From: Streptococcus cristatus ATCC 51100
GTDB taxonomy: Bacteria; Bacillota; Bacilli; Lactobacillales; Streptococcaceae
Reading direction: 5' to 3'
DNA length: 64,000 bases
Assembly: GCF_011612585.1 (NCBI RefSeq)
Contig: NZ_CP050133.1
Coordinates: forward strand, 1,797,001-1,861,000
Each line of letters opens with the position of its first letter. Position 1 is the stretch's first letter. Below the pieces are notes generated by a model. The model did no database searches and was not told the origin of the DNA. It was given only the letters and a program-made list of their open reading frames with translations. The translations under genes were made by a program, and so were the position numbers. Of this stretch, positions 1-64,000 are shown in pieces.

Positions 1-116
1 ATTATCCTACCGCTGCTAAGAGGAAATTCTAGCTGCCTTTCAGAGAGAGCATTTCACTTAATCTAAGATTAACGATTTGTCTAGCTTACTTTTCTATACT
101 GGGCAAAAGCGCTAAA

Positions 117-3100
117 TTATCGGTCTTCTTTTTTTCGTGTGAATAGAAGCCAGCTAGCAACGAGGGCTAAAAGTCCTGATACAGTAGCCAAAAGACTAGT
201 AGATGTACCTGTCTTCGGCAGTTGAGGCGCCTTAGGAGCCTCTGCCTGTTCTGGTGAAGCTGTTGCCAAGCCTGACTCCTTAGAATGTGCCAGTGGTTCT
301 TGCGCTTTCTGACCTCTTTCAGATTTTTCAGCTTCAGCGCTTGATTTTGATTGACCCAATTCTGTTTTTTCGACTTCAGCACTTGGTTTTGTCTGACCTA
401 GCTCTGGTTTTTGTCCTTCAGTTGCTGGTTTATTTTCCCCTGCTGGCTGAGTAGTTTCTGGTCCCTGTGGTTGACTTGGTTTTGGAGTTTCGGCTGGATT
501 ATCTTGTCCTGGCAAATCACTCTTTTCAGCCTTGTAAATCACAGCATAGTGAGCAAGGTGAGACGCTGTGAAGACAATTGTATCACCGACACGCTCAAAG
601 TCAAGAGGCTGGCCTGGCTGATTGTCTACGAAGGAAAGAACTTGCTCGACTTCCTTGCCAGCTTCTACAGGGATTTTAACCAGACTAGTGTGTTGAGTAG
701 CAACGTCGTGCCCGTCTTTATCCACTCCTGTCACATCATAAATCTTACCAAGTCTGCCACCCAAGGCTTCTTTTTCGGCAGCATTTGGCTCAACAACTGC
801 TACTTTCAAGCCCTTGATTGGAGTTGACTCCTTGTTTGAGAATTGAACTTCCACACCCGTCGATTCATCCATAAATACAGCTGGCTTATCTTCCTGAAGC
901 TGGGCAATGAGGGCTTGCAGAGAGGCCTTGGCGGTTTCAAGTGAAGCTGGTGTCACTTCAGCTGAAGCCAACAAGTCTTTATTCTTGCTCAACAGGCTGA
1001 GGAGGGCATCGCCTGACGGATGGTTTGGTTTTTGTTCGAGCAAGGTCTGCGCTTCTTTGGTCAAAGTATCCAATTCAGCTGTCTTGTCCGCAAAATTCTT
1101 GCGTCCGTCCAGAGCCTTAAATGCCTGAGTCAGTTTTGCTAGACTTTCATCGACTTGGTCTTGTGTGCTTGTATCGTGATCTTTTAGAATCTGCTCAGCA
1201 GATGCAATTTCCTTGAGCAAGGCTTCTTTGACTTCTGGAGTCGCAAAGCTGAAGTCAACCTTGTTTTGAACACTCGCTGTTTCTGCTAGCTTTTGCTTCA
1301 GATATTCATCGTTCAAGGCTGGTTTTGGTGATACAAAGACATCGTACGTTGTCGTCACACCACGATAGTTGACCGAAATGGTTTGACGGCCTTCTTTGTG
1401 ACTATCATAGCCTGAAACTTGCACACCTGCTTCATCAAAAGTATGCTCTTCGGTCGTTTCATCATCAAAGACCAGACGGAAACGTCCTCCTGTAGTCTCA
1501 AGGCTTTCTCCCACGATATATTCTGTTTTAGGTTTTTCGATCACTTCTAGGCCTACAGGAGTCTTTTCGCCTGCTTCGCTATGACTAACGACAAAGACTG
1601 TCAGCACTTGATCCAGTTTTTGTCCCAGATAGGACAGTTGTAAATGCTGCTCTCCTAGCTTAGATGGATCGTAGCCCGTCACTTCCACCCCACTGTTTGA
1701 AAGTTGAACCAATTGATCTGGCTGGCCATCCTTAAAGCTGACACGAATTGTACCACCTTTCAGAGACAGAGCATCCCCTTGACGATAGACTTTTCTTTCT
1801 GGTGCTGTTTCAAGATCAACCTTCGAAATCTCCTTATCTTCTTTAGGTACTTCAATAGCCAATACATTACTAATATCCTTACCAGCTACTTGTGAGCGGT
1901 AATATAGGAGGCTAGGGAGTTTAGCAAAAGCAAGTGGTTTAAAGATGAGATTGCCGTCTTTGTCCGCCGTCATAGTGGCAATCGGTTTTGTCGCATCGCT
2001 GCTGTCATAGAGGGACACTGTCGTCTTAGCTGGTACATCTTTGAAGCCTACTTGGACATGTCCATTTCCAAGAACACGCGCAGCAGCATCTTTCATCGGC
2101 ACGTTAGCTGTTTCCGTATCCAAGCTTTCATACATCTTCCAGTTGTAGATTCGGATTGCCCGCCATGGAGTTCCATTGTCGGCTGTAATGACATCCAAAC
2201 GCCAGTCTTGTGCTCGAATTGGCTTATCTAGGACGATATCTGACACATGGTCTTTATTGCCACGAACGGCCTTGGCTAATTTCCATTCGCCTGCTTCATC
2301 CTTATAATACAGGTCAAAGTCGCGTGTATTCATCTTGCCGTCATCAACAGACTCTCCGCCTGCTCCAGCATGCTCCATAACCCAGCGAGTCACTGTCCGA
2401 GGCTGAGTCAAACGAATATCTACCGTACCACTGAGTTGGGCAGAAGACCACTTGTCTGACAGACTGGTAATGGTGCCATTCAGCATTCCTTCGACACCTT
2501 CGCTACCATCCGCATCAGAGAAGGTTGTACCAATCACTTTTGCACCCAACACCACATTTTCTGCCAAAGGTTTTGGCAAGCTTGTATCAGAAACCTGCAT
2601 ACCCCAGTCAAAGTCAACTGTCCCAGCATCTGAACGCAAACCATTCTTTCCTACTGCAACGACTTTCAACTCTTGCTTGCTGCCCTTGGCACTAGCTGAA
2701 CGACTCACCTTAGCCAAATAAGCTGACGTACTAGAGGTTCCTGTCACTAGGCGCCATTGGTCGCCGTCTTTTTCGTAGATTTCGTAGTAATCCGCATCTG
2801 CACTGCCTTTAAACTGCAACAAGGCCTCTGCTTCCTGCGCATTTTGAAGACGCTTAGCCTTGACCACCACATCTTTTGGTGCAGCTGGCTTCTCTTGATT
2901 AGAATAGATGGACAATTGACCTAGGTTGAACTTATAGTCCTTGACATCCTTGTCATGGTCGAAGTACATTTTCACGCCATAAATAGTTTTACCAGCTAAT
3001 GAAGATAAGTCAAAGGTCTCTGTCTTCCAGTCCTTGCTTGGACTGAGCTCTTTCCACTCGTACTCAGAATAGTCTGGCTTCGTCGCAAGAGCCACCCAAG

Positions 3101-4877
3101 TGCTTGTTCCTTGGCCACCCTTGTGGGTCAAGGTCAGCTTGGTCTTGTCACTAACTGGAATCTTGGTCGAATAGAGCATGACATTTTGGTTGCTATTTGC
3201 AGCCAAGTCGCCCTCAAAAGCCAGTGAATTTCCGCCGTTGTACGCTTCATCAAAGTCATAGCGTCCTTTGAGCGGCGCACTGCCTTCCGCATGCCGAATC
3301 CACCAGCGCCAAGTTGGCAAGAAACCAGACACAGAACGATAGTTCCACTCGCCATCTTTTGAGACTTTCCCGTCTACAAACCAACGTTTTCCGTGTCCTG
3401 TATTAAAGGAAGTATTAAAATCAGGCTTGGTGATAGCTGTCTTATCAACCACCAAATTGGACATCCCATACCAAGATTGATCTGCTGGTTTACCCTTGCT
3501 AGGATCGCCTTGGAAGCCTGTCCAGAAATAGTTTTCATGAGTATGGTAGCCCTCACCTGTCTTACCTAGACCAGTGATCGTATCAGGCGCATACAGACCT
3601 AGAGACAGGCGAAGTTTTCCATTTTCGTCCAAAATCGCGTCCCAGTCCACATTAGTCTTGTAAGAACCACCCTTTTGCAGCTCTATCCCCGCCAAAACAT
3701 CGTAAGGATCGCGTTTGATCCATTTTGCCGTACTGATGGAATAGTCTGTCTCTGCCTTGCCCCAGTTAAAGTTGGCAAAGAAGGTGTCCACTGGATTTTC
3801 TCCATCTTTAGGCTGCATAAATTGATAATTATATTCGCCAAGGGCATTTTCATGGTAACGACCATATTCGTAGGTCATAGCATCATACCAAGAATATTTA
3901 ACGGGGTAATTCAAAGAACGTGCGTACTCTTTGGTATAAAGCAAGAAGTCACGCATTTTGGGTCCGAGTGGCTCTACTTGGCTACCTGTCGTTTCTTGGT
4001 TGATAAAATAGCCATCATAGCCATAATATTTAGCCAATTCGACTAATTTACGAGCAATTGGGAAGGTCTTTGAACCTTCAGAATCTTCTTTCAAGGCTTC
4101 TGCGAAACGTTCTTGATCCTTAGCGCTTGACGACCAATTGAAGAAGAGAGTTCCGTAGATTGGTACACCATTTCTATGAGCCGCATCAATAACATCTGGC
4201 GTCGGCACTAAACCATCCCAGTACACCATGGAATGTAGATATTGCCAGTAATCGAAAGCATAGGCCTTGAATTCTTCGCCACCAATAGAAGCATGATCCT
4301 TGGCTTTAGAGTTCATATTGGACAAAGCCTGTACTTTAGCTTCTGGATTAGCTTGTTGGTTGATTTGTTGTCCCTGATAACGCTCAGCCAGAGGCACGCT
4401 AGCCCGGTTTATTTCATCATCTTCACGAGCTCCCGGCTTCCAGTCAAGCAATTCTTGCCAAGTATCAAACTTGATTTCTTTGGGTTTGAGCTTTTTATCT
4501 TCTTGACTTGGTAAGTCCTCTACGACTTTTGTCTCTTTGCTGGCAGGTGCTTCTTCCTTGACTTCTTTTTCCTTGCCAGCCGTCACTTCCTTGCTCTCAG
4601 CTAATGGAACTTCAGAGGCAAGAGCTGGCTTTTCAGTTTCTGTCGCTAGACCTTGGACAGCCTCGACTGGTGTTTCACTGACTTTCGTCTCTTCAGTTGC
4701 TGCTTCCGTCCGAGCTTCCTCCTTGGCAAGGACGCTAGCAGTAGCTTGTGATGCTGCTGGGCTATTTTCTTCTGCTAACGCATGACCAGCCCCAAACAGC
4801 GCTATCCCTACCAAAACAGAGCAAACGCCTAAACTCAACTTACGAATACTAAATCTTTGTTTCTTATCAAATTGCAT
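117..4877 (-). CDS. Cell-wall-anchored endo-beta-N-acetylglucosaminidase (GH85, EndoD-like)
   Basis: Family GH85 enzymes cut the chitobiose core of N-linked glycans, so this is probably a surface enzyme that releases host glycans. The start is placed at the ATG at 4877 (1586 aa) because AAGGAG precedes it and the protein then opens with a YSIRK-type signal (FSIRK, residues 9-13). A TTG 72 nt upstream only adds a basic tail. After an acidic, repetitive stretch (about 36-130) comes the GH85 domain with the catalytic N-x-E motif (N293, E295, in FINQE). It is followed by beta-sandwich segments, a discoidin-like galactose-binding region (about 776-920), two bacterial Ig-like repeats (about 1015-1190), coiled/FIVAR-like sequence, a Pro/Glu/Lys-rich wall spacer and LPKTG at 1553 with a hydrophobic segment and RKK tail. 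It is a single-gene unit. The GH85 assignment is firm; the exact glycan preference is inferred. Confidence 0.92.
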   Translation of the reverse strand: MQFDKKQRFSIRKLSLGVCSVLVGIALFGAGHALAEENSPAASQATASVLAKEEARTEAATEETKVSETPVEAVQGLATETEKPALASEVPLAESKEVTAGKEKEVKEEAPASKETKVVEDLPSQEDKKLKPKEIKFDTWQELLDWKPGAREDDEINRASVPLAERYQGQQINQQANPEAKVQALSNMNSKAKDHASIGGEEFKAYAFDYWQYLHSMVYWDGLVPTPDVIDAAHRNGVPIYGTLFFNWSSSAKDQERFAEALKEDSEGSKTFPIARKLVELAKYYGYDGYFINQETTGSQVEPLGPKMRDFLLYTKEYARSLNYPVKYSWYDAMTYEYGRYHENALGEYNYQFMQPKDGENPVDTFFANFNWGKAETDYSISTAKWIKRDPYDVLAGIELQKGGSYKTNVDWDAILDENGKLRLSLGLYAPDTITGLGKTGEGYHTHENYFWTGFQGDPSKGKPADQSWYGMSNLVVDKTAITKPDFNTSFNTGHGKRWFVDGKVSKDGEWNYRSVSGFLPTWRWWIRHAEGSAPLKGRYDFDEAYNGGNSLAFEGDLAANSNQNVMLYSTKIPVSDKTKLTLTHKGGQGTSTWVALATKPDYSEYEWKELSPSKDWKTETFDLSSLAGKTIYGVKMYFDHDKDVKDYKFNLGQLSIYSNQEKPAAPKDVVVKAKRLQNAQEAEALLQFKGSADADYYEIYEKDGDQWRLVTGTSSTSAYLAKVSRSASAKGSKQELKVVAVGKNGLRSDAGTVDFDWGMQVSDTSLPKPLAENVVLGAKVIGTTFSDADGSEGVEGMLNGTITSLSDKWSSAQLSGTVDIRLTQPRTVTRWVMEHAGAGGESVDDGKMNTRDFDLYYKDEAGEWKLAKAVRGNKDHVSDIVLDKPIRAQDWRLDVITADNGTPWRAIRIYNWKMYESLDTETANVPMKDAAARVLGNGHVQVGFKDVPAKTTVSLYDSSDATKPIATMTADKDGNLIFKPLAFAKLPSLLYYRSQVAGKDISNVLAIEVPKEDKEISKVDLETAPERKVYRQGDALSLKGGTIRVSFKDGQPDQLVQLSNSGVEVTGYDPSKLGEQHLQLSYLGQKLDQVLTVFVVSHSEAGEKTPVGLEVIEKPKTEYIVGESLETTGGRFRLVFDDETTEEHTFDEAGVQVSGYDSHKEGRQTISVNYRGVTTTYDVFVSPKPALNDEYLKQKLAETASVQNKVDFSFATPEVKEALLKEIASAEQILKDHDTSTQDQVDESLAKLTQAFKALDGRKNFADKTAELDTLTKEAQTLLEQKPNHPSGDALLSLLSKNKDLLASAEVTPASLETAKASLQALIAQLQEDKPAVFMDESTGVEVQFSNKESTPIKGLKVAVVEPNAAEKEALGGRLGKIYDVTGVDKDGHDVATQHTSLVKIPVEAGKEVEQVLSFVDNQPGQPLDFERVGDTIVFTASHLAHYAVIYKAEKSDLPGQDNPAETPKPSQPQGPETTQPAGENKPATEGQKPELGQTKPSAEVEKTELGQSKSSAEAEKSERGQKAQEPLAHSKESGLATASPEQAEAPKAPQLPKTGTSTSLLATVSGLLALVASWLLFTRKKEDR

Positions 4878-4951
4878 TTTTACCTTAACTCCTTCTCTTC
4901 TTTTCTTTTTTCGTGCACTTGCTGCCTCTTCCCTGGTCGCTCCTTTCAAAA

Positions 4952-4966
4952 GGTAATCGCTTACAT
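4952..4966 (-). promoter_or_regulatory. cre-like site (CcpA) in the endoD leader
   Basis: The minus strand reads ATGTAAGCGATTACC, one mismatch from the catabolite-response consensus. It lies between the predicted -10 (5001-5006) and the start codon, where CcpA would act as a roadblock. Carbon repression of a glycosidase is plausible; binding is inferred. Confidence 0.45.
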
Positions 4967-5000
4967 TTTTGCGTAAAAAAAGAAAGATTCACTTAAAATC

Positions 5001-5030
5001 ATTCTACCTTGCGCGAGCTTGCCTTGTCAA
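5001..5030 (-). promoter_or_regulatory. Sigma-A promoter of the GH85 gene
   Basis: On the minus strand, TTGACA (5025-5030) is followed 18 bp later by TAGAAT (5001-5006), about 120 nt upstream of the chosen start. Confidence 0.65.
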
Positions 5031-5087
5031 TTCATTCTATCTTGTCCTATAAATAGAGATTAAATCTCTAAAAATAGTACAAGAAAA

Positions 5088-5263
5088 GAGAGTGGGACAG
5101 AAATCGGTAATTCGTTAGAATTCGATTTCGTCGTCCCACCTCCGCACAGTTGAGTAGGGATGTAAAAGCTGATGAAATCAGCGTAGTAGAGCCCACTCAA
5201 CCACTGCGTCTTGCTCGACATTCCAAAGACAATTGATAGGCTAGGACTTTTGCCCTAGCCTAT
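5088..5263 (+). repeat. Dispersed hairpin repeat, copy 1 (downstream of dnaJ)
   Basis: This is one of five near-identical copies of a roughly 175-bp element in the window. It begins GAGAGTGGGACAG and contains three nested inverted repeats: GTGGGAC/GTCCCAC enclosing GAAATCG/CGATTTC; GTTGAGT/ACTCAAC enclosing GCTGAT/ATCAGC; and a terminal GGCTAGGAC/CCTAGCC hairpin, diverged in this copy. It ends 6 nt after the dnaJ stop and probably terminates dnaJ transcripts. Confidence 0.85.
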
Positions 5264-5269
5264 CCTTCA

Positions 5270-6403
5270 TTATTCCCCTTCAAAGACATCTTTCATCTTA
5301 TCAAAGAAGCCTTTCTTCTTAGGGCTCACTGTGATGTCTCCAGCCGCCGCAAAATCCTTAAGAGCCGCCTTTTGACGGTCATTGAGGCCTGTCGGCGTTA
5401 CGACATTGACAGTGACATATTGATCACCTACACTTCCATCGCGCAGATTTGGTGCTCCCTTACCACGCAGACGGAAACGTTTGCCAGTCTGGGTTCCCTC
5501 TGGAATTGTCAATTCAACATTTCCATGCACAGTTGGGATTTCCACACTGTCGCCCAGAGCTGCTTGCACAAAGTTGAGGTTGAGCTTGTAGTAAATGGTA
5601 GAACCGTCACGCTCAAATTTATCGCTTGGTTCAACGTTCACCACTACATACAAGTCTCCATAAGGACCGCCATTAAAGCCTGCCTCACCTTGACCTGCCA
5701 AGCGAACTCGTTGACCTGTTTCTACACCAGCTGGAATTTTTACATGAACGCTATGCGCTTGCTTTTCGTGTCCCGTTCCATGGCAGGTTTCGCATGGACT
5801 TTTGATTTCTTGTCCGCGACCATGACAGACGTCACAGGTTACTTGACGACGCATCATACCTAGCGGTGTCTGAGTATCGACGTTAATAACACCAGAGCCG
5901 TGACAGCGACCACAAGTTACTGGGCTAGTTCCTGGCTTAGCACCTGAACCATGACAAGTCCGACAGCTAGCTTCACGATTGTATTTAACTTCTTTTTCTG
6001 TACCGAAAATAGCCTCTTCAAAGCGGAGATTTACCCGATACTGGAGATCATCTCCTTGACGCGGAGCGTTTGGATTACGAGTCGCGCCACCGCCAAAGAA
6101 GCTAGAAAAGATATCTTCGAAACCACCAAAACCAGAACCGTCAAAGCCACCGAAGCCGCCTGCGCCACCGCCAAAGCCACCATTGGCACCTGCCGCGCCG
6201 TATTGGTCATAGGCAGCCCGCTTTTGCTCATCGCTCAGCGTTTCATAAGCCTCCTGGACTTCCTTATATTTATCTTCCGCCCCAGGCTCCTTATTGATAT
6301 CTGGGTGATATTTTTTAGATAATTTCCGATAGGCTCTCTTAATCTCATCCTGAGAAGCATTCTTAGAGACACCTAAACGATCATAAAATTCAGTATTGTT
6401 CAT
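5270..6403 (-). CDS. dnaJ: Chaperone DnaJ (Hsp40)
   Basis: This is the co-chaperone that delivers unfolded clients to DnaK and stimulates its ATPase in the cytoplasm. All class I features are present in 377 aa: J domain with HPD at 33-35, Gly/Phe-rich linker (about 72-105), four CxxCxGxG zinc repeats starting at C147, C164, C190 and C204, and the C-terminal substrate-binding domains. It follows dnaK on the same strand but is separated from it by a small unknown gene, a terminator and about 240 nt of non-coding sequence, so it may be transcribed partly on its own. No CIRCE box was seen directly before it. Confidence 0.98.
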
Positions 6404-6639
6404 TTAAGATACCAAGAGCGAACAGAAAGCGACCGAAATTTAGGAAACCAACAAGAAATTCTGATTTCTTAGGAGGTTTATCTAATTTCCAAGCTTTCCG
6501 CTCGGGTTCAATTACGAACACTCTTTGTTCCTTTCTGTTAATATTTCGGAACGAAACCTCGATTTAGGTCGGGTTCAGTTCCTTTCTAACTTAGTTTAAA
6601 GAAAAACCAAAAATTTACGTTCCAACTCTTTTCTTACCG
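6404..6639. other. Structured intergenic region upstream of dnaJ
   Basis: No gene is visible. The stretch has a short hairpin AAGAAAT/ATTTCTT (6454-6471) and a long-range inverted repeat AACAGAAAG (6422-6430) with CTTTCTGTT (6531-6539). It may carry the dnaJ leader or be a decayed repeat. I found no convincing promoter. Confidence 0.4.
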
Positions 6640-6669
6640 AAAAACAGAGGCTGGGTTACAACCTCTGTG
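6640..6669 (-). terminator. Intrinsic terminator after the dnaK-orf109 unit
   Basis: On the minus strand, ACAGAGG (6662-6668) pairs with CCTCTGT (6644-6650) and is followed by a T run (complement of 6640-6643). It would end transcripts from dnaK and the small gene before dnaJ. Confidence 0.7.
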
Positions 6670-6718
6670 CAATGTTATCTTTAATCTATAACTAAAATTT
6701 GACCAGAATTAACATATG

Positions 6719-7048
6719 TCAATACCTACTCTTGACTTTCTCATAACTAGCAACTGCAATATTTACAATGTTTTCCTCTTCAACATCATTATCAAAATAA
6801 ACTTGTTTATTAATAGGCACACCAGCCTTAACTACTTTTGAATTTGTCCTAACAGATAAAAAAGTATCTATTTCACATTTTAGGATAGTTATGTCTCCAT
6901 TTTTTCTGTTACGAATCTCTAGAAACTTTCTTTTTTTACCTTTGTTAGTTACACATTGCAAGGAAATGTAATCTGACCCTGAAGTATCACTTTCTACTAT
7001 AGAGGAATCTTTTTTCTTAAGCTCGCGAATCAACTTATTAACCTTCAT
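6719..7048 (-). CDS. Small protein of unknown function between dnaK and dnaJ
   Basis: I do not recognise this 109-aa product. It is charged and Lys-rich with no signal peptide or membrane segment, and resembles a small mixed alpha/beta cytoplasmic protein. It has a good ribosome binding site (GAGGAGG) 4-10 nt before its ATG, so it is likely expressed. It begins 51 nt after dnaK and ends in a terminator. Base composition is clearly more AT-rich than the chaperone genes either side, which suggests it was acquired. Streptococcal dnaK and dnaJ are normally neighbours, so this is an insertion in the heat-shock locus. Confidence 0.7.
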   Translation of the reverse strand: MKVNKLIRELKKKDSSIVESDTSGSDYISLQCVTNKGKKRKFLEIRNRKNGDITILKCEIDTFLSVRTNSKVVKAGVPINKQVYFDNDVEEENIVNIAVASYEKVKSRY

Positions 7049-7099
7049 TCAATCCTCCTCATTCTCTGAGCTATGACTAAAATAATCCACTGAGTTATC

Positions 7100-8935
<1,836 letters not shown>

Positions 8936-9014
8936 TTAAGTTTTTTCTTCTATTTTTTGATATTTTCCTTAAGTGGTGGGGACGTGAGCAACTCCCTACG
9001 GGATTTCATCACTT

Positions 9015-9228
9015 ATTTTTGAGCCTAAGGTCTCAAAAATCCCCTGTTTCAGTAGCACAAGCTACTGAAATTCTCACCACGGCGGAAAATATCGGTTTTG
9101 CAAGCCTCTGGCTTGCCTCTTATCTTCATTCATAGTTTATTGTCATTTCGGACAAGGTTTACGCAGTAGCTGATTGGCAGTTCACTTCGCAAACGCTCGT
9201 GACCAGCCTAATCACCCTTTCGGGGGTG
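9015..9228. other. Cluster of four hairpins between grpE and dnaK
   Basis: Four perfect or near-perfect stems lie in the 338-nt gap: ATTTTTGAG/CTCAAAAAT (9015-9040), TTTCAGTAGC/GCTACTGAAA (9047-9070, 4-nt loop), GCAAGCC/GGCTTGC (9100-9116) and CACCC/GGGTG (9213-9228). None has a clear U tract, so simple termination is unlikely. They could process or stabilise the long hrcA-grpE-dnaK transcript. Confidence 0.6.
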
Positions 9229-9261
9229 CGTCAACGAAATCACAGATTTCTGACTTACCGC

Positions 9262-9828
9262 CTAGTTATATACTACCACCATAGCTGGTCTTAGGATGCG
9301 GTCATGGAGTTTGTAGCCTTTTTGGAAGACTTGGGCGATGGTGTCTGCTGGGTGTTCATCGTCTGCTGGGAGAGTTTGGATGGCCATGTGATAGTTATGG
9401 TCAAATACTCCGTCCGCTGCGATTTCTTCAATTCCTTCTTCTTTAAGAGCATGAATCAAGCTTTCTTGTACCATTTCCAAGCCTTTTTTGACGTCGTCTG
9501 TCAATCCTTCAACGGCAAGGGCACGCTCTAGGTTGTCCAAAGAAGGGAGAATCGCTTTTGCCAAATCTTGGCTACGATAGCGTTGCAAGAGTTGGCGTTC
9601 TTCATTGGCACGACGTTGGATGTTTTGCATTTCTGCATGAGCGCGAAGGTATTTATTTTCAAAGTCTTCTGCACGCTCATTTGCTAGTTCTAGTTCTGAT
9701 TTTTCAGGAGTAGTTTCATCCGCTTCTTCAACGGTTTCGACAGCTTCTTCAACGGTTTCGACAGCTTCTTCAGTAGCTTCTACCACTTCCTCTTCTTTTA
9801 CTTCTTCGTTTTTTATTTCCTCAGACAT
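9262..9828 (-). CDS. grpE: Nucleotide exchange factor GrpE
   Basis: GrpE releases ADP from DnaK. The 188-aa protein has an acidic disordered N-terminus with a short tandem repeat (VETVEEA, coded by a repeated 21-bp unit), a long dimerising helix (about 55-110) and the C-terminal beta wing ending in a VVVYN-type motif. I chose the ATG at 9828 because AAGGAGG precedes it at ideal spacing. The longer frame to 9870 would add a basic 14-residue leader and overlap hrcA. Confidence 0.96.
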
Positions 9829-9866
9829 TTTTCGCCTCCTTTTTAGGAATTTATGTAATTTCATGT

Positions 9867-10901
9867 TCAACTCACCTCATAATGATTACTACTCAAATAT
9901 CGGTAGAAATCTGTGAGTTTCATCGTCAAGACTCGATTGACAACATTGAGCTGACTGACCACCTTTTGGTAATCCAGATTGACTGGACCGACCACTGCCA
10001 GCATACCAAAACCTCGATAGGGAATTAAAAATTTGCTGGAAATCAAGGTTAGATTGGCCAGACAGTCCTCTTGACTATCCGCAACACGGACATTTTGCAT
10101 CTGATCCTCAGCTAGACTATCACGGATTTCAAAAGCTACCTTCTGACGATCATCAAAGAACTGATAAGCCTCAAGATCCGCAAAACGTAGCAACTGAACC
10201 TTACCAGCTACAGCTACTTTTTCCGAAAACATCTGAGCAAAAATATGCTCAAAGAGATCGAGAACATTGTCCGTCGTCGTAAAGTAACGCTGGATAATCT
10301 GCGGAATCTCCGTCCGAATCTTGTAGTGGATATCTAAGACCGTCTGTCCCAGAAAGCGCTCCTGAATCATATCCCTTAAGCGCAGTAGGTCATCCTGGAG
10401 AAAATTCCTAGGAATCATGAACTGACTGGTCAGAGTATTGGACTCATCCAGAGTAAAGACAGCTAAGGCTGCATGCTGGCTAATAACAACGATATCAAAA
10501 GCTGTCAGCCGTTGCCGACTAGGCTCGACGTCAAGAGCTACAACTGTGCAATCACTCAACTCTGCCAAGACGTCCGCTGCCCGCTGCAGGATATCCTCCA
10601 GCTTGAAGAACTCTTGGTCGAAAGCTTTGACAACTTCGTAGAGCTCATTTTCCGCTAGCTGATCAAAGGTCAAGGAATGACGGACAAAATACTGGAAACC
10701 AGCGACACTGGGCTTGCGACCACTCGATGTATGAGCCTTTTCTAGTAACCCTTCCTTTTCCAAGGCTGCCATGTCATTACGGATGGTAGCACTCGAAGAC
10801 TGGATAGACTCTTGCAAGGCTTTAGAACCGACAGGCTCATGCGTCTTGGTAAAGATATCAATAATTAGATTTAAAATCTCATTTTGGCGTTCTGTTACCA
10901 A
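9867..10901 (-). CDS. hrcA: Heat-inducible repressor HrcA
   Basis: HrcA binds CIRCE inverted repeats and represses the class I heat-shock genes. The N-terminal winged helix-turn-helix and the following dimerisation/IDD domains match the family at full length (344 aa). The start is set at TTG 10901 (MVTERQ), which leaves the GAGAGGTGAGG ribosome binding site upstream. A GTG at 10910 would bury that site. It is the first gene of the operon, with two CIRCE boxes in front, so it represses itself together with grpE and dnaK. Confidence 0.96.
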
Positions 10902-10958
10902 GGACCTCACCTCTCTTTAGAAAATTTCCAGCCACTGGCGAGATTTTATTTTTTATAT

Positions 10959-10985
10959 TTAGCACTCTAATGCATCGAGTGCTAA
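10959..10985. promoter_or_regulatory. CIRCE operator 1
   Basis: Perfect TTAGCACTC-N9-GAGTGCTAA, the HrcA-binding element. It lies just downstream of the -10 box of the hrcA promoter. Confidence 0.95.
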
Positions 10986-10996
10986 ATTATGATTCT

Positions 10997-11024
10997 ATTA
11001 TACACTCTTAAAAATGAATGTCAA
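10997..11024 (-). promoter_or_regulatory. hrcA operon promoter
   Basis: On the minus strand, TTGACA (11019-11024) and TATAAT (10997-11002) have a 16-bp spacer. The promoter is bracketed by two CIRCE boxes. Confidence 0.85.
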
Positions 11025-11041
11025 GACAAAAACTCAAAAAA

Positions 11042-11068
11042 TTAGCACTCTTTTTGCAAGAGTGCTAA
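11042..11068. promoter_or_regulatory. CIRCE operator 2
   Basis: A second perfect TTAGCACTC-N9-GAGTGCTAA, upstream of the -35 box. The two CIRCE copies flank the promoter. Confidence 0.95.
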
Positions 11069-11094
11069 AAATCAGTCTCAAGTCCTAGAAAACT

Positions 11095-11646
11095 TTATTG
11101 GACAGGATTCACTTTACAATTCTTTTGATGAGCTTTAAGCTTTTTCATAGCCCAATCATAGTGGCTGGATGTAGAGCTGACAAAATAAGAACCCAAGGTC
11201 GTTCCGCCTGTCCATTTATAAACTCCCTTGGAAAACAATTCTTCATTGGTCAAGGTTGCGGCTAGGTCCAGGACATCTCTATGCGAACTAGCCAGCAAAG
11301 AACTTGCCTCCTCAAGAGAGGTCTGCTGGTGCTTTTCCCAAAATGCGACATTCATCTCACCATAAGTTCTCCAATTGTAGGGAGCAGGCAGGAAGGACTT
11401 CTCTTCTCCCCTTTGATTGGCCTGCACCCAGTCGAGTAGCAGCTGGTGCCATTCATAAAGATGGATTAAGACATCCCTCAGATTCCGATCGCGCTTCCAG
11501 TGAGCTTCTTTCTTTTTCTCATCCTTTGAAAAATCAAAGGGCCTCGCCAACTCTTCTGCTGTCATGTTCGAAATGAGCAGATTGAGTTTTTCAAAATTTT
11601 CTGTAGCTGCAGCCAGCAAATCTTTTTTTGTTGTAGGTCTTGGCAT
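11095..11646 (-). CDS. ClbS/DfsB family four-helix-bundle protein
   Basis: The 183-aa sequence resembles the ClbS/DfsB branch of the DinB-like fold: an N-terminal PRPTTKKDLL opening, central His/Trp helix (LIHLYEWHQLLLDWV) and a C-terminal YKWTGGTTLGSYF-type segment with a final HYDWA motif. Relatives include ClbS, which protects colibactin producers by hydrolysing the genotoxin; most members have no known substrate. A GGAGG site precedes the ATG. It lies 12 nt behind a GyrI-like gene and a WYL regulator and is probably cotranscribed with them. A stress or small-molecule detoxification role is inferred. Confidence 0.8.
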   Translation of the reverse strand: MPRPTTKKDLLAAATENFEKLNLLISNMTAEELARPFDFSKDEKKKEAHWKRDRNLRDVLIHLYEWHQLLLDWVQANQRGEEKSFLPAPYNWRTYGEMNVAFWEKHQQTSLEEASSLLASSHRDVLDLAATLTNEELFSKGVYKWTGGTTLGSYFVSSTSSHYDWAMKKLKAHQKNCKVNPVQ

Positions 11647-11658
11647 GACAAATTCCTC

Positions 11659-12273
11659 CTATCTGACGGAATACCTTAAGATGGTTTTAAACTTTTCTTC
11701 TGGTGTCCTATTTTTGTTGCTCAAGTAAATCTCTCTGTGAACGTGGTCGCATCTCTCCAGTCCCAAGCTGTTTGCCAGCTCAGCCATTTTCTCAAAAGAG
11801 GCCGGCTCACTGTCATAACTTCCTATGTGTAAGACCTGAATGGCCCGCTCCTCTGGCAAGCTCTGCAAACAAATGTCGTCATAGAGGGGATTAGGCTTTT
11901 TCTTGCGGACATTCTCAAGCGCTGCCGCAAATATATCCTGATCGATGACATTGGGCTGCTGAATCATGAGCTGATAGCGAAGTTGACTTTTATCGAAGCC
12001 TTCCCCAGCAGCTTTTTCCCAGATTCCTTCCAAAGGATAAACCGTGAAATCAGTCACCTTGTCCTCCGCCTCGTTTTTCATCACGGATTTAAAGAGCATT
12101 TTTACGGAATAGGCCAGCGAATAAAGGGCAGATACCCGCTCGGAGAAATCCGCTTCATTGGGATCGCCCGCTCCTTCGATCACAATGAACTGTTGACTTG
12201 GCACCTCTACCAGCTCTGGCTTTTTCTTGGCTCCATAAAGGCCTTTCTCGCTTTTTCTCCATTCATATTTCAT
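11659..12273 (-). CDS. GyrI-like small-molecule-binding domain protein
   Basis: The 204-aa protein has the N-terminal sequence and length of the stand-alone GyrI-like (SHV-type) family: a VPSQQFIVIEGAGDPN strand followed by the ALYSLAYSVKM helix. The family binds hydrophobic or drug-like ligands, as in the effector domains of BmrR/Rob regulators, and some members inhibit gyrase or hydrolyse cyclopropane compounds. A GGGGGG-type ribosome binding site precedes the ATG. It sits between the WYL regulator and the ClbS-like gene. Its function here is unknown. Confidence 0.8.
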   Translation of the reverse strand: MKYEWRKSEKGLYGAKKKPELVEVPSQQFIVIEGAGDPNEADFSERVSALYSLAYSVKMLFKSVMKNEAEDKVTDFTVYPLEGIWEKAAGEGFDKSQLRYQLMIQQPNVIDQDIFAAALENVRKKKPNPLYDDICLQSLPEERAIQVLHIGSYDSEPASFEKMAELANSLGLERCDHVHREIYLSNKNRTPEEKFKTILRYSVR

Positions 12274-12334
12274 CTTGCTCCCCCCTTCTCTCTTCTTATC
12301 TATTAGTATACAAGAAGATACCTGACACCCTATG

Positions 12335-13234
12335 TCAAGTTTTATATTTTTCTATCAACCTAGAAAGTATTTCTTTCATTTTCACTCGGATTTCGGGCGG
12401 ATCTAAGACCTCCACAGAGTCTCCAAAGGACAGGATGTAACTGTACAAACGGTGATCGTTGGGAATCTCGATTTCTGTATATAAATTTCCTTCCGCATCT
12501 GTCCGAATGTCTCCGCTTAGTTCATCATAAACCCTGAAGGCCACTTTGCGATCAAACTTGACTGTCAACTTAATGGTATTTTCATAGGTCAGTTCCTTTT
12601 CCAAGACGACATCTTCAAAGCTGTCCTCAAACTTTTCATCCAGCCGCTCCAGATTTTTCATCCTAGATAGTTTAAAATACCTGAATTCCTGTCGCAAGAG
12701 GCAGAAAGCATAGAGGTACCAACTCTGATTTTTAAACAACAAGCGTACAGGCTTGACACGACGGCTTGTCTCCCGCTCATCACTAGCAAAGTAAGAAAAA
12801 GAAACAAGGTGCTTGCCTAGAATTGCAGTTTTTAGTTGATGAAAGGTAGCTTCATATGCTTTATCGTTTTGCCAGTGATTAAAATCGATTTCGATCCAGT
12901 TGGGATTTTTAATTTGAAAAAGCGCTGAAAGCTTTGTAAGTAGGTCACTTTGGTAAAGCTGACTGGTGCTGCCCAGACCTTGCAGGGCCGCCATGATCTG
13001 CTCTTTCTCCTCCGCTGTCAGCAGGGACTTCCGCAAGACAAAATCCTCTGCGATTTCTATGCCGCCACCTTTTCCTTGCATGGTATAAATCGGAATCCCA
13101 GCGCTGCTAAGAGAGTCCACGTCTCGATAAATAGTCCGAACCGAAACTTCAAATTTCTCTGCTAGCTCCGTTGCAGTCACTTTCCCTCTCTCCAAAATGT
13201 AGTACAATATCCGAAATAGTCGATTATTCTGCAT
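12335..13234 (-). CDS. YafY-like HTH/WYL-domain transcriptional regulator
   Basis: A 299-aa DNA-binding protein with an N-terminal HTH_11/DeoR-like winged helix (MQNNRLFRILYYILERGKVT, residues 1-60), a middle region and a WYL ligand-sensing domain, then a C-terminal WCX extension. The start is the ATG at 13234, preceded by GAGGAGAAGGAG. The open frame runs 75 codons further upstream, but only because it reads into repeat copy 2, so that extension is not real. It heads a three-gene unit with the GyrI-like and ClbS-like genes and probably controls it. Confidence 0.88.
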   Translation of the reverse strand: MQNNRLFRILYYILERGKVTATELAEKFEVSVRTIYRDVDSLSSAGIPIYTMQGKGGGIEIAEDFVLRKSLLTAEEKEQIMAALQGLGSTSQLYQSDLLTKLSALFQIKNPNWIEIDFNHWQNDKAYEATFHQLKTAILGKHLVSFSYFASDERETSRRVKPVRLLFKNQSWYLYAFCLLRQEFRYFKLSRMKNLERLDEKFEDSFEDVVLEKELTYENTIKLTVKFDRKVAFRVYDELSGDIRTDAEGNLYTEIEIPNDHRLYSYILSFGDSVEVLDPPEIRVKMKEILSRLIEKYKT

Positions 13235-13325
13235 GCTTGCTCCTTCTCCTCTTCCTATTATACAATACTTGCCACAGCATGTCATATTTAAGCGGGTTAA
13301 ACCTCGGATAAGCTGTAATGAAAAA

Positions 13326-13500
13326 GAGAGTGGGACAGAAATCGGTAATTCGTTAGAATTCGATTTCGTCGTCCCACCTCCGCACAGTTGAGTAGGGCTG
13401 TAAAAGCTGATGAAATCAGCGTAGTAGAGCCCACTCAACCACTGCGTCTTGCTCGACATTCCAAAGACAATTGAAAGGCTAGGACTTTTGTCCCAGCCTC
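13326..13500 (+). repeat. Dispersed hairpin repeat, copy 2
   Basis: Nearly identical to copy 1, with an intact terminal hairpin GGCTAGGAC-tttt-GTCCCAGCC plus TCTTTT on the plus strand and GTCCCACTCTCTTTTT on the minus strand. It looks like a terminator in both directions. It lies 62 nt beyond the mscS stop and upstream of the WYL regulator. Confidence 0.88.
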
Positions 13501-13562
13501 TTTTAGTGATTAAAAACCTTATTTCCGATAGATGTTATTTGCCTTTGTTTCCCCGACTACTA

Positions 13563-14435
13563 CTAAGCTTTACCATTATTTCCTGCGACAGGAGCAAATG
13601 TTGGCAAAGCCACCCCCTCTTTTAGCAAGGCTTCATGGTAGAGCTTGTAGAAAATATGGTACAGGCTCGCCTGCATACCGCTTGCAACGATTAAACTAAT
13701 CCGAAAGTAAAACTGCCCGCTCGCAGTCATTTGCGGTCCCAAAATATCAGGTTCCTTCAAAACTTCTGGATGTTCAGGCACAGCTTCCTGATTGACAGCA
13801 GCAATAATCCGATAAATCTCATCCAAATCCGTCTCAGCATAGATAGGAATATCAATCAGAACTCGCATATCGCCACGAGAAAGATTGCTGACAACGGTGA
13901 TATTTCGATTGGGCACAAAGTGAAGAGTTCCGTCCGCATCGCGTACCTGCGTAGTCCGAATCCCAACACTGACAACCGTTCCTGCGATATTGATAGCACC
14001 ATTGGTCAAGCGAACATTGTCCCCTACATCCAATTGACGCTCTAAGAGAATAAAGAAACCATTGACTAGGTCGGACAGAAAGCCCTGCGCTCCCATCCCA
14101 ATTGCCACACCAGCAATCCCTGCCCCAGCTAAAAGACTTGAGACCGGCAAGCCCAAAATGGATAAAACCCAATAGAACAAGAGAAAATAAAGTACATAAT
14201 TGAGTAAATTCTCAATTAAGCGCATAATGGTCTTTTGCCGAGCGACATCCTGCCGAGATAATTTCAAAGACGGCGCAATCAGTCTAGTCACAAAAAGATG
14301 GAGAATTTTCTTAGCCACCCAAAATAGTACACACAAAAAGACCAAGGAGACGAATTTTGAAAACACGTCATCCAAAATAGCTGACCAGTTGAATTGCTGG
14401 AAATAGCGCGTGAAAACATTCCCATTAGCTGTCAT
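13563..14435 (-). CDS. MscS-family mechanosensitive ion channel
   Basis: This inner-membrane osmotic safety valve has 290 aa with three predicted transmembrane helices (about 25-130), the pore-lining Gly/Ala-rich TM3 (AGAGIAGVAIGMGAQGF) and a cytoplasmic beta domain with the QLDVGDNVRL loop typical of MscS. It resembles the short YkuT/YbdG-like channels of Firmicutes. GGAGGAAAGA precedes the ATG. It is monocistronic, with repeat copy 2 behind it as a likely terminator. Confidence 0.9.
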   Translation of the reverse strand: MTANGNVFTRYFQQFNWSAILDDVFSKFVSLVFLCVLFWVAKKILHLFVTRLIAPSLKLSRQDVARQKTIMRLIENLLNYVLYFLLFYWVLSILGLPVSSLLAGAGIAGVAIGMGAQGFLSDLVNGFFILLERQLDVGDNVRLTNGAINIAGTVVSVGIRTTQVRDADGTLHFVPNRNITVVSNLSRGDMRVLIDIPIYAETDLDEIYRIIAAVNQEAVPEHPEVLKEPDILGPQMTASGQFYFRISLIVASGMQASLYHIFYKLYHEALLKEGVALPTFAPVAGNNGKA

Positions 14436-14537
14436 TCTTTCCTCCCATGAGATACAAAAATCTTATTCATTATACCACAAAGGGCGACAGATAGGCATCA
14501 AAGCAGCCTTATTCTGCATAGCGAATACTAAAAAACA

Positions 14538-14566
14538 TTGATTTTATACGACCTCTAGCGTATAAT
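14538..14566 (+). promoter_or_regulatory. sstT promoter
   Basis: TTGATT (14538-14543), a 17-bp spacer and a perfect TATAAT (14561-14566), 32 nt before the sstT start codon. Confidence 0.75.
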
Positions 14567-14598
14567 GGAAAGCAGTTTATTTTAGAAAGGGAGCTCCT

Positions 14599-15818
14599 AT
14601 GTTTCATCGAATTCTTTCTGCTTGGAATCGCGCCAATCTTATCAAACGGATTTCTATTGGGATTGTCACAGGCGCCCTGCTGGCTCTTATTTTCCCACAA
14701 GCCAGCGCCATTAGCCTCCTCGGCCAAATCTTTGTCGGTGGCCTAAAAGCTATCGCACCGCTGCTCGTTTTCACTCTCGTTGCCAATGCCCTCTCTCAGC
14801 ACCAAAAAGGGGGCAGAAGAGCAATATAAAAACCGTCATTATCCTCTATCTAATCGGGACTTTTGCGGCTGCCCTTGTCGCTGTCCTTGCCAATTATATT
14901 TTCCCTGTGACCATCGAGCTGACCGCAGCTAGCTCGGAAGTTAGTCCCCCAGAAGTCATCGGCCAAGTTCTGAGCAATCTCCTCCTCAACCTTGTCGATA
15001 ATCCGATCAACGCTTTGACCAAGGCCAATTATATCGGCATTCTGTCTTGGGCAGTTGTCTTTGGAGTGGCCATGCGAGAAGCAAGTCAGCAAAGTAAAGA
15101 ACTTTTGAAAACACTGGCAGATATTACTTCGAAGATTGTCGAATGGATTATCAATCTGGCTCCCTTTGGTATTTTAGGGCTGGTGTACACGACCATTTCT
15201 GGCAAAGGATTTGAAGCACTCAAAAGCTACGGCATGCTCCTTCTCCTATTACTGGGTTCCATGGCCCTTGTTGCGCTGGTCGTTAACCCCTTGATTGTCT
15301 TCATTATGCTTCGGAAGAATCCTTATCCACTGGTTTGGCGCTGCTTAAAAGTCAGTGGTGTCACTGCCTTTTTCACTCGCAGTTCGGCTGCCAATATCCC
15401 TGTTAATATGAAACTGTGTCGAGATTTAGGCCTCAATCCTGAAACCTACTCGGTCTCTATCCCACTCGGTTCTACTATCAACATGGCAGGAGCAGCGGTG
15501 ACAATCAACACGCTGACCCTCGCAGCGGCCAATACACTAGGCATCCAAGTGGACTTTGGAACAGCACTGGTGCTTAGCGTCGTTGCAGCCATTTCCGCCT
15601 GCGGGGCTTCTGGAGTGGCTGGAGGATCACTTCTCCTGATCCCTGTGGCTTGTAGCCTCTTTGGCATCCCAAATGATCTGGCTATGCAAGTCGTCAGCGT
15701 TGGCTTTGTCATCGGCGTCATCCAAGACTCTTGCGAAACCGCCCTCAACTCATCCACAGACGTGCTTTTTACAGCTGTTGCTGAAATGAGCACCTGGCCC
15801 AAAGAAAAACGTTATTAA
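14599..15818 (+). pseudogene. sstT: Serine/threonine:Na+ symporter SstT, frameshifted
   Basis: The two halves of one DAACS-family transporter are in different frames. Codons from 14599 encode the N-terminal helices and run into a stop at 14827-14829. From about 14825 the neighbouring frame continues without a break through [20 protein letters not shown] to the C-terminus at 15818, keeping the ion and substrate motifs ([29 protein letters not shown]). The shift is at A5G5 around 14804-14814: removing two G or adding one base would restore the family sequence SQHQKGQ. It may be a sequencing error, a phase-variable tract or a recent null mutation. Promoter and ribosome binding site are intact. 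Confidence 0.88.
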
Positions 15819-15828
15819 ACAAAGCGCT

Positions 15829-16002
15829 GAGGCTGGGACAAAAGTCCTAGCCTCTCAATTGTCTTTGGATTGTCGAGCAAGACGCAGTGGTTGGGGGGCT
15901 CTACTACGCTGATTTCATCGGCTTTTACAGCCCTACTCAACTGTGCGGAGGTGGGACGACGAAATCGAATTCTAACGAATTACCGATTTCTGTCCCACTC
16001 TC
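15829..16002 (-). repeat. Dispersed hairpin repeat, copy 3 (inverted)
   Basis: The same element as copies 1, 2, 4 and 5 in the opposite orientation. It starts 10 nt after the sstT stop with GAGGCTGGGAC-aaaa-GTCCTAGCCTC and ends with GTCCCACTCTC. From 16003 to the next start codon I see no gene or firm promoter. Confidence 0.88.
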
Positions 16003-16147
16003 AGTTTTTTTATTTTGTCCTACGAGATACTTTCCTCACTCTTTCCTTAAAGAAGATTTAACTTTTTCTTAAAGATAACTGATATCAGCTAGCTTTAAGC
16101 CGCAATCTGTATACTTTCTACACATCATCTAAGAAAGAGGTATGGAT

Positions 16148-17191
16148 ATGGACTATCTAGTGATTCCGGCTTACGAGCCCGATTATAATTTGATTAAACT
16201 GATTCAAAAAATTCAGAGCAAGAGTGATTTTCATATCATTGTTATCGATGACGGTAGCTCAGCCAAGCGCCAGACAGTCTTTGACAAGGCTGAACAATAT
16301 GCGACTGTCCTCCATCACAAGAACAATCAAGGCAAGGGGCAAGCGCTGAAAACTGCCTTCACCTACATCCAGTCTCTGGGTCAATACGGAACGGTCATCA
16401 CAGCAGATGCGGATGGCCAGCACAAGGTCTGGGATATTTTCCGTGTGGCGACCAAGGCTGCTAAAAATCCCAATCAGCTGATTCTGGGAGCACGCGCCTT
16501 TACTGGCAAGGTGCCTCTGCGTAGCCGCTTCGGCAACAGTCTGACTCGGGCTCTCTTCAAAGCCCAGACTGGCGTAGCTGTCTCCGATACGCAGACAGGC
16601 TTACGAGCCTTTACGACCAACATGATCCCCTTTATGCTGAAGGTAGAAGGTCAGCGCTATGAGTACGAAATGAACATGCTCCTAAAAGCCAGTAAGGAAT
16701 ATCCCATTTTGGAAGTGCCCATTGAGACGGTCTATATCAATGATAATCAAGGCTCGCACTTCCGACCTGTTAGAGATGGGCTCATGATTTATAAAAATAT
16801 TTTTAAATTTGCCCTGACTTCTCTCAGCAGTTTCATCGTGGACTACATGGTCTACGCACTAGCTCTCTTATTTTTGGCTGCTGCCCCAATCAGCCTGAGA
16901 ATTCTTTTAGCCAACGGGATTGCCCGCGTGACAAGCTCGGTCTTCAACTATTCGACCAATAAAAAACTGGTCTTTAAGAACGACGACAGTATACTCAAGA
17001 CAGGAACTGGCTATTTCAGCCTAGCTCTGGTGCTCTTTATCCTAGACACACTGCTGATTCGTCTCTTCTATGCTGTCTTTGGTCTCAACCTTCTGATTGT
17101 CAAGATCATCGTCGGCATCTTACTCTTCACCGTCTCCTGGATGGTCCAAAAGAAATTTATTTTTAAGGAAAGGACACACACTGCGTTATGA
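16148..17191 (+). CDS. Family 2 glycosyltransferase fused to a GtrA-like membrane domain
   Basis: Residues 1-220 form a GT-A fold of the dolichyl-phosphate-mannose-synthase type (VIPAYEPD, IDDGSS, nucleotide/metal motif TADADGQH, SDTQTGLRAF). Residues about 225-340 contain four hydrophobic helices matching GtrA. Such enzymes transfer sugar from a nucleotide donor to polyprenyl phosphate, and GtrA domains flip or anchor the product. The second ATG (16148) suits the AAGAGG site better than the one at 16142. The stop overlaps the next gene by 4 nt. A role in surface polysaccharide or lipid-linked sugar synthesis is inferred. Confidence 0.87.
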   Translation: MDYLVIPAYEPDYNLIKLIQKIQSKSDFHIIVIDDGSSAKRQTVFDKAEQYATVLHHKNNQGKGQALKTAFTYIQSLGQYGTVITADADGQHKVWDIFRVATKAAKNPNQLILGARAFTGKVPLRSRFGNSLTRALFKAQTGVAVSDTQTGLRAFTTNMIPFMLKVEGQRYEYEMNMLLKASKEYPILEVPIETVYINDNQGSHFRPVRDGLMIYKNIFKFALTSLSSFIVDYMVYALALLFLAAAPISLRILLANGIARVTSSVFNYSTNKKLVFKNDDSILKTGTGYFSLALVLFILDTLLIRLFYAVFGLNLLIVKIIVGILLFTVSWMVQKKFIFKERTHTAL

Positions 17192-18096
17192 AATTTTTAA
17201 AGAAAGGCTATGCCTACGCCTCCATTTTCGGCCTGCTTCTGACAGCTTCCTTCAGCTACTCCATGCTGAAAACCTTCGTCATTGCTGAAACTATTTCCAC
17301 AGTCTCCAATACCGCTTCGACGTCCAATGCCGAGGCTGCCAGCAAGGCTGCAGAAACAGCCACAGTGACAGATACCAGCTATTCAGACGGTAACATCTCG
17401 GTCACGCTGACTGAAAAGACCGTCAACAATACCCAAGTCTACATCGCTGATGTGACCGTCAGCTCCGCTGAATATTTGAAAACAGCCCTTGCCAACAACA
17501 CCTACGGAACCAATGTCACCGCCAAGACTTCAGAAACGGCCGCTAATAACAAGGCTATTCTAGCGGTTAACGGCGACTACTACGGTGCCAATTCTACCGG
17601 CTATGTTATCCGCAACGGTGTCGTCTACCGTGATACCGTCCGAGAGGACGCCAGCAATGGGGATTTGGCCATTTACAAAGACGGCTCCTTTAAAATCATT
17701 TACGAAAATGAAATCTCTGCCGACCAGCTAGTCGAAGACGGTGTGGTCAATCTCCTAGCCTTCGGACCAGCCCTCGTAGAAAATGGCGAAATTGTCGTGA
17801 ATACCAAGTCCGAAGTTGGCCAGTCTATGGCTTCCAATCCACGGACATCTATCGGCATCATTGACGAAAACCACTATATCATCACCGTTTCAGACGGACG
17901 CACTTCAGAAAGTCAGGGACTTTCCCTCTATGAAATGGCTGAAGTCATGAAATCTTATGGCGTCAAGACTGCCTACAATCTTGACGGTGGCGGCTCGTCC
18001 ACTATGTACTTCAACGGTCAGGTCATTAACAAGCCTACCACCAACGGAAATATTTCAGAAAGGGCGGTGAGCGACATTGTCTACATCGGTTACTAA
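17188..18096 (+). CDS. Secreted phosphodiester glycosidase (NAGPA-domain) protein
   Basis: The 302-aa protein begins with a positively charged signal peptide or signal anchor (about 1-35), then a Ser/Thr/Ala-rich linker and a NAGPA domain with its typical motifs: LAVNGDYYG, FGPALVENG, NPRTSIG and NLDGGGSSTM. Mammalian NAGPA uncovers mannose-6-phosphate by removing GlcNAc; bacterial members act on exopolysaccharide or phosphodiester-linked sugars and are often labelled exopolysaccharide biosynthesis proteins. It overlaps the upstream glycosyltransferase (ATGA) and the downstream membrane gene, so all three are translationally coupled. Confidence 0.88.
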   Translation: MKFLKKGYAYASIFGLLLTASFSYSMLKTFVIAETISTVSNTASTSNAEAASKAAETATVTDTSYSDGNISVTLTEKTVNNTQVYIADVTVSSAEYLKTALANNTYGTNVTAKTSETAANNKAILAVNGDYYGANSTGYVIRNGVVYRDTVREDASNGDLAIYKDGSFKIIYENEISADQLVEDGVVNLLAFGPALVENGEIVVNTKSEVGQSMASNPRTSIGIIDENHYIITVSDGRTSESQGLSLYEMAEVMKSYGVKTAYNLDGGGSSTMYFNGQVINKPTTNGNISERAVSDIVYIGY

Positions 18097-18496
18097 TCCC
18101 AGCAAAAAACGTTTCAAAAAAACAGCTGTTTCCTACATCCTGCTAACAATTTTCTTCTTTGCTTTCAGCAGAATCTATGAATCCTTCAGCTTCGGGGAAA
18201 CATCTGTCCACATGCACTATCTCTTTGCTCTTCCTCTCGTTGGGGGCAGCCTCCTCCTGCTTTTTATGAAGACCATTCCTAACCTCTCTCGGCTCAGCCT
18301 TAACCTCTGGAACTCAGCTGTAGCCACCATGACAGCCGGCATGCTCTTTCGTGGAATTGTCAACCTATCTGGGCGCTCCACGACACTGGACATACCCTAC
18401 TGGTACGTAGGAGCAGGCTTTGTAGCTCTGGCACTATTCTCCATGGTCGTTACGCGCAGTGTGTGGGTAAATAAAGAGACCAGCTCAACATCCTAA
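18077..18496 (+). CDS. Small integral membrane protein, unknown function
   Basis: 139 aa with four hydrophobic segments and a basic N-terminus. The start is a TTG overlapping the previous gene by 20 nt, with GGGCGGTGAG in front as ribosome binding site. I do not recognise a family. Its place as third gene behind the GT2/GtrA and NAGPA genes, just before a strong terminator, suggests it helps the same surface-glycan process. Confidence 0.7.
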   Translation: MSTSVTNPSKKRFKKTAVSYILLTIFFFAFSRIYESFSFGETSVHMHYLFALPLVGGSLLLLFMKTIPNLSRLSLNLWNSAVATMTAGMLFRGIVNLSGRSTTLDIPYWYVGAGFVALALFSMVVTRSVWVNKETSSTS

Positions 18497-18512
18497 TCTC
18501 ATAAAAAAACAG

Positions 18513-18543
18513 AAAGGTCGTGGTGTTTAAGCCACGACCTTTT
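18513..18543. terminator. Bidirectional terminator between the glycan operon and hutI
   Basis: AAAGGTCGTGG pairs perfectly with CCACGACCTTT, flanked by A-rich and T-rich tracts on both sides. It suits the convergent membrane-protein gene and hutI. Confidence 0.85.
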
Positions 18544-18635
18544 CTTGAACACAAATCTGCTTTTTTTTTATAATCAACAATAGAACTTCTAAGAAAATCT
18601 TTGCCATTAAGTGGAAATGGGACTGACTTGTAAAA

Positions 18636-19901
18636 TTAGACGATTCTACCCTGATCAACAACCAACTTGCCTGCCTTATAAACCTGATGGGTCAGGTTGG
18701 TAGCAAAGAAATAAAGTGGATAGTCAATATTCTTAGCGTCTAGGATGGTAATGTCAGCCTGCTTGCCAGTATCAAAGCTGCCAATCTTATCTTGACGGTT
18801 AACTGAGTAGGCCGCATTGATGGTTACAGCATTAAGAACTTCCACTGGTGTCAGGCGCATCATAAAGCAGCCCAGCTGCATGACGAACTGCAGGTTAGCT
18901 GTCGGACAAGAGCCCGGATTACTGTCGGTGGTCAGGGTAATGGCCATACCAGCTTCCAGCATCTTGCGGGCTGGTGCATAGGTATCTTCCATCAGACTGA
19001 AGGTAGTCGCTGGCAGGAGATTGCCGATAACTTTGGCTTCTGCCATCTTACGAATGCCCTCATCAGTCGCTACCATCAAGTGCTCTGCACTCGTTGCTCC
19101 TAGCTCAGCTGCTACATCTACCCCGCCGATAGATTCAATTTCATCAGCATGGATACGAAGCTTGAAGCCCATTTCCTCAGCCTTAGAAAGCAGGTACCGT
19201 GATTCGTCAGCTGTAAAGACGCCTTTTTCACAGAAAATATCACAGAACTCAGCTAGATTTTCTGTTTTTACCCGAGGCAGCATTTCCTCAACGATGAGCT
19301 CCAGATATTCCTGAGAGCGTCCTTTGTATTCTGGTGGAACGGCGTGGGCAGCCATAAAGGTCGAAACTAAATCAATATCATGGTCACGGTCCAGAGCCCC
19401 AACAACATCCAGCTGGCGCTTCTCTGTTTCCCAGTCCAGACCGTAGCCACTCTTGGCCTCAACAGTCGTCACCCCATGAAGCAGCATATAGTCCAGCAGT
19501 CTCTTGGACTTATCGTAGAGAGTATCAAAAGAAGCTTCTCGCGTCGCCCGGACTGTACTGAGAATACCACCGCCTTGGGCTAGAATTTCCAGATAGGGGA
19601 CACCGGCTAATTTCTTAGCAAATTCATGCTCTCGGCTACCGCCATAGACCAAGTGAGTGTGACAGTCGATTAAGCCGGGCGTCGCAATCTTACCCTCATA
19701 AGACTGAATCTTAGTATCTGGTCCAACTAGACTGGCATTCGGCTCTCCACTGCCAACTGCTAGGATTTTACCGTCTTTGACTGCAATGTAGCCGTCCTCC
19801 AAGACCTGAGCTTCCTTCATCTCCTCACCAAAAAGGGGATGTCCGAGATCCTTGGGACAGAAGACTTGATTAAAGTGAGTTAATAGTAAATCAGCAGTCA
19901 T
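18636..19901 (-). CDS. hutI: Imidazolonepropionase
   Basis: Third step of histidine degradation: hydrolysis of imidazolone-5-propionate to formiminoglutamate. This 421-aa amidohydrolase shows the metal motif [10 protein letters not shown], the HAVPPEYKG segment, LRIHADEIE and the late LTTDSNPGS motif. The ATG at 19901 follows GGAGG; the open frame continues 26 codons upstream without a comparable start signal. It is transcribed divergently from the hutU operon and has its own promoter. Confidence 0.96.
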
Positions 19902-19943
19902 GCTTGTTCCTCCATTCATTTTCCAACTTATTCGCTTTCCATC

Positions 19944-19972
19944 ATAATACACTATCGTCAAATTATAGTCAA
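19944..19972 (-). promoter_or_regulatory. hutI promoter
   Basis: On the minus strand, TTGACT (19967-19972) is followed after 17 bp by TATTAT (19944-19949). Confidence 0.65.
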
Positions 19973-19976
19973 AAAC

Positions 19977-19997
19977 CAATATATATTAGATATATTG
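19977..19997. promoter_or_regulatory. Candidate hut operator (inverted repeat)
   Basis: CAATATAT-attag-ATATATTG is a perfect 8-bp inverted repeat in the divergent hutI/hutU promoter region. It directly abuts the hutI -35 box and lies 27 bp upstream of the hutU -35 box, a position from which one regulator could control both. The binding protein is unknown. Confidence 0.5.
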
Positions 19998-20024
19998 ATA
20001 TTTTTTATCTCTGGGAATATTTTC

Positions 20025-20054
20025 TTGACTTTGTACTGACGGCGCTGTTATAAA
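20025..20054 (+). promoter_or_regulatory. hutU operon promoter
   Basis: TTGACT (20025-20030) and TATAAA (20049-20054) with an 18-bp spacer, followed by AAGGAGG before the hutU ATG. Confidence 0.65.
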
Positions 20055-20096
20055 ATAAGGTCAAATCTTAAGTTATTTTACAAGGAGGAAATAAAC

Positions 20097-22127
20097 ATGT
20101 CATTCTACAGCGAACAAGATATTGCAGCAGCAATGACCGTCAAATTAGACGATGTATTACCTGAAAAAACGGTTTTCCAAGAAGGCATCCGTCGAGCACC
20201 CGATCGGGGCTTCCGTTTGACTCAAGCTCAAACCGAAATTGCTCTTAAAAATGCCCTTCGCTATATTCCAAAGAGATTCCATGAGGAAGTGATTCCAGAA
20301 TTTCTGGAAGAGCTGAAAACTCGCGGACGGATTTATGGTTACCGCTGGCGTCCAAAAGAACGCATCTACGGCAAACCAATTGACGAGTACAAAGGGAACT
20401 GTACCGCAGCTAAGGCTATGCAGGTCATGATTGACAACAACCTGAGCTTTGAAATCGCCCTTTATCCTTATGAATTGGTTACTTATGGGGAAACTGGATC
20501 TGTCTGCGCTAACTGGATGCAGTACAACCTGATCAAGAAATACTTGGAAGTCATGACCGACCATCAAACCCTGGTCGTAGAATCTGGCCACCCGCTCGGA
20601 CTCTTCAAGTCCAAACCAGAAGCACCTCGTGTTATCATCACTAACGGCCTCTTGGTCGGTGAATATGACAATATGAAGGACTGGGAAATTGCAGAAGAAA
20701 TGGGCGTGACCAACTATGGTCAAATGACAGCTGGCGGCTGGATGTACATCGGTCCTCAAGGTATCGTCCATGGCACTTTCAACACCCTCCTCAATGCTGG
20801 ACGTTTGAAACTGGGTGTGGCTGACGACGGCGACCTGACTGGCAAACTCTTCATTTCTTCTGGTCTGGGTGGCATGAGTGGAGCTCAAGGGAAAGCAGCT
20901 GAAATTGCTAAAGCAGTAGCAATCATAGCTGAAGTAGACCAATCTCGGATTGAAACCCGCCACTCCCAAGGCTGGATTAGCCAATTGGCTGAAAGTCCAA
21001 AAGAAGCAATCGACTTGGCTCAAAAAGCTCTGGAAGCTGGCGAATCAACTTCTATTGCCTATCACGGTAACATCGTAGACCTCTTGGAATACGTCAACGA
21101 ACATAACATCCATGTGGATTTGTTATCTGACCAAACTTCTTGCCACAATGTTTACGACGGCGGCTACTGTCCGGCTGGTATCAGCTTTGAAGAACGGACT
21201 CGCCTCCTGGCTGAAGACAAGGAAAGCTTTGCTAAGCTTGTTGACCAAACCTTGGAACGTCACTTCAAGGCAATCAAGACCCTGACTAGCAACGGTACCT
21301 ACTTCTTTGACTACGGTAATGCCTTTATGAAGGCAGTCTATGACTCTGGCATCAAGGAAATTTCTAAGAATGGCTTTGACGATAAAGACGGCTTCATTTG
21401 GCCATCTTATGTAGAAGATATCATGGGCCCAATGCTCTTTGACTATGGTTATGGTCCTTTCCGTTGGGTATGTCTGAGCGGTAAACACGAAGACCTAGTC
21501 GCTACCGACCATGCAGCTATGGAAGTGATCGACCCTAACCGCCGCTATCAAGACCGCGACAACTACAACTGGATTCGCGATGCAGAAAAGAACCAGCTAG
21601 TTGTTGGAACTCAGGCTCGGATTCTCTACCAAGACTGTATGGGTCGTGTCAATATCGCCCTCAAGTTCAATGAATTAGTCCGCGAAGGCAAGATTGGTCC
21701 TGTCATGATCGGTCGCGACCACCACGACGTATCTGGTACTGACTCTCCATTCCGTGAAACTTCTAATATCAAGGACGGTTCTAATGTTACCTGCGACATG
21801 GCTGTGCAATGTTACGCTGGTAACGCAGCTCGCGGTATGAGCCTGGTAGCTCTCCACAACGGTGGCGGAACTGGTATCGGTAAAGCAATCAACGGTGGCT
21901 TTGGCTTGGTATTAGACGGTAGTGAACGTATTGATGAAATCATCAAATCTGCTATCGCTTGGGATACAATCGGCGGAGTTGCACGTCGTAACTGGGCTCG
22001 CAATGAGCATGCTATTGAGACAGCTATCGAGTACAACCGTCTCCACCAAGGAACAGACCACATTACCATTCCATACTTAACTGACGAAGATTTGGTCAAA
22101 GAATCTGTTAAGAAGTTGTTCGAATAA
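20097..22127 (+). CDS. hutU: Urocanate hydratase
   Basis: Second step of histidine degradation: NAD-dependent hydration of urocanate to imidazolonepropionate. At 676 aa it is the longer streptococcal type of urocanase, with the Gly-rich NAD region (ISSGLGGMSGAQGKA), the conserved Cys segment (SCHNVYDGGYCPAG) and the FRWVCLSG block. It heads the seven-gene operon to hutH. A long stem-loop follows it before ftcD. Confidence 0.96.
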   Translation: MSFYSEQDIAAAMTVKLDDVLPEKTVFQEGIRRAPDRGFRLTQAQTEIALKNALRYIPKRFHEEVIPEFLEELKTRGRIYGYRWRPKERIYGKPIDEYKGNCTAAKAMQVMIDNNLSFEIALYPYELVTYGETGSVCANWMQYNLIKKYLEVMTDHQTLVVESGHPLGLFKSKPEAPRVIITNGLLVGEYDNMKDWEIAEEMGVTNYGQMTAGGWMYIGPQGIVHGTFNTLLNAGRLKLGVADDGDLTGKLFISSGLGGMSGAQGKAAEIAKAVAIIAEVDQSRIETRHSQGWISQLAESPKEAIDLAQKALEAGESTSIAYHGNIVDLLEYVNEHNIHVDLLSDQTSCHNVYDGGYCPAGISFEERTRLLAEDKESFAKLVDQTLERHFKAIKTLTSNGTYFFDYGNAFMKAVYDSGIKEISKNGFDDKDGFIWPSYVEDIMGPMLFDYGYGPFRWVCLSGKHEDLVATDHAAMEVIDPNRRYQDRDNYNWIRDAEKNQLVVGTQARILYQDCMGRVNIALKFNELVREGKIGPVMIGRDHHDVSGTDSPFRETSNIKDGSNVTCDMAVQCYAGNAARGMSLVALHNGGGTGIGKAINGGFGLVLDGSERIDEIIKSAIAWDTIGGVARRNWARNEHAIETAIEYNRLHQGTDHITIPYLTDEDLVKESVKKLFE

Positions 22128-22143
22128 GAAAAACTTGTCCCCC

Positions 22144-22189
22144 AACTTCCGACCTGAGCTAGGCCTCACACCTAGCTCAGCTGGAAGTT
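22144..22189 (+). other. Long intercistronic stem-loop between hutU and ftcD
   Basis: AACTTCC and CTGAGCTAGG pair with CCTAGCTCAG and GGAAGTT (17 bp with a small internal loop). No U tract follows, so this looks more like an mRNA stabiliser/processing site or a partial attenuator than a full terminator. Confidence 0.65.
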
Positions 22190-22241
22190 CCACTTTATTC
22201 ACTTTTTAATTTTAATAACATATAACACGAGGTAATATCTT

Positions 22242-23141
22242 ATGGCAAAAATTGTTGAATGTATTCCTAACTTTTCTGAAGGCCGCAACCAAGCGGTCAT
22301 TGACGGTCTAGTGGAAGTAGCTAAGAGCGTGCCAGGCGTAACACTTTTGGACCACTCTTCTGATGCCAGCCACAATCGCAGCGTCTTTACCTTGGTCGGT
22401 GATGACCAAAACATTCAGGAAGTTGCCTTCCGTTTGGTTAAATACGCTTCTGAAAATATTGACTTGACCAAGCACCAGGGTGAACACCCTCGTATGGGCG
22501 CAACTGATGTCCTGCCTTTTGTACCGATCAAGGACATCACAAGTGAGGAATGCGTAGAAATTGCGAAGACCGTATCTGAGCGGATCAATCGTGAGCTCGG
22601 TATTCCTATCTTCCTCTATGAAGATGCAGCGACTCGTCCTGAGCGTAAGAACTTGGCTAAGGTTCGTAAAGGACAGTTTGAAGGCATGCCTGAAAAACTC
22701 TTGGAACCAGACTGGGCGCCTGACTACGGTGAAAGAAAGATTCACCCAACTGCTGGTGTTACTGCTGTCGGTGCTAGAATGCCGCTCATCGCCTACAATA
22801 TCAACTTGGATACAGACAATCTGGAAATTGCCAACAATATTGCCAAAATCATCCGTGGATCAAGCGGTGGTTACAAGTACTGTAAAGCGATTGGCGTTAT
22901 GCTGGAAGACCGCAACATTGCTCAGGTTTCTATCAACATGGTCAATCTGGAAAAATTCCCACTCTATCGTGTCTTTGAAACTGTTCGCTTTGAAGCCAAG
23001 CGCTACGGAGTTGGAATCCTCGGCTCCGAGGTCATCGGTTTGGCACCAGCCAAGGCTTTGATTGACGCAGCAGAATACTATCTGCAAATCGAAGACTTTG
23101 ACTATGGCAAGCAAGTTCTGGAAAACCATTTGCTGGGCTAG
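22242..23141 (+). CDS. ftcD: Glutamate formimidoyltransferase
   Basis: Transfers the formimino group of formiminoglutamate to tetrahydrofolate, yielding glutamate. The 299-aa protein matches the formiminotransferase N- and C-subdomains (KIVECIPNFSEGRN, HQGEHPRMGATDVLPF, conserved catalytic-region His), without the cyclodeaminase half that is fused in mammals. That half is the next gene, 14 nt downstream. Together with hutG this gives two routes from formiminoglutamate. Confidence 0.95.
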   Translation: MAKIVECIPNFSEGRNQAVIDGLVEVAKSVPGVTLLDHSSDASHNRSVFTLVGDDQNIQEVAFRLVKYASENIDLTKHQGEHPRMGATDVLPFVPIKDITSEECVEIAKTVSERINRELGIPIFLYEDAATRPERKNLAKVRKGQFEGMPEKLLEPDWAPDYGERKIHPTAGVTAVGARMPLIAYNINLDTDNLEIANNIAKIIRGSSGGYKYCKAIGVMLEDRNIAQVSINMVNLEKFPLYRVFETVRFEAKRYGVGILGSEVIGLAPAKALIDAAEYYLQIEDFDYGKQVLENHLLG

Positions 23142-23155
23142 GAGGACAGAAACCT

Positions 23156-23782
23156 ATGAAATTAGTAGATTTAAGCTTGACAGAATTTGCCCAAGTCCTA
23201 GGCTCAGATGCTCCTGCACCAGGAGGCGGCTCTGCCGCTGCTCTTTCAGCAGCCAACGGTATTTCCCTGACTAAGATGGTTTGCGAATTAACCCTTGGCA
23301 AGAAAAAATACGCAGAATTTGAAGCAGAAATTGCTCAAGTGCACGCAGAAAGTGCACGCCTGCAAGAAAGCCTACTCGCAGCTATTGACAAGGACACTGA
23401 AGCATTCAATCTAGTCTCCGCCGTCTTTGATATGCCTAAGGAAACGGAGGAAGACAAGGCTGCCCGTCGGGAAGCTATGCAGCAAGCCCTCAAGGAAGCG
23501 ACCAAGTCACCTTATGGCATGATGGAAGACATCTTGGCTGCCCTACAAACAACTCAAAAGGCTGTCGGCAAGTCCAATACCAATGCTGCCAGCGACCTGG
23601 GAGTCGCAGCTCTCAACCTTAAGGCTGGTTTGCAAGGGGCTTGGCTCAATGTCCTCATCAACCTGTCAGGTGTCAAGGATGAAGCTTTTGTCGCAGACTA
23701 CCGCAGCAAGGGTGAAGAGCTCCTACAAAAAGGCTGCGCTCTAGCCGATGAAATTTATCAAGAAATTTTGAAAGTTGTCTAA
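23156..23782 (+). CDS. fchA: Formimidoyltetrahydrofolate cyclodeaminase
   Basis: Converts 5-formimino-THF to 5,10-methenyl-THF plus ammonia. The 208-aa all-helical protein has the APGGGSAAALSAA motif and SNTNAASDLGVAAL segment of the cyclodeaminase/cyclohydrolase family. GGAGG lies 9 nt before its ATG, close behind ftcD, so the two are cotranscribed and act in sequence. Confidence 0.94.
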   Translation: MKLVDLSLTEFAQVLGSDAPAPGGGSAAALSAANGISLTKMVCELTLGKKKYAEFEAEIAQVHAESARLQESLLAAIDKDTEAFNLVSAVFDMPKETEEDKAARREAMQQALKEATKSPYGMMEDILAALQTTQKAVGKSNTNAASDLGVAALNLKAGLQGAWLNVLINLSGVKDEAFVADYRSKGEELLQKGCALADEIYQEILKVV

Positions 23783-23792
23783 TAGATAAACG

Positions 23793-23834
23793 GAAGAGAA
23801 GTTCACTCTTTCCTGTGAATGGACTTCCTCTTCT
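23793..23834 (+). other. Intercistronic stem-loop between fchA and fhs
   Basis: GAAGAG-AAGT-TCAC pairs with GTGA-ACTT-CTCTTC with a small bulge, ending just before the fhs ribosome binding site. It may tune fhs translation or mRNA stability. Confidence 0.5.
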
Positions 23835-23848
23835 CAAGAGGTGACAAT

Positions 23849-25522
23849 ATGGTTTTATCAGATATTGAAATTGCCAATTCGGTTCAAATGAAGCCCATCA
23901 AAGAGGTGGCAGAAAAACTAGGAATTGCTGAAAACGCCTTGTCTCTTTATGGAAATTACAAGGCAAAAATCAGTGCCGGCCAACTAGAGGCCTTAAAAGA
24001 CAAGCCAGACGGTAAACTGATTCTCGTGACAGCTATTTCTCCGACACCAGCCGGAGAAGGCAAGACAACGACTTCTGTCGGATTGGTCGATGCTCTAGCT
24101 GCTATCGGTAAAAAAGCCGTTATCGCTCTGCGGGAACCTTCACTCGGACCTGTCTTTGGTATCAAGGGCGGAGCTGCTGGTGGTGGACGCGCTCAAGTTG
24201 TGCCCATGGAGGACATCAACCTCCACTTCACTGGTGACTTTCATGCCATCGGTGTTGCCAACAACCTGCTGGCGGCCCTCATTGACAACCACATCCACCA
24301 TGGCAATGCCTTAGGCATCGACTCTCGCCGCATCACTTGGAAGCGGGCAGTTGATATGAATGACCGGCAGTTGCGCCACATTGTGGATGGCTTGCAGGGT
24401 AAGGTCAACGGTGTTCCGCGTGAAGATGGTTTTGACATTACAGTTGCTTCTGAGGTTATGGCTATTCTCTGTCTGTCAGAAAATATCACCGATCTCAAGA
24501 ACCGTTTGGAAAAAATCATCATTGGCTACAGCTTTGAAGGTAAGCCAATAACTGCTAAGGATCTGAAAGCTGGTGGCGCTATGGCTGCTGTCCTCAAAGA
24601 CGCCATCCATCCAAACTTGGTTCAAACTCTGGAACACACACCAGCCTTGATTCACGGTGGACCTTTTGCTAACATTGCTCATGGCTGTAACAGTGTCCTA
24701 GCTACCAAACTAGCTCTCAAATATGGCGACTATGCAGTCACCGAAGCTGGTTTCGGTGCTGACCTGGGTGCTGAAAAATTCATTGATATCAAGTGTCGTA
24801 CATCTGGCCTTCGTCCATCGGCTGTAGTTCTGGTTGCTACTATCCGCGCTCTCAAGATGCACGGTGGTGTGGCTAAGAGTGATTTGGCTGAAGAAAATGT
24901 CCAAGCCGTTGTAGATGGGCTGCCAAACTTAGAAAAACATCTGGAAAACATTCAAGATGTTTATGGATTGCCAGCAGTCGTTGCCATCAATAAATTCCCT
25001 CTGGATACCGAAGCAGAATTGCAAGCAGTTTATGACGCCTGCCAAAAACGCGGCGTTGACGTAGTGATTTCCGACGTCTGGGCAAATGGCGGAGCCGGCG
25101 GTAAAGAGTTGGCTGAAAAAGTCGTGGAACTGGCCGAAGGAGACAATCACTTCCAATTTGTATATAATGAAGAGGACTCCATCGAGATCAAGCTGAACAA
25201 AATTGTTACTAAGGTTTACGGAGGTAAGGGCGTTCGCCTGACTCCTGCTGCTAAACGCGAGCTCAAACAACTGGAAGAACTGGGCTTCTCCAACTATCCT
25301 ATCTGTATGGCTAAGACGCAGTATTCTTTCTCAGACGATGCTAAGAAACTGGGCGCTCCTAAAGACTTTGTCGTGACGATCAGCCAGCTCAAAGTTTCTG
25401 CTGGTGCAGGCTTTATCGTTGCTCTGACTGGTGCGATCATGACCATGCCAGGACTGCCTAAGGTGCCAGCCAGCGAAAAGATTGATGTTGACAAAGACGG
25501 CAATATCAGCGGTTTGTTCTAA
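23849..25522 (+). CDS. fhs: Formate-tetrahydrofolate ligase (hut-associated copy)
   Basis: ATP-dependent ligase interconverting formate plus THF and 10-formyl-THF. The 557-aa protein carries the nucleotide loop [10 protein letters not shown] and the family blocks [19 protein letters not shown] and [10 protein letters not shown]. The ATG at 23849 follows AAGAGGTGA at good spacing; an upstream ATG adds ten unlikely residues. In this operon it probably runs toward formate and ATP, draining one-carbon units produced by ftcD/fchA. A second housekeeping fhs is likely elsewhere in the genome (inference). Confidence 0.95.
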
Positions 25523-25534
25523 TAAATACCAAAA

Positions 25535-26134
25535 ATGACAAATGTAACCCTTCTAAAATCAAACGATTTTCAAGTTTCCGATTGGTCAGGGGGAAAGACG
25601 AAGCAACTTTATCTTTCCCCGCCAACTGGCCACTATAGCAAGCGTGACTTTGACTATCGGCTCTCAACAGCGACTGTGGAGTTGGCTGAAAGTCAGTTTT
25701 CTGACCTCAGCGGCTTTCACCGCATTCTCATGAGCCTGGACCACACACTTCATCTCCACAATGCCAGTCGGCAGGAGGAAACGGTTCTAGCTCCCTTCAC
25801 CCCCTATTTTTTCGAAGGGAGTGATTCTATCACAAGTCGTGGGACTTGTACCGACTTTAACTTAATCTACAGCGACCATTATCAGGGACAGATGATTGCC
25901 ATATCGGATGGACAAGAGCTTAGTCAAGATGAAGCAATTCAATTTATCTACGCCTTGAGTGATCTGATGGTGACAGGAACAGATCTGCCATCGCTTAATC
26001 TAGAGACAGGGCAACTTCTGATAGTGGAAAAAGAGACTCAGGAAACTGAGCTACAAATAATGTTTTCGAGTAACCAGCCAAAGGGTGCTCCCCTTGCTAT
26101 ATGGGCTGGTTTGACCCACATCCCTACTAAGTAA
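25535..26134 (+). CDS. hutD: HutD family protein
   Basis: HutD is a cupin-fold protein found in many hut clusters and thought to limit histidine catabolism by binding an intermediate; its exact role is unsettled. The 199-aa sequence has the family's opening (SDWSGGKTKQLYLSP), the RLSTATVE strand and LMSLDHTLHL segment. There is no clear Shine-Dalgarno sequence in the 12 nt between the fhs stop and its ATG, so translation is probably coupled to fhs. Confidence 0.88.
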   Translation: MTNVTLLKSNDFQVSDWSGGKTKQLYLSPPTGHYSKRDFDYRLSTATVELAESQFSDLSGFHRILMSLDHTLHLHNASRQEETVLAPFTPYFFEGSDSITSRGTCTDFNLIYSDHYQGQMIAISDGQELSQDEAIQFIYALSDLMVTGTDLPSLNLETGQLLIVEKETQETELQIMFSSNQPKGAPLAIWAGLTHIPTK

Positions 26135-26172
26135 AGATACAAGGATGCCCTATCATCGTTCTATCTTTACTT
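26129..26172 (+). other. Stem-loop between hutD and the permease gene
   Basis: AAGTAAAGAT pairs with ATCTTTACTT (10 bp). The hutD stop codon lies inside the left arm. This is the third such intercistronic hairpin in the operon, and it has no U tract. Confidence 0.55.
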
Positions 26173-26209
26173 GGAAAGGATCCCACATCTCTAAAGGAGA
26201 AACATTATT

Positions 26210-27563
26210 ATGAATGCGACTAAACTCACTGCACAAGAACAAGAGCGAGAAAATGCGAAATTCAGCTTTTCTGGCGCTACTCTCTATGGTATCAATGCTG
26301 TTATCGGTTCAGGAATTTTCCTCCTGCCTCAAAAGATTTATAAAGGACTGGGTCCTGCTTCTCTAGCTGTCATGCTGGGAACTGCCCTCCTCGTTATTCT
26401 ATTAGCCGTCTGCTTGGCAGAAACTGCTGGTTATTTTAATAAAAACGGCGGAGCCTTCCAATATTCCAAAGCAGCCTTTGGGGACTTTGTCGGATTTAAT
26501 GTTGGCTTCCTAGGCTGGGCGGTTACCATCATCGCTTGGTCAGCAATGGCAGCAGGATTTGCGAGACTTTTTGTCATTACTTTTAAATCCTTTGCCCCCT
26601 ATGAACTTCTACTCAGTGTGAGCCTGATTATCCTACTCAGTCTGATGAATATCTCAGGTCTTAAGACTTCTAAAATGTTCACCTTGACCGCAACCGTAGC
26701 CAAGCTCATCCCAATTGTTGCTTTCAGTCTATGTGCGATTTTCTTCATCAAAGGAGGAATTGACAAAGGAAACTTCACTCCGTTTGTTCAGCTAGAACCT
26801 GGCGTAGATATCATGAAAGCCATCTCTAGTACAGCTATCTATATCTTCTACGGTTTCATCGGTTTTGAAACCATGTCTATCGTTGCTGGTGAAATGCGCA
26901 ACCCAGAAAAGAATGTGCCTCGGGCTATTTTGGGCTCTATCAGTATTGTATCAGTTCTCTATATGCTGATTATCGCAGGAACTATCGCCATGCTAGGTAG
27001 CCGAATCCTACAAACAGATGCCTCTGTGCAAGACGCCTTTGTCGAAATGATTGGCCCTGCTGGAGCATGGATTGTTTCTATCGGAGCGCTGATCTCTATT
27101 GCTGGACTTAACATCGGGGAATCTATCATGGTCCCACGTTATGGTGCAGCCATTGCAGATGAAGGCTTGTTACCTAAAAAAATCGCTGAAACCAACGCTA
27201 AAAACGCCCCTGTAATTGCCATTATTATCTCTGGACTTTTGTCCATCGCCCTACTCTTTACAGGAACATTTGAAGTATTAGCGGCTCTCAGCGTAGTCTT
27301 CCGCTTCTTCCAATACATCCCAACTGCTCTAGCCGTATTGGTATTGAGAAAGAAATATCCAGATAAAAAAGTGGTCTTCCGCGTTCCATTTGGTCCAGTC
27401 ATTCCAATTTTGGCAGTTCTAGTCAGCCTCGTCATGATTTGGGGGTGAAAATCCAATGAACTATGTCTATGGTCTCATCGGTGTCCTTGTCGCCAGCGCA
27501 GTCTACTATATCTACATAGTACTGATTTGTAAAAATAAAGTTCTTGAACAAAAAGGAGAATGA
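26210..27563 (+). pseudogene. APC-family amino-acid permease (probable histidine/urocanate uptake), frameshifted near the end
   Basis: An APC-superfamily transporter with the first-helix motif GINAVIGSGIFLLP and about eleven membrane helices, placed directly before hutH. It is probably the uptake system for the pathway. The main frame stops at 27446-27448 after SLVMIWG. The neighbouring frame continues with GENPMNYVYGLIGVLVASA, another membrane helix, to a stop at 27561-27563, just before hutH. The shift is a run of five G (27440-27445 region); four G would restore one protein of about 450 aa. The 412-aa product lacks the last helix and may still be partly functional. Sequencing error is possible. 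Confidence 0.85.
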
Positions 27564-27568
27564 ATCTT

Positions 27569-29110
27569 ATGACACATGTAATCAATTTGGATGGCGAACA
27601 CCTTACTTTAGAAGATGTCATTGCAGTAGCTCGTCATGGAGCCACCTGTGAAATTGACCAAGAATCTAAGAAAGCTGTAGAAGCTTCCCGTAAAATCGTA
27701 GATGACATCGTCCGCGAAAAGCGGGTAGTCTACGGTGTTACGACTGGCTTTGGCTCCCTCTGCAATGTCAGCATCTCGCCAGAAGATACAACTCAACTGC
27801 AGGAAAACTTGATTCGCACCCATGCTTCAGGATTTGGCGATCCTCTTCCTGAAGATGCAGTTCGTGCTATCATGTTAATTCGGATTAATTCTCTAGTCAA
27901 GGGCTATTCTGGTATCCGTCTCTCTACTGTCGAAAAACTTCTAGAATTGCTCAATAAAGGCGTCGTGCCATTTATTCCAGAAAAAGGCTCTCTCGGTGCC
28001 TCTGGCGACTTGGCACCGCTGGCTCACATGGTGCTTCCTATGCTAGGACTGGGCCACGCTTACTATCAAGGTCAACTGTTCTCTGGCCAAGAAGCTTTGG
28101 ACAAGGCTGGTATTGAGAAAATTGCTCTAGCAGCCAAGGAAGGGCTGGCGCTGATTAACGGAACGACTGTCCTGACAGGTATCGGAGCTCTGGCTACCTA
28201 CGATGCCATCCAGCTGCTTAAATTGTCAGATGTCGCTGGCGCCCTTTCCATGGAGGTCCACAATGGTATTACCAGTCCATTTGAAGAAGACCTGCATACC
28301 ATCCGTCCTCAAAGCGGACAGCTGGCTACAGCCCGCAATATCCGCAACCTTCTGGAAGGCAGTGGCAATACGACCGTAGCTACTCAACAACGGGTCCAAG
28401 ACCCTTATACCCTGCGTTGTATTCCGCAGATTCATGGTGCCAGCAAGGACTCTATCGCTTATGTTAAGACCAAGGTAGAGATTGAAATCAACTCTGTTAC
28501 AGACAACCCTATCATCACCAAGGAAGGCCATGTCATCTCAGGCGGTAACTTCCACGGAGAACCAATGGCTCAGCCATTTGACTTCCTCGGCATCGCTATT
28601 TCTGAAATCGGTAATGTATCCGAGCGTCGTGTAGAACGTCTGGTCAACAGCCAACTGAGCAAGCTACCATCCTTCTTGGTCAAACACCCAGGACTCAACT
28701 CTGGCTTTATGATTACCCAGTACGCTTGTGCTTCGCTTGCTTCTGAAAACAAGGTTCTAGCTCATCCAGCCAGCGTAGACTCTATCCCATCTTGTGAGAA
28801 CCAAGAAGACTTTGTCAGCATGGGAACTACTGCAGCACGCAAGGCAGCTGAAATTCTCAAGAATTCTCGCCGCATCGTGACAACAGAAATCATGGCAGCC
28901 TGCCAAGCTCTGGATCTGAAACCAGAAAACCATGAACTGGGCAAAGGGACCAAGCCAGCCTACGACCTCTTCCGTCAGCATGTCCGCTTTATCGAGTTTG
29001 ATAAGGACATCGAAATCTACGAAGAGCTCAACAAGGCTTCTGAGCTGATTGAAAACGAAGAATTCCTAGCAACCGTTGAAAAGGCTGTGGACTTGAGCAT
29101 TCAGTTCTAA
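27569..29110 (+). CDS. hutH: Histidine ammonia-lyase
   Basis: First step of the pathway: deamination of histidine to urocanate. The 513-aa protein contains the self-forming MIO cofactor triad A144-S145-G146 (in GSLGASGDLAPL) and the family active-site tyrosine region. The second ATG (27569) is taken as the start because AAGGAG lies 10 nt upstream; the first ATG would be only 1 nt from it. It is the last gene of the operon, before a strong terminator, although it catalyses the first reaction. Confidence 0.96.
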   Translation: MTHVINLDGEHLTLEDVIAVARHGATCEIDQESKKAVEASRKIVDDIVREKRVVYGVTTGFGSLCNVSISPEDTTQLQENLIRTHASGFGDPLPEDAVRAIMLIRINSLVKGYSGIRLSTVEKLLELLNKGVVPFIPEKGSLGASGDLAPLAHMVLPMLGLGHAYYQGQLFSGQEALDKAGIEKIALAAKEGLALINGTTVLTGIGALATYDAIQLLKLSDVAGALSMEVHNGITSPFEEDLHTIRPQSGQLATARNIRNLLEGSGNTTVATQQRVQDPYTLRCIPQIHGASKDSIAYVKTKVEIEINSVTDNPIITKEGHVISGGNFHGEPMAQPFDFLGIAISEIGNVSERRVERLVNSQLSKLPSFLVKHPGLNSGFMITQYACASLASENKVLAHPASVDSIPSCENQEDFVSMGTTAARKAAEILKNSRRIVTTEIMAACQALDLKPENHELGKGTKPAYDLFRQHVRFIEFDKDIEIYEELNKASELIENEEFLATVEKAVDLSIQF

Positions 29111-29139
29111 ATCTGATGACTCTGTAAAAAGTTAACCTA

Positions 29140-29173
29140 AGAAGCCCGCTCTCATGCAGCTGGGCTTCTTTTC
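29140..29173 (+). terminator. Terminator of the hutU-hutH operon
   Basis: AGAAGCCC pairs with GGGCTTCT, followed by TTTT. Confidence 0.85.
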
Positions 29174-29186
29174 CCGCCAAAAGTTA

Positions 29187-29215
29187 TTGACAGGCTTGGC
29201 GGAAACTCTTATAAT
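29187..29215 (+). promoter_or_regulatory. hutG promoter
   Basis: Consensus TTGACA (29187-29192), a 17-bp spacer and TATAAT (29210-29215). hutG is therefore transcribed separately from the operon before it. Such a perfect promoter would need a repressor or would be constitutive. Confidence 0.85.
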
Positions 29216-29251
29216 AAAGTCGCAACTATCGTTATGGAAAAGGACAAAATC

Positions 29252-30241
29252 ATGTTAGAAGATTACTATCAGCTAGACAACCGTTACTATCAGCGAGGTC
29301 CAGAGGACAATCTATATACTGCCAAATGGGGTATGGTCATTGAGTTTCTGGACTTAAATGATCCTAGCTTAACTCCTTTTGAAGGGGTGAACTTTGCCCT
29401 GATTGGCTTCAAGAGCGACAAGGGTGTCTATATCAATAACGGCCGAGTGGGCGCAGTTGAAGGTCCTCAAGCCATTCGAACTCAGCTGGCCAAGCTTCCT
29501 TGGCATCTAGGTAGAAACGTTCGAGTCTTTGACGTTGGCGATATTGACGGACCTAACCGCTCTCTGGAACAACTGCAGCAAAGCTTGGCGAGAGTAGTTA
29601 AACGCCTACGAGAGCTTAATCTCCGTCCCATCGTTCTAGGCGGCGGTCACGAAACAGCCTACGGCAACTATCTAGGTCTCAAGTCGTCACTAAATCCTGA
29701 CCAAAACTTAGCTGTGATCAATATGGATGCCCATTTTGACCTACGCCCCTACGATCAGACGGGTCCCAACTCCGGTACCGGTTTTCGTCAAATGTTTGAT
29801 GACACCTTAGCTCAGAAACAGATCTTTAACTACCTCATCCTAGGGATTCAGGAGCACAATAACAACCTCTTTCTCTTTGACTTTGTAGCCAAGTCTAAGG
29901 CTATCCAGTTCCTGACTGGAATGGATATCTACCAAATGGGACATAAGGAAGTCTGCAAGGTAGTTGATGCTTTTCTAGCCGATAAGGAGCAGGTCTATTT
30001 AACCATTGATATTGACTGCTTTGCAGCTGGCGCCGCTCCTGGTGTCAGTGCCATCCAGTCGCTCGGTGTGGATCCCAATCTGGCTGTGCTGGTCTTCCAG
30101 CACATAGCTGCTTCAGGCAAGCTAATTGGCTTTGACATCGTCGAAGTCTCTCCCCCTCACGATATAGACAACCATACGGCTAATCTAGCGGCCAGTTTTG
30201 TCTTTTACCTGACCCAAGTCTGGGCGCAAGCCCATGACTGA
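29252..30241 (+). CDS. hutG: Formimidoylglutamase
   Basis: Manganese enzyme of the arginase/agmatinase family that hydrolyses formiminoglutamate to glutamate and formamide. It shows the binuclear metal motifs [13 protein letters not shown] and IDIDCF and is about 329 aa from the second ATG. The second ATG (29252) is preferred because AAAGGA precedes it, whereas the ATG at 29234 lacks a ribosome binding site. It offers a folate-independent alternative to ftcD/fchA. A convergent terminator separates it from the large regulator gene. Confidence 0.93.
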
Positions 30242-30271
30242 TAGGCATTTAAAAACTTCATTGCAAACATC

Positions 30272-30304
30272 AAAAGAGGATGAACATTGCTTTCATCCTC
30301 TTTT
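30272..30304. terminator. Bidirectional terminator between hutG and the BTAD regulator
   Basis: AAAAGAGGATGA pairs with TCATCCTCTTTT, with U tracts in both directions. Confidence 0.85.
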
Positions 30305-30319
30305 ATTTGTGTTCAATTC

Positions 30320-33300
30320 TTAAGACAAGGTACGACGTAAGTTTTCTAATTCCTTTAGTTGATGACGATCCCGGTAGGGATTGAGCTGGCTTTTGGCTGT
30401 TTCATAATAAGTTTCAAAGTCCTGAGCTAGTAAATTTTCAAAACCAGCTTCCTGCAAGCTGCCAGCCAGCTGGCGATACTTAATCACAGCCATCAGATAG
30501 TAGATCAAGCCCTTGTCCCGCGGATTGCCATAGCGACTAATGAGACTATCCTTTTTCCGCAGCAGATCAAGCACCGGCTGATAATCTCCCTTCTCACAGC
30601 CAATCAAGGCCAAATACACTTCCAACTGGGTCTCCTTCCAAGGAAAGCTGAGCGACTTTAGGGCTACTTTCGCTTTCAGCAAGATTCGCTCCGCCTGTTC
30701 ATAATCTTTCAGCTGATAATAAGTCAGTCCCAAGCCTATATAGAAAGCAAAAATCGAAGGCTCTGCTGTTTTATTTTCCGTCAACTCGATCGCCTCTTTC
30801 TGATGAGCCAGCGCTGTTGTGAAATTCCCACGAATCTGCTCAATCTCTGCCAGATAATCTAGAGCCGCCGCAATCTGAATCGAATACTTTGAGCGCAACG
30901 AAGCCGTCAAACTAAAGCAATCGATAGACTGGTAGAGATGACGGAGCGACTGCTCCTCATCTCCAATCATGAGATGATACAGTCCCTTAAGTCGAAGATT
31001 CATCGCAATAGCTTCGTGATTATTAGCCTGAACTGAAGCATCCAGGGCCAACTCCGTATAGTAGCGCATCTCAGGAATATTCTCCGTCTGGATGCAATAG
31101 TAAATCATCTGCCGATAGCCTTCTAGGAGAAACTCCATCTGCTGCAGCTCTTTAGCAGAAGCAATCACCTGCTGGATGTTGTCCATTCCCTGCTGGTAAT
31201 TCCCCGTCCGGATAGCATAGCGCCCTTCCAGATAGAGAAAGCGGAGAACCAATAACTGAAAATCTTTGTGATTCTGGTGTCTTCTCTCTAATCCTCCTAT
31301 TTCCCGACGGATACGATCAAATTGGTCCAAAACTGCGGACTGATTGCTATCATCCGTCTTTTCGATAAAGCCAAACTCCCGCGAATAAATCGGAAAGAGC
31401 TCATGATGAAACTGCAAGGTAGCCTCGAGATAATGCAACTCATACTCCAGAGACTTAATCGGCTGCTTGGACAGCTTGTAGTGATAGGCGATGTCATTGA
31501 GCAACTGAGCATGATAGAGAGAGGCTCCTAGCTGGTCTTCCATGCCTTGGGCAATCTGGTGATGTAGCATCCGCTTCTTGGCAAGCGGCAAGCGCTCATA
31601 AGCATAAATCCTCAAAAGCTCCTGGCTGAACCGTAAAACCAATTCCTCCTGCTCCTCTTCTATTAAAAGCTGTTTTTGCCCAAATCCTTCAGCAATTTCG
31701 ACCACTTCTTCCACAGATAGGCCTAGCAACTTAGCTAAGAGTGCTACCGAAGCTGGGGAACTGAAGCAAGCCAGATAGTCAACCAATTCCTCCTCCTGGC
31801 TGCTCAAATAGCCTAATTTCAGAGATAGTTTTGCTTTAATAGCTGAGGTCAATGGCTGGAATTTCTCACCTCGCAGAAGCTGTTCCGCATACTCCGACAG
31901 AAAGAAAGGAATGCCCTGACTGACCCGATAAATAGCCTCAAGCCGTTCTTCAGATATGACTAACTGTCCCGTCTGGGCCTGCAAATACGCCACACTAGAC
32001 TTAAAATCCAGCGGCTGCAGTTCAATGCAGTCTAGCTGGTTACGAAGCAATAAGCGATTGAAAAAGCGCCCAAGATAAGGTGGTGTACTCAGATGCTTGG
32101 TCAACACAAAAGCTACTGGATAATCCCTCAAATGGTTCATAACCTGCTCTAAAACAGCCACACTTGCCTCATCCATCCAGTGACAGTCCTCAACCAAGAT
32201 CACCAGAGCCTTTTTCTTAGAAATCTTTTGCAAAATATCCAGTACAAACCGAGCCAGACGATCCGTATTCGGCTCAAGATCCGAAGCTTCACCTGCCATA
32301 ACCGGAAAATAACTATCCAAAATAACCTGCCACTGGCTGGTCGAAAGGATCTGATGCTGAATAACTAAGTCGCCCAAGCCATCTAGCAGACTGCGCCAAG
32401 GCTGCAATTCGACCGTCATTTCTTCCTTAAAGCACTCAGCCATGACAATCTGGAAATACTTGGTCTGATTAGCCAGTACTTGTCGGGTCACTGTCCGTTT
32501 ACCGATGCCAGTACCACCGACTAAGAGCAGCGCACGAGGTTCTTGCCTCTCTATAATCTTAGAAAAATAAGATTCCAAACGCTTGATTTCACCTACTCGG
32601 CCAAAGAAGTGGTCTGTATTACGTAAAAATTGCTTGATCTTACGATCACTGCGATCCTTGGCCATCACTTCATGATACAGCTGTTGAATTGCTTCATTCG
32701 GACTAATCCCCAATTCCTTGTCCAAGAGATTGACCAAGTTATAATAAGTCTCAATCACCTTACCAGGTCGATCATTCTCCTGATAAAGCTTCATCAGCAG
32801 ATGATAATTCTTCTCATCAAACTCATCGATACTGATCATACGACGCAGATTTCGCTCTGATTCCTCCAAATTTGATGGATCTTTTTCCAACTTTTGGTAG
32901 CAAGCCTGGATATAGAGCTGCTCATATCGCGTCCGCATCTTGGACACCCAATAGTCAAAGGCTTCACTGTCCTTGAGATAGAAGCCCTGCAGAAAATCAC
33001 CCTGATAGAGCGACAGATGCTCCGCTGGATGGTCCGTGAAAAGTTCTACATCGCTTTCAATCGCGCACTCGGGATTAAGCGATAGCACAGTCCGGTTGGG
33101 AGCGACAATCCATTCTCCGCCCAATAGCTTGTTAGCCTGATAAATGGTATTCCGCAGATTCTTTTTGGCGGTCTGATTATCCTTGTTTTCCCAGAGGATT
33201 CCTGCAATCTCCTCCCGATTGACTGTTCCATTGATATGGAGATAATAGAGCAGAGCATTGATTTTGGCAAAAGGGAAAAAAACTTCCTCTTGATTGAGAA

Positions 33301-33349
33301 AGACACTCGGACTTCCCAGCAATTTCAACCTCAACTGATTTTTCGTCAT
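30320..33349 (-). CDS. BTAD/SARP-type transcriptional activator with ATPase and TPR domains
   Basis: A 1009-aa multidomain regulator. Residues about 1-95 form an OmpR/SARP-like winged helix, about 100-240 a BTAD helical domain, followed by a STAND-type ATPase with Walker A GGTGIGKR (278-285) and a Walker B-like ILVEDCHWMD, then a long helical TPR array to the C-terminus. Such proteins act as ATP-dependent switches that oligomerise on ligand binding. The start is the ATG at 33349; the open frame extends 21 codons further without support. It lies next to hutG and there is no other regulator in the hut cluster, so it is the best candidate for hut control (inference). Confidence 0.85.
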   Translation of the reverse strand: MTKNQLRLKLLGSPSVFLNQEEVFFPFAKINALLYYLHINGTVNREEIAGILWENKDNQTAKKNLRNTIYQANKLLGGEWIVAPNRTVLSLNPECAIESDVELFTDHPAEHLSLYQGDFLQGFYLKDSEAFDYWVSKMRTRYEQLYIQACYQKLEKDPSNLEESERNLRRMISIDEFDEKNYHLLMKLYQENDRPGKVIETYYNLVNLLDKELGISPNEAIQQLYHEVMAKDRSDRKIKQFLRNTDHFFGRVGEIKRLESYFSKIIERQEPRALLLVGGTGIGKRTVTRQVLANQTKYFQIVMAECFKEEMTVELQPWRSLLDGLGDLVIQHQILSTSQWQVILDSYFPVMAGEASDLEPNTDRLARFVLDILQKISKKKALVILVEDCHWMDEASVAVLEQVMNHLRDYPVAFVLTKHLSTPPYLGRFFNRLLLRNQLDCIELQPLDFKSSVAYLQAQTGQLVISEERLEAIYRVSQGIPFFLSEYAEQLLRGEKFQPLTSAIKAKLSLKLGYLSSQEEELVDYLACFSSPASVALLAKLLGLSVEEVVEIAEGFGQKQLLIEEEQEELVLRFSQELLRIYAYERLPLAKKRMLHHQIAQGMEDQLGASLYHAQLLNDIAYHYKLSKQPIKSLEYELHYLEATLQFHHELFPIYSREFGFIEKTDDSNQSAVLDQFDRIRREIGGLERRHQNHKDFQLLVLRFLYLEGRYAIRTGNYQQGMDNIQQVIASAKELQQMEFLLEGYRQMIYYCIQTENIPEMRYYTELALDASVQANNHEAIAMNLRLKGLYHLMIGDEEQSLRHLYQSIDCFSLTASLRSKYSIQIAAALDYLAEIEQIRGNFTTALAHQKEAIELTENKTAEPSIFAFYIGLGLTYYQLKDYEQAERILLKAKVALKSLSFPWKETQLEVYLALIGCEKGDYQPVLDLLRKKDSLISRYGNPRDKGLIYYLMAVIKYRQLAGSLQEAGFENLLAQDFETYYETAKSQLNPYRDRHQLKELENLRRTLS

Positions 33350-33465
33350 GCAAACGCCTCCAAGAAACCTTATAGAACTAATATAAACAAAATAAGACAT
33401 TTTAGCAAGCAAGAAAAAACGACTCTATCATTTATCAGCTTCTAAATGATCAAAATCTATAAACA

Positions 33466-33503
33466 AAAACCACTAAACAGCAAATGAATCTGATTAGTGG
33501 TTT
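33466..33503 (-). terminator. metE-metF terminator
   Basis: On the minus strand, AAACCACTAA pairs with TTAGTGGTTT, followed by TTTG. It lies just after the metF stop. Confidence 0.75.
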
Positions 33504-33514
33504 CTTCATTCATC

Positions 33515-34393
33515 TTAAAAAGATTGAACGGATGGGGTATGGTTAAAAAGCGCATGGGTCGCCTTATAGATATGGTAAGCTGTTGCCGCGTTATTCATCG
33601 TATAGAGATGGATTCCTGCTACATCATGGGTCACCAAATCGACAATTTGATCCACCGCATAGGCTAAACCAGCTGTCCTCAGGGATTCTGGATCATGTTC
33701 ATACTTATCCAGAATAGCCTTAAATTTGCGCGGAAGATGAATATTCTCACATGTTTTCAAAAGACGAAGCGCTTGGTTTCGGTTAAGAATAGGCATGATA
33801 CCTGCATGAATCGGAACATCAATTCCAGCCAAGGTACACTTATCTTGGAAATCATAGAAACGTTCATTGTCAAAGAAGAGCTGAGTGACAAGACTAGAGC
33901 AGCCTGCATCCACTTTCTTCTTGAGATTCTGAATATCTGAGATCTGGTTTGGTGAGTCTGGGTGTCCCTCTGGATAGCAAGCACCAATGATGTCAAAATG
34001 TGGTGCCTCTGTCTTGATATACTCAATCAAGTCAGTCGCGTATCTAAAATCATCCTTAGGAGCCACATCTGGAAAAATATCGCCTCGCAAAGCCAAAATC
34101 TGATTGACCCCAACCCGATCCAAAGCCTGCAAGATATTGGATACCATTTCCTTGGTTAGATAAACAGCTGGCAAATGGGCAATCGTTGGAATCTCAAGGT
34201 CATTGGAGATGAACTCAGCCAAACGAACCGTTGTCTCCTCAATATCAAATTTATTATTGCTGGCAGTCACACTGATAAAGTGGGGAGCCAGATCTTGCAT
34301 CTCCCTCAACGCCTGAAAAATCTTATCATTGCCTACTGCCGGATTAGGAGGAAATACTTCAAATGAGAGACTAGGAGTTTGGCGATTCACCAT
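33515..34393 (-). CDS. metF: 5,10-methylenetetrahydrofolate reductase
   Basis: FAD enzyme that makes 5-methyl-THF, the methyl donor for MetE. The 292-aa TIM barrel has the N-terminal SFEVFPPN motif, the central ALRGD segment and ITQLFFDN-type block (here VTQLFFDN). It lies 103 nt downstream of metE on the same strand with a hairpin between, and is probably cotranscribed with some attenuation. Confidence 0.95.
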   Translation of the reverse strand: MVNRQTPSLSFEVFPPNPAVGNDKIFQALREMQDLAPHFISVTASNNKFDIEETTVRLAEFISNDLEIPTIAHLPAVYLTKEMVSNILQALDRVGVNQILALRGDIFPDVAPKDDFRYATDLIEYIKTEAPHFDIIGACYPEGHPDSPNQISDIQNLKKKVDAGCSSLVTQLFFDNERFYDFQDKCTLAGIDVPIHAGIMPILNRNQALRLLKTCENIHLPRKFKAILDKYEHDPESLRTAGLAYAVDQIVDLVTHDVAGIHLYTMNNAATAYHIYKATHALFNHTPSVQSF

Positions 34394-34436
34394 AGAGATA
34401 AAATTCCTTTCAATCTACTAACTAGCAGCCTATAAC

Positions 34437-34465
34437 AAACCTGCAAACAGCTTTGTTGCAGGTTT
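34437..34465 (-). other. Hairpin between metE and metF
   Basis: AAACCTGCAA pairs with TTGCAGGTTT. The following U tract on the minus strand is weak (TTTGTTAT), so it may act as a partial terminator that lowers metF relative to metE. Confidence 0.5.
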
Positions 34466-34496
34466 ATCAGAGCTGAGTTTAAATGTAGAAATAATA

Positions 34497-36749
34497 TTAA
34501 TTCAGTTTTTGTCTAGCTGCTTTGGCCGCTTCTACAAGGCGGATCAAGCTTTCTTTTGTTTCTGGAATACCACGTGTTTTCAAGCCACAGTCAGGGTTGA
34601 TCCAAACTTTCTTGCTTGGTACTTTAGCAAGGATCGCTTCGATTGTGTGGTCGATTTCGCCTTCATTTGGCACACGAGGAGAGTGGATATCGTAAACCCC
34701 AGGACCCACTTCTGTTTGGAAGTTTTTCGCTTTGAGTTCGTCCAAGATTTCAAGGTTTGAACGGCTTGCTTCGAAAGAAATAACGTCCGCATCCATGTTG
34801 TCAATAGCTGGGATGATATCGGTAAATTCTGAGTAACACATATGAGTGTGGATTTGAGTATCTGGCGCAACTGTAGAGTGTACCAAGCGGAAGGCAGGGA
34901 TTGCCCAGTCAAGGTAGTCTTCGTACCAGTCGCTACGACGGAGTGGCAATTTCTCACGAAGAGCAGCCTCGTCGATTTGGATAATTTTCACGCCAGCAGC
35001 TTCAAGGTCAAGAACTTCATCCTTGATCGCAAGAGCGATTTGAAGAGTTGAGTCCTTGATAGAGATGTCTTCACGTGGGAATGACCAGTTAAGGATGGTA
35101 ACCGGTCCAGTCAACATACCTTTAACAGGTTTGTCAGTGCGGCTTTGTGCATAGCTAGACCATTTCACAGTGATTGGGTTGAGACGAGTGACATCACCCC
35201 AGATGATTGGTGGTTTCACCCCACGCATACCGTATGATTGTACCCAACCATTCTTAGAGAAGAGGTAACCTGACAAGTTTTGACCGAAGTACTCAACCAT
35301 GTCATTACGCTCGAACTCACCGTGTACCAGTACGTCAAATCCAACTTCTTCTTGCCATTTAATCCATTCGTCGATTTGCTCTGCCAAGAACTTGTCATAG
35401 TCTTCTGCTGACAATTCACCCTTGCGGAAGGCCAAACGTTTGGCACGAACTTCTTTTGTTTGAGGGAATGAACCGATGGTTGTTGTTGGAAGAGCTGGAA
35501 GTTTGAAGGCATCTTCTTGGATCGCTTCACGTTCTGCAAAGGCTGGCAAACGAGTGTAGTCTGCGTCAGTCAATCCAGCGATACGAGCACGAAGTTCAGC
35601 ATTTTCACCAACACGTTCAGTCGCAAAGAGTTCTTTGTTTGCTGCAAGAGCTTCTGCACCTTGACCGTTGCGGATAGCATCCAAGTCACGGATTTCATCC
35701 AATTTTTCTACTGCAAAAGCAAAGTGGTTCAAGATAGCTGGCTCAAATTCTTCATTAGCAGTTGTAAATGGCACATGAAGAAGTGAGCATGAGCTTGTCA
35801 AAACAATGTTTTCAGCTGGGATTTGCTCAAGAACAGCCAAGCTCTTTTCGTAGTTGTTGCGCCAGATGTTCTTACCATTGACAATACCCGCATAAAGAGT
35901 CTTGTCAGCTGGGAAGCCACCTTTAACAAGCTCAAGAGTTTTCTTACCTTCAACGAAGTCTAAACCGATCGCATCTACTGGCAAGTTGACAAGGTCAGCG
36001 TAGACGTCACGAACGTCCCCAAAGTAAGTTTGAAGCAAGACTTCAAGACCTTTTTTATCAGCCAAGAGTTTGTTGTAGATGTTCAAGAAGAGAGCTTTTT
36101 CTTCAGCTGTCAAGTCTTTGACAAGAGCTGCTTCGTCGAGTTGGATACGAGTTGCACCAAGTTCAGCTAATTTAGCAAAGACTTCTTGGTAAGCAGCTAC
36201 AAAGCTATCTACGAAGTCTTCTGCTTTCACACCTTCTTCAAAGTCTGACAATTGAAGGAAGGTGAATGGACCCACAAGGACAGGACGAGTGTTCAATCCA
36301 AGTTCTTTTGCTTCTTGGAACTCATCAAAGATTTTGTGACCTGCAAGTTTGACTTGAGTGTCTTTTTCAAACTTAGGAACAATATAGTGGTAGTTGGTGT
36401 TGAACCATTTCTTCATCGGAAGAGCACGCACATCCCCTTTTTCTCCTTGGTAACCACGCGCCAAGGCAAAGTAGCGCTCAAGGTCAGTCAAGTCCAAGTT
36501 TTGAACAGAAGCAGGCACCACGTTGAAAAGGAAAGCTGCATCTAGGAAGTTGTCATAGTGAGAAAAGTCATTTGATGGGATTTCAGTGATGCCTTTTTCT
36601 TTGACAATGTTCCAGTGCTTCGCACGCAAGTCTTTCGCTGCTGCCAAGAGTTCGTCTGCTGAGATTTCATTTCTAAAGTATTTTTCAGTTGTAAATTTTA
36701 ATTCGCGGAATTCACCCAAACGAGGGAAACCAATGATAGTCGTTGACAT
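34497..36749 (-). CDS. metE: Cobalamin-independent methionine synthase
   Basis: Transfers the methyl of 5-methyl-THF-(Glu)n to homocysteine. The 750-aa protein has both halves of the double barrel, and the C-terminal half has the zinc ligands in HTHMCYSEF and the late PDCGLKTR. It is the first gene of the metE-metF unit, with an MtaR-type palindrome about 80 nt upstream, so it is probably induced on methionine limitation. Confidence 0.97.
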
Positions 36750-36828
36750 AAACGTCCTCCAAAAATTGTTGTTGAAACTATCTTAACAGAAAATCTGCCC
36801 TCTGTATAATTGGAATTTCCCAGAGTTT

Positions 36829-36849
36829 GATATAGTTTAAAACTATATC
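36829..36849. promoter_or_regulatory. MtaR/MetR box upstream of metE
   Basis: Core TATAGTTTAAAACTATA (36831-36847), extended one base pair pair each side, is the palindrome known for the streptococcal LysR-type methionine regulator MtaR. A -10-like TATACA (minus strand, 36803-36808) follows with only a poor -35, as expected of an activated promoter. Confidence 0.75.
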
Positions 36850-36871
36850 ACTATTATATACAAAAGAAAAA

Positions 36872-36903
36872 GATTTGAGACACGTGTCTCAAATCCCTTT
36901 TTT
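36872..36903. terminator. Bidirectional terminator upstream of metE
   Basis: A perfect stem of GATTTGAGACA and TGTCTCAAATC with a 2-nt centre, flanked by T-rich sequence on both sides. It would stop minus-strand transcripts from the toxin-antitoxin genes. Confidence 0.75.
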
Positions 36904-37126
36904 TGCTTGTTTTTAAGTTACATACTAGTTTATAGATTAAAACAGGCTATCGCTAATTCTTATAAACAACTATGACTTGTTATTAGAAAAGACTATAGGT
37001 TATCTAAATTTTGATATTTTTGATTTCTCTTATCGCTTTTTAATAAAATGAGCGAATCAATTGGAGTCCTCTGCTAACTATACTAAACTTTAAGCATCTT
37101 TTCATCTTCTAAAAATTTCCTGACAC
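36904..37126. other. AT-rich intergenic stretch without recognisable features
   Basis: I see no gene with a ribosome binding site, no strong hairpin and no RNA gene between the terminator and the antitoxin stop codon. Confidence 0.4.
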
Positions 37127-38212
37127 TTAGGATACAAAGTAATAATTTTCTTTTAGTTCTCGGAAACGATCAAAACTGAGAATGCCCTCATTTTGTAATC
37201 TTCCTAGAACAATACTCGGGTGAATATTTATTTCTTCGGCAAATTGAAGGATGTCCGACTTATCAAAGTTTCCTTTTTCTACAAAAGCTTGATAGGCTTC
37301 AGGTCTAATCAAGAGATCTTTTGCAAACTGGTCTGCCTGTTCCTCAGAACGTCGGTATGAGTCACTGTTTCCGTCTTCAGATGAAAAATCGTTCTGTAAA
37401 ATGTGCCCAATCTCATGGAAAAGTGAAAACCAGAAAATATCGGATGCCTTGTTTCGGTCTGTCAATAATAGCAAGGCACTACCATTGCTGAATTTTTTTG
37501 TAGCACCATTCAGATTAGCATTTGCCAAAGCAGGTAGACCGACTAGAACAACACCACAGTCTAGCAAGATATCAGACAAGCGTTGAGGAAAGACTTCTGG
37601 ATCTTGCCTAGTCAACCCTCTCAAAGCAGGCAGATTTTTCTCTAGTTTTCTACGATTGAGCTTAGTAGTTGTTTTATCACGCGCCTTTTTAGATGCCAAC
37701 TCTAGCATGATATTGGAGTTGACTATACTTTTAGGCGTAAACTCACGTGTATTCCGATAACTCACTAGATGGTTGAAAGTCGTGAGGTTTTTTAAATTCG
37801 CCACACCTAAAATCTTGCGAAGCTCGACAATCTTTTCTTTCAAGGTATAGCGTTTGTCTGGAACGTAACCTTTTTCCTTAAAATACTTGAAATCAATCAT
37901 CTCACAGATTTCTTTCTCGCCACCTTCTTCCAGCTCTCTTTGCTCTGCAATCTCTGCAACTTTTACATCGTAAGCATTCTGAAGATTGAGCCAGGTTTGC
38001 ATGGAAACTCCGCTTAGCTTGGCCAACTTATGAGCCGTCTCCTTACTAATAGACTCCTCAGCATTGACGAGCTTGCTGACAGTCTTTGCAGAAACTCCCA
38101 AACGCTCTGCAAATTCTTTTTGCGTCACATTATAATCTTCAATCAACTCTTCAACATACTGACCTGGATGAAAAGCAATCAGGTCTTTATATTCAACAAT
38201 TTTATTACTCAT
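37127..38212 (-). CDS. HigA-like antitoxin with C-terminal ImmA/IrrE zinc-peptidase domain
   Basis: 361 aa. Residues about 15-75 are an XRE/HigA helix-turn-helix (VTQKEFAERLGVSAKTVSKLVN). The C-terminal half carries the metallopeptidase motif HEIGHIL with a downstream EEQADQFAKDLL third-ligand region, as in COG2856/ImmA-IrrE proteins. Antitoxin-protease fusions of this type are known next to HigB/RelE toxins. It overlaps the toxin gene by 8 nt, so expression is coupled. It probably represses the pair through the inverted repeat at 38560-38588. Confidence 0.88.
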   Translation of the reverse strand: MSNKIVEYKDLIAFHPGQYVEELIEDYNVTQKEFAERLGVSAKTVSKLVNAEESISKETAHKLAKLSGVSMQTWLNLQNAYDVKVAEIAEQRELEEGGEKEICEMIDFKYFKEKGYVPDKRYTLKEKIVELRKILGVANLKNLTTFNHLVSYRNTREFTPKSIVNSNIMLELASKKARDKTTTKLNRRKLEKNLPALRGLTRQDPEVFPQRLSDILLDCGVVLVGLPALANANLNGATKKFSNGSALLLLTDRNKASDIFWFSLFHEIGHILQNDFSSEDGNSDSYRRSEEQADQFAKDLLIRPEAYQAFVEKGNFDKSDILQFAEEINIHPSIVLGRLQNEGILSFDRFRELKENYYFVS

Positions 38213-38543
38213 AGTGATTGCTGACCTCCTCTATTTTTAGAATTTCGATTTCAACGGGACTAGGAAATACCTTTTCTAGATCCTCATCACGAAATTCTAC
38301 AATCAACCGATAGGAACTCCTTCGACCATCTATATCCAAAGCAAACTGTCCCTGTCTCTTTCCCTTGAGTTGGTGAAAGTGATATTTAGGAAAAGCTGTC
38401 ACACTAGCCAAAGAATCCGCCGCTTCCAAAAAGTTGATCAACTGATGCAACTTTACAGCAATCTTATCCGAAAAATCCTTTTTCGCTTGTCTCAGCTCTG
38501 TGCACTGCTTTTTAACAGTTTTGTTTGTATAGATAAGCTTCAT
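38205..38543 (-). CDS. RelE/HigB-like toxin
   Basis: 112-aa basic protein with the RelE/ParE-superfamily layout: an N-terminal helix-rich half and a C-terminal sheet (FHQLKGKRQGQFALDIDGRRS, YRLIVEF, VEIEILKIEEVSNHY). HigB-like toxins cleave mRNA on the ribosome. It precedes the antitoxin gene, the gene order typical of higBA. It has its own promoter region behind the hsdM terminator. Confidence 0.8.
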   Translation of the reverse strand: MKLIYTNKTVKKQCTELRQAKKDFSDKIAVKLHQLINFLEAADSLASVTAFPKYHFHQLKGKRQGQFALDIDGRRSSYRLIVEFRDEDLEKVFPSPVEIEILKIEEVSNHYE

Positions 38544-38559
38544 AAGTCCCTTTCTGTTA

Positions 38560-38588
38560 AATTAAATTACCTTTTGGGTAATTTAATT
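38560..38588. promoter_or_regulatory. Inverted-repeat operator of the toxin-antitoxin pair
   Basis: AATTAAATTAC-cttttgg-GTAATTTAATT is a perfect 11-bp inverted repeat overlapping a TATAAT -10 box (minus strand, 38586-38591) and the presumed start of transcription. This is a typical site for autorepression by the antitoxin. Confidence 0.65.
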
Positions 38589-38606
38589 ATAGCATCTTTA
38601 GACAAT

Positions 38607-38635
38607 AAAAACCAGCCAAAAGTTAATTTGGCTGG
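38607..38635 (-). terminator. Terminator of the restriction-modification operon
   Basis: On the minus strand, CCAGCCAAA pairs with TTTGGCTGG, followed by TTTTTATT. It separates hsdM from the toxin-antitoxin unit. Confidence 0.8.
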
Positions 38636-38673
38636 GATTTTAAGTCGGGTTGACGTATCTAACTACTTTCCCA

Positions 38674-40275
38674 TCACCCTTTGAACTCCTTCAGAAACTG
38701 TTTGAGCTCAGCATCGGCTTCTGGTGTGGTTCCGTGGAGTTGATTAAGCATCTCTAGTAGCGAAGCTGTTTGGCTTTCGATTGCTTTATTTGTATCATTA
38801 ATCTTGCTGACGATTTCTGTTAGTAGCTCTACTTCTTCCTCCTCAAAGGTATCTACATAGCGAGGAATATTAAGGTTATAGTCATTTTCGACAATTTCTT
38901 CATAGCTTGCTAGATGGGCAAACTTATCAATCTCCTCACGAGACTTGTAGGCTTCCAGAATCTTCTCGATATGAACATCCGTCATGATATTCTGGTTTTT
39001 CCCCTTATCAAATTCCTTAGAGGCATCGATAAAGTAGACATCACGATTGATGCGGTTCTTTTTGAGAATGATGACCGTGGTCGGAATGCTGGTATTAAAG
39101 AAGATATTGGCAGGTAGACCAATAACCGTATCAATAGCCCCTTCTTCTAGCAAGGCCTTACGAATGGTCCCTTCCGCATTACCACGGAAAAGAACACCAT
39201 GAGGAAGGACGATAGTCATAACTCCATTATCTTGCTTGAGATGGTAGTAACCATGTAAAAGGAAGGCAAAGTCAGCCTTGGACTGAGGTGCTAGTTTCCC
39301 AAAAGGAGAGAAACGAGGATCATTCAGGAAGCCAGAACTTGCGGACCACTTGGCAGAGTATGGAGGGTTCATGAGAACCCCATCAAAGTTGGTCGGTTCT
39401 TGAGTCGGCCAGTCTTCGTCTAGTGTATCAGCATTGTGGAGAAATTGATTCTCAACTGGAACACCGTGTAGAATCATGTTCATCCGAGCCAAGTTATAAG
39501 TGGAGGTATTGAGCTCCTGACCGAAGTAGACCACCGTCTGCGGTTTATGAGAGTATTTCTTGGCATTGAGCAAGAGAGAGCCAGAGCCCATGGTCGCATC
39601 ATAGATGGTAAAACCTTGCTGGTCCTCACGACCTAAAAAGGCAATCTGAGTCATGAGTTTGGCAACAGGCTGAGGTGTATAAAACTCACCAGCCTTTTTA
39701 CCCGAGTCAGTCGCAAACTGACCGATCAGATACTCATAGGCATCCCCCAGCATATCGCCCGCATGACCAGCTACATCTAGAACAGCCAACTCCTTCATAA
39801 CTGCCGCCACCGTTTGGTTTTGCTTTTGTGGAGTTGCCCCTAACTTTTTAGAGTAGAGGTCGATATCTTCAAAGAGATTTTCATAGAGGTCGTCGCTCTG
39901 CTCAATATCTCGAAAGCCCTGCGCCAGATCTTCCAGCTGAAAAGTTCCCTCATTGACACGTGCTACTAGAGCGGTAAAGGTCAGGTCTGGCTTGATACTA
40001 TAGTTGAGTTCATCCTTCATGACCGTGAGGAGATCCTCGTGAGTGTCCGCATCCTCGTAGTAGGAGCGATAGACCTCAAGGGCATCCTCCAGACTATCTG
40101 TCCCCTCCTCCATAGTCTCCGCCACGAAAAAGAGCATCTTATCAGACAGATACTTGTAAAAGACCATGCCCAAAAGATAGGACTTATAGTCATTAGCATC
40201 CATCTTAGAGCGGAGAACATCCGCTGAGTTCCACAGGGCTTGGTAAAGCGACTGGGAAGTTTGTGTTGTTTCCAT
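38674..40275 (-). CDS. hsdM: Type I restriction-modification methyltransferase subunit HsdM
   Basis: 533-aa N6-adenine methyltransferase that joins HsdS to modify the recognition site and is also needed for restriction. It has the HsdM N-terminal helical domain, the AdoMet motif DATMGSGSLL and catalytic NPPYS. The start at 40275 (METTQ) fits the family; its ribosome binding site is weak (AGAAAG), and the open frame runs 12 codons further upstream almost to the ATPase gene, so coupling is likely. It is the last gene of the operon. Confidence 0.95.
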   Translation of the reverse strand: METTQTSQSLYQALWNSADVLRSKMDANDYKSYLLGMVFYKYLSDKMLFFVAETMEEGTDSLEDALEVYRSYYEDADTHEDLLTVMKDELNYSIKPDLTFTALVARVNEGTFQLEDLAQGFRDIEQSDDLYENLFEDIDLYSKKLGATPQKQNQTVAAVMKELAVLDVAGHAGDMLGDAYEYLIGQFATDSGKKAGEFYTPQPVAKLMTQIAFLGREDQQGFTIYDATMGSGSLLLNAKKYSHKPQTVVYFGQELNTSTYNLARMNMILHGVPVENQFLHNADTLDEDWPTQEPTNFDGVLMNPPYSAKWSASSGFLNDPRFSPFGKLAPQSKADFAFLLHGYYHLKQDNGVMTIVLPHGVLFRGNAEGTIRKALLEEGAIDTVIGLPANIFFNTSIPTTVIILKKNRINRDVYFIDASKEFDKGKNQNIMTDVHIEKILEAYKSREEIDKFAHLASYEEIVENDYNLNIPRYVDTFEEEEVELLTEIVSKINDTNKAIESQTASLLEMLNQLHGTTPEADAELKQFLKEFKG

Positions 40276-40319
40276 AGTGTTTCTTTCTTTTTGCTTAATC
40301 CAAAATATCAAAAATTAAT

Positions 40320-42188
40320 TTAATGGTTCAATAGTTTTGCTTCCAATTCTTCAAAATATTTATGACGTAGTTCTTTCTGTAAATCACTATCCAATGAAAT
40401 TCGACTTAAAGCTTTTTCTTTGAACTTAGGAGTTATTTCTGTGTTTCCTCTATACTCTGTTATTTCTTCCTTTAAATTACAAATTTTTAAAATTGCTGAA
40501 AAATTAGATGAATCCAAACTTGCTTCAACGATAGAATTGATTTTATTAAACGTTGAATCTACATCAAATTCAGAGGCTAAGCTATCTAAAAACACATGAG
40601 CATCGTGTTCATTTGGTTCACTTTTTTCAATAAAATGACTTTCCATAAATTCATCAAGTCTCTTTTTCAAGGCAATATTTATTATTTTATCTTTTTTCTC
40701 TCTACATGAACTAATAATCGCATCTTTAAAATTATTAAATTTTCGCTGTTGTCCTGTATTATCATCAAATGGTAATACAGATTTCACTACTGATTCATCT
40801 ACTAAAATCATCTCTATTTCATTAAATGGAAGAACAAAAATAGCCTGTTCTTTGTATACTTGAATACTACTTTCATCCATCCAGTCATTATCTATAATTC
40901 CATATGCTGTATTACCATGTAAATGTTGTAAATTATTATAGGCTTTTGTATGTTGGATAACCTGTTTATGTCCTTGAACTGGTTTTACAAAACAAAATTC
41001 ACTGAATAATTTGGAATATATTTGATAGTCCAGACTAGTTTTAGTCCCCTCGCAAAATAGGATCGGCTTTCTTGTCCCAGATACTTCAGTTAATAAGGAT
41101 AAAGGAATTTCTTGTGATTCTTCTAATATCTCATAATCCAAATCATAAGGTGCTTCAAATTTCTTACACCACAAATAGGTAGCGTTTGTTCTTGATTGAA
41201 CAAAATCCATATTATGTGAAGCAAAAATGAATTGACAGTCAGGACGTTCTGATATCAGTAAGTCCCATAATTCATTATAGACTGCAGCATTTAAAAAAGT
41301 TTCTGGTTCATCAATAACAATATAGCTATTTTCTGGAGCAAGAAAGACATTACCTATATAAAACAATATGCACCGCTCCCCATCACTAAGCCCATTTATA
41401 CTATATCTAGAGCCATTTTTTTCAACTTCAACAACTCTATTATCAGGTTCTAGAATAAATTTTATTTCAGGTAATATGAGATTCCAAACCTGCTCTACTC
41501 TATCCCATAAAGCTAAATGTAAATCTTTTTCTCCTCGTGATTTACGGGTAGCAATATTTGTATAATCTTTTACCAATAACGTTATCATTTTAGTAAAAGA
41601 ACTGGAAAAATCATTCTCGATATTATAAGTCTGTATTTCAATCGTGTTATATTTAATTTCTGCTTTTTTCAAGCCTTCTATATATTTGTCTTTATTAATA
41701 CTATCACGACCAAAAACATTAGAGACAAAATATAATAATTTTTGAGCAGGTAAAACATACATCTCATCTATACTATTCTTCCGTAATTCATTAATAAGAC
41801 TTGATTTTCCTGCTCCATTAGCTCCTATAATAACCGTTGTAGACTCCACTTTTGAAATAAACGAGAAAAGTTTAATTACTTTAAAATTCTCTAAAATTTG
41901 AGGTAGGTTTGTTTCATACACATAAACATCACTACCAAAGCAATAGTATATACTTTCTAGCCAATTATCACGCAGATTTTTATACTTTTCTGTTATATCA
42001 CCAGATAAAAACTCATCATTTAGTTCGTTATTAATCAAATCAATAAGAGTTGAAAAATAATTATCTACTTGCTGATATTGAATATGATATGCTTCTTTTT
42101 CATAATCAGCTAATTCACTAAAGATATCTTGAAGTCTTTTCTTTTCGGATTCTAAATTTTCAATTAATTCTTTAACAGAGCGATACAT
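40320..42188 (-). CDS. ABC-type ATPase fused to a DUF4435/TOPRIM-like domain (PARIS-like defence protein)
   Basis: 622 aa. The first 40 per cent holds an SMC/ABC-type ATPase: Walker A GANGAGKS (122-129), signature LSDGE (267-271), Walker B VIDEPE (291-296) and ASHN H-loop (323-326). From about 370 a second domain starts with ILFCEG (E380) and continues to IIDND (D433, D435), the acidic pattern of a TOPRIM/OLD-like nuclease and of DUF4435. In PARIS defence, AriA is such an ATPase and AriB such a nuclease; fused forms exist. It lies between hsdS and hsdM (9-nt gap before, GGAGG ribosome binding site). The gene is clearly AT-richer than hsdM. An OLD-like nuclease is the main alternative. Confidence 0.75.
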   Translation of the reverse strand: MYRSVKELIENLESEKKRLQDIFSELADYEKEAYHIQYQQVDNYFSTLIDLINNELNDEFLSGDITEKYKNLRDNWLESIYYCFGSDVYVYETNLPQILENFKVIKLFSFISKVESTTVIIGANGAGKSSLINELRKNSIDEMYVLPAQKLLYFVSNVFGRDSINKDKYIEGLKKAEIKYNTIEIQTYNIENDFSSSFTKMITLLVKDYTNIATRKSRGEKDLHLALWDRVEQVWNLILPEIKFILEPDNRVVEVEKNGSRYSINGLSDGERCILFYIGNVFLAPENSYIVIDEPETFLNAAVYNELWDLLISERPDCQFIFASHNMDFVQSRTNATYLWCKKFEAPYDLDYEILEESQEIPLSLLTEVSGTRKPILFCEGTKTSLDYQIYSKLFSEFCFVKPVQGHKQVIQHTKAYNNLQHLHGNTAYGIIDNDWMDESSIQVYKEQAIFVLPFNEIEMILVDESVVKSVLPFDDNTGQQRKFNNFKDAIISSCREKKDKIINIALKKRLDEFMESHFIEKSEPNEHDAHVFLDSLASEFDVDSTFNKINSIVEASLDSSNFSAILKICNLKEEITEYRGNTEITPKFKEKALSRISLDSDLQKELRHKYFEELEAKLLNH

Positions 42189-42197
42189 AATTCCTCC

Positions 42198-43427
42198 TTA
42201 AATAAACATATCCTGCAAGAGTTTCTTTTTCAACGTCTCAAGCTGAGTAATTTTTTCTCGGTAACCGTTGATGAGGTTATCGAGATTTGAAAAGTAAGCG
42301 CCAATGGCATGTTGTTCCTCCATAGCTGGATAGTGTAAAACAACTTTTTCTAAGTCGTTTTTTCTTAAGTGAACGACTGATTTACCTTGTGCTCTTTTAA
42401 TCAATTCTTTCTGTTGACTTCCATTTGAAATGGTTAAAGCCAAAAAGATAGAGTCCACTTTATTTTCATCTGGATTGATTATATTTAAATCACCACCCAA
42501 AATAATTCCTGATTTTTCAACAACTGACGCTCTTGAAATATCCTCTGCACTTTCACCAGATGCTGGAACTATAACTTCTCCACCTTTACTAATCACAGCA
42601 TTTACTTTTACTGTAGTAACAAAAGTATTAACTTTAGAAATTACAGTTTGGTAATTAGTATAAAGTCGACCATATAGAATTATCTCTTTGCCAGAATTAA
42701 CCAAGTCATTTTTGGTATATCCATTCCCTTTAGAAAAACTAGCTAATTCTTTTAAAGTTTGAACTTCCCACTCACCTTCAAATCCATCCAAACGAATCTC
42801 AGGAACTGTCTGTCCAGCTTTGGGAAACATCTTGGAGAGCATGGTCGCCTTGAGAGCTTGGTAGTTGGCGAGATTGTCTTTGTAGCTTGCCAAAAGGTCG
42901 TCGAGGGTGCGGAAAAGGGAACCGATAGCGGATTGTTCTTCAATCCTTGGAAGACTTATTTTCTTAGAAAGTAAGTCTTCTTTAGTAATTCCTTTAATTG
43001 AAGTTCCTTGTAGCTGTGTACTTTCTTTTTGCAGCATTCTATAGATACTATAGACTAGAAAATGAGTATCTCCTTTTAAATCTGAGAGAGACAAAAAATC
43101 TTGGCTTGTTGCGTAATCTTGATCTATGATAGCCAATTTACCAACACCAACTCTGGTAACAACAGCAATAGAATTTTTAGGAATTAATTTAGCTGATGAA
43201 TTTTGTAACCCCTCCTCTGAAATAAATTTTTGAGGTTTTACACCAAATAATTTATCCTTCTGTAAATCTGATGATTGAATCCACGGTATAGTGCCATCCC
43301 AAAAGATCGGCTCTTTGGTACTTGGAGTTCCTCCGGTTTTGAACTGACAAGCTGCATTACTAATCTTTACAAGAAGCCAATTCTCATCAAATTTATCAAA
43401 TCTATATTTAGGTGATTCATTTTTCAT
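42198..43427 (-). CDS. hsdS: Type I restriction specificity subunit HsdS
   Basis: 409 aa with two target-recognition domains (about 10-160 and 215-365), each followed by a conserved helical region (LDDLLASYKDNLANYQALK and LDNLINGYREKITQLETLK) that spaces the two half-sites. It sets the DNA sequence recognised by the HsdM/HsdR complex. The start codon overlaps the reverse-transcriptase stop (ATGA, 43424-43427), so it is translated in coupling with that gene. No second hsdS copy or recombinase was seen, so no phase-variable shuffling is apparent here. Confidence 0.94.
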   Translation of the reverse strand: MKNESPKYRFDKFDENWLLVKISNAACQFKTGGTPSTKEPIFWDGTIPWIQSSDLQKDKLFGVKPQKFISEEGLQNSSAKLIPKNSIAVVTRVGVGKLAIIDQDYATSQDFLSLSDLKGDTHFLVYSIYRMLQKESTQLQGTSIKGITKEDLLSKKISLPRIEEQSAIGSLFRTLDDLLASYKDNLANYQALKATMLSKMFPKAGQTVPEIRLDGFEGEWEVQTLKELASFSKGNGYTKNDLVNSGKEIILYGRLYTNYQTVISKVNTFVTTVKVNAVISKGGEVIVPASGESAEDISRASVVEKSGIILGGDLNIINPDENKVDSIFLALTISNGSQQKELIKRAQGKSVVHLRKNDLEKVVLHYPAMEEQHAIGAYFSNLDNLINGYREKITQLETLKKKLLQDMFI

Positions 43428-44779
43428 TTATTACTCTTTTCTATACGAGAATGTATTCGATACCCTAACGCACTCTCAATTTTTTTCTTTCTATTTTTTA
43501 ATTGTGCTAACATCAAATTGTTAGTATTTGGACTAATTTTATTAAAAATATGTTGAGCACGCTTTGCATAGCTAATAAAATTACTCGGATAATATTTGGA
43601 TCTCCCAAAATCGGTATATAAAGAATAAATTTTATGTCGATTAGGCAATTTTGCCAGCCCTTTTCTCTTTTGTATTACTTTTGAATCATATATTAACTTT
43701 CGAGCATTTCTATAGAATTTATAGATACTCTTTTCTCTTATTTTTACATTTTTTCCATCAAACGAAAAACCTAAATAATCAATTTGGCATACTCTGTCAT
43801 TATTATTTATAACGATTTTATCTTTGATAAAATAAGTTTTAATCTTCTCCAATTGTAAATATATTCTGTTTGTTTTTGAAAGGTCTTCAATAATTTCATT
43901 TACTTTTTCAACATAATCTTCTCCGTACTTATCAATTAGTTTTTCGATGTTCAAAACTAGAATAAAGTCATCTGAATATCTTTGATAAAAGCCATCGAAA
44001 TCTTTGGAAATATCAGACATACATTTATCAAAATCAATAGCATAAATATTAGCTAATATTCCACTTAAAGAATTACCTTGTGGTATTCCGTAAGAATTCT
44101 TATTCAATTTACACTTATTTTCTTTTTTAAACTTTCTAAAATCTCTAATATTTTTAAAATAACTAATATAATTATGTTGAACCAAAGGATTATCAGAATT
44201 ATCTAAAGTTTCCTTATCAATAAATGCAAATTTTGTTAAAGATTTATAAATATTATACCAATCTGGCGGTAATTGTTTAACATTTAAAATAGCAGACAAT
44301 CTTTCCTTTAATAACTCATGATCAAGAGTATCAAAAAATTTTTCAAAATCACCAACTATAACATATGCAGTAGATTGTTTCTCTATGAAATGAATTGCCT
44401 CCGCTGCAAAATTAATGTTACTTTGATGCTTTCTATTAGTTCGATAAGCAACAGAATATTTATCAAGCTTTGCTTCTGTAATCCATTCGTTATAATAGAT
44501 ATTTAAAATATCGGAATAATATTTATAAATGAAACTATCTAAGTGACCCGAATACATTAGAGTACGTATTTTTTGTTTTACAGGCCTATTTCCCGTACTA
44601 GCACGCTCGTATCCAACAAATTTTTCTGATATTTTATTGTAACACAAAAAAGGAAGAAAGCTATGGTGAGCAATCTTCTCTGGGTTTACAATGTAATTCT
44701 TAACTTTATGAATAGAAACTTGTTTATCAATATGCAAATAACCTTTGCATCTATATAAATCAAAATTAATTTTTTTCAT
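43424..44779 (-). CDS. Defence-type reverse transcriptase, DRT2-like
   Basis: 451-aa reverse transcriptase with the RT fold in order: AYR (111-113), motif A GDFEKFFD (D144), GIPQGNSLSG (231-240), catalytic YSDD (268-271) and YLGF (335-338), then a basic thumb-like C-terminus. There is no group II intron maturase or endonuclease domain, and I see no retron VTG or NAxxH motifs. This points to the Unknown-Group/DRT antiviral RTs. No Shine-Dalgarno is visible before the ATG, and a perfect 11-bp hairpin lies 12 nt upstream. A structured, stop-free non-coding region precedes it, as in DRT2. It is inserted between hsdR and hsdS and is very AT-rich. The RT identity is firm; the DRT2 subtype is inferred. 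Confidence 0.85.
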   Translation of the reverse strand: MKKINFDLYRCKGYLHIDKQVSIHKVKNYIVNPEKIAHHSFLPFLCYNKISEKFVGYERASTGNRPVKQKIRTLMYSGHLDSFIYKYYSDILNIYYNEWITEAKLDKYSVAYRTNRKHQSNINFAAEAIHFIEKQSTAYVIVGDFEKFFDTLDHELLKERLSAILNVKQLPPDWYNIYKSLTKFAFIDKETLDNSDNPLVQHNYISYFKNIRDFRKFKKENKCKLNKNSYGIPQGNSLSGILANIYAIDFDKCMSDISKDFDGFYQRYSDDFILVLNIEKLIDKYGEDYVEKVNEIIEDLSKTNRIYLQLEKIKTYFIKDKIVINNNDRVCQIDYLGFSFDGKNVKIREKSIYKFYRNARKLIYDSKVIQKRKGLAKLPNRHKIYSLYTDFGRSKYYPSNFISYAKRAQHIFNKISPNTNNLMLAQLKNRKKKIESALGYRIHSRIEKSNK

Positions 44780-44791
44780 ACATCAAAAGGA

Positions 44792-44835
44792 GCAATATTA
44801 ACAATAGGTCGGTAATCCTAAAAAGTTAATATTGC
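44792..44835 (-). other. Hairpin between the ncRNA and the RT start codon
   Basis: GCAATATTAAC and GTTAATATTGC form a perfect 11-bp stem with an inner TAGG/CCTA pair in the loop. It could mark the ncRNA 3' boundary, act as a processing site or hide the RT translation start. Confidence 0.6.
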
Positions 44836-44859
44836 ACGCTTAACTACTATTACTAACTA

Positions 44860-45176
44860 CCGAATATTAAATAATTGCTTGTTATCTTAAGAAGTGTAAA
44901 GAACAACATAAACTGTTTCACCTTTCTTGTATAGAAACACTCAATTAGAGTTTGCATAAGAGCCGAACTGAGCTCCGCTTCAATTGATAAGCGAAGGTCG
45001 GATCCAAAGTGCGGAATGTAGCGCTTTGATAGTTTCACAATAAAACACGCAGCGATGTAGATCGCTGAAAGATAAGCACAACCTATCTCTATTGTACCAC
45101 GAAATTCTATCGTGAGCAATGTATAATCCAAAGAACAAGCTAAATCCAATATCCCATACGGCTATACCTATGGACG
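44860..45176 (-). ncRNA. Structured RNA upstream of the reverse transcriptase (candidate DRT2-like template RNA)
   Basis: Between hsdR and the RT lies about 460 nt with no conventional gene but dense secondary structure on the minus strand. Clear stems, 5' to 3', are CACGA/TCGTG, CAGCGAT/ATCGCTG with a 4-nt loop, CAAAG/CTTTG, CTTCGCTT/AAGCGGAG closed by CCGA/TCGG, and TGTTTC/GAAACA. One frame stays open for 98 codons (44853-45149), with stops in both other frames. Two GTGAAAC copies 117 nt apart could define a reverse-transcribed unit. The 5' end follows from the promoter; the 3' end is a guess. Confidence 0.65.
44922..45038 (-). other. Predicted 117-nt rolling-circle template unit with an endless open frame
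   Basis: The unit runs from the first base of GTGAAAC copy 1 (45038) to the base before copy 2 (44921). 117 nt is 39 codons, both copies are in the same frame, and that frame has no stop, so head-to-tail copies would encode an uninterrupted 39-residue repeat beginning VKLSKRYIPHFG. An ATG lies inside the unit. A related pair of GTGTTT copies (45048 and 44940) would give 108 nt, also in frame. The boundaries are inferred from sequence only. Confidence 0.5.
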
Positions 45177-45182
45177 CTAACT

Positions 45183-45211
45183 ATTTTATCATATATATTT
45201 AGTATAGTAAA
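45183..45211 (-). promoter_or_regulatory. Promoter of the candidate ncRNA
   Basis: On the minus strand, TTTACT (45206-45211), a 17-bp spacer and TAAAAT (45183-45188) lie in the AT-rich tail just after hsdR. The predicted transcript would begin at about 45176. Confidence 0.55.
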
Positions 45212-45243
45212 GAAAATATTAATTTTTAGTAAACTAAATAAAC

Positions 45244-48237
45244 TCATCTACCAACTCTCAGTGGCTCAATCACCTCTTCGACAAGTTGCTTACAAGCTTC
45301 CTTGATTTGTTTTTTATAGAGGAGAGGATTGAGGGCATCTGACACCTCAACTTTATAGTCCTTGTAACGCTGACTCTTGGTCAGTTGACTTTCTCCCAGT
45401 TGTTTTTTGGCTCCCTTGCGGTAGTGTTCGACATAGTAACGGAGTTCATCCTCTCCGACATACCAACGTTTGCTAAAGACTTGGATGTGTTGCTGGATAA
45501 CAGCCTCGATCATCTGATCCAAGATATTTGCGATAGACTGGCCTCGATAGCTTTCTGGATTTGCTTGGACTTCTCTCCAAAGTTCAGTAATGATCTGGGC
45601 AAGATTTGGATTGGTCTTCTCAAGACTCTGAATATAGTTATCCACTGCCTCTCTATCTTGAGCGCTTAGGTTCTTTTCTTGACTTTGACCTTGTTCAATC
45701 AGGCTTTGGATCAGGGTTAGGATATAGGCATAATTGATTTCATCCACTTGAATAGACTCTAGTTCATAGTGGATATCAAGGGGCTCTCCTTCCTCAACAC
45801 CATCATCTATTCGGCTTTTTAATTCGGCTAGGATGTTTTGATAGAAGCCTAGATAGGTTTCCAACACTTCTGCACTGAGTCCTGTCTGGGCGTAGATTTC
45901 TTCCTCATCATACTCTTTATAAACTCGGATAGAAGCTAGGTACTTATCAAAGACTTGATAGGCCTTGGCGAGCTTTCTCAACTCAGGTGTGGAGATTTGC
46001 TCGATTTGAAGCCCTTCCTCCGGATCATCGGTGATGAGATTTTGGAAATCACTACAACTCCGCAAAAAGTTTCTCTTCTCCTCTTCCCAGCTCGGCGCTA
46101 GGACCTCATTTTCTCCACCATTTGAGTAGAGTTTAAGGGCATTATCGACTGCTTCTTTAAAGGCTAAAGGCTTTTGGAAGGTGATGATATGACCATAAGT
46201 CTTACTAGAATCAAAGATCCGGTTGGTTCGACTAAAGGCCTGAATCAAGTCCTGTGGCTGCATAGGCTTTCTGTCGATAAAGAGAGTTGATAGACAAGGC
46301 GCATCAAATCCCGTTAAGAGACGATTGACCACGATAACTAAGTCCAACTGTTCATTGCGATAGATATACTTATCCTGTTTTCGAGCCAAACGGTTATTGA
46401 CATCCGTATTAAAACCACGAAGATCCGCCATGGTAAAGTGGGTATCAAACTCTTGGTTATAGTCTAGTAAGACCTGCTTCATGTGGTCTTGGTTGGCTCT
46501 TGAGTCTTCTTCATTCTCTGTAACGGAGTAGGTGATGGTCGCCTTTGGAAAGTCTGGAAGGACCTGCTTGACCCTTTCCGACACCTTGACACGTGTCTGA
46601 CCAGCCTTGACTCGTTTGAGTAGATCATAGTAGGCTTTGGCTTGAGGGATGGATTTAACGGTTAGGATGGCATTGTAGGTCTTACCTACTCCCTTTTGGA
46701 AGCCTAGCTGTTGGCGGGATTTATTGATAATGGCATCCAAGACTTCCAGCATATGCTCCTCATCTTCGTAGACACTATCTGGGACTTGATCTTCAGACTG
46801 TTCTGTGATGAGGGTATTGCGGTAATCGACCTTAAACCCTAGAACTGCGCCATCATGGATAGCTTCCTTGACCGTATATTCATGGAGACGGTCCCCATAC
46901 TGTTGCTGAGTGGTTTGAGCTAGGTCACCGACCTGCTGGCGTTTATTTTCCTTAAAGATGGGGGTTCCTGTAAAACCATACCAGAGAGACTGCGGAAAAA
47001 AGGCTTTAATATCTTTTTGTGTTTGCGGTGTCACGGCACGGTGGCATTCATCCACCACAAAGGCCACTCGGAAGCCCTTGATTTTATCCGCATCTCTTTG
47101 GTAAAGACCTTGGTCAAATTTGCGCATCATGGTGGTGATTTTCTGGATGGTGGTCACCACGACACGCTTATCATTACTTCCTAGTCGCTTAACTAAATCA
47201 TAAGTATTGTCCGTCTCATCGATATCAATGACATCATTGGTCGCATAGGAGAGGAAGGATGAAGTGGTCTGTTGGTCCAAGTCCCTGCGGTCAACGACAA
47301 AAATCGTCTTTTGGATAGAAGGAATTTGAAGGAGATTCCGCGCTACCTTATAAGAAGTCAAGGTTTTCCCTGAACCTGTCGTATGCCAAACGTAGCCAGA
47401 CTCCTGACGACGTGAAGCTTCCTGAACCGCTTCGATAGCATGGATCTGGTAGGGACGCAAGAGGATAAGAGATTTCTTGCTATCATCAATGACAGAATAC
47501 TGCATGACCATCTGGTGAGCACGAGGGATGGACAGGACTTCGTGGGCAAAGCTGGTCAAGCTCGTTATGGGTTGGTTATCCTTATCGACCCACTTGGTTA
47601 GAAATTGCTTGTTAAGTTTATTTTCTCTAGCTGCAGCGATATACCGTGTATCCACCTTATTGGTCACAACAAACATCTGCAAGCTAGAGTAGATACCACG
47701 GAACTTGCCTTCCCGATCATACTTTTTAATCTGATGAAAGGCATCTAAAAAGGCTACTCGGGGACTTTTAAGCTCGATTTGAATCATAGGCAAGCCATTG
47801 ATGAGCAGGGTAACATCCAGTCTACGGTCTTGGTCCAGAGGATTTACTTTTTCTCGTTGGACTTGATTGACAACTTCGTAGCTAGACTTTCCTGCTGCGA
47901 TATTGTCTCGCCAAATGACTGACAAACGGATGGTACCTAGACTTGCATCTTCTCTTTGAACCTCGACTTTGGCAATGCTATTTTCCCCGACCAACCACTT
48001 AGCAGCATCATAGTAGCTGACAAAGTTTAGTTGGTTCTGAATCTGACGTTTTTCCTGTGCTGTCAAGGGATTGTCTGCTAACAGAGCAACGTTGTTTTGG
48101 GCTAGTTTCTCAAAGAAATTGTCCCATAGTTGTTCTTCTGTTTTTAAGTCTTCTCTATAAGTCCATTGGCTTTCACCAGTTACCAGTTGGTTGATCAGTT
48201 GTTTCTCTATCTCCAGTTCTGGTTTCACCTGCATCAT
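45244..48237 (-). CDS. hsdR: Type I restriction endonuclease subunit HsdR
   Basis: 997-aa motor and nuclease subunit that translocates DNA and cuts unmethylated targets. The N-terminal nuclease core shows IELKSP (E-x-K), followed by two RecA-like helicase domains with Walker A TTGSGKT, the DEAD-like [15 protein letters not shown] and a late QAFSRTNR motif, then a helical C-terminal region that docks on HsdM. Two adjacent ATGs (48237 and 48234) follow AAAGGAGAGA. It is first in the operon; the ncRNA and RT separate it from hsdS. Confidence 0.95.
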
Positions 48238-48267
48238 TCTCTCCTTTAACGATGTTCTACTGCCCTT

Positions 48268-48276
48268 ATTATAACA
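48268..48276 (-). promoter_or_regulatory. Extended -10 promoter of hsdR
   Basis: The minus strand reads TGTTATAAT, an extended -10 element without a good -35, about 30 nt before the hsdR start. Confidence 0.5.
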
Positions 48277-48687
48277 TGTTTACCATTTATTTCCTCACTC
48301 TCAACACTTTATGATCCAAAACGATTGTTCAACTTCATCAAGTATCTAAAATTATAATAGTTTCCCCATATTTATTTGATACTTGCTTGTAACTATTTTC
48401 TTGTTTTCTGAGATTATAGATTTAGTCTTTGTCCTAATAAGTTAAATTCATTAAAAAAGCCCCCAAAAGTTAGACACAAAAACTCTAACTTTTTGGGTAG
48501 CATTTATAAACTTTTTAAATATACCTAAATAGATGTCTCCAGATAAAGAAAAGCAATCTGCAGAAATACTATTAAAGATAATTTCTTTTACAACTACTTA
48601 ATAGTTGATGGACTTTGGAACAGACGGTTTCTATGACACTTTCTTTGAGAGGATCTTTTGGCAGGATCAGGAACAAAAACAGGCATC
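48277..48687. other. Intergenic region between hsdR and the AI-2E gene
   Basis: No gene is supported. A stem CCCAAAAGTTAGA (48462-48474) with TCTAACTTTTTGGG (48484-48497) flanked by A/T tracts looks like an isolated terminator or the remnant of a mobile-element end. The rest is AT-rich and unremarkable. Confidence 0.4.
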
Positions 48688-48714
48688 AAAATGAAGCCAC
48701 TAAACTTCATTTTT
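48688..48714. terminator. Hairpin terminator of the AI-2E-family gene
   Basis: AAAATGAAG pairs with CTTCATTTT, directly after the stop codon on the minus strand, with T/A tracts on both sides. Confidence 0.6.
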
Positions 48715-49812
48715 TCATCTACTTGTTTCCCCTTCGACTTCCTCCTCCTTCTCCACAACAAACTCTCTGACCAAGCGGTAGATAACTGCGAAGATAGGCG
48801 TGAAGAAAATCATGCCGACCAAGCCAAATAGGTTACCTCCAATCAGGGCTGCGGCTAGGGTAAAGAGAGTTGGGAGACCAACGGACTGGCCGACCACGCG
48901 CGGATAGATGACATTGCCCTCAATCAGCTGCACTCCCTGAAAGACTGCGATTGAAAGAAGAGCTTTCCAAGGGCTGTCGGTAAAGATAAAGATAGCACCC
49001 AGAGCACAGGCTGAGAAGGGCCCGATGTAGGGAATGAAAGAGAGCACTCCAGCCAAAACCCCTGTCAGGGCTGCATATGGTAGGCCTGTCAGAGAGTAGG
49101 CGATGAAGACTAAAACACCGACAATAACTGCCTCAATCATCTGCCCCATCAGGAACTTATCATAGGTCTCAACAATGACAGAACCGACATAGGCTAGGCG
49201 TTTGACAGCCTTCTCAGGAAGCAGGACCTGCAAAAGACGACTAGTGATCGTCTGCAAATGCTCCTTGCTGCTCAAGAAGGCAAACATAAGAAAGATGGAC
49301 ATGATGACAGAGAAGAAATTACCAAAAATAGCAGAAATATTGCCCGTCAGACTGCCCAGAAGAGAGATAGCTCTGTTGACAATACCACTGTTTTGCAGTT
49401 GCTTGGTCAAATCTTTCAGCTGGCTAGAGGAAAGCAAGCCAGACTGCTGCAGCCACTTGGCTAGCTGAGGCGCTACTTTGCCAATGGTCGCGCTCAGCTG
49501 ATTGACCGCTGTGGTCAGGGTCGGTACGACGATGGAGACAATCCCCGTCATGATGAGAGCTAAAATCAGCACCTCCAAAACCAAGGCCAAAGCGCGCTGC
49601 AAGTTCTGAGGGACTCGGCATTTGTCTAGAAGGTCTTCCAGCTTTTTCATCGGGACATTAAAGATGAAGGCTAAAACTTCACCCAATATAATGGGTGAAA
49701 ATACTGACGTCAGGCTCTGCAGGCCCGACCAAATGTTTCCGATATAGAGAACCAGAGCCAGAGCAAGCGCCGCAAAGACGATGAGTTTATAGGATTCATT
49801 GATTTTTTTCAT
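48715..49812 (-). CDS. AI-2E family (UPF0118) membrane transporter
   Basis: 365 aa with about seven hydrophobic segments arranged as in the AI-2E exporter family (PurR-regulated permease/TqsA/YdiK): paired N-terminal helices, a helical insertion, then the conserved VLVFIAYSLTGLPYA, SFIPYIGPFSA and GNVIYPRVVGQSVGLP segments. Members have been linked to autoinducer-2 export or Na+/H+ exchange, and the substrate cannot be told from sequence. It stands alone on the minus strand with its own terminator. Confidence 0.9.
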   Translation of the reverse strand: MKKINESYKLIVFAALALALVLYIGNIWSGLQSLTSVFSPIILGEVLAFIFNVPMKKLEDLLDKCRVPQNLQRALALVLEVLILALIMTGIVSIVVPTLTTAVNQLSATIGKVAPQLAKWLQQSGLLSSSQLKDLTKQLQNSGIVNRAISLLGSLTGNISAIFGNFFSVIMSIFLMFAFLSSKEHLQTITSRLLQVLLPEKAVKRLAYVGSVIVETYDKFLMGQMIEAVIVGVLVFIAYSLTGLPYAALTGVLAGVLSFIPYIGPFSACALGAIFIFTDSPWKALLSIAVFQGVQLIEGNVIYPRVVGQSVGLPTLFTLAAALIGGNLFGLVGMIFFTPIFAVIYRLVREFVVEKEEEVEGETSR

Positions 49813-49899
49813 AAGACTTCCTTTACAGTTTTGTCATTTCCTTATTTTATCATAATTTTCAAGGCCTTTCGAGCAGGAGAAAGTCAGCTGCCACACTTG

Positions 49900-50277
49900 T
49901 CAATCAACTTTTTCGTCGCTCTTAAATTTTGACAAATCTAGAAGATATAGAATTCCTGAGATGATAGATAGAAGTCCTGAAAAAATAAATAGAAAAGAGA
50001 TAAAGCCCATGATAGATGCGCAGAATAGAAGCTCATGACTCGTCTTATCGACTCTTGGGTCGTTGCTATAATGATACATTCCAACTATAGAAAGCCCCAA
50101 AAGCAGCCAACTGGTCAGTATAACAACCCTGCCCCAGCCAGCATTTTCAACTAGTGTGGGAACCAAATAAATAATCTCCCAGTGCCATCTGTTAGAAGAA
50201 GCGTAAATGATCTGAAGGCCTCCTAAAATGCCAACAATTCCATTTATCCACAGCAATTTGTTTGATTTCATAAGCAT
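49900..50277 (-). CDS. Small membrane protein, unknown function
   Basis: 125 aa with four hydrophobic helices and a charged C-terminus. I do not recognise a family. GGAAAGAG precedes the ATG at 50277 (a second ATG two codons later is possible). It is a single gene between the AI-2E-like transporter and the divergent pabBC, with no clear functional link. Confidence 0.7.
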   Translation of the reverse strand: MLMKSNKLLWINGIVGILGGLQIIYASSNRWHWEIIYLVPTLVENAGWGRVVILTSWLLLGLSIVGMYHYSNDPRVDKTSHELLFCASIMGFISFLFIFSGLLSIISGILYLLDLSKFKSDEKVD

Positions 50278-50367
50278 CTCACTCTTTCCTTTTTAAAATA
50301 GTATACCGAGCCACTTTCTAATTTGTCAACTATTACAAAAGAATGAGTGTCTCATCCGATAAATCCG

Positions 50368-50396
50368 TTTTCATTCAAATTATCTTATGATACAAT
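50368..50396 (+). promoter_or_regulatory. pabBC promoter with extended -10
   Basis: TTTTCA (50368-50373), a 17-bp spacer and TGATACAAT (TACAAT at 50391-50396). Transcription would begin at or next to the ATG at 50403, leaving almost no leader. Confidence 0.55.
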
Positions 50397-50402
50397 AAAC
50401 TC

Positions 50403-52124
50403 ATGCACAAGAAAACAGTTATTGATTTTAAAGACTTGGGCCGGCGCTTGATTTTCAGCCAGCCCATCAAAGAGCTCAAAACGCGCGAGTTGGCCGAAGT
50501 CAGAGCGATTCTGCAAGAAGTTGAGGACTGGCAGAAAAAGGGATTTTATGCAGTCGGCTATGTCAGCTACGAAGCGGCTCCTGCTTTTGAGGAAAAACTC
50601 CAGGTCCACAAAAGCCCTCTGCTGGGCGAGTACCTGATTTACTTTACCATTCATGACAGGGCTGATGAAGCCCCTTTCCCATTGGCTTACGACGATGTAG
50701 AAATGCCAGCGCAATGGCAGAGCCTGACGACTGAGCAAGAGTATGAAAAGGCCATCGGAACCATTCACCATCATATCCGTCAGGGCGATACTTATCAGGT
50801 CAACTACACGGTGCAGCTGGGCGCAGAGCTTAATCCACAGGACAGTTGGGCTATTTACAACCGTCTGGTCGTTGAGCAAAACGCCGCCTACAATGCCTAC
50901 GTAGAGCACGATCATCAAGCAGTCTTATCCATCAGTCCTGAGCTCTTTTTCGAGGAGCACCGAGGTGAGCTGACAACACGGCCGATGAAAGGGACTACCA
51001 ATCGCGGTCTGACAGTCGCTGCGGACTTGGAACAGGCGGACTGGCTCCGCCAGGATCCTAAAAATCGAGCGGAAAATATGATGATCGTTGATCTGCTACG
51101 CAATGACATGAACCGCATTTCAGAGATTGGCAGCGAGCGAGTCGAGCAGCTGTGTCAGGTCGAGCAGTATTCCACTGTCTGGCAAATGATCTCCACCATC
51201 AAAAGCCAACTGCAGCCCGATATTGGTCTAGAAGACATTTTTGATGCCCTCTTTCCTTGCGGCTCTATCACAGGCGCTCCAAAGATTTCGACCATGGCTA
51301 TCATCAAGGCGACAGAAAAATCCGCCCGCGGTGTCTACTGCGGTACAGTTGGTATCTGCCTGCCAGACCAGAGACGGATTTTCAATGTAGCCATCCGCAC
51401 CATTCAGCTAGAAGATGGCAAGGCTATCTACGGTGTCGGCGGCGGCATCACTTGGGATAGTACATGGAAAGCTGAGTATATCGAAACCCAGCAAAAATCT
51501 GCTGTTCTTTATCGGAAAAATCCGCAGTTTGACCTGATTACGACAGGGAAGATTGAGCAAGGTCGCCTGACTTTCCAAGACCAACATCTGAAGCGTCTAC
51601 GGGAAGCTGCCCGTTACTTTGCTTATCCATTTGATGAGGAAAAACTGAAGGCAGAGTTGAACCAAACCTTAGCGGAACTGGAGCCAAGTACGGACTACCG
51701 CCTGCGGATCTCCATCTCCAAATCTGGAAAAGTGACCTGCCAGCTAGAAAAGCTGCAGGCACTCCCAGAAGCTTTCTGCAAGGCCATCCTCGTCCCACAA
51801 AATGCCAACTTGCATCAGCCTTTCACTTTCTTTAAAACCAGCTATCGACCACACCTAAGCCTAATCCAGCAGGAGCAGATTTACTATAATGCCCAAGGCC
51901 AGCTACTAGAAAGCTCCATCGGTAACCTAGTCCTCCAGTTGGAGGGCCACCTCTACACGCCACCAGCCGAGCTAGGGCTTTTGAATGGCATCTACCGCCA
52001 GCATCTCTTGGAAACAGGTCAAGCCACAGAAAAAATCCTCAGCTTAGACGACTTAAAATCAGCAGAAAAAATCTACGCCTGCAACGCACTACGCGGCCTT
52101 TATGAATTGGAAATAGATGATTAG
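50403..52124 (+). CDS. pabBC: Aminodeoxychorismate synthase component I fused to aminodeoxychorismate lyase
   Basis: One 573-aa polypeptide for para-aminobenzoate (folate) synthesis. Residues about 1-365 are a chorismate-binding PabB domain (RPMKGT, CGSITGAPK, GVYCGTVG, VGGGITWDS). Residues about 375-573 are a PLP-dependent PabC lyase of the aminotransferase class IV fold, ending CNALRGLYEL. The fusion is common in streptococci. No Shine-Dalgarno lies upstream of the ATG, and the predicted transcription start coincides with it, so the mRNA may be leaderless. Its stop codon TAG shares a base with repeat copy 4. Confidence 0.93.
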   Translation: MHKKTVIDFKDLGRRLIFSQPIKELKTRELAEVRAILQEVEDWQKKGFYAVGYVSYEAAPAFEEKLQVHKSPLLGEYLIYFTIHDRADEAPFPLAYDDVEMPAQWQSLTTEQEYEKAIGTIHHHIRQGDTYQVNYTVQLGAELNPQDSWAIYNRLVVEQNAAYNAYVEHDHQAVLSISPELFFEEHRGELTTRPMKGTTNRGLTVAADLEQADWLRQDPKNRAENMMIVDLLRNDMNRISEIGSERVEQLCQVEQYSTVWQMISTIKSQLQPDIGLEDIFDALFPCGSITGAPKISTMAIIKATEKSARGVYCGTVGICLPDQRRIFNVAIRTIQLEDGKAIYGVGGGITWDSTWKAEYIETQQKSAVLYRKNPQFDLITTGKIEQGRLTFQDQHLKRLREAARYFAYPFDEEKLKAELNQTLAELEPSTDYRLRISISKSGKVTCQLEKLQALPEAFCKAILVPQNANLHQPFTFFKTSYRPHLSLIQQEQIYYNAQGQLLESSIGNLVLQLEGHLYTPPAELGLLNGIYRQHLLETGQATEKILSLDDLKSAEKIYACNALRGLYELEIDD

Positions 52125-52298
52125 AGAGTGGGACAGAAATCGGTAATTCGTTAGAATTCGATTTCGTCGTCCCACCTCCGCACAGTTGAGTAGGGCTGTA
52201 AAAGCTGATGAAATCAGCGTAGTAGAGCCCACTCAACCACTGCGTCTTGCTCGACAATCCAAAGACAATTGAGAGGCTAGGACTTTTGTCCCAGCCTC
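52124..52298 (+). repeat. Dispersed hairpin repeat, copy 4
   Basis: The same element begins at the last base of the pabBC stop codon and ends with GAGGCTAGGAC-tttt-GTCCCAGCCTC plus a TTTTT tract. Among the five copies it is the only one whose GTGGGAC end faces the upstream gene. Confidence 0.88.
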
Positions 52299-52351
52299 TT
52301 TTTCTATAGGCCTCAGTCCGCTTAAACACGAATTATCATTTCTATTTCAAG

Positions 52352-52373
52352 ATTTTAGAAATATTTTAGAAAT
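52352..52373 (+). promoter_or_regulatory. Tandem 11-bp direct repeat upstream of the ABC operon
   Basis: ATTTTAGAAAT occurs twice head to tail with no spacer, one helical turn apart. It lies about 30 bp upstream of a -10-like TATACT (52402-52407) that has no good -35. This geometry suits an OmpR-type response regulator dimer activating the promoter. Confidence 0.5.
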
Positions 52374-52458
52374 GCTTGATGAATACTTAATAAGTGTCCG
52401 ATATACTGGATAGTGAGGAAAGGATTTCCAAGAATAAAGCAAAAGGAGAAGTAAAACC

Positions 52459-53388
52459 ATGGAAAATATTTTAGTTTTACAAGGGGTCAGCAAAAAGTTC
52501 GGCCAGCAGCAGGCTCTGAGCGATGTCAATCTGACCATCAAAAAAGGGGATATCTACGGTCTCATCGGTAAAAACGGAGCTGGTAAAACCACTCTGATCA
52601 AAATCATGACCCAGCTGATGCATGCCAGCAACGGAACCGTATCTCTCTTTGGTTCCAGCAATCAGGCAGAATGGACACAAGCCCTCAAGCGGGTCGGCTC
52701 GGTCATTGAAACGCCCGTTGCCCACAACCACTTGACCGCCTACGAAAATCTCAGCTACTACTGCAAACTGCGTCAGATTCCTAATGCCGAGAAGGCCATC
52801 CAAGAAACCTTGGAATACGTGAACTTAACAGATACTGGCAAGAAGGAATTCAGAGATTTTTCTCTCGGTATGAAGCAGCGTTTGGGAATTGCCATTGCCT
52901 TATTGTCTAAGCCAGATTTGATGATTCTAGACGAACCTATCAACGGACTAGATCCTGTCGGCATCAAGGAATTCCGCCAGCTTGTCCAAAAGCTCAATGA
53001 AGAGCTGGGCATGACCTTTGTTATTTCCAGTCATATCCTATCCGAGCTCTATCTAGTCGCTACGCGCTTTGGCATCATCGACCAAGGTCATATGATCAAG
53101 GAAATTTCCAAGGCTGAATTTGAAGAGCAAAGCGAAGATTATATCGTCTTGAAAACGGACCATTTGGAGGAAGCCAGCCAGCTGCTCCAAGATCAATTAG
53201 GCTACCGCATCAAGGTGGTCAATGCTCTCAATGAGATCCATATCTTTACACACTCACACAATATCAACAATATCGTAAAAGAGCTAGCCACAGCTGACTT
53301 AGTCATTCAAGAAATCTACTATGCACGACAAAATCTCGAAAATTTCTTTACAGATTTACTTGATCAAAACCAGGGAGGTCTATCATGA
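52459..53388 (+). CDS. ABC transporter ATP-binding protein (BcrA/lantibiotic-immunity type)
   Basis: 309 aa with Walker A GKNGAGKTT, Q-loop, signature FSLGMKQR, Walker B LMILDEPINGLDP and the SSHIL switch, plus a C-terminal extension of the kind seen in BcrA/CcmA-like exporters. It powers the permease encoded by the next gene, with which it overlaps by 4 nt (ATGA). Such pairs often give resistance to bacitracin or lantibiotics; a convergent two-component system lies 40 nt beyond the operon. The substrate is not known. Confidence 0.9.
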   Translation: MENILVLQGVSKKFGQQQALSDVNLTIKKGDIYGLIGKNGAGKTTLIKIMTQLMHASNGTVSLFGSSNQAEWTQALKRVGSVIETPVAHNHLTAYENLSYYCKLRQIPNAEKAIQETLEYVNLTDTGKKEFRDFSLGMKQRLGIAIALLSKPDLMILDEPINGLDPVGIKEFRQLVQKLNEELGMTFVISSHILSELYLVATRFGIIDQGHMIKEISKAEFEEQSEDYIVLKTDHLEEASQLLQDQLGYRIKVVNALNEIHIFTHSHNINNIVKELATADLVIQEIYYARQNLENFFTDLLDQNQGGLS

Positions 53389-54149
53389 TTCAAACAATTC
53401 GCGCTGACTTTTACCGCCTCTTCCACTCCAAGGGCTTTTGGATTACTGAGTTCGTTTTGCTAGCCAATATCCTGCTCGGCGTCCTCTATAAGGTTACCAG
53501 CAGATTTGGAACATCCATCTCAACGGATGGACAAAACATCACTCAGCAAGTACCAGTAAAAATGACAGGTATCAATGCTCTTGCCCATTTCTCTGGACAT
53601 TCTGACAGTATTATATTTTTCACTCTCATTGTCGTCTGCCTCTTATTAGGTGTGGACTTGTCCCGCAAGCTTTATAAAAACAGCCTCGCTCACGGTATTT
53701 CACGGACAGAGTTCTTCCTATCTAAAACTTTGGTCTCCTTTGTTGTCGCCATCTTCCAATTCATTCTCTTGCTAGGGCTATCCTTCATCATCGCTAGCTC
53801 TATCAATGGAATTGGGACAGCTCCGACAGGTTTCTTTGGCCAATTTTTGCTAACCATTCTCGTCCAGCTCATGATAACCATCGCTTGGATTGGCATCGTG
53901 TCTTTCGTTCTCTATCTCAGCCATTCTATTGCTGCGGTCTTTATTACCTATTTTGTCGGAAGCGCCCTGCTCATCTTTCCAGTCTTGCTCTATCCTCATA
54001 TAGAATGGTTCCGCTATTTAACCTTACAATTTGGAATAGAGATGGCTGCGGATCCTGCTGTAGTTTTGCAAGCTAGTTTAGTCGCGATTGGCATAGCAGT
54101 CTTCTTCCTAGGCAGTAGCCTCCTCATTTTCAAGAAAAAAGATCTCTAA
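53385..54149 (+). CDS. ABC transporter permease (ABC-2 type)
   Basis: 254 aa with six hydrophobic helices in the pattern of ABC-2 exporter subunits (first helix after a short cytoplasmic tail, large loop, then ARISRTEFFLSK-like coupling region, here AHGISRTEFFLSK). It is translationally coupled to the ATPase gene and followed by a bidirectional terminator. It is the membrane half of a probable antimicrobial-peptide exporter; the substrate is inferred only from gene context. Confidence 0.85.
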   Translation: MIQTIRADFYRLFHSKGFWITEFVLLANILLGVLYKVTSRFGTSISTDGQNITQQVPVKMTGINALAHFSGHSDSIIFFTLIVVCLLLGVDLSRKLYKNSLAHGISRTEFFLSKTLVSFVVAIFQFILLLGLSFIIASSINGIGTAPTGFFGQFLLTILVQLMITIAWIGIVSFVLYLSHSIAAVFITYFVGSALLIFPVLLYPHIEWFRYLTLQFGIEMAADPAVVLQASLVAIGIAVFFLGSSLLIFKKKDL

Positions 54150-54154
54150 AACCA

Positions 54155-54193
54155 AAGAATCAGCTAATCTTCTGACTAGCTGATTCTTTTTTA
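54155..54193. terminator. Bidirectional terminator between the ABC operon and the kinase gene
   Basis: AAAGAATCAGCTA pairs with TAGCTGATTCTTT, followed by a T run. The sensor-kinase stop codon overlaps its right edge. Confidence 0.85.
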
Positions 54194-55066
54194 TAAGGCC
54201 ACAATCAATTCAAACCAATCGTCCTCTGCTTGAATGGTCAAGTCACCACCTAAGATTTCGACCAGCTGCTGGGTGATATAAAGGCCCAACCCAGACGATT
54301 CCTCACTGCTGGAGAGATTTTCAGAATAGAAGCGATTGGTTAGCTTATCCAGATGCAAGATGGGCTTCTGAACCTTATTTTTGACCTGAAAAATAACCTT
54401 TTGTCCTTCTTTTTTCAGACTGATGCTGGCTACTTCTCGGCCATGTTTAAGGACATTGCTGAGCATGTTCTGGACGATTCGATCAAAGATATCACTGTCC
54501 GTTTCCAAAAGCAGATTTTCAGACAAATCCACATCTAAATCAATCTCTGCTTGCTGAAAGGCATCATAGTAGGCAAAGAGTTGCTGGGTGACCAGCTGGG
54601 ATAGGTCTACCCGCTGCAACTTCGGTCGAATGGCTCCTTCCATCAAGCGACGGTATTCCATTAGAGCCTCCAAGCGTCTGGATACCATACTTAGATTATC
54701 CGCAATCTTTTGCAGCTGCTGGTCCATCTGGTCCTTATCAGCATCTTTAAGTAGCTGTTGCGTATAGCCACTAGCAATGGTCAGTGGCGTTCGGATATCG
54801 TGGGCAATGTTACTGATGGCCATATCCAAGGTTTTCTTTTCCTGCTGGGTCACAAAGGACATCTTATCAATTTCCTGAAAAAGCTGCTCCACCTCGTCAG
54901 TCAGAGCCACTAGGCTAGGAGATTGATCTCTCAAGGTAAGCCGAACTTGACTTCCTGTACGACGTTTGTCACGGATCTGGCTGGTCAGACTACGAATCGT
55001 CAGATGATAACGAACCAGCAAGATTGACAAGAAGAGCATGAGCCCGAAGGCAAAAATCAACCACAT
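54191..55066 (-). CDS. Sensor histidine kinase
   Basis: 291 aa with a single N-terminal membrane helix and virtually no extracellular loop, then the dimerisation/phosphorylation helix with H-box (IAHDIRTPLT), N-box (NMLSNVLKHG) and G-box (SSGLGLYITQQL). A kinase with so little exposed sequence probably senses through the membrane or a partner transporter. The start at 55066 follows AAGGAGG, which lies in the end of the response-regulator gene. The adjacent ABC exporter is the likely target or partner. Confidence 0.92.
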   Translation of the reverse strand: MWLIFAFGLMLFLSILLVRYHLTIRSLTSQIRDKRRTGSQVRLTLRDQSPSLVALTDEVEQLFQEIDKMSFVTQQEKKTLDMAISNIAHDIRTPLTIASGYTQQLLKDADKDQMDQQLQKIADNLSMVSRRLEALMEYRRLMEGAIRPKLQRVDLSQLVTQQLFAYYDAFQQAEIDLDVDLSENLLLETDSDIFDRIVQNMLSNVLKHGREVASISLKKEGQKVIFQVKNKVQKPILHLDKLTNRFYSENLSSSEESSGLGLYITQQLVEILGGDLTIQAEDDWFELIVAL

Positions 55067-55068
55067 AG

Positions 55069-55749
55069 CTAATCCTCCTTGAGCCGCACGCCCAGACCCC
55101 AAATGGTCTCGATATAGTCTGTCGAACTATCCAGCTGGGCTAATTTCTTACGAAGATTGCTGAGATGGGCATTGAGCGTATTATCGCCTGGCAGATAGGT
55201 CTCCTCCCAGACCGACTCATACAGCTCCTCCTTGGTAAAAATCTTTTTAGGATGAGCCAGCAAGGTCTGGAAAATCTGAAATTCCTTTTTCCCTAGCCGC
55301 ATGGACTGGTCACCAGAAGCAATTTCAAAGGTATCTGGCAAAAGGCGGATATTTTTGATTGAGGTCTCCCCAGCAGGCTTAGACTGAGGCTGCTGACTAC
55401 CTCGCAATTGGACAGTGACACGCGCCGCCACTTCATCTAGATTAAAAGGCTTGACAATGTAGTCATTGGCACCGTCCAGCAGATACTGGCTCACGAGACT
55501 CTTTTCGCCCAGGGCGGTCAGCATGACTACCGGCACCTGACTGGTCTTGCGAATTTCCCTCAGCACCTCATCGCCATTTTTTCCCGGCAGCATAATATCC
55601 AGCAGGACTAGATGAATCTCTTCTTCCGCAAAAATCCGCAGTCCCTCGGTTCCAGAATAAGCTGAAAACACTACGTGCTCCTGCGTAAAGAGATTTTTCA
55701 AAATCTCATGAATATCATTGTTGTCTTCAATTAGTAAAAGATTGGCCAT
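55069..55749 (-). CDS. OmpR-family response regulator
   Basis: 226 aa: receiver domain with phosphoacceptor D51 (LVLLDIMLPG), conserved T and K (VVMLTAL, IVKPF), and a C-terminal winged-helix DNA-binding domain. Three consecutive ATGs follow a GGAG; the third (55749) has the best spacing. It lies directly upstream of its kinase and is read toward the ABC transporter operon, whose promoter carries a suitable tandem repeat. Confidence 0.93.
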   Translation of the reverse strand: MANLLLIEDNNDIHEILKNLFTQEHVVFSAYSGTEGLRIFAEEEIHLVLLDIMLPGKNGDEVLREIRKTSQVPVVMLTALGEKSLVSQYLLDGANDYIVKPFNLDEVAARVTVQLRGSQQPQSKPAGETSIKNIRLLPDTFEIASGDQSMRLGKKEFQIFQTLLAHPKKIFTKEELYESVWEETYLPGDNTLNAHLSNLRKKLAQLDSSTDYIETIWGLGVRLKED

Positions 55750-55831
55750 CATCATTCTCCAATAGCTTGATAAAACTAGTGTAGCAAGGATGAGCCAGCA
55801 AGTCAATCAAATATAAACGATGCAAAAGAAA

Positions 55832-56007
55832 GAGAGTGGGACAGAAATCGGTAATTCGTTAGAATTCGATTTCGTCGTCCCACCTCCGCACAGTTGAGTA
55901 GGGCTGTAAAAGCTGATGAAATCAGCGTAGTAGAGCCCACTTCAACCACTGCGTCTTGCTCGACAATCCAAAGACAATTGAGAGGCTAGGACTTTTGTCC
56001 CAGCCTC
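55832..56007 (+). repeat. Dispersed hairpin repeat, copy 5
   Basis: The same element with a 1-nt insertion in CCCACTTCAACC. It ends 7 nt beyond the 6-phospho-beta-glucosidase stop codon and separates that gene from the response regulator. Confidence 0.88.
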
Positions 56008-56014
56008 CTTGATG

Positions 56015-57490
<1,476 letters not shown>

Positions 57491-57642
57491 TTATATTATA
57501 GCTCATTCTGTAAACCTTTTCTTATAAAAACTGCGAAATACTGATACTATTCTACTATTTTGTTTTATTCGACAAATTTTCAGGGTTCGGTTTTTTAAAG
57601 AGATCGTCTTCAAAGAAAAAGGCAATTAGCCTCTCCTAAAAC

Positions 57643-57670
57643 AAAAAAGAAGACTGAAAACCTGTCTTCT
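57643..57670 (-). terminator. SemiSWEET gene terminator
   Basis: On the minus strand, AGAAGAC pairs with GTCTTCT, followed by a T6 tract. Confidence 0.75.
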
Positions 57671-57678
57671 CTGTCCTT

Positions 57679-57939
57679 TTAAATCAAAGCCGTGATGGCC
57701 GTCACTAGGCCAAAAACGATACCAGGTGCATTTGCTGCTGCAAGCGGAATATCTCTTTCTTTTTTGAACAATCCGTAGTAGACCCAAAGGCTACAGTTGA
57801 TTGCTGCAACGAGCGGCTGGATAAAATTCCCTTTTTGCCCCGCTAGGTTGTTCATGATTTGTGGAAAATAGGACACATACATCATTACGGACATAAAGGT
57901 TGCAACCCATCCCAAAATTTTCATTTGTTTTTCAGACAT
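57679..57939 (-). CDS. SemiSWEET sugar transporter (PQ-loop protein)
   Basis: 86 aa forming a three-helix bundle with the conserved YFPQI PQ-loop motif and the later SLWVYYG and NAPGIVFG segments. SemiSWEETs dimerise to move sugars such as sucrose or glucose down their gradient. The length and motifs match the family. It stands alone between the beta-glucosidase and spxB genes, and its substrate cannot be read from the sequence. Confidence 0.9.
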   Translation of the reverse strand: MSEKQMKILGWVATFMSVMMYVSYFPQIMNNLAGQKGNFIQPLVAAINCSLWVYYGLFKKERDIPLAAANAPGIVFGLVTAITALI

Positions 57940-58061
57940 TTTCTATACCTCTTTCATTTTTAGGTTATATTTTATAATGATAGTCCAAAACAATCAAGCC
58001 CTTTTATCCCTTTGTTATGAAGATGTAAACTATCACAATCTTGTGATAAGAAAGAAGACAA

Positions 58062-58086
58062 AGAAAAAGACCGGATTGCTCCGATC
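58062..58086 (-). terminator. Probable spxB terminator
   Basis: On the minus strand, GATCGGA pairs with TCCGGTC (one G-U pair), followed by TTTTTCTTTG. It lies about 120 nt beyond the spxB stop, after a repeat-like segment. Confidence 0.6.
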
Positions 58087-58107
58087 TTTTCAAGTTTCTC
58101 TCTATAA

Positions 58108-58195
58108 AAATCATTGAATAAACAAGGCATCGAACCGCAGGCAGTACTGGAGTACGGCAAGGTGAAGATAACGCAGTTTATTCTTTGATTTTCGA
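58108..58195. repeat. Short intergenic repeat-like element in the spxB 3' region
   Basis: Bounded by GAATAAAC (58116-58123) and GTTTATTC (58176-58183), with an inner segment GCAGTACTGGAGTACGGCAA of a kind that recurs between genes in many streptococci. Only one copy is in this window. Confidence 0.45.
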
Positions 58196-58204
58196 TGAGA
58201 GGAA

Positions 58205-59980
58205 TTATTTAATTGCGCGTGATTGCAAACCTTCTTCTTCCAAGAAGAGACGGAATGGTACGAGTTCTTCCGCTTCGTATTTTTCCTTGAAGGCTTTGAT
58301 CGCTTCTTCTGAGTGAAGTTTTGGATCGAGTTCAAGCACTTCTACTGGAAGTGGACGGTGTTGCGTGATGCGAGCATCGATAACAACAGTTTTACCTTCT
58401 TTGTTCAATTTAACAGCTTCTGCAACAACTGCATCGATATCTTCGATACGGTCAACTGTAAATCCAACAGCTCCTTGAGCTTCAGCGATTTTCGCATAGT
58501 CTGCATTAGGGAAGTCACAACCAAACAAGTGTTTGTTTGTGTCTTCGTATTTGTCCTTGATGAAGGCATATTTACCATTTGAGAAGACAACGTTGATAAC
58601 TGGAAGGTCGTATTGAACGTTTGTGATCACGTCTGGGTAGCACATGTTGAATGCACCGTCACCCATGATGTTCCATACTTGGCGATCTGGATTGTCTTTC
58701 TTAGCAGCGATACCACCAGGAAGGGCAATACCCATTGTCGCAAAGAGTGGAGATGTACGCCACATGTTCTTAGGTGTCATGTGAAGGTGACGAGTAGATG
58801 TTTGAGTAGTGTCACCTACGTCGATTGAGTAGATAGCATCTTGATCAGCATGTTTGTTGATTGCATTGTAAACTTGGTACAATTGCAATTCACCCTCAGT
58901 TTTACCTTCGAGTTTGTTCATGTAATCACGCCAGTTTTGGTTGTTCTTCACGTTTGCACGCCACCATGGAGTTGATTCAACTGGGTTTACTTTGTCAAGG
59001 ATTGCTTTCGCTGCTTGACCTGCATCACCAAGGATAGACGCGTCAAGGGCATGACGTTTACCAAGTTTGTAAGGGTCGATATCGACTTGGATGAATTTTT
59101 CAGTGTTCTTGAAGGCTTCGTACACTTCAGCAAATGGGAAGTTTGATCCAAGGAAAAGAACTGTGTCTGCTTCAAAGACCACTTCGTTGGCTGGTTTCCA
59201 ACCAACACGGTAAGCAGAACCTGTCAAACCTTCATAGTTCCATTCGAAAGCTTCAAAGTTTTTACCAGTTGTGATGATTGGTGCTTTGATTTTACGTGAC
59301 AATTCAGTAATCACTTCACCAGCTTTAACACCACCGTAACCAGCGTAGATAACTGGACGTTCAGCATTGTTCAAGATTTCAACCGCTTTGTCGATTTCAA
59401 CTTCGTTCAAAGCAGGAGCGATGAATGAACGCTCGTAAGAACCTGAACCGTAGTATGAGTTCTCGTCGATTTCTTGGAAACCGAAGTTTACTGGAATTTC
59501 AACAACAGCTGGACCCTTTTTAGAAACTGCAGCACGGCAAGCTTCGTCGATTACTTTTGGCAATTGCTCAGCGTAGGCTACACGTTTGTTGTAAACAGCG
59601 ATACCGTTGTACATTGGGTTTTGGTTCAATTCTTGGAAGGCATCCATGTTGAGTTCATTCACTGGACGTGATCCAAGGATAGCAAGGAATGGAGTATTGT
59701 CCATAGCTGCATCGTAAACACCGTTAATCAAGTGAGTCGCACCCGGACCACCTGAACCAACTGCAACCCCGATTGAGCCGCCGAATTTAGCTTGCATCAC
59801 CGCTGCAAGAGCACCTGTTTCTTCGTGGCGAACTTGCAAGAAGCGGATATCTTTGTCTTCAGCCAAAGCGTCCATCAATGAGCTGAGTGTTCCTGATGGG
59901 ATACCGTAGATAGTATCTACGCCCCATGTCTTCAATACATTGAGCATTGCTGCAGATGCAGTAATTTTCCCTTGAGTCAT
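58205..59980 (-). CDS. spxB: Pyruvate oxidase (hydrogen peroxide forming)
   Basis: 591-aa ThDP- and FAD-dependent enzyme converting pyruvate, phosphate and oxygen to acetyl phosphate, CO2 and H2O2. The ThDP motif [12 protein letters not shown] and the N-terminal [10 protein letters not shown] and [10 protein letters not shown] segments are present. In oral streptococci it supplies the H2O2 used against competitors and extra ATP through acetyl phosphate. GGAGAG precedes the ATG. The upstream region holds a predicted promoter and cre-like sites. Confidence 0.97.
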
Positions 59981-60091
59981 TCTAACTCTCCTTTAAATCT
60001 ATATTGATCCTTTAAAAATGTAGCATAGCGCTTCTACTCCATCTTTGCGATCAGGTTTCGTTTTGAAAATGAGTTTTTTCTGACATTTCTC

Positions 60092-60119
60092 ATGAAAACG
60101 ATTTACAAAACGATTACAG
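60092..60119. promoter_or_regulatory. Overlapping cre-like sites upstream of spxB
   Basis: ATGAAAACGATTTACA and TACAAAACGATTACAG (its reverse reads TGTAATCG) lie head to tail. Each has mismatches at the outer end of the consensus. CcpA control of spxB is established in relatives; these exact sites are inferred. Confidence 0.45.
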
Positions 60120-60146
60120 TATTAATTTATCACAAAGAGATTCACA

Positions 60147-60175
60147 TGTATAAGAATCTGCTCAGAGATACTCAA
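60147..60175 (-). promoter_or_regulatory. Candidate spxB promoter
   Basis: On the minus strand, TTGAGT (60170-60175), a 17-bp spacer and TATACA (60147-60152). The cre-like sites would lie just downstream of the start of transcription. Confidence 0.45.
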
Positions 60176-60290
60176 TCCCTATTACATAACAGATGCTCTT
60201 TTTGAGAAAATTTCACAAACTATAGTAGAATAGGATATTTTATTATAATTTGCATGCACCTCTAAGACTTGTAGCTGTAGGAAATTAAAC

Positions 60291-60322
60291 AAAAAGCGAT
60301 ACAAAATTCTGTATCACTTTTT
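60291..60322 (-). terminator. Terminator of the copper operon
   Basis: AAAAAGCGATACA pairs with TGTATCACTTTTT (one mismatch), with T/A tracts on both sides, just after the copA stop codon. Confidence 0.75.
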
Positions 60323-60329
60323 ATTTCAT

Positions 60330-62552
60330 TTAATCAATTTTCTCAACATTGAGAAGCAGCGAGCTAGTCAAAACAGACAAAGAACTAAGGGCCATAGCAA
60401 GACCTGCTAGTTCTGGATTGAGGGTCAATCCCAGTCCTACAAAGACTCCAGCAGCAATTGGAATCCCAAGGATATTGTAGATAGAGGCCCAGAAGAGATT
60501 GAGTAAGATCCTGCGGAAGGTCTTTTGACTCATGTCAAAGGCGCGCACAACGCCAAGTAAATCATTTTGCGTGAGCACGATGCCACCGGACTCGATCGCA
60601 ATATCCGTTCCAGATCCCATAGCGATCCCCACATCCGCGATCGAGAGAGCTGGAGCATCATTGATCCCATCTCCAACAAAGGCGACCTTGCTAGCTTCTT
60701 GCAGTTTTTGGATGGCGCTAGCTTTTTCTTGAGGAAGGACATCAGCAATGACGGTGTCAATTCCCACTTGCTTAGCAATAGCTTGGGCCACCCGTTCATT
60801 ATCCCCCGTTAACATGACCGTTTTCAAGCCCCGTTCTTTGAGCTTTTTGATCGCTTCTTTTGAGCTGGCCTTCGGAGCATCTTGAATGGCAATCAAGCCA
60901 ATCACTTGCCCATCCACAGACAAACTGATCACTGTTTTGGCCTGCTCTTGCAACTCTACCATCCGTTTTTCAAGCTCCGGATCCATCGCTGTCCCGTCAT
61001 GAAGTTTGCCATTTCCCAAGGTCACCAACTGCTGGTCGATCTGACCTTGGACCCCTTTTCCTTCAATCGCTTGGAAGTTTTCCACAGGGGATAACACCAA
61101 ACCTTTTTCTTCTGCTTGGGATAACACCGCTTGGGCTAGTGGATGTTCTGAAAAAGTTTCAAGACTAGCAGCCAGTGTCAAGACACGCGCTTCATCTCCT
61201 ACAACATCGGTTACAAGTGGTTGGCCAATGGTAATAGTCCCTGTCTTATCAAACACAACGGTTTGAATCTTTTGCACTTCTTGCAGAACTGTTCCATTTT
61301 TAATCAGAACCCCCATCTTGGCACTACGGCCGGTTCCGACCATCAGGGCTGTTGGGGTTGCTAAACCAAGGGCACAAGGACAGGCAATAATGAGGACAGA
61401 GACTGCATAGAGCATGGCCTCTTGAAGCGACGCGCCCAGAAGCACGGACCAAACCCAGAAAGTCGCAATGGCCAAAATCGTCACCACTGGAACAAAGATA
61501 CCTGAAATCTTATCCGTCAAATCTTGAATAGGAGCACGACTGGATTGGGCCATTTTGACAAAGTCCACAATTTGAGATAAGAGGGTCTCACTACCGACTT
61601 TTTCAGCCTTAAAGAGAATGGTCCCATTGCTGTTGATAGTGGAGCCGATAACTGCATCACCAACTGATTTTTCCACAGGCAAGCTTTCACCTGTCACCAT
61701 CGACTCATCAATGGTCGTACTTCCTTCTACAATCGTCCCATCAACCGCGATCTTTTCCCCAGGACGGACCCGAATCAAGTCATCAATTTGGATATCTTCT
61801 GCCGCCACCTCGACATAGTTCCCATCACGGAGAACTTGAGCCGTTTTTGCCTGCAAATCCAACAACTTTTCCACAGCCTCGGAGGCATTGTTACGCATCC
61901 GTTCTTCAAAGATTTGCCCTAAGAGGATAAAGAAGATGATAAAACCCGCAGCCTCAAAGTATACTGGCTGACCAGTAAAAAGGGCAAATACACTATAGAC
62001 ATAGGCTACCAGGGTTCCAAGAGCTACCAAGGTATCCATATTGGAATGGTGCTTCTTAAATGAGGCCCAGGCACTCTTGATAAAAGGAACTCCTGCTACC
62101 AACATGATCGGCGTTGTCGCTAGAAAAGTCCCCCAGCGACTGACTGGATGGGATACAAATCCTGCCATCATCCCGATCATCAAGATCAATAAGGGAAGAG
62201 TAAAGATACTAGTAATCCAAAAGCGACCCAGTAAACTTAAGACACGACGGCGTTTTTCCACAACCGTGTAAGAACCCTTTTGCATCTTCATTCCACATGA
62301 AAACTCGAAGTCCCCTGTTTCTGTCGGGGTAAAGGATATCACCTTATCCACACCGACTTCCAAAGGCTCTAAAATCCCCTGATCTTCAAACAGAATTTCC
62401 TTGTAACAGCCGGAAGGATTGACCCGATGGAAGGTGATTTCAGCAGGGATCCCTTTTTGAAGTTGAAATTCCTTTGGACTATAGCCTTTTTCTGCTGTAA
62501 TACGGATCTTTTGCACTCCGTTTTCCACAACTGATTTTTGTTTTTCTACCAT
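60330..62552 (-). CDS. copA: Copper-exporting P1B-type ATPase
   Basis: 740-aa pump that exports Cu(I). It has the CPC metal site (IIACPCALG), phosphorylation motif DKTGT, the TGES actuator loop (TGESLP) and the [10 protein letters not shown] motifs. Instead of a classical CxxC heavy-metal domain, the N-terminus (about 10-100) is cupredoxin-like with a CGMKMQ motif, as in pneumococcal CopA, suited to receiving copper from CupA. The start at 62552 follows AAGGAGTAGG. Confidence 0.95.
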
Positions 62553-62562
62553 ACCTACTCCT

Positions 62563-62934
62563 TTATTCCACAATCATGTGACCATGCATCATGTTCATTC
62601 CACATGAATACCCATATTCGCCCGCTTTTTCTGGCGTAATTTCAATGACATGTTTTTCACCTAAAGGCAAATCTTCATGAACGCCAAAATCTGGAAAGAT
62701 CACTTGAGCCAGACATGAAGATGGATCCTTGCGATGAAAGATGATCCGGGCTGGAACATTCTTTTTCAGGACAATGGTTTCAGGCGAATAGCCCCCCATG
62801 ACTTCGACTTCAATTTCTTGATAACCTGATTTCTGACGAGCGTGGCCGCTTACCTTTTCATGCTCTGCAAAGAACCACCAAGCAATAAAAGCAACCACAA
62901 GTAAACAAACAATACTAATCAACAATCCAAACAT
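62563..62934 (-). CDS. cupA: Membrane-anchored copper chaperone CupA
   Basis: 123 aa: one N-terminal membrane helix (about 1-25) and a cupredoxin-like domain with the copper motif [10 protein letters not shown] near the C-terminus. In Streptococcus pneumoniae CupA binds Cu(I) and passes it to the similar N-terminal domain of CopA. It sits between copY and copA on the same strand with short gaps, the canonical cop operon order of streptococci. Confidence 0.94.
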
Positions 62935-62952
62935 GGAATTTCCTTCTTTCTA

Positions 62953-63348
62953 TTACATACAATTGCAAGGGACTGTTTCGACAGCCTCTGCTTTCTTTTC
63001 TTCCAGGACCTGCTGCAGCTGATTAAGATCTGCAAGCGTAAAGTCACTCGCCTGAATCAAGTTTTCAAGCACCTGGACAATCCTTTTGGAGCAAACCTTG
63101 TCTTTCACATCCTCAACGACCAAGTCTAAACTCTGGTCCTGCTTCAACAAAGCCGAGTAAACAAAGGCTTTGCCTGATTTTTCTCTAGTCAAACATCCTT
63201 TCTCCACCAAGCGGGTCAAGAGAGTCTTGATCGTCGACTTCGACCAGTCAAAGCGCTCGGACAAGACTGCGATCAAATCCGTGCTGGTCTGCTTGCCTTC
63301 CATCCAGATAATCTTCATGATGCGCCATTCCGCATTGGAAATTTGCAT
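62953..63348 (-). CDS. copY: Copper-responsive repressor CopY
   Basis: 131-aa BlaI/CopY-family repressor with an N-terminal winged helix (ISNAEWRIMKIIW, WSKSTIKTLLTRLVEKG) and a short dimerisation tail ending in CNCM. In CopY, Cys pairs near the C-terminus hold zinc when bound to DNA and copper when released. Here only one CxC is visible plus a lone Cys at KVCSK, so the metal site may differ slightly from the enterococcal CxCxxxxCxC form. It controls itself, cupA and copA through two cop boxes. Confidence 0.92.
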   Translation of the reverse strand: MQISNAEWRIMKIIWMEGKQTSTDLIAVLSERFDWSKSTIKTLLTRLVEKGCLTREKSGKAFVYSALLKQDQSLDLVVEDVKDKVCSKRIVQVLENLIQASDFTLADLNQLQQVLEEKKAEAVETVPCNCM

Positions 63349-63367
63349 GACCTCTCCTTTCTAAATC

Positions 63368-63377
63368 TACATTTGTA
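63368..63377. promoter_or_regulatory. cop box 1
   Basis: TACATTTGTA, a perfect match to the TACAnnTGTA CopY operator, between the -10 box and copY. Confidence 0.85.
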
Positions 63378-63391
63378 AACCTTATGATGTT

Positions 63392-63420
63392 ATTCTACTC
63401 CTAAGATTTACATTTGTCAA
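63392..63420 (-). promoter_or_regulatory. cop operon promoter
   Basis: On the minus strand, TTGACA (63415-63420), a 17-bp spacer and TAGAAT (63392-63397). One cop box overlaps the -35 box and the other lies downstream. Confidence 0.8.
63409..63418. promoter_or_regulatory. cop box 2
   Basis: TACATTTGTC, one mismatch from the CopY operator consensus, overlapping the -35 box. Confidence 0.75.
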
Positions 63421-63430
63421 CCAAAAGTTT

Positions 63431-63462
63431 TAAAAAAAACAAATCTTCCTTTGAAGATTTGT
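63431..63462 (-). terminator. Terminator downstream of the upstream SGNH gene unit boundary
   Basis: ACAAATCTTC pairs with GAAGATTTGT, followed on the minus strand by a T8 tract. It ends the SGNH hydrolase transcript and insulates the cop promoter. Confidence 0.85.
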
Positions 63463-63496
63463 CTGGTTGGGCTTTTTTCACTCCCTATTTTTATCT

Positions 63497-64000
63497 CTAT
63501 AACGTTTCCTGCAGAGCTTGGGCTAGGATGCGATACCCGGCCACACTTAGATGGAGGCCATCTGTCGTATAGGCTTCTGCTAACTGCCCCACTTCATCCA
63601 ATAAAGACGAATACACATCGACATAGCTGACCTGGTAGTAGGCTTGGGCCAATTCTTGGTAGGCACGATTGAGAGCTTGGATTTTCTCATTCGTTCGGAT
63701 ATAAACCGTCCCTTTGTACTGCTCCTGCTCATTCACAGGCAGGACCGACAGCAACTGGATCTGAGCCAGAGGATAGTCACGGGAAATCTCCTGAATAACT
63801 GCTTCCAGATTGGCCAGCGTTTCAGCCTGAGCCATCTCCTTGCCAATGTCGTTGGTTCCAATCAGGAGAAAGACCTTGTCCAGAGCCTGTCCAAAGAGAT
63901 GAGCATCCAAGTTCTCTAGAAGCAAATCAGTCTTGTAGCCACGAATGCCACGATTGACCAAGGTTTTAGGACTTTGTACTAGCTCATGCAGTGGGAAATA
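63497..64000 (-). CDS. SGNH/GDSL-type hydrolase, 5' end outside the window
   Basis: 167 visible residues of a serine esterase/lipase-like protein. The frame is open to the window edge, so the N-terminal GDS block is missing from view. Block III (LLIGTNDIG) and the C-terminal catalytic Asp/His block (TTDGLHLSVAGY) are present. Streptococcal relatives are small (about 210 aa) predicted acetyl-esterases or lysophospholipase-like enzymes. The internal TTG at 63961 is not a likely start. Confidence 0.88.
   Translation of the reverse strand, partial: YFPLHELVQSPKTLVNRGIRGYKTDLLLENLDAHLFGQALDKVFLLIGTNDIGKEMAQAETLANLEAVIQEISRDYPLAQIQLLSVLPVNEQEQYKGTVYIRTNEKIQALNRAYQELAQAYYQVSYVDVYSSLLDEVGQLAEAYTTDGLHLSVAGYRILAQALQETL

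Follow-up and report, generated by a model that had tools for sequence, protein, structure and literature searches.

The window, meaning the whole stretch of 64,000 nucleotides from Streptococcus cristatus ATCC 51100 that was analysed, carries a reverse transcriptase (RT) gene and a noncoding RNA (ncRNA) that are located within a type I restriction operon. The genes are listed below, and the type I restriction neighbours are identified by profile matches.

38674..40311, reverse strand: hsdM, type I
40320..42188, reverse strand: fused AAA and DUF4435 protein (PADLOC AriAB, PARIS-like; 356.9 bits, PF14491)
42198..43427, reverse strand: hsdS, type I
43424..44779, reverse strand: DRT2 reverse transcriptase, 451 amino acids, YSDD
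45244..48237, reverse strand: hsdR, type I restriction

Membership of the S. cristatus RT in the DRT2 family is firmly supported. Drt2 models are the top PADLOC matches (415.5 and 268.6 bits), with the next family at 77 bits and the Drt9 model at 74.5 bits. The best NCBIfam model is also Drt2, wherein the score of 323.5 bits lies under the model cut-off of 390. A phmmer search of the PDB finds 9c0i (E = 4.9e-55), and the same entry is the top Foldseek match (TM 0.80/0.85) for the AF2 model of the protein (pLDDT 88.2), followed by DRT9 at less than 0.5. There is a single RT gene with RVT_1 as its only Pfam domain, and residues Y268, S269, D270 and D271 are invariant in a 33-row alignment. Two other assignments were rejected, namely a group II intron RT (TIGR04416, 67.5 bits versus a cut-off of 300) and a retron RT (retron St85 model, 35.6 bits versus a cut-off of 235). 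Similarly, no Rfam model reaches its gathering score between positions 42100 and 46000. The original prediction of a DRT-type enzyme with a catalytic YSDD, and with neither intron nor retron signatures, therefore agrees well with the family searches.

The region upstream of the RT gene includes approximately 390 nucleotides of structured sequence (fold z -2.72; 0/100 shuffles fold as well). Its features are given here in the order in which they would be transcribed.

45183..45211, reverse strand: candidate ncRNA promoter, TTTACT ... GATAAAAT, read from the sequence
44784..45177, reverse strand: ncRNA with approximate inferred ends and covarying stems
45154..45173, reverse strand: 5' handle hairpin, CCATA...TATGG
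45141..45145, reverse strand: jump motif 1, ATTTA, 8 nucleotides past the handle stem
44873..45145, reverse strand: proposed template and neo repeat unit, 273 nucleotides (91 codons)
45091..45119, reverse strand: tentative sense promoter, TTGCTC-17-TACAAT, with a TG extension
44907..44925, reverse strand: candidate Shine-Dalgarno sequence (AAAGGTGA) and in-frame sense ATG
44868..44872, reverse strand: jump motif 2, ATTTA, 9 nucleotides ahead of the pseudoknot strand
44858..44863, reverse strand: pseudoknot strand UCGGUA, which pairs with UACCGA
44853..44855, reverse strand: stop codon that terminates the genomic sense frame, external to the template
44792..44835, reverse strand: tower hairpin GCAAUAUUAAC/GUUAAUAUUGC (11/11 pairs), whose loop contains UACCGA

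The order of handle, 8 nucleotides, jump motif 1, template, jump motif 2, pseudoknot and tower is that of the DRT2 layout. Five streptococcal loci can be compared, which are the S. cristatus locus and L006, L007, L008 and L009, and between them they make up three independent lineages; in one of these the RT is broken. The DRT2 genes of S. suis (P0019) and S. ruminantium (P0017), like the relatives P0001-P0011, are represented by protein sequence only. The handle, pseudoknot and tower stems covary across all five, where the pairing arms were chosen by eye. The handle hairpin is kept in L008, L006 and L009, and L007 carries a different 7-bp stem in its place. The pseudoknot pairing in L007 is UCGGUG:CACCGA, and the tower stem exhibits compensatory changes in L007 and L008. 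The -10-like GATAAAAT at 45183-45190 lies ahead of the structured RNA region, and L008, L006 and L009 carry TTGACT ... GGTAAAAT at the equivalent position. A promoter followed by about 320 nucleotides of hairpin-rich RNA had been predicted here, and both the promoter-like element and the structure are found, but the length is closer to 390 nucleotides.

There is one long open frame in the S. cristatus RNA (44853-45149, reverse strand), which spans 98 codons from a TTG and 102 codons from stop to stop. The longest antisense frame within the 400 nucleotides upstream of the RT is only 28 codons, which bears out the single 98-codon frame noticed originally. One sense frame of the proposed unit is stop-free through the repeat junction, and each antisense frame carries 5-7 stops per unit. 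Any of the six frames is circularly open in 57/5000 dinucleotide shuffles of this 273-nucleotide unit. The sense phase itself is open in 47/20000 mononucleotide shuffles, and the counts for the five streptococcal loci range from 47 to 81 per 20000. In each of these five loci, the unit between the (A)ATTT repeats is divisible by three and stop-free in sense only (antisense 0/5), where the repeat is a short, AT-rich motif that was chosen by eye after the frame was known. This ATTT geometry is the sole end-repeat geometry common to all five. Homologous loci, which according to the original prediction should share RNA structure and an open frame, have both, as the stems covary and the frame is open in 5/5.

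The strand of this frame is the unusual feature of the streptococcal loci, and it was unremarked in the original prediction, which regarded a sense ORF as the normal DRT2 layout. Published neo is described as antisense to the ncRNA (PMC12039810, PMC11100668), and the Firmicute loci examined here give the same result. The DRT2 system of Klebsiella pneumoniae, as presented in PMC12039810, PMC11100668 and PDB 9c0i, resembles that of S. cristatus in its RT family and fold, and in an ncRNA located 5' of the RT with a handle, template, pseudoknot and tower. It also has direct repeats at the template ends, and the length of its unit is a multiple of three that leaves one frame free of stops. However, the Klebsiella unit is 120 nucleotides with ACA repeats, neo lies on the antisense strand and the junction divides its promoter, whereas the S. 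cristatus unit is 273 nucleotides with ATTT repeats, its frame is sense and no junction promoter was found.

Nine canonical Firmicute loci (L012-L018, L020 and L021) were counted, which are those among L010-L023 with the GTT layout noticed; L010, L011, L019, L022 and L023 are outside the count. Their RTs are 43-48% identical to the S. cristatus RT, and they share the handle-8-nt-motif geometry and CUCC after the tower. By script, the 8-nucleotide spacing from handle to jump motif is recovered in 5/5 streptococcal and 6/9 canonical loci. Unlike S. cristatus, they have GTT repeats, units of 180-192 nucleotides and an antisense frame with an antisense junction promoter. They also have a buttress-like hairpin, which is not discerned by eye in the streptococcal alignment. 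The open frame is antisense in 9/9 and sense in 0/9 of these loci, and the contrast with the streptococcal loci has a Fisher p of 0.0005 when five loci are counted and of 0.0045 when three lineages are.

A survey of the longest frame upstream of the RT covers the S. cristatus locus and 83 others, and leaves out L059, which has 57 nucleotides of upstream sequence, the short matches L091 and L092, the duplicate loci L005 and L093, L007, which was recognised only later, and L001-L004, which come from the S. cristatus genome itself. The idea that all Gram-positive DRT2 systems use the sense strand was rejected, since the longest frame is antisense in L010-L029. The longest frame is in sense in L030 and L033, yet the junction scan assigns antisense units to both, with 1 mismatch in L030 and 0 in L033. 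It is also in sense in L063 and L078, where the upstream DNA, as judged by eye, is another gene or RNA. There is a tie in L055 (66 codons on each strand), which was counted as antisense.

A mechanical scan for a promoter across the repeat junction examined all units of 99-330 nucleotides in 95 rows. Rows L094, L095rc, L097rc, L099rc and L104 have a best antisense site identical to that of another row and are probably duplicate loci; L096, L098 and L100 are absent. An antisense junction promoter with at most one mismatch occurs in 64/95 rows versus 2/190 shuffles. With up to 4 mismatches allowed, one is present in 89 of the 90 rows outside these five loci, although only low mismatch counts are informative because shuffles often reach 3-4. 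In the five streptococcal loci (0/5), no antisense junction promoter of the TTGACA-17-TATAAT type is found in any unit of 99-330 nucleotides, and a plain canonical neo was rejected for S. cristatus on this basis. In the sense direction, the same 95 rows include none with 0 mismatches, three with 1 (L007, L040 and L055), 10 with 2, 46 with 3-4 and 36 with no site, where the shuffle controls cover the antisense scan only. The best sense junction promoters of the streptococcal loci have 1-3 mismatches and belong to units of 195-285 nucleotides that are unlike the ATTT unit.

Perhaps these loci are ordinary antisense DRT2 systems whose neo unit has been missed. The boundaries of the template would then lie at other positions, and base composition together with RNA structure would account for the sense ORF. 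The brevity and AT-richness of the (A)ATTT motif would be compatible with this, as would L008 and L006, each of which has one antisense frame with only one stop per unit, and L009, with two. The S. cristatus RT is also close to antisense-neo kin in the RT tree, in which five minus-strand sequences (L095, L097, L099, L101 and L103) were taken in the wrong orientation and form the long branches; the junction scan has them correctly oriented. We nevertheless consider this explanation unlikely given the 0/5 versus 89/90 distribution of antisense junction promoters and the 5-7 stops in every S. cristatus antisense frame.

A Shine-Dalgarno sequence and ATG are present in the sense frame of 5/5 streptococcal loci, where equally good sites occur in 834/4000 shuffles for S. 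cristatus and in 100-121/4000 for the four relatives. The S. cristatus site reaches the genomic stop after 18 codons. One possibility is that this site begins an ordinary short gene, or a leader peptide, of 18-21 codons that precedes the RT gene and is translated on the ncRNA-RT transcript, and that the RT makes DRT2-like cDNA with no sense neo. This improbable alternative could draw on a possible intact sense promoter upstream, and it leaves unexplained the approximately 60-70 open codons in the same phase before the ATG in three lineages, the continuity of phase over the repeat and the unit length divisible by three in 5/5. The candidate sense promoter, also written as a TTGCTC/TGGTACAAT element, does not clearly exceed shuffles (equalled in 215/300 for S. 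cristatus, 205/300 for L007 and 57/300 for L008), and the S. cristatus extended -10 alone is matched by 861/4000.

It is also conceivable that the template is copied and the DNA itself is the effector, with no protein made, as in other DRT types. DRT9 and DRT10 are described as producing homopolymer and tandem-repeat DNA (PMC12483538, PMC12632851). DRT10 resembles the S. cristatus system as a defence RT with ncRNA-templated repeat addition, but it belongs to a different RT family and is described as making protein-primed tandem-repeat DNA, with no coded repeat protein described in the parts of PMC12632851 drawn on here. The codon-position signal, which is weak, would suit such a mechanism: substitutions at the three positions are 8, 8 and 13 between L008 and L009, and 2, 4 and 2 between L008 and L006, giving no clear bias. 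Hydrophobicity of the sense-frame product is likewise not above that of open shuffles. However, the RT is a DRT2 enzyme far from Drt9 (74.5 versus 415.5 bits), and both frame phase and unit length are conserved, which makes a DNA effector very unlikely.

The locus probably represents a streptococcal branch of anti-phage DRT2-type systems, with a defence role predicted from sequence, wherein the hidden neo has switched strands and the split promoter has been lost. More specifically, neo might run in the same direction as the ncRNA and be activated when reverse transcription omits the genomic stop rather than when it assembles a split promoter. Here we see the case for and against as evenly balanced, with weight given to the nearly open antisense frame of L008 and L006 and to the sense junction promoters that belong to units of other lengths. 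The stop codon just beyond the template may keep neo silent. Because the genomic start meets this stop after 18 codons, outside the template, the interruption of the frame, rather than a divided promoter, would account for the silence. Upon phage infection, the RT would copy the 273-nucleotide template and jump from the first ATTTA to the second, yielding concatemeric cDNA that would then become double-stranded. A repetitive sense mRNA might arise from the candidate extended -10 promoter, intact within each repeat, or from another promoter. Ribosomes would then initiate at the Shine-Dalgarno sequence and ATG close to the 3' end of the unit and continue without a stop, and the product would be a hydrophobic protein of 91-amino-acid repeats that halts the cell.

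Gene creation by DRT2 systems is known so far with an antisense hidden gene and a promoter split over the repeat ends. If the sense-strand arrangement is true, the strand of neo is evolvable, promoter assembly is separable from frame creation, and there is a second way of hiding a gene in RNA. These loci would then also provide a natural experiment on what gates Neo. A sense-strand lineage may explain part of the divergent DRT2 clades for which neo annotation is termed more challenging in PMC11100668.

A search of viral_contigs by handle and scaffold patterns gave 0 matches, and a genome scan with a single protein as the query gave 52 pattern matches and 0 relatives. Another genome scan yielded 355 relatives, and the 80 that were kept are mostly Bacillota by their record titles. 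Gram-positive DRT2 systems as such are therefore not rare.

The reverse transcriptase (RT) encoded at 43424-44779 on the minus strand (451 amino acids) is a DRT2 enzyme. The features named in the original prediction, an RT open reading frame, a promoter-like stretch and one frame that stays open, are all present, and its view of the RT as DRT2-like is borne out by several searches. The PADLOC Drt2 model gives 415.5 bits (runner-up RT family, 77), and Drt2 is the top NCBIfam match at 323.5 bits, which is below its cut-off of 390. Klebsiella DRT2 structures are matched at E 5e-55 by phmmer against the PDB. With an AlphaFold2 model (pLDDT 88.2, from an alignment of 33 relatives), Foldseek ranks 9c0i first with TM 0.80 and 0.85, followed by DRT9 with TM <0.5. 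Group II intron and retron RTs were rejected as identities, given scores far under their model cut-offs, which agrees with the predicted lack of intron or retron signatures.

In PMC12039810 and PMC11100668, tandem cDNA arises when the DRT2 RT, copying a 120-nt template within a 280-nt ncRNA, jumps between two ACA repeats. At its junction this cDNA brings together a -35 and a -10 element spaced 17 bp apart, and it carries neo, a stop-free ORF transcribed into an mRNA antisense to the ncRNA. The open frame in the window lies on the minus strand, as does the RT, and spans 102 codons from stop to stop, while the longest frame on the opposite strand of the upstream stretch is 28 codons. Because published neo is antisense, this sense frame is on the wrong strand by the published model, and the predicted fit to known DRT2 does not hold in this respect. 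No description of a sense-strand neo or of a streptococcal DRT2 was found in a literature search that most subscription journals lay outside.

An alignment of 33 proteins, used to scan genomes, yielded 355 relatives, the best 80 of which were kept. The longest open frame was compared for 84 upstream regions (the window plus 83 others): it runs antisense in 76 and sense in eight, and four of the latter are the window and three relatives from streptococci. The canonical arrangement is seen in nine Firmicute loci:

L012-L018, L020 and L021: units of 180-192 nt between two GTT repeats

These units differ from published DRT2 in having GTT rather than ACA at the template ends and in exceeding 120 nt. 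All nine are divisible by three and stop-free in antisense (sense, 0/9), and -35/-10-like elements, some imperfect, span the antisense junction.

There are five streptococcal loci with the opposite, flipped arrangement, and they are the only ones among 284 genomes of the genus in which the scaffold pattern is present:

The window, 44873-45145, minus strand: unit of 273 nt
L008, S. infantis UC6950A, apparently genome G100: unit of 237 nt
L006, genome G154: unit of 237 nt
L009, S. mitis 17/34, 450 nt upstream identical to genome G307: unit of 246 nt
L007, genome G226, RT match limited to residues 8-94, open frame of 112 codons: unit of 231 nt

In all five, the handle stem is followed by 8 nt and an ATTT motif, and another ATTT precedes the UCGG pseudoknot strand by 9 nt; this motif was selected by eye once the open frame was known. 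No other end-zone geometry is common to the five when all end-zone repeats of at least 4 nt are listed. The 8-nt gap also occurs in six of the nine canonical loci as scored by script; L016 has 7 nt, and in L017 and L018 the script took another stem (8 by eye). Every streptococcal unit is divisible by three, and in 5/5 loci one sense frame continues over the junction without a stop (antisense, 0/5). The predicted stop-free RNA stands, although its strand is unlike that of described neo. Depending on the locus, 47-81 of 20000 shuffles leave the sense phase open. Compared with the nine canonical loci by Fisher's test, p is 0.0005 when five loci are counted and 0.0045 when three lineages are, the latter being the honest number because L008, L006 and L009 are close kin. 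The most open antisense frame carries one stop per unit in L008 and L006, two in L009 and three in L007.

Conserved RNA structure, which had been proposed together with the open frame as a check on homologous loci, is likewise seen in the streptococcal relatives. The handle, tower and buttress are named as in PMC12039810, and the arms of the stems compared were chosen by eye. Tower pairs form in 11/11 positions in the window and its close kin and 9/9 in L007; compensatory changes affect two of these pairs in L007 and a single pair in L008. Four loci have the pseudoknot UCGGUA:UACCGA, for which L007 has UCGGUG:CACCGA, and one handle pair is changed with compensation. The template-end stem is GCUUGUU:AACAAGC in the window, GUCAC:GUGAC in L008 and UUUAC:GUGAA in L007. 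The window RNA folds with a z-score of -2.72, and no buttress hairpin was seen by eye in the streptococcal loci. In L007, around 1385-1800, a Streptococcus genome has kept a flipped ncRNA with an open sense frame despite its shortened RT.

A mechanical scan accepted units of 99-330 nt, divisible by three, that have a direct repeat of 3 nt or more, a circularly open frame and a junction-spanning promoter. In its 95 rows, at least five of which look like duplicates of other rows, the best antisense promoter has 0 mismatches in 35, one in 29, two in 17 and three or four in eight, with none found in six. The corresponding counts for 190 shuffles are 0, 2, 26, 113 and 49. The scan gives no antisense junction unit in the five streptococcal loci or in L089, a DRT2 relative on a viral contig that has no unit on either strand. 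Sense junction promoters with 1-3 mismatches exist in the five loci but need other unit lengths. Three Lachnospiraceae loci (L052, L074, L078) share a compact, similar sequence upstream of the RT, ACCTTATCCGA...AGGCGRTAAGG, and lack a good junction promoter (best antisense, four mismatches); they may be a further DRT2 variant, neo-less or otherwise different.

The window system is a DRT2 variant. Its unit is stop-free and divisible by three; it has neither an antisense frame nor ACA repeats, and no antisense promoter was found across its junction. In a quick midpoint-rooted tree of 54 RTs, including five mis-oriented rows, the four flipped loci whose RTs are whole group with S. suis and S. ruminantium proteins in a clade of 14 rows (support 100). 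The next to join is Aerococcus L010 (16 rows, support 95), which has a perfect antisense junction promoter in the scan. The start of the L007 RT resembles the S. ruminantium protein P0017, which, like P0001-P0003, P0007, P0010-P0012 and P0019, entered the analysis as protein only. The simplest reading would be that the strand flipped once, where the streptococcal branch begins.

How the variant works is something we infer throughout. An ATG in frame, accompanied by a Shine-Dalgarno-like sequence, is located near the unit 3' end in 5/5 loci, and shuffles do as well in 834/4000 cases for the window and 100-121/4000 for the other four. An intact extended -10 with TTGCTC 17-18 bp upstream lies within the unit in the window, L008, L006 and L009; its L007 counterpart is TGTGGTATGAT. 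When compared with shuffles, the extended -10 scores weakly in the window (861/4000) and L007 (813/4000) and better in L008, L006 and L009 (52-64/4000). For the full -35/-10 score, nothing sets the former two apart (215/300 and 205/300), and the latter three are only mildly better (43-57/300). In its Discussion, PMC12039810 raises the possibility of phage-specific promoters for some DRT2; these would also fit as a source of sense transcription.

Two observations argue against a coding reading of the streptococcal frame. Differences at codon positions 1, 2 and 3 number 8, 8 and 13 between L008 and L009, 2, 4 and 2 between L008 and L006, and 9, 12 and 11 between L006 and L009. In addition, repeat hydrophobicity is not above that of open shuffles, which are at least as high in 14-79 of 150. 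In hydrophobic share (0.49-0.52 versus 0.49-0.55) and low proline, the streptococcal repeats are similar to six canonical ones, a likeness that base composition alone may explain.

The system sits between hsdR and hsdS, and the region 38674-48237 is a cluster of several anti-phage systems, wherein a type I restriction operon (hsdR, hsdS, hsdM) is interrupted by DRT2 and a fused AAA+DUF4435 protein that is PARIS-like (AriA-AriB-like, AriAB). Downstream of the RT come hsdM, AbiD and hsdS in L009 and, as read by eye, transposase-like ORFs and an hsdM-like ORF in L008. Adjoining hsdM in the window, 37127-38543 encodes an HTH and ImmA/IrrE-like protein (PADLOC PD-Lambda-2_B, 94.8 bits) and a weak HigB-like ORF (24.5 bits, Pfam cut-off 27), possibly a toxin-antitoxin-like or PD-Lambda-2-like pair. 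Elsewhere in the same genome, at about 1749.5-1752.5 kb of G000:C1 (L001, L003), a Drt3a/Drt3b pair of divergent type scores 214.5 bits (a 267-aa piece) and 417.4 bits, so this one streptococcus has two different DRT systems.
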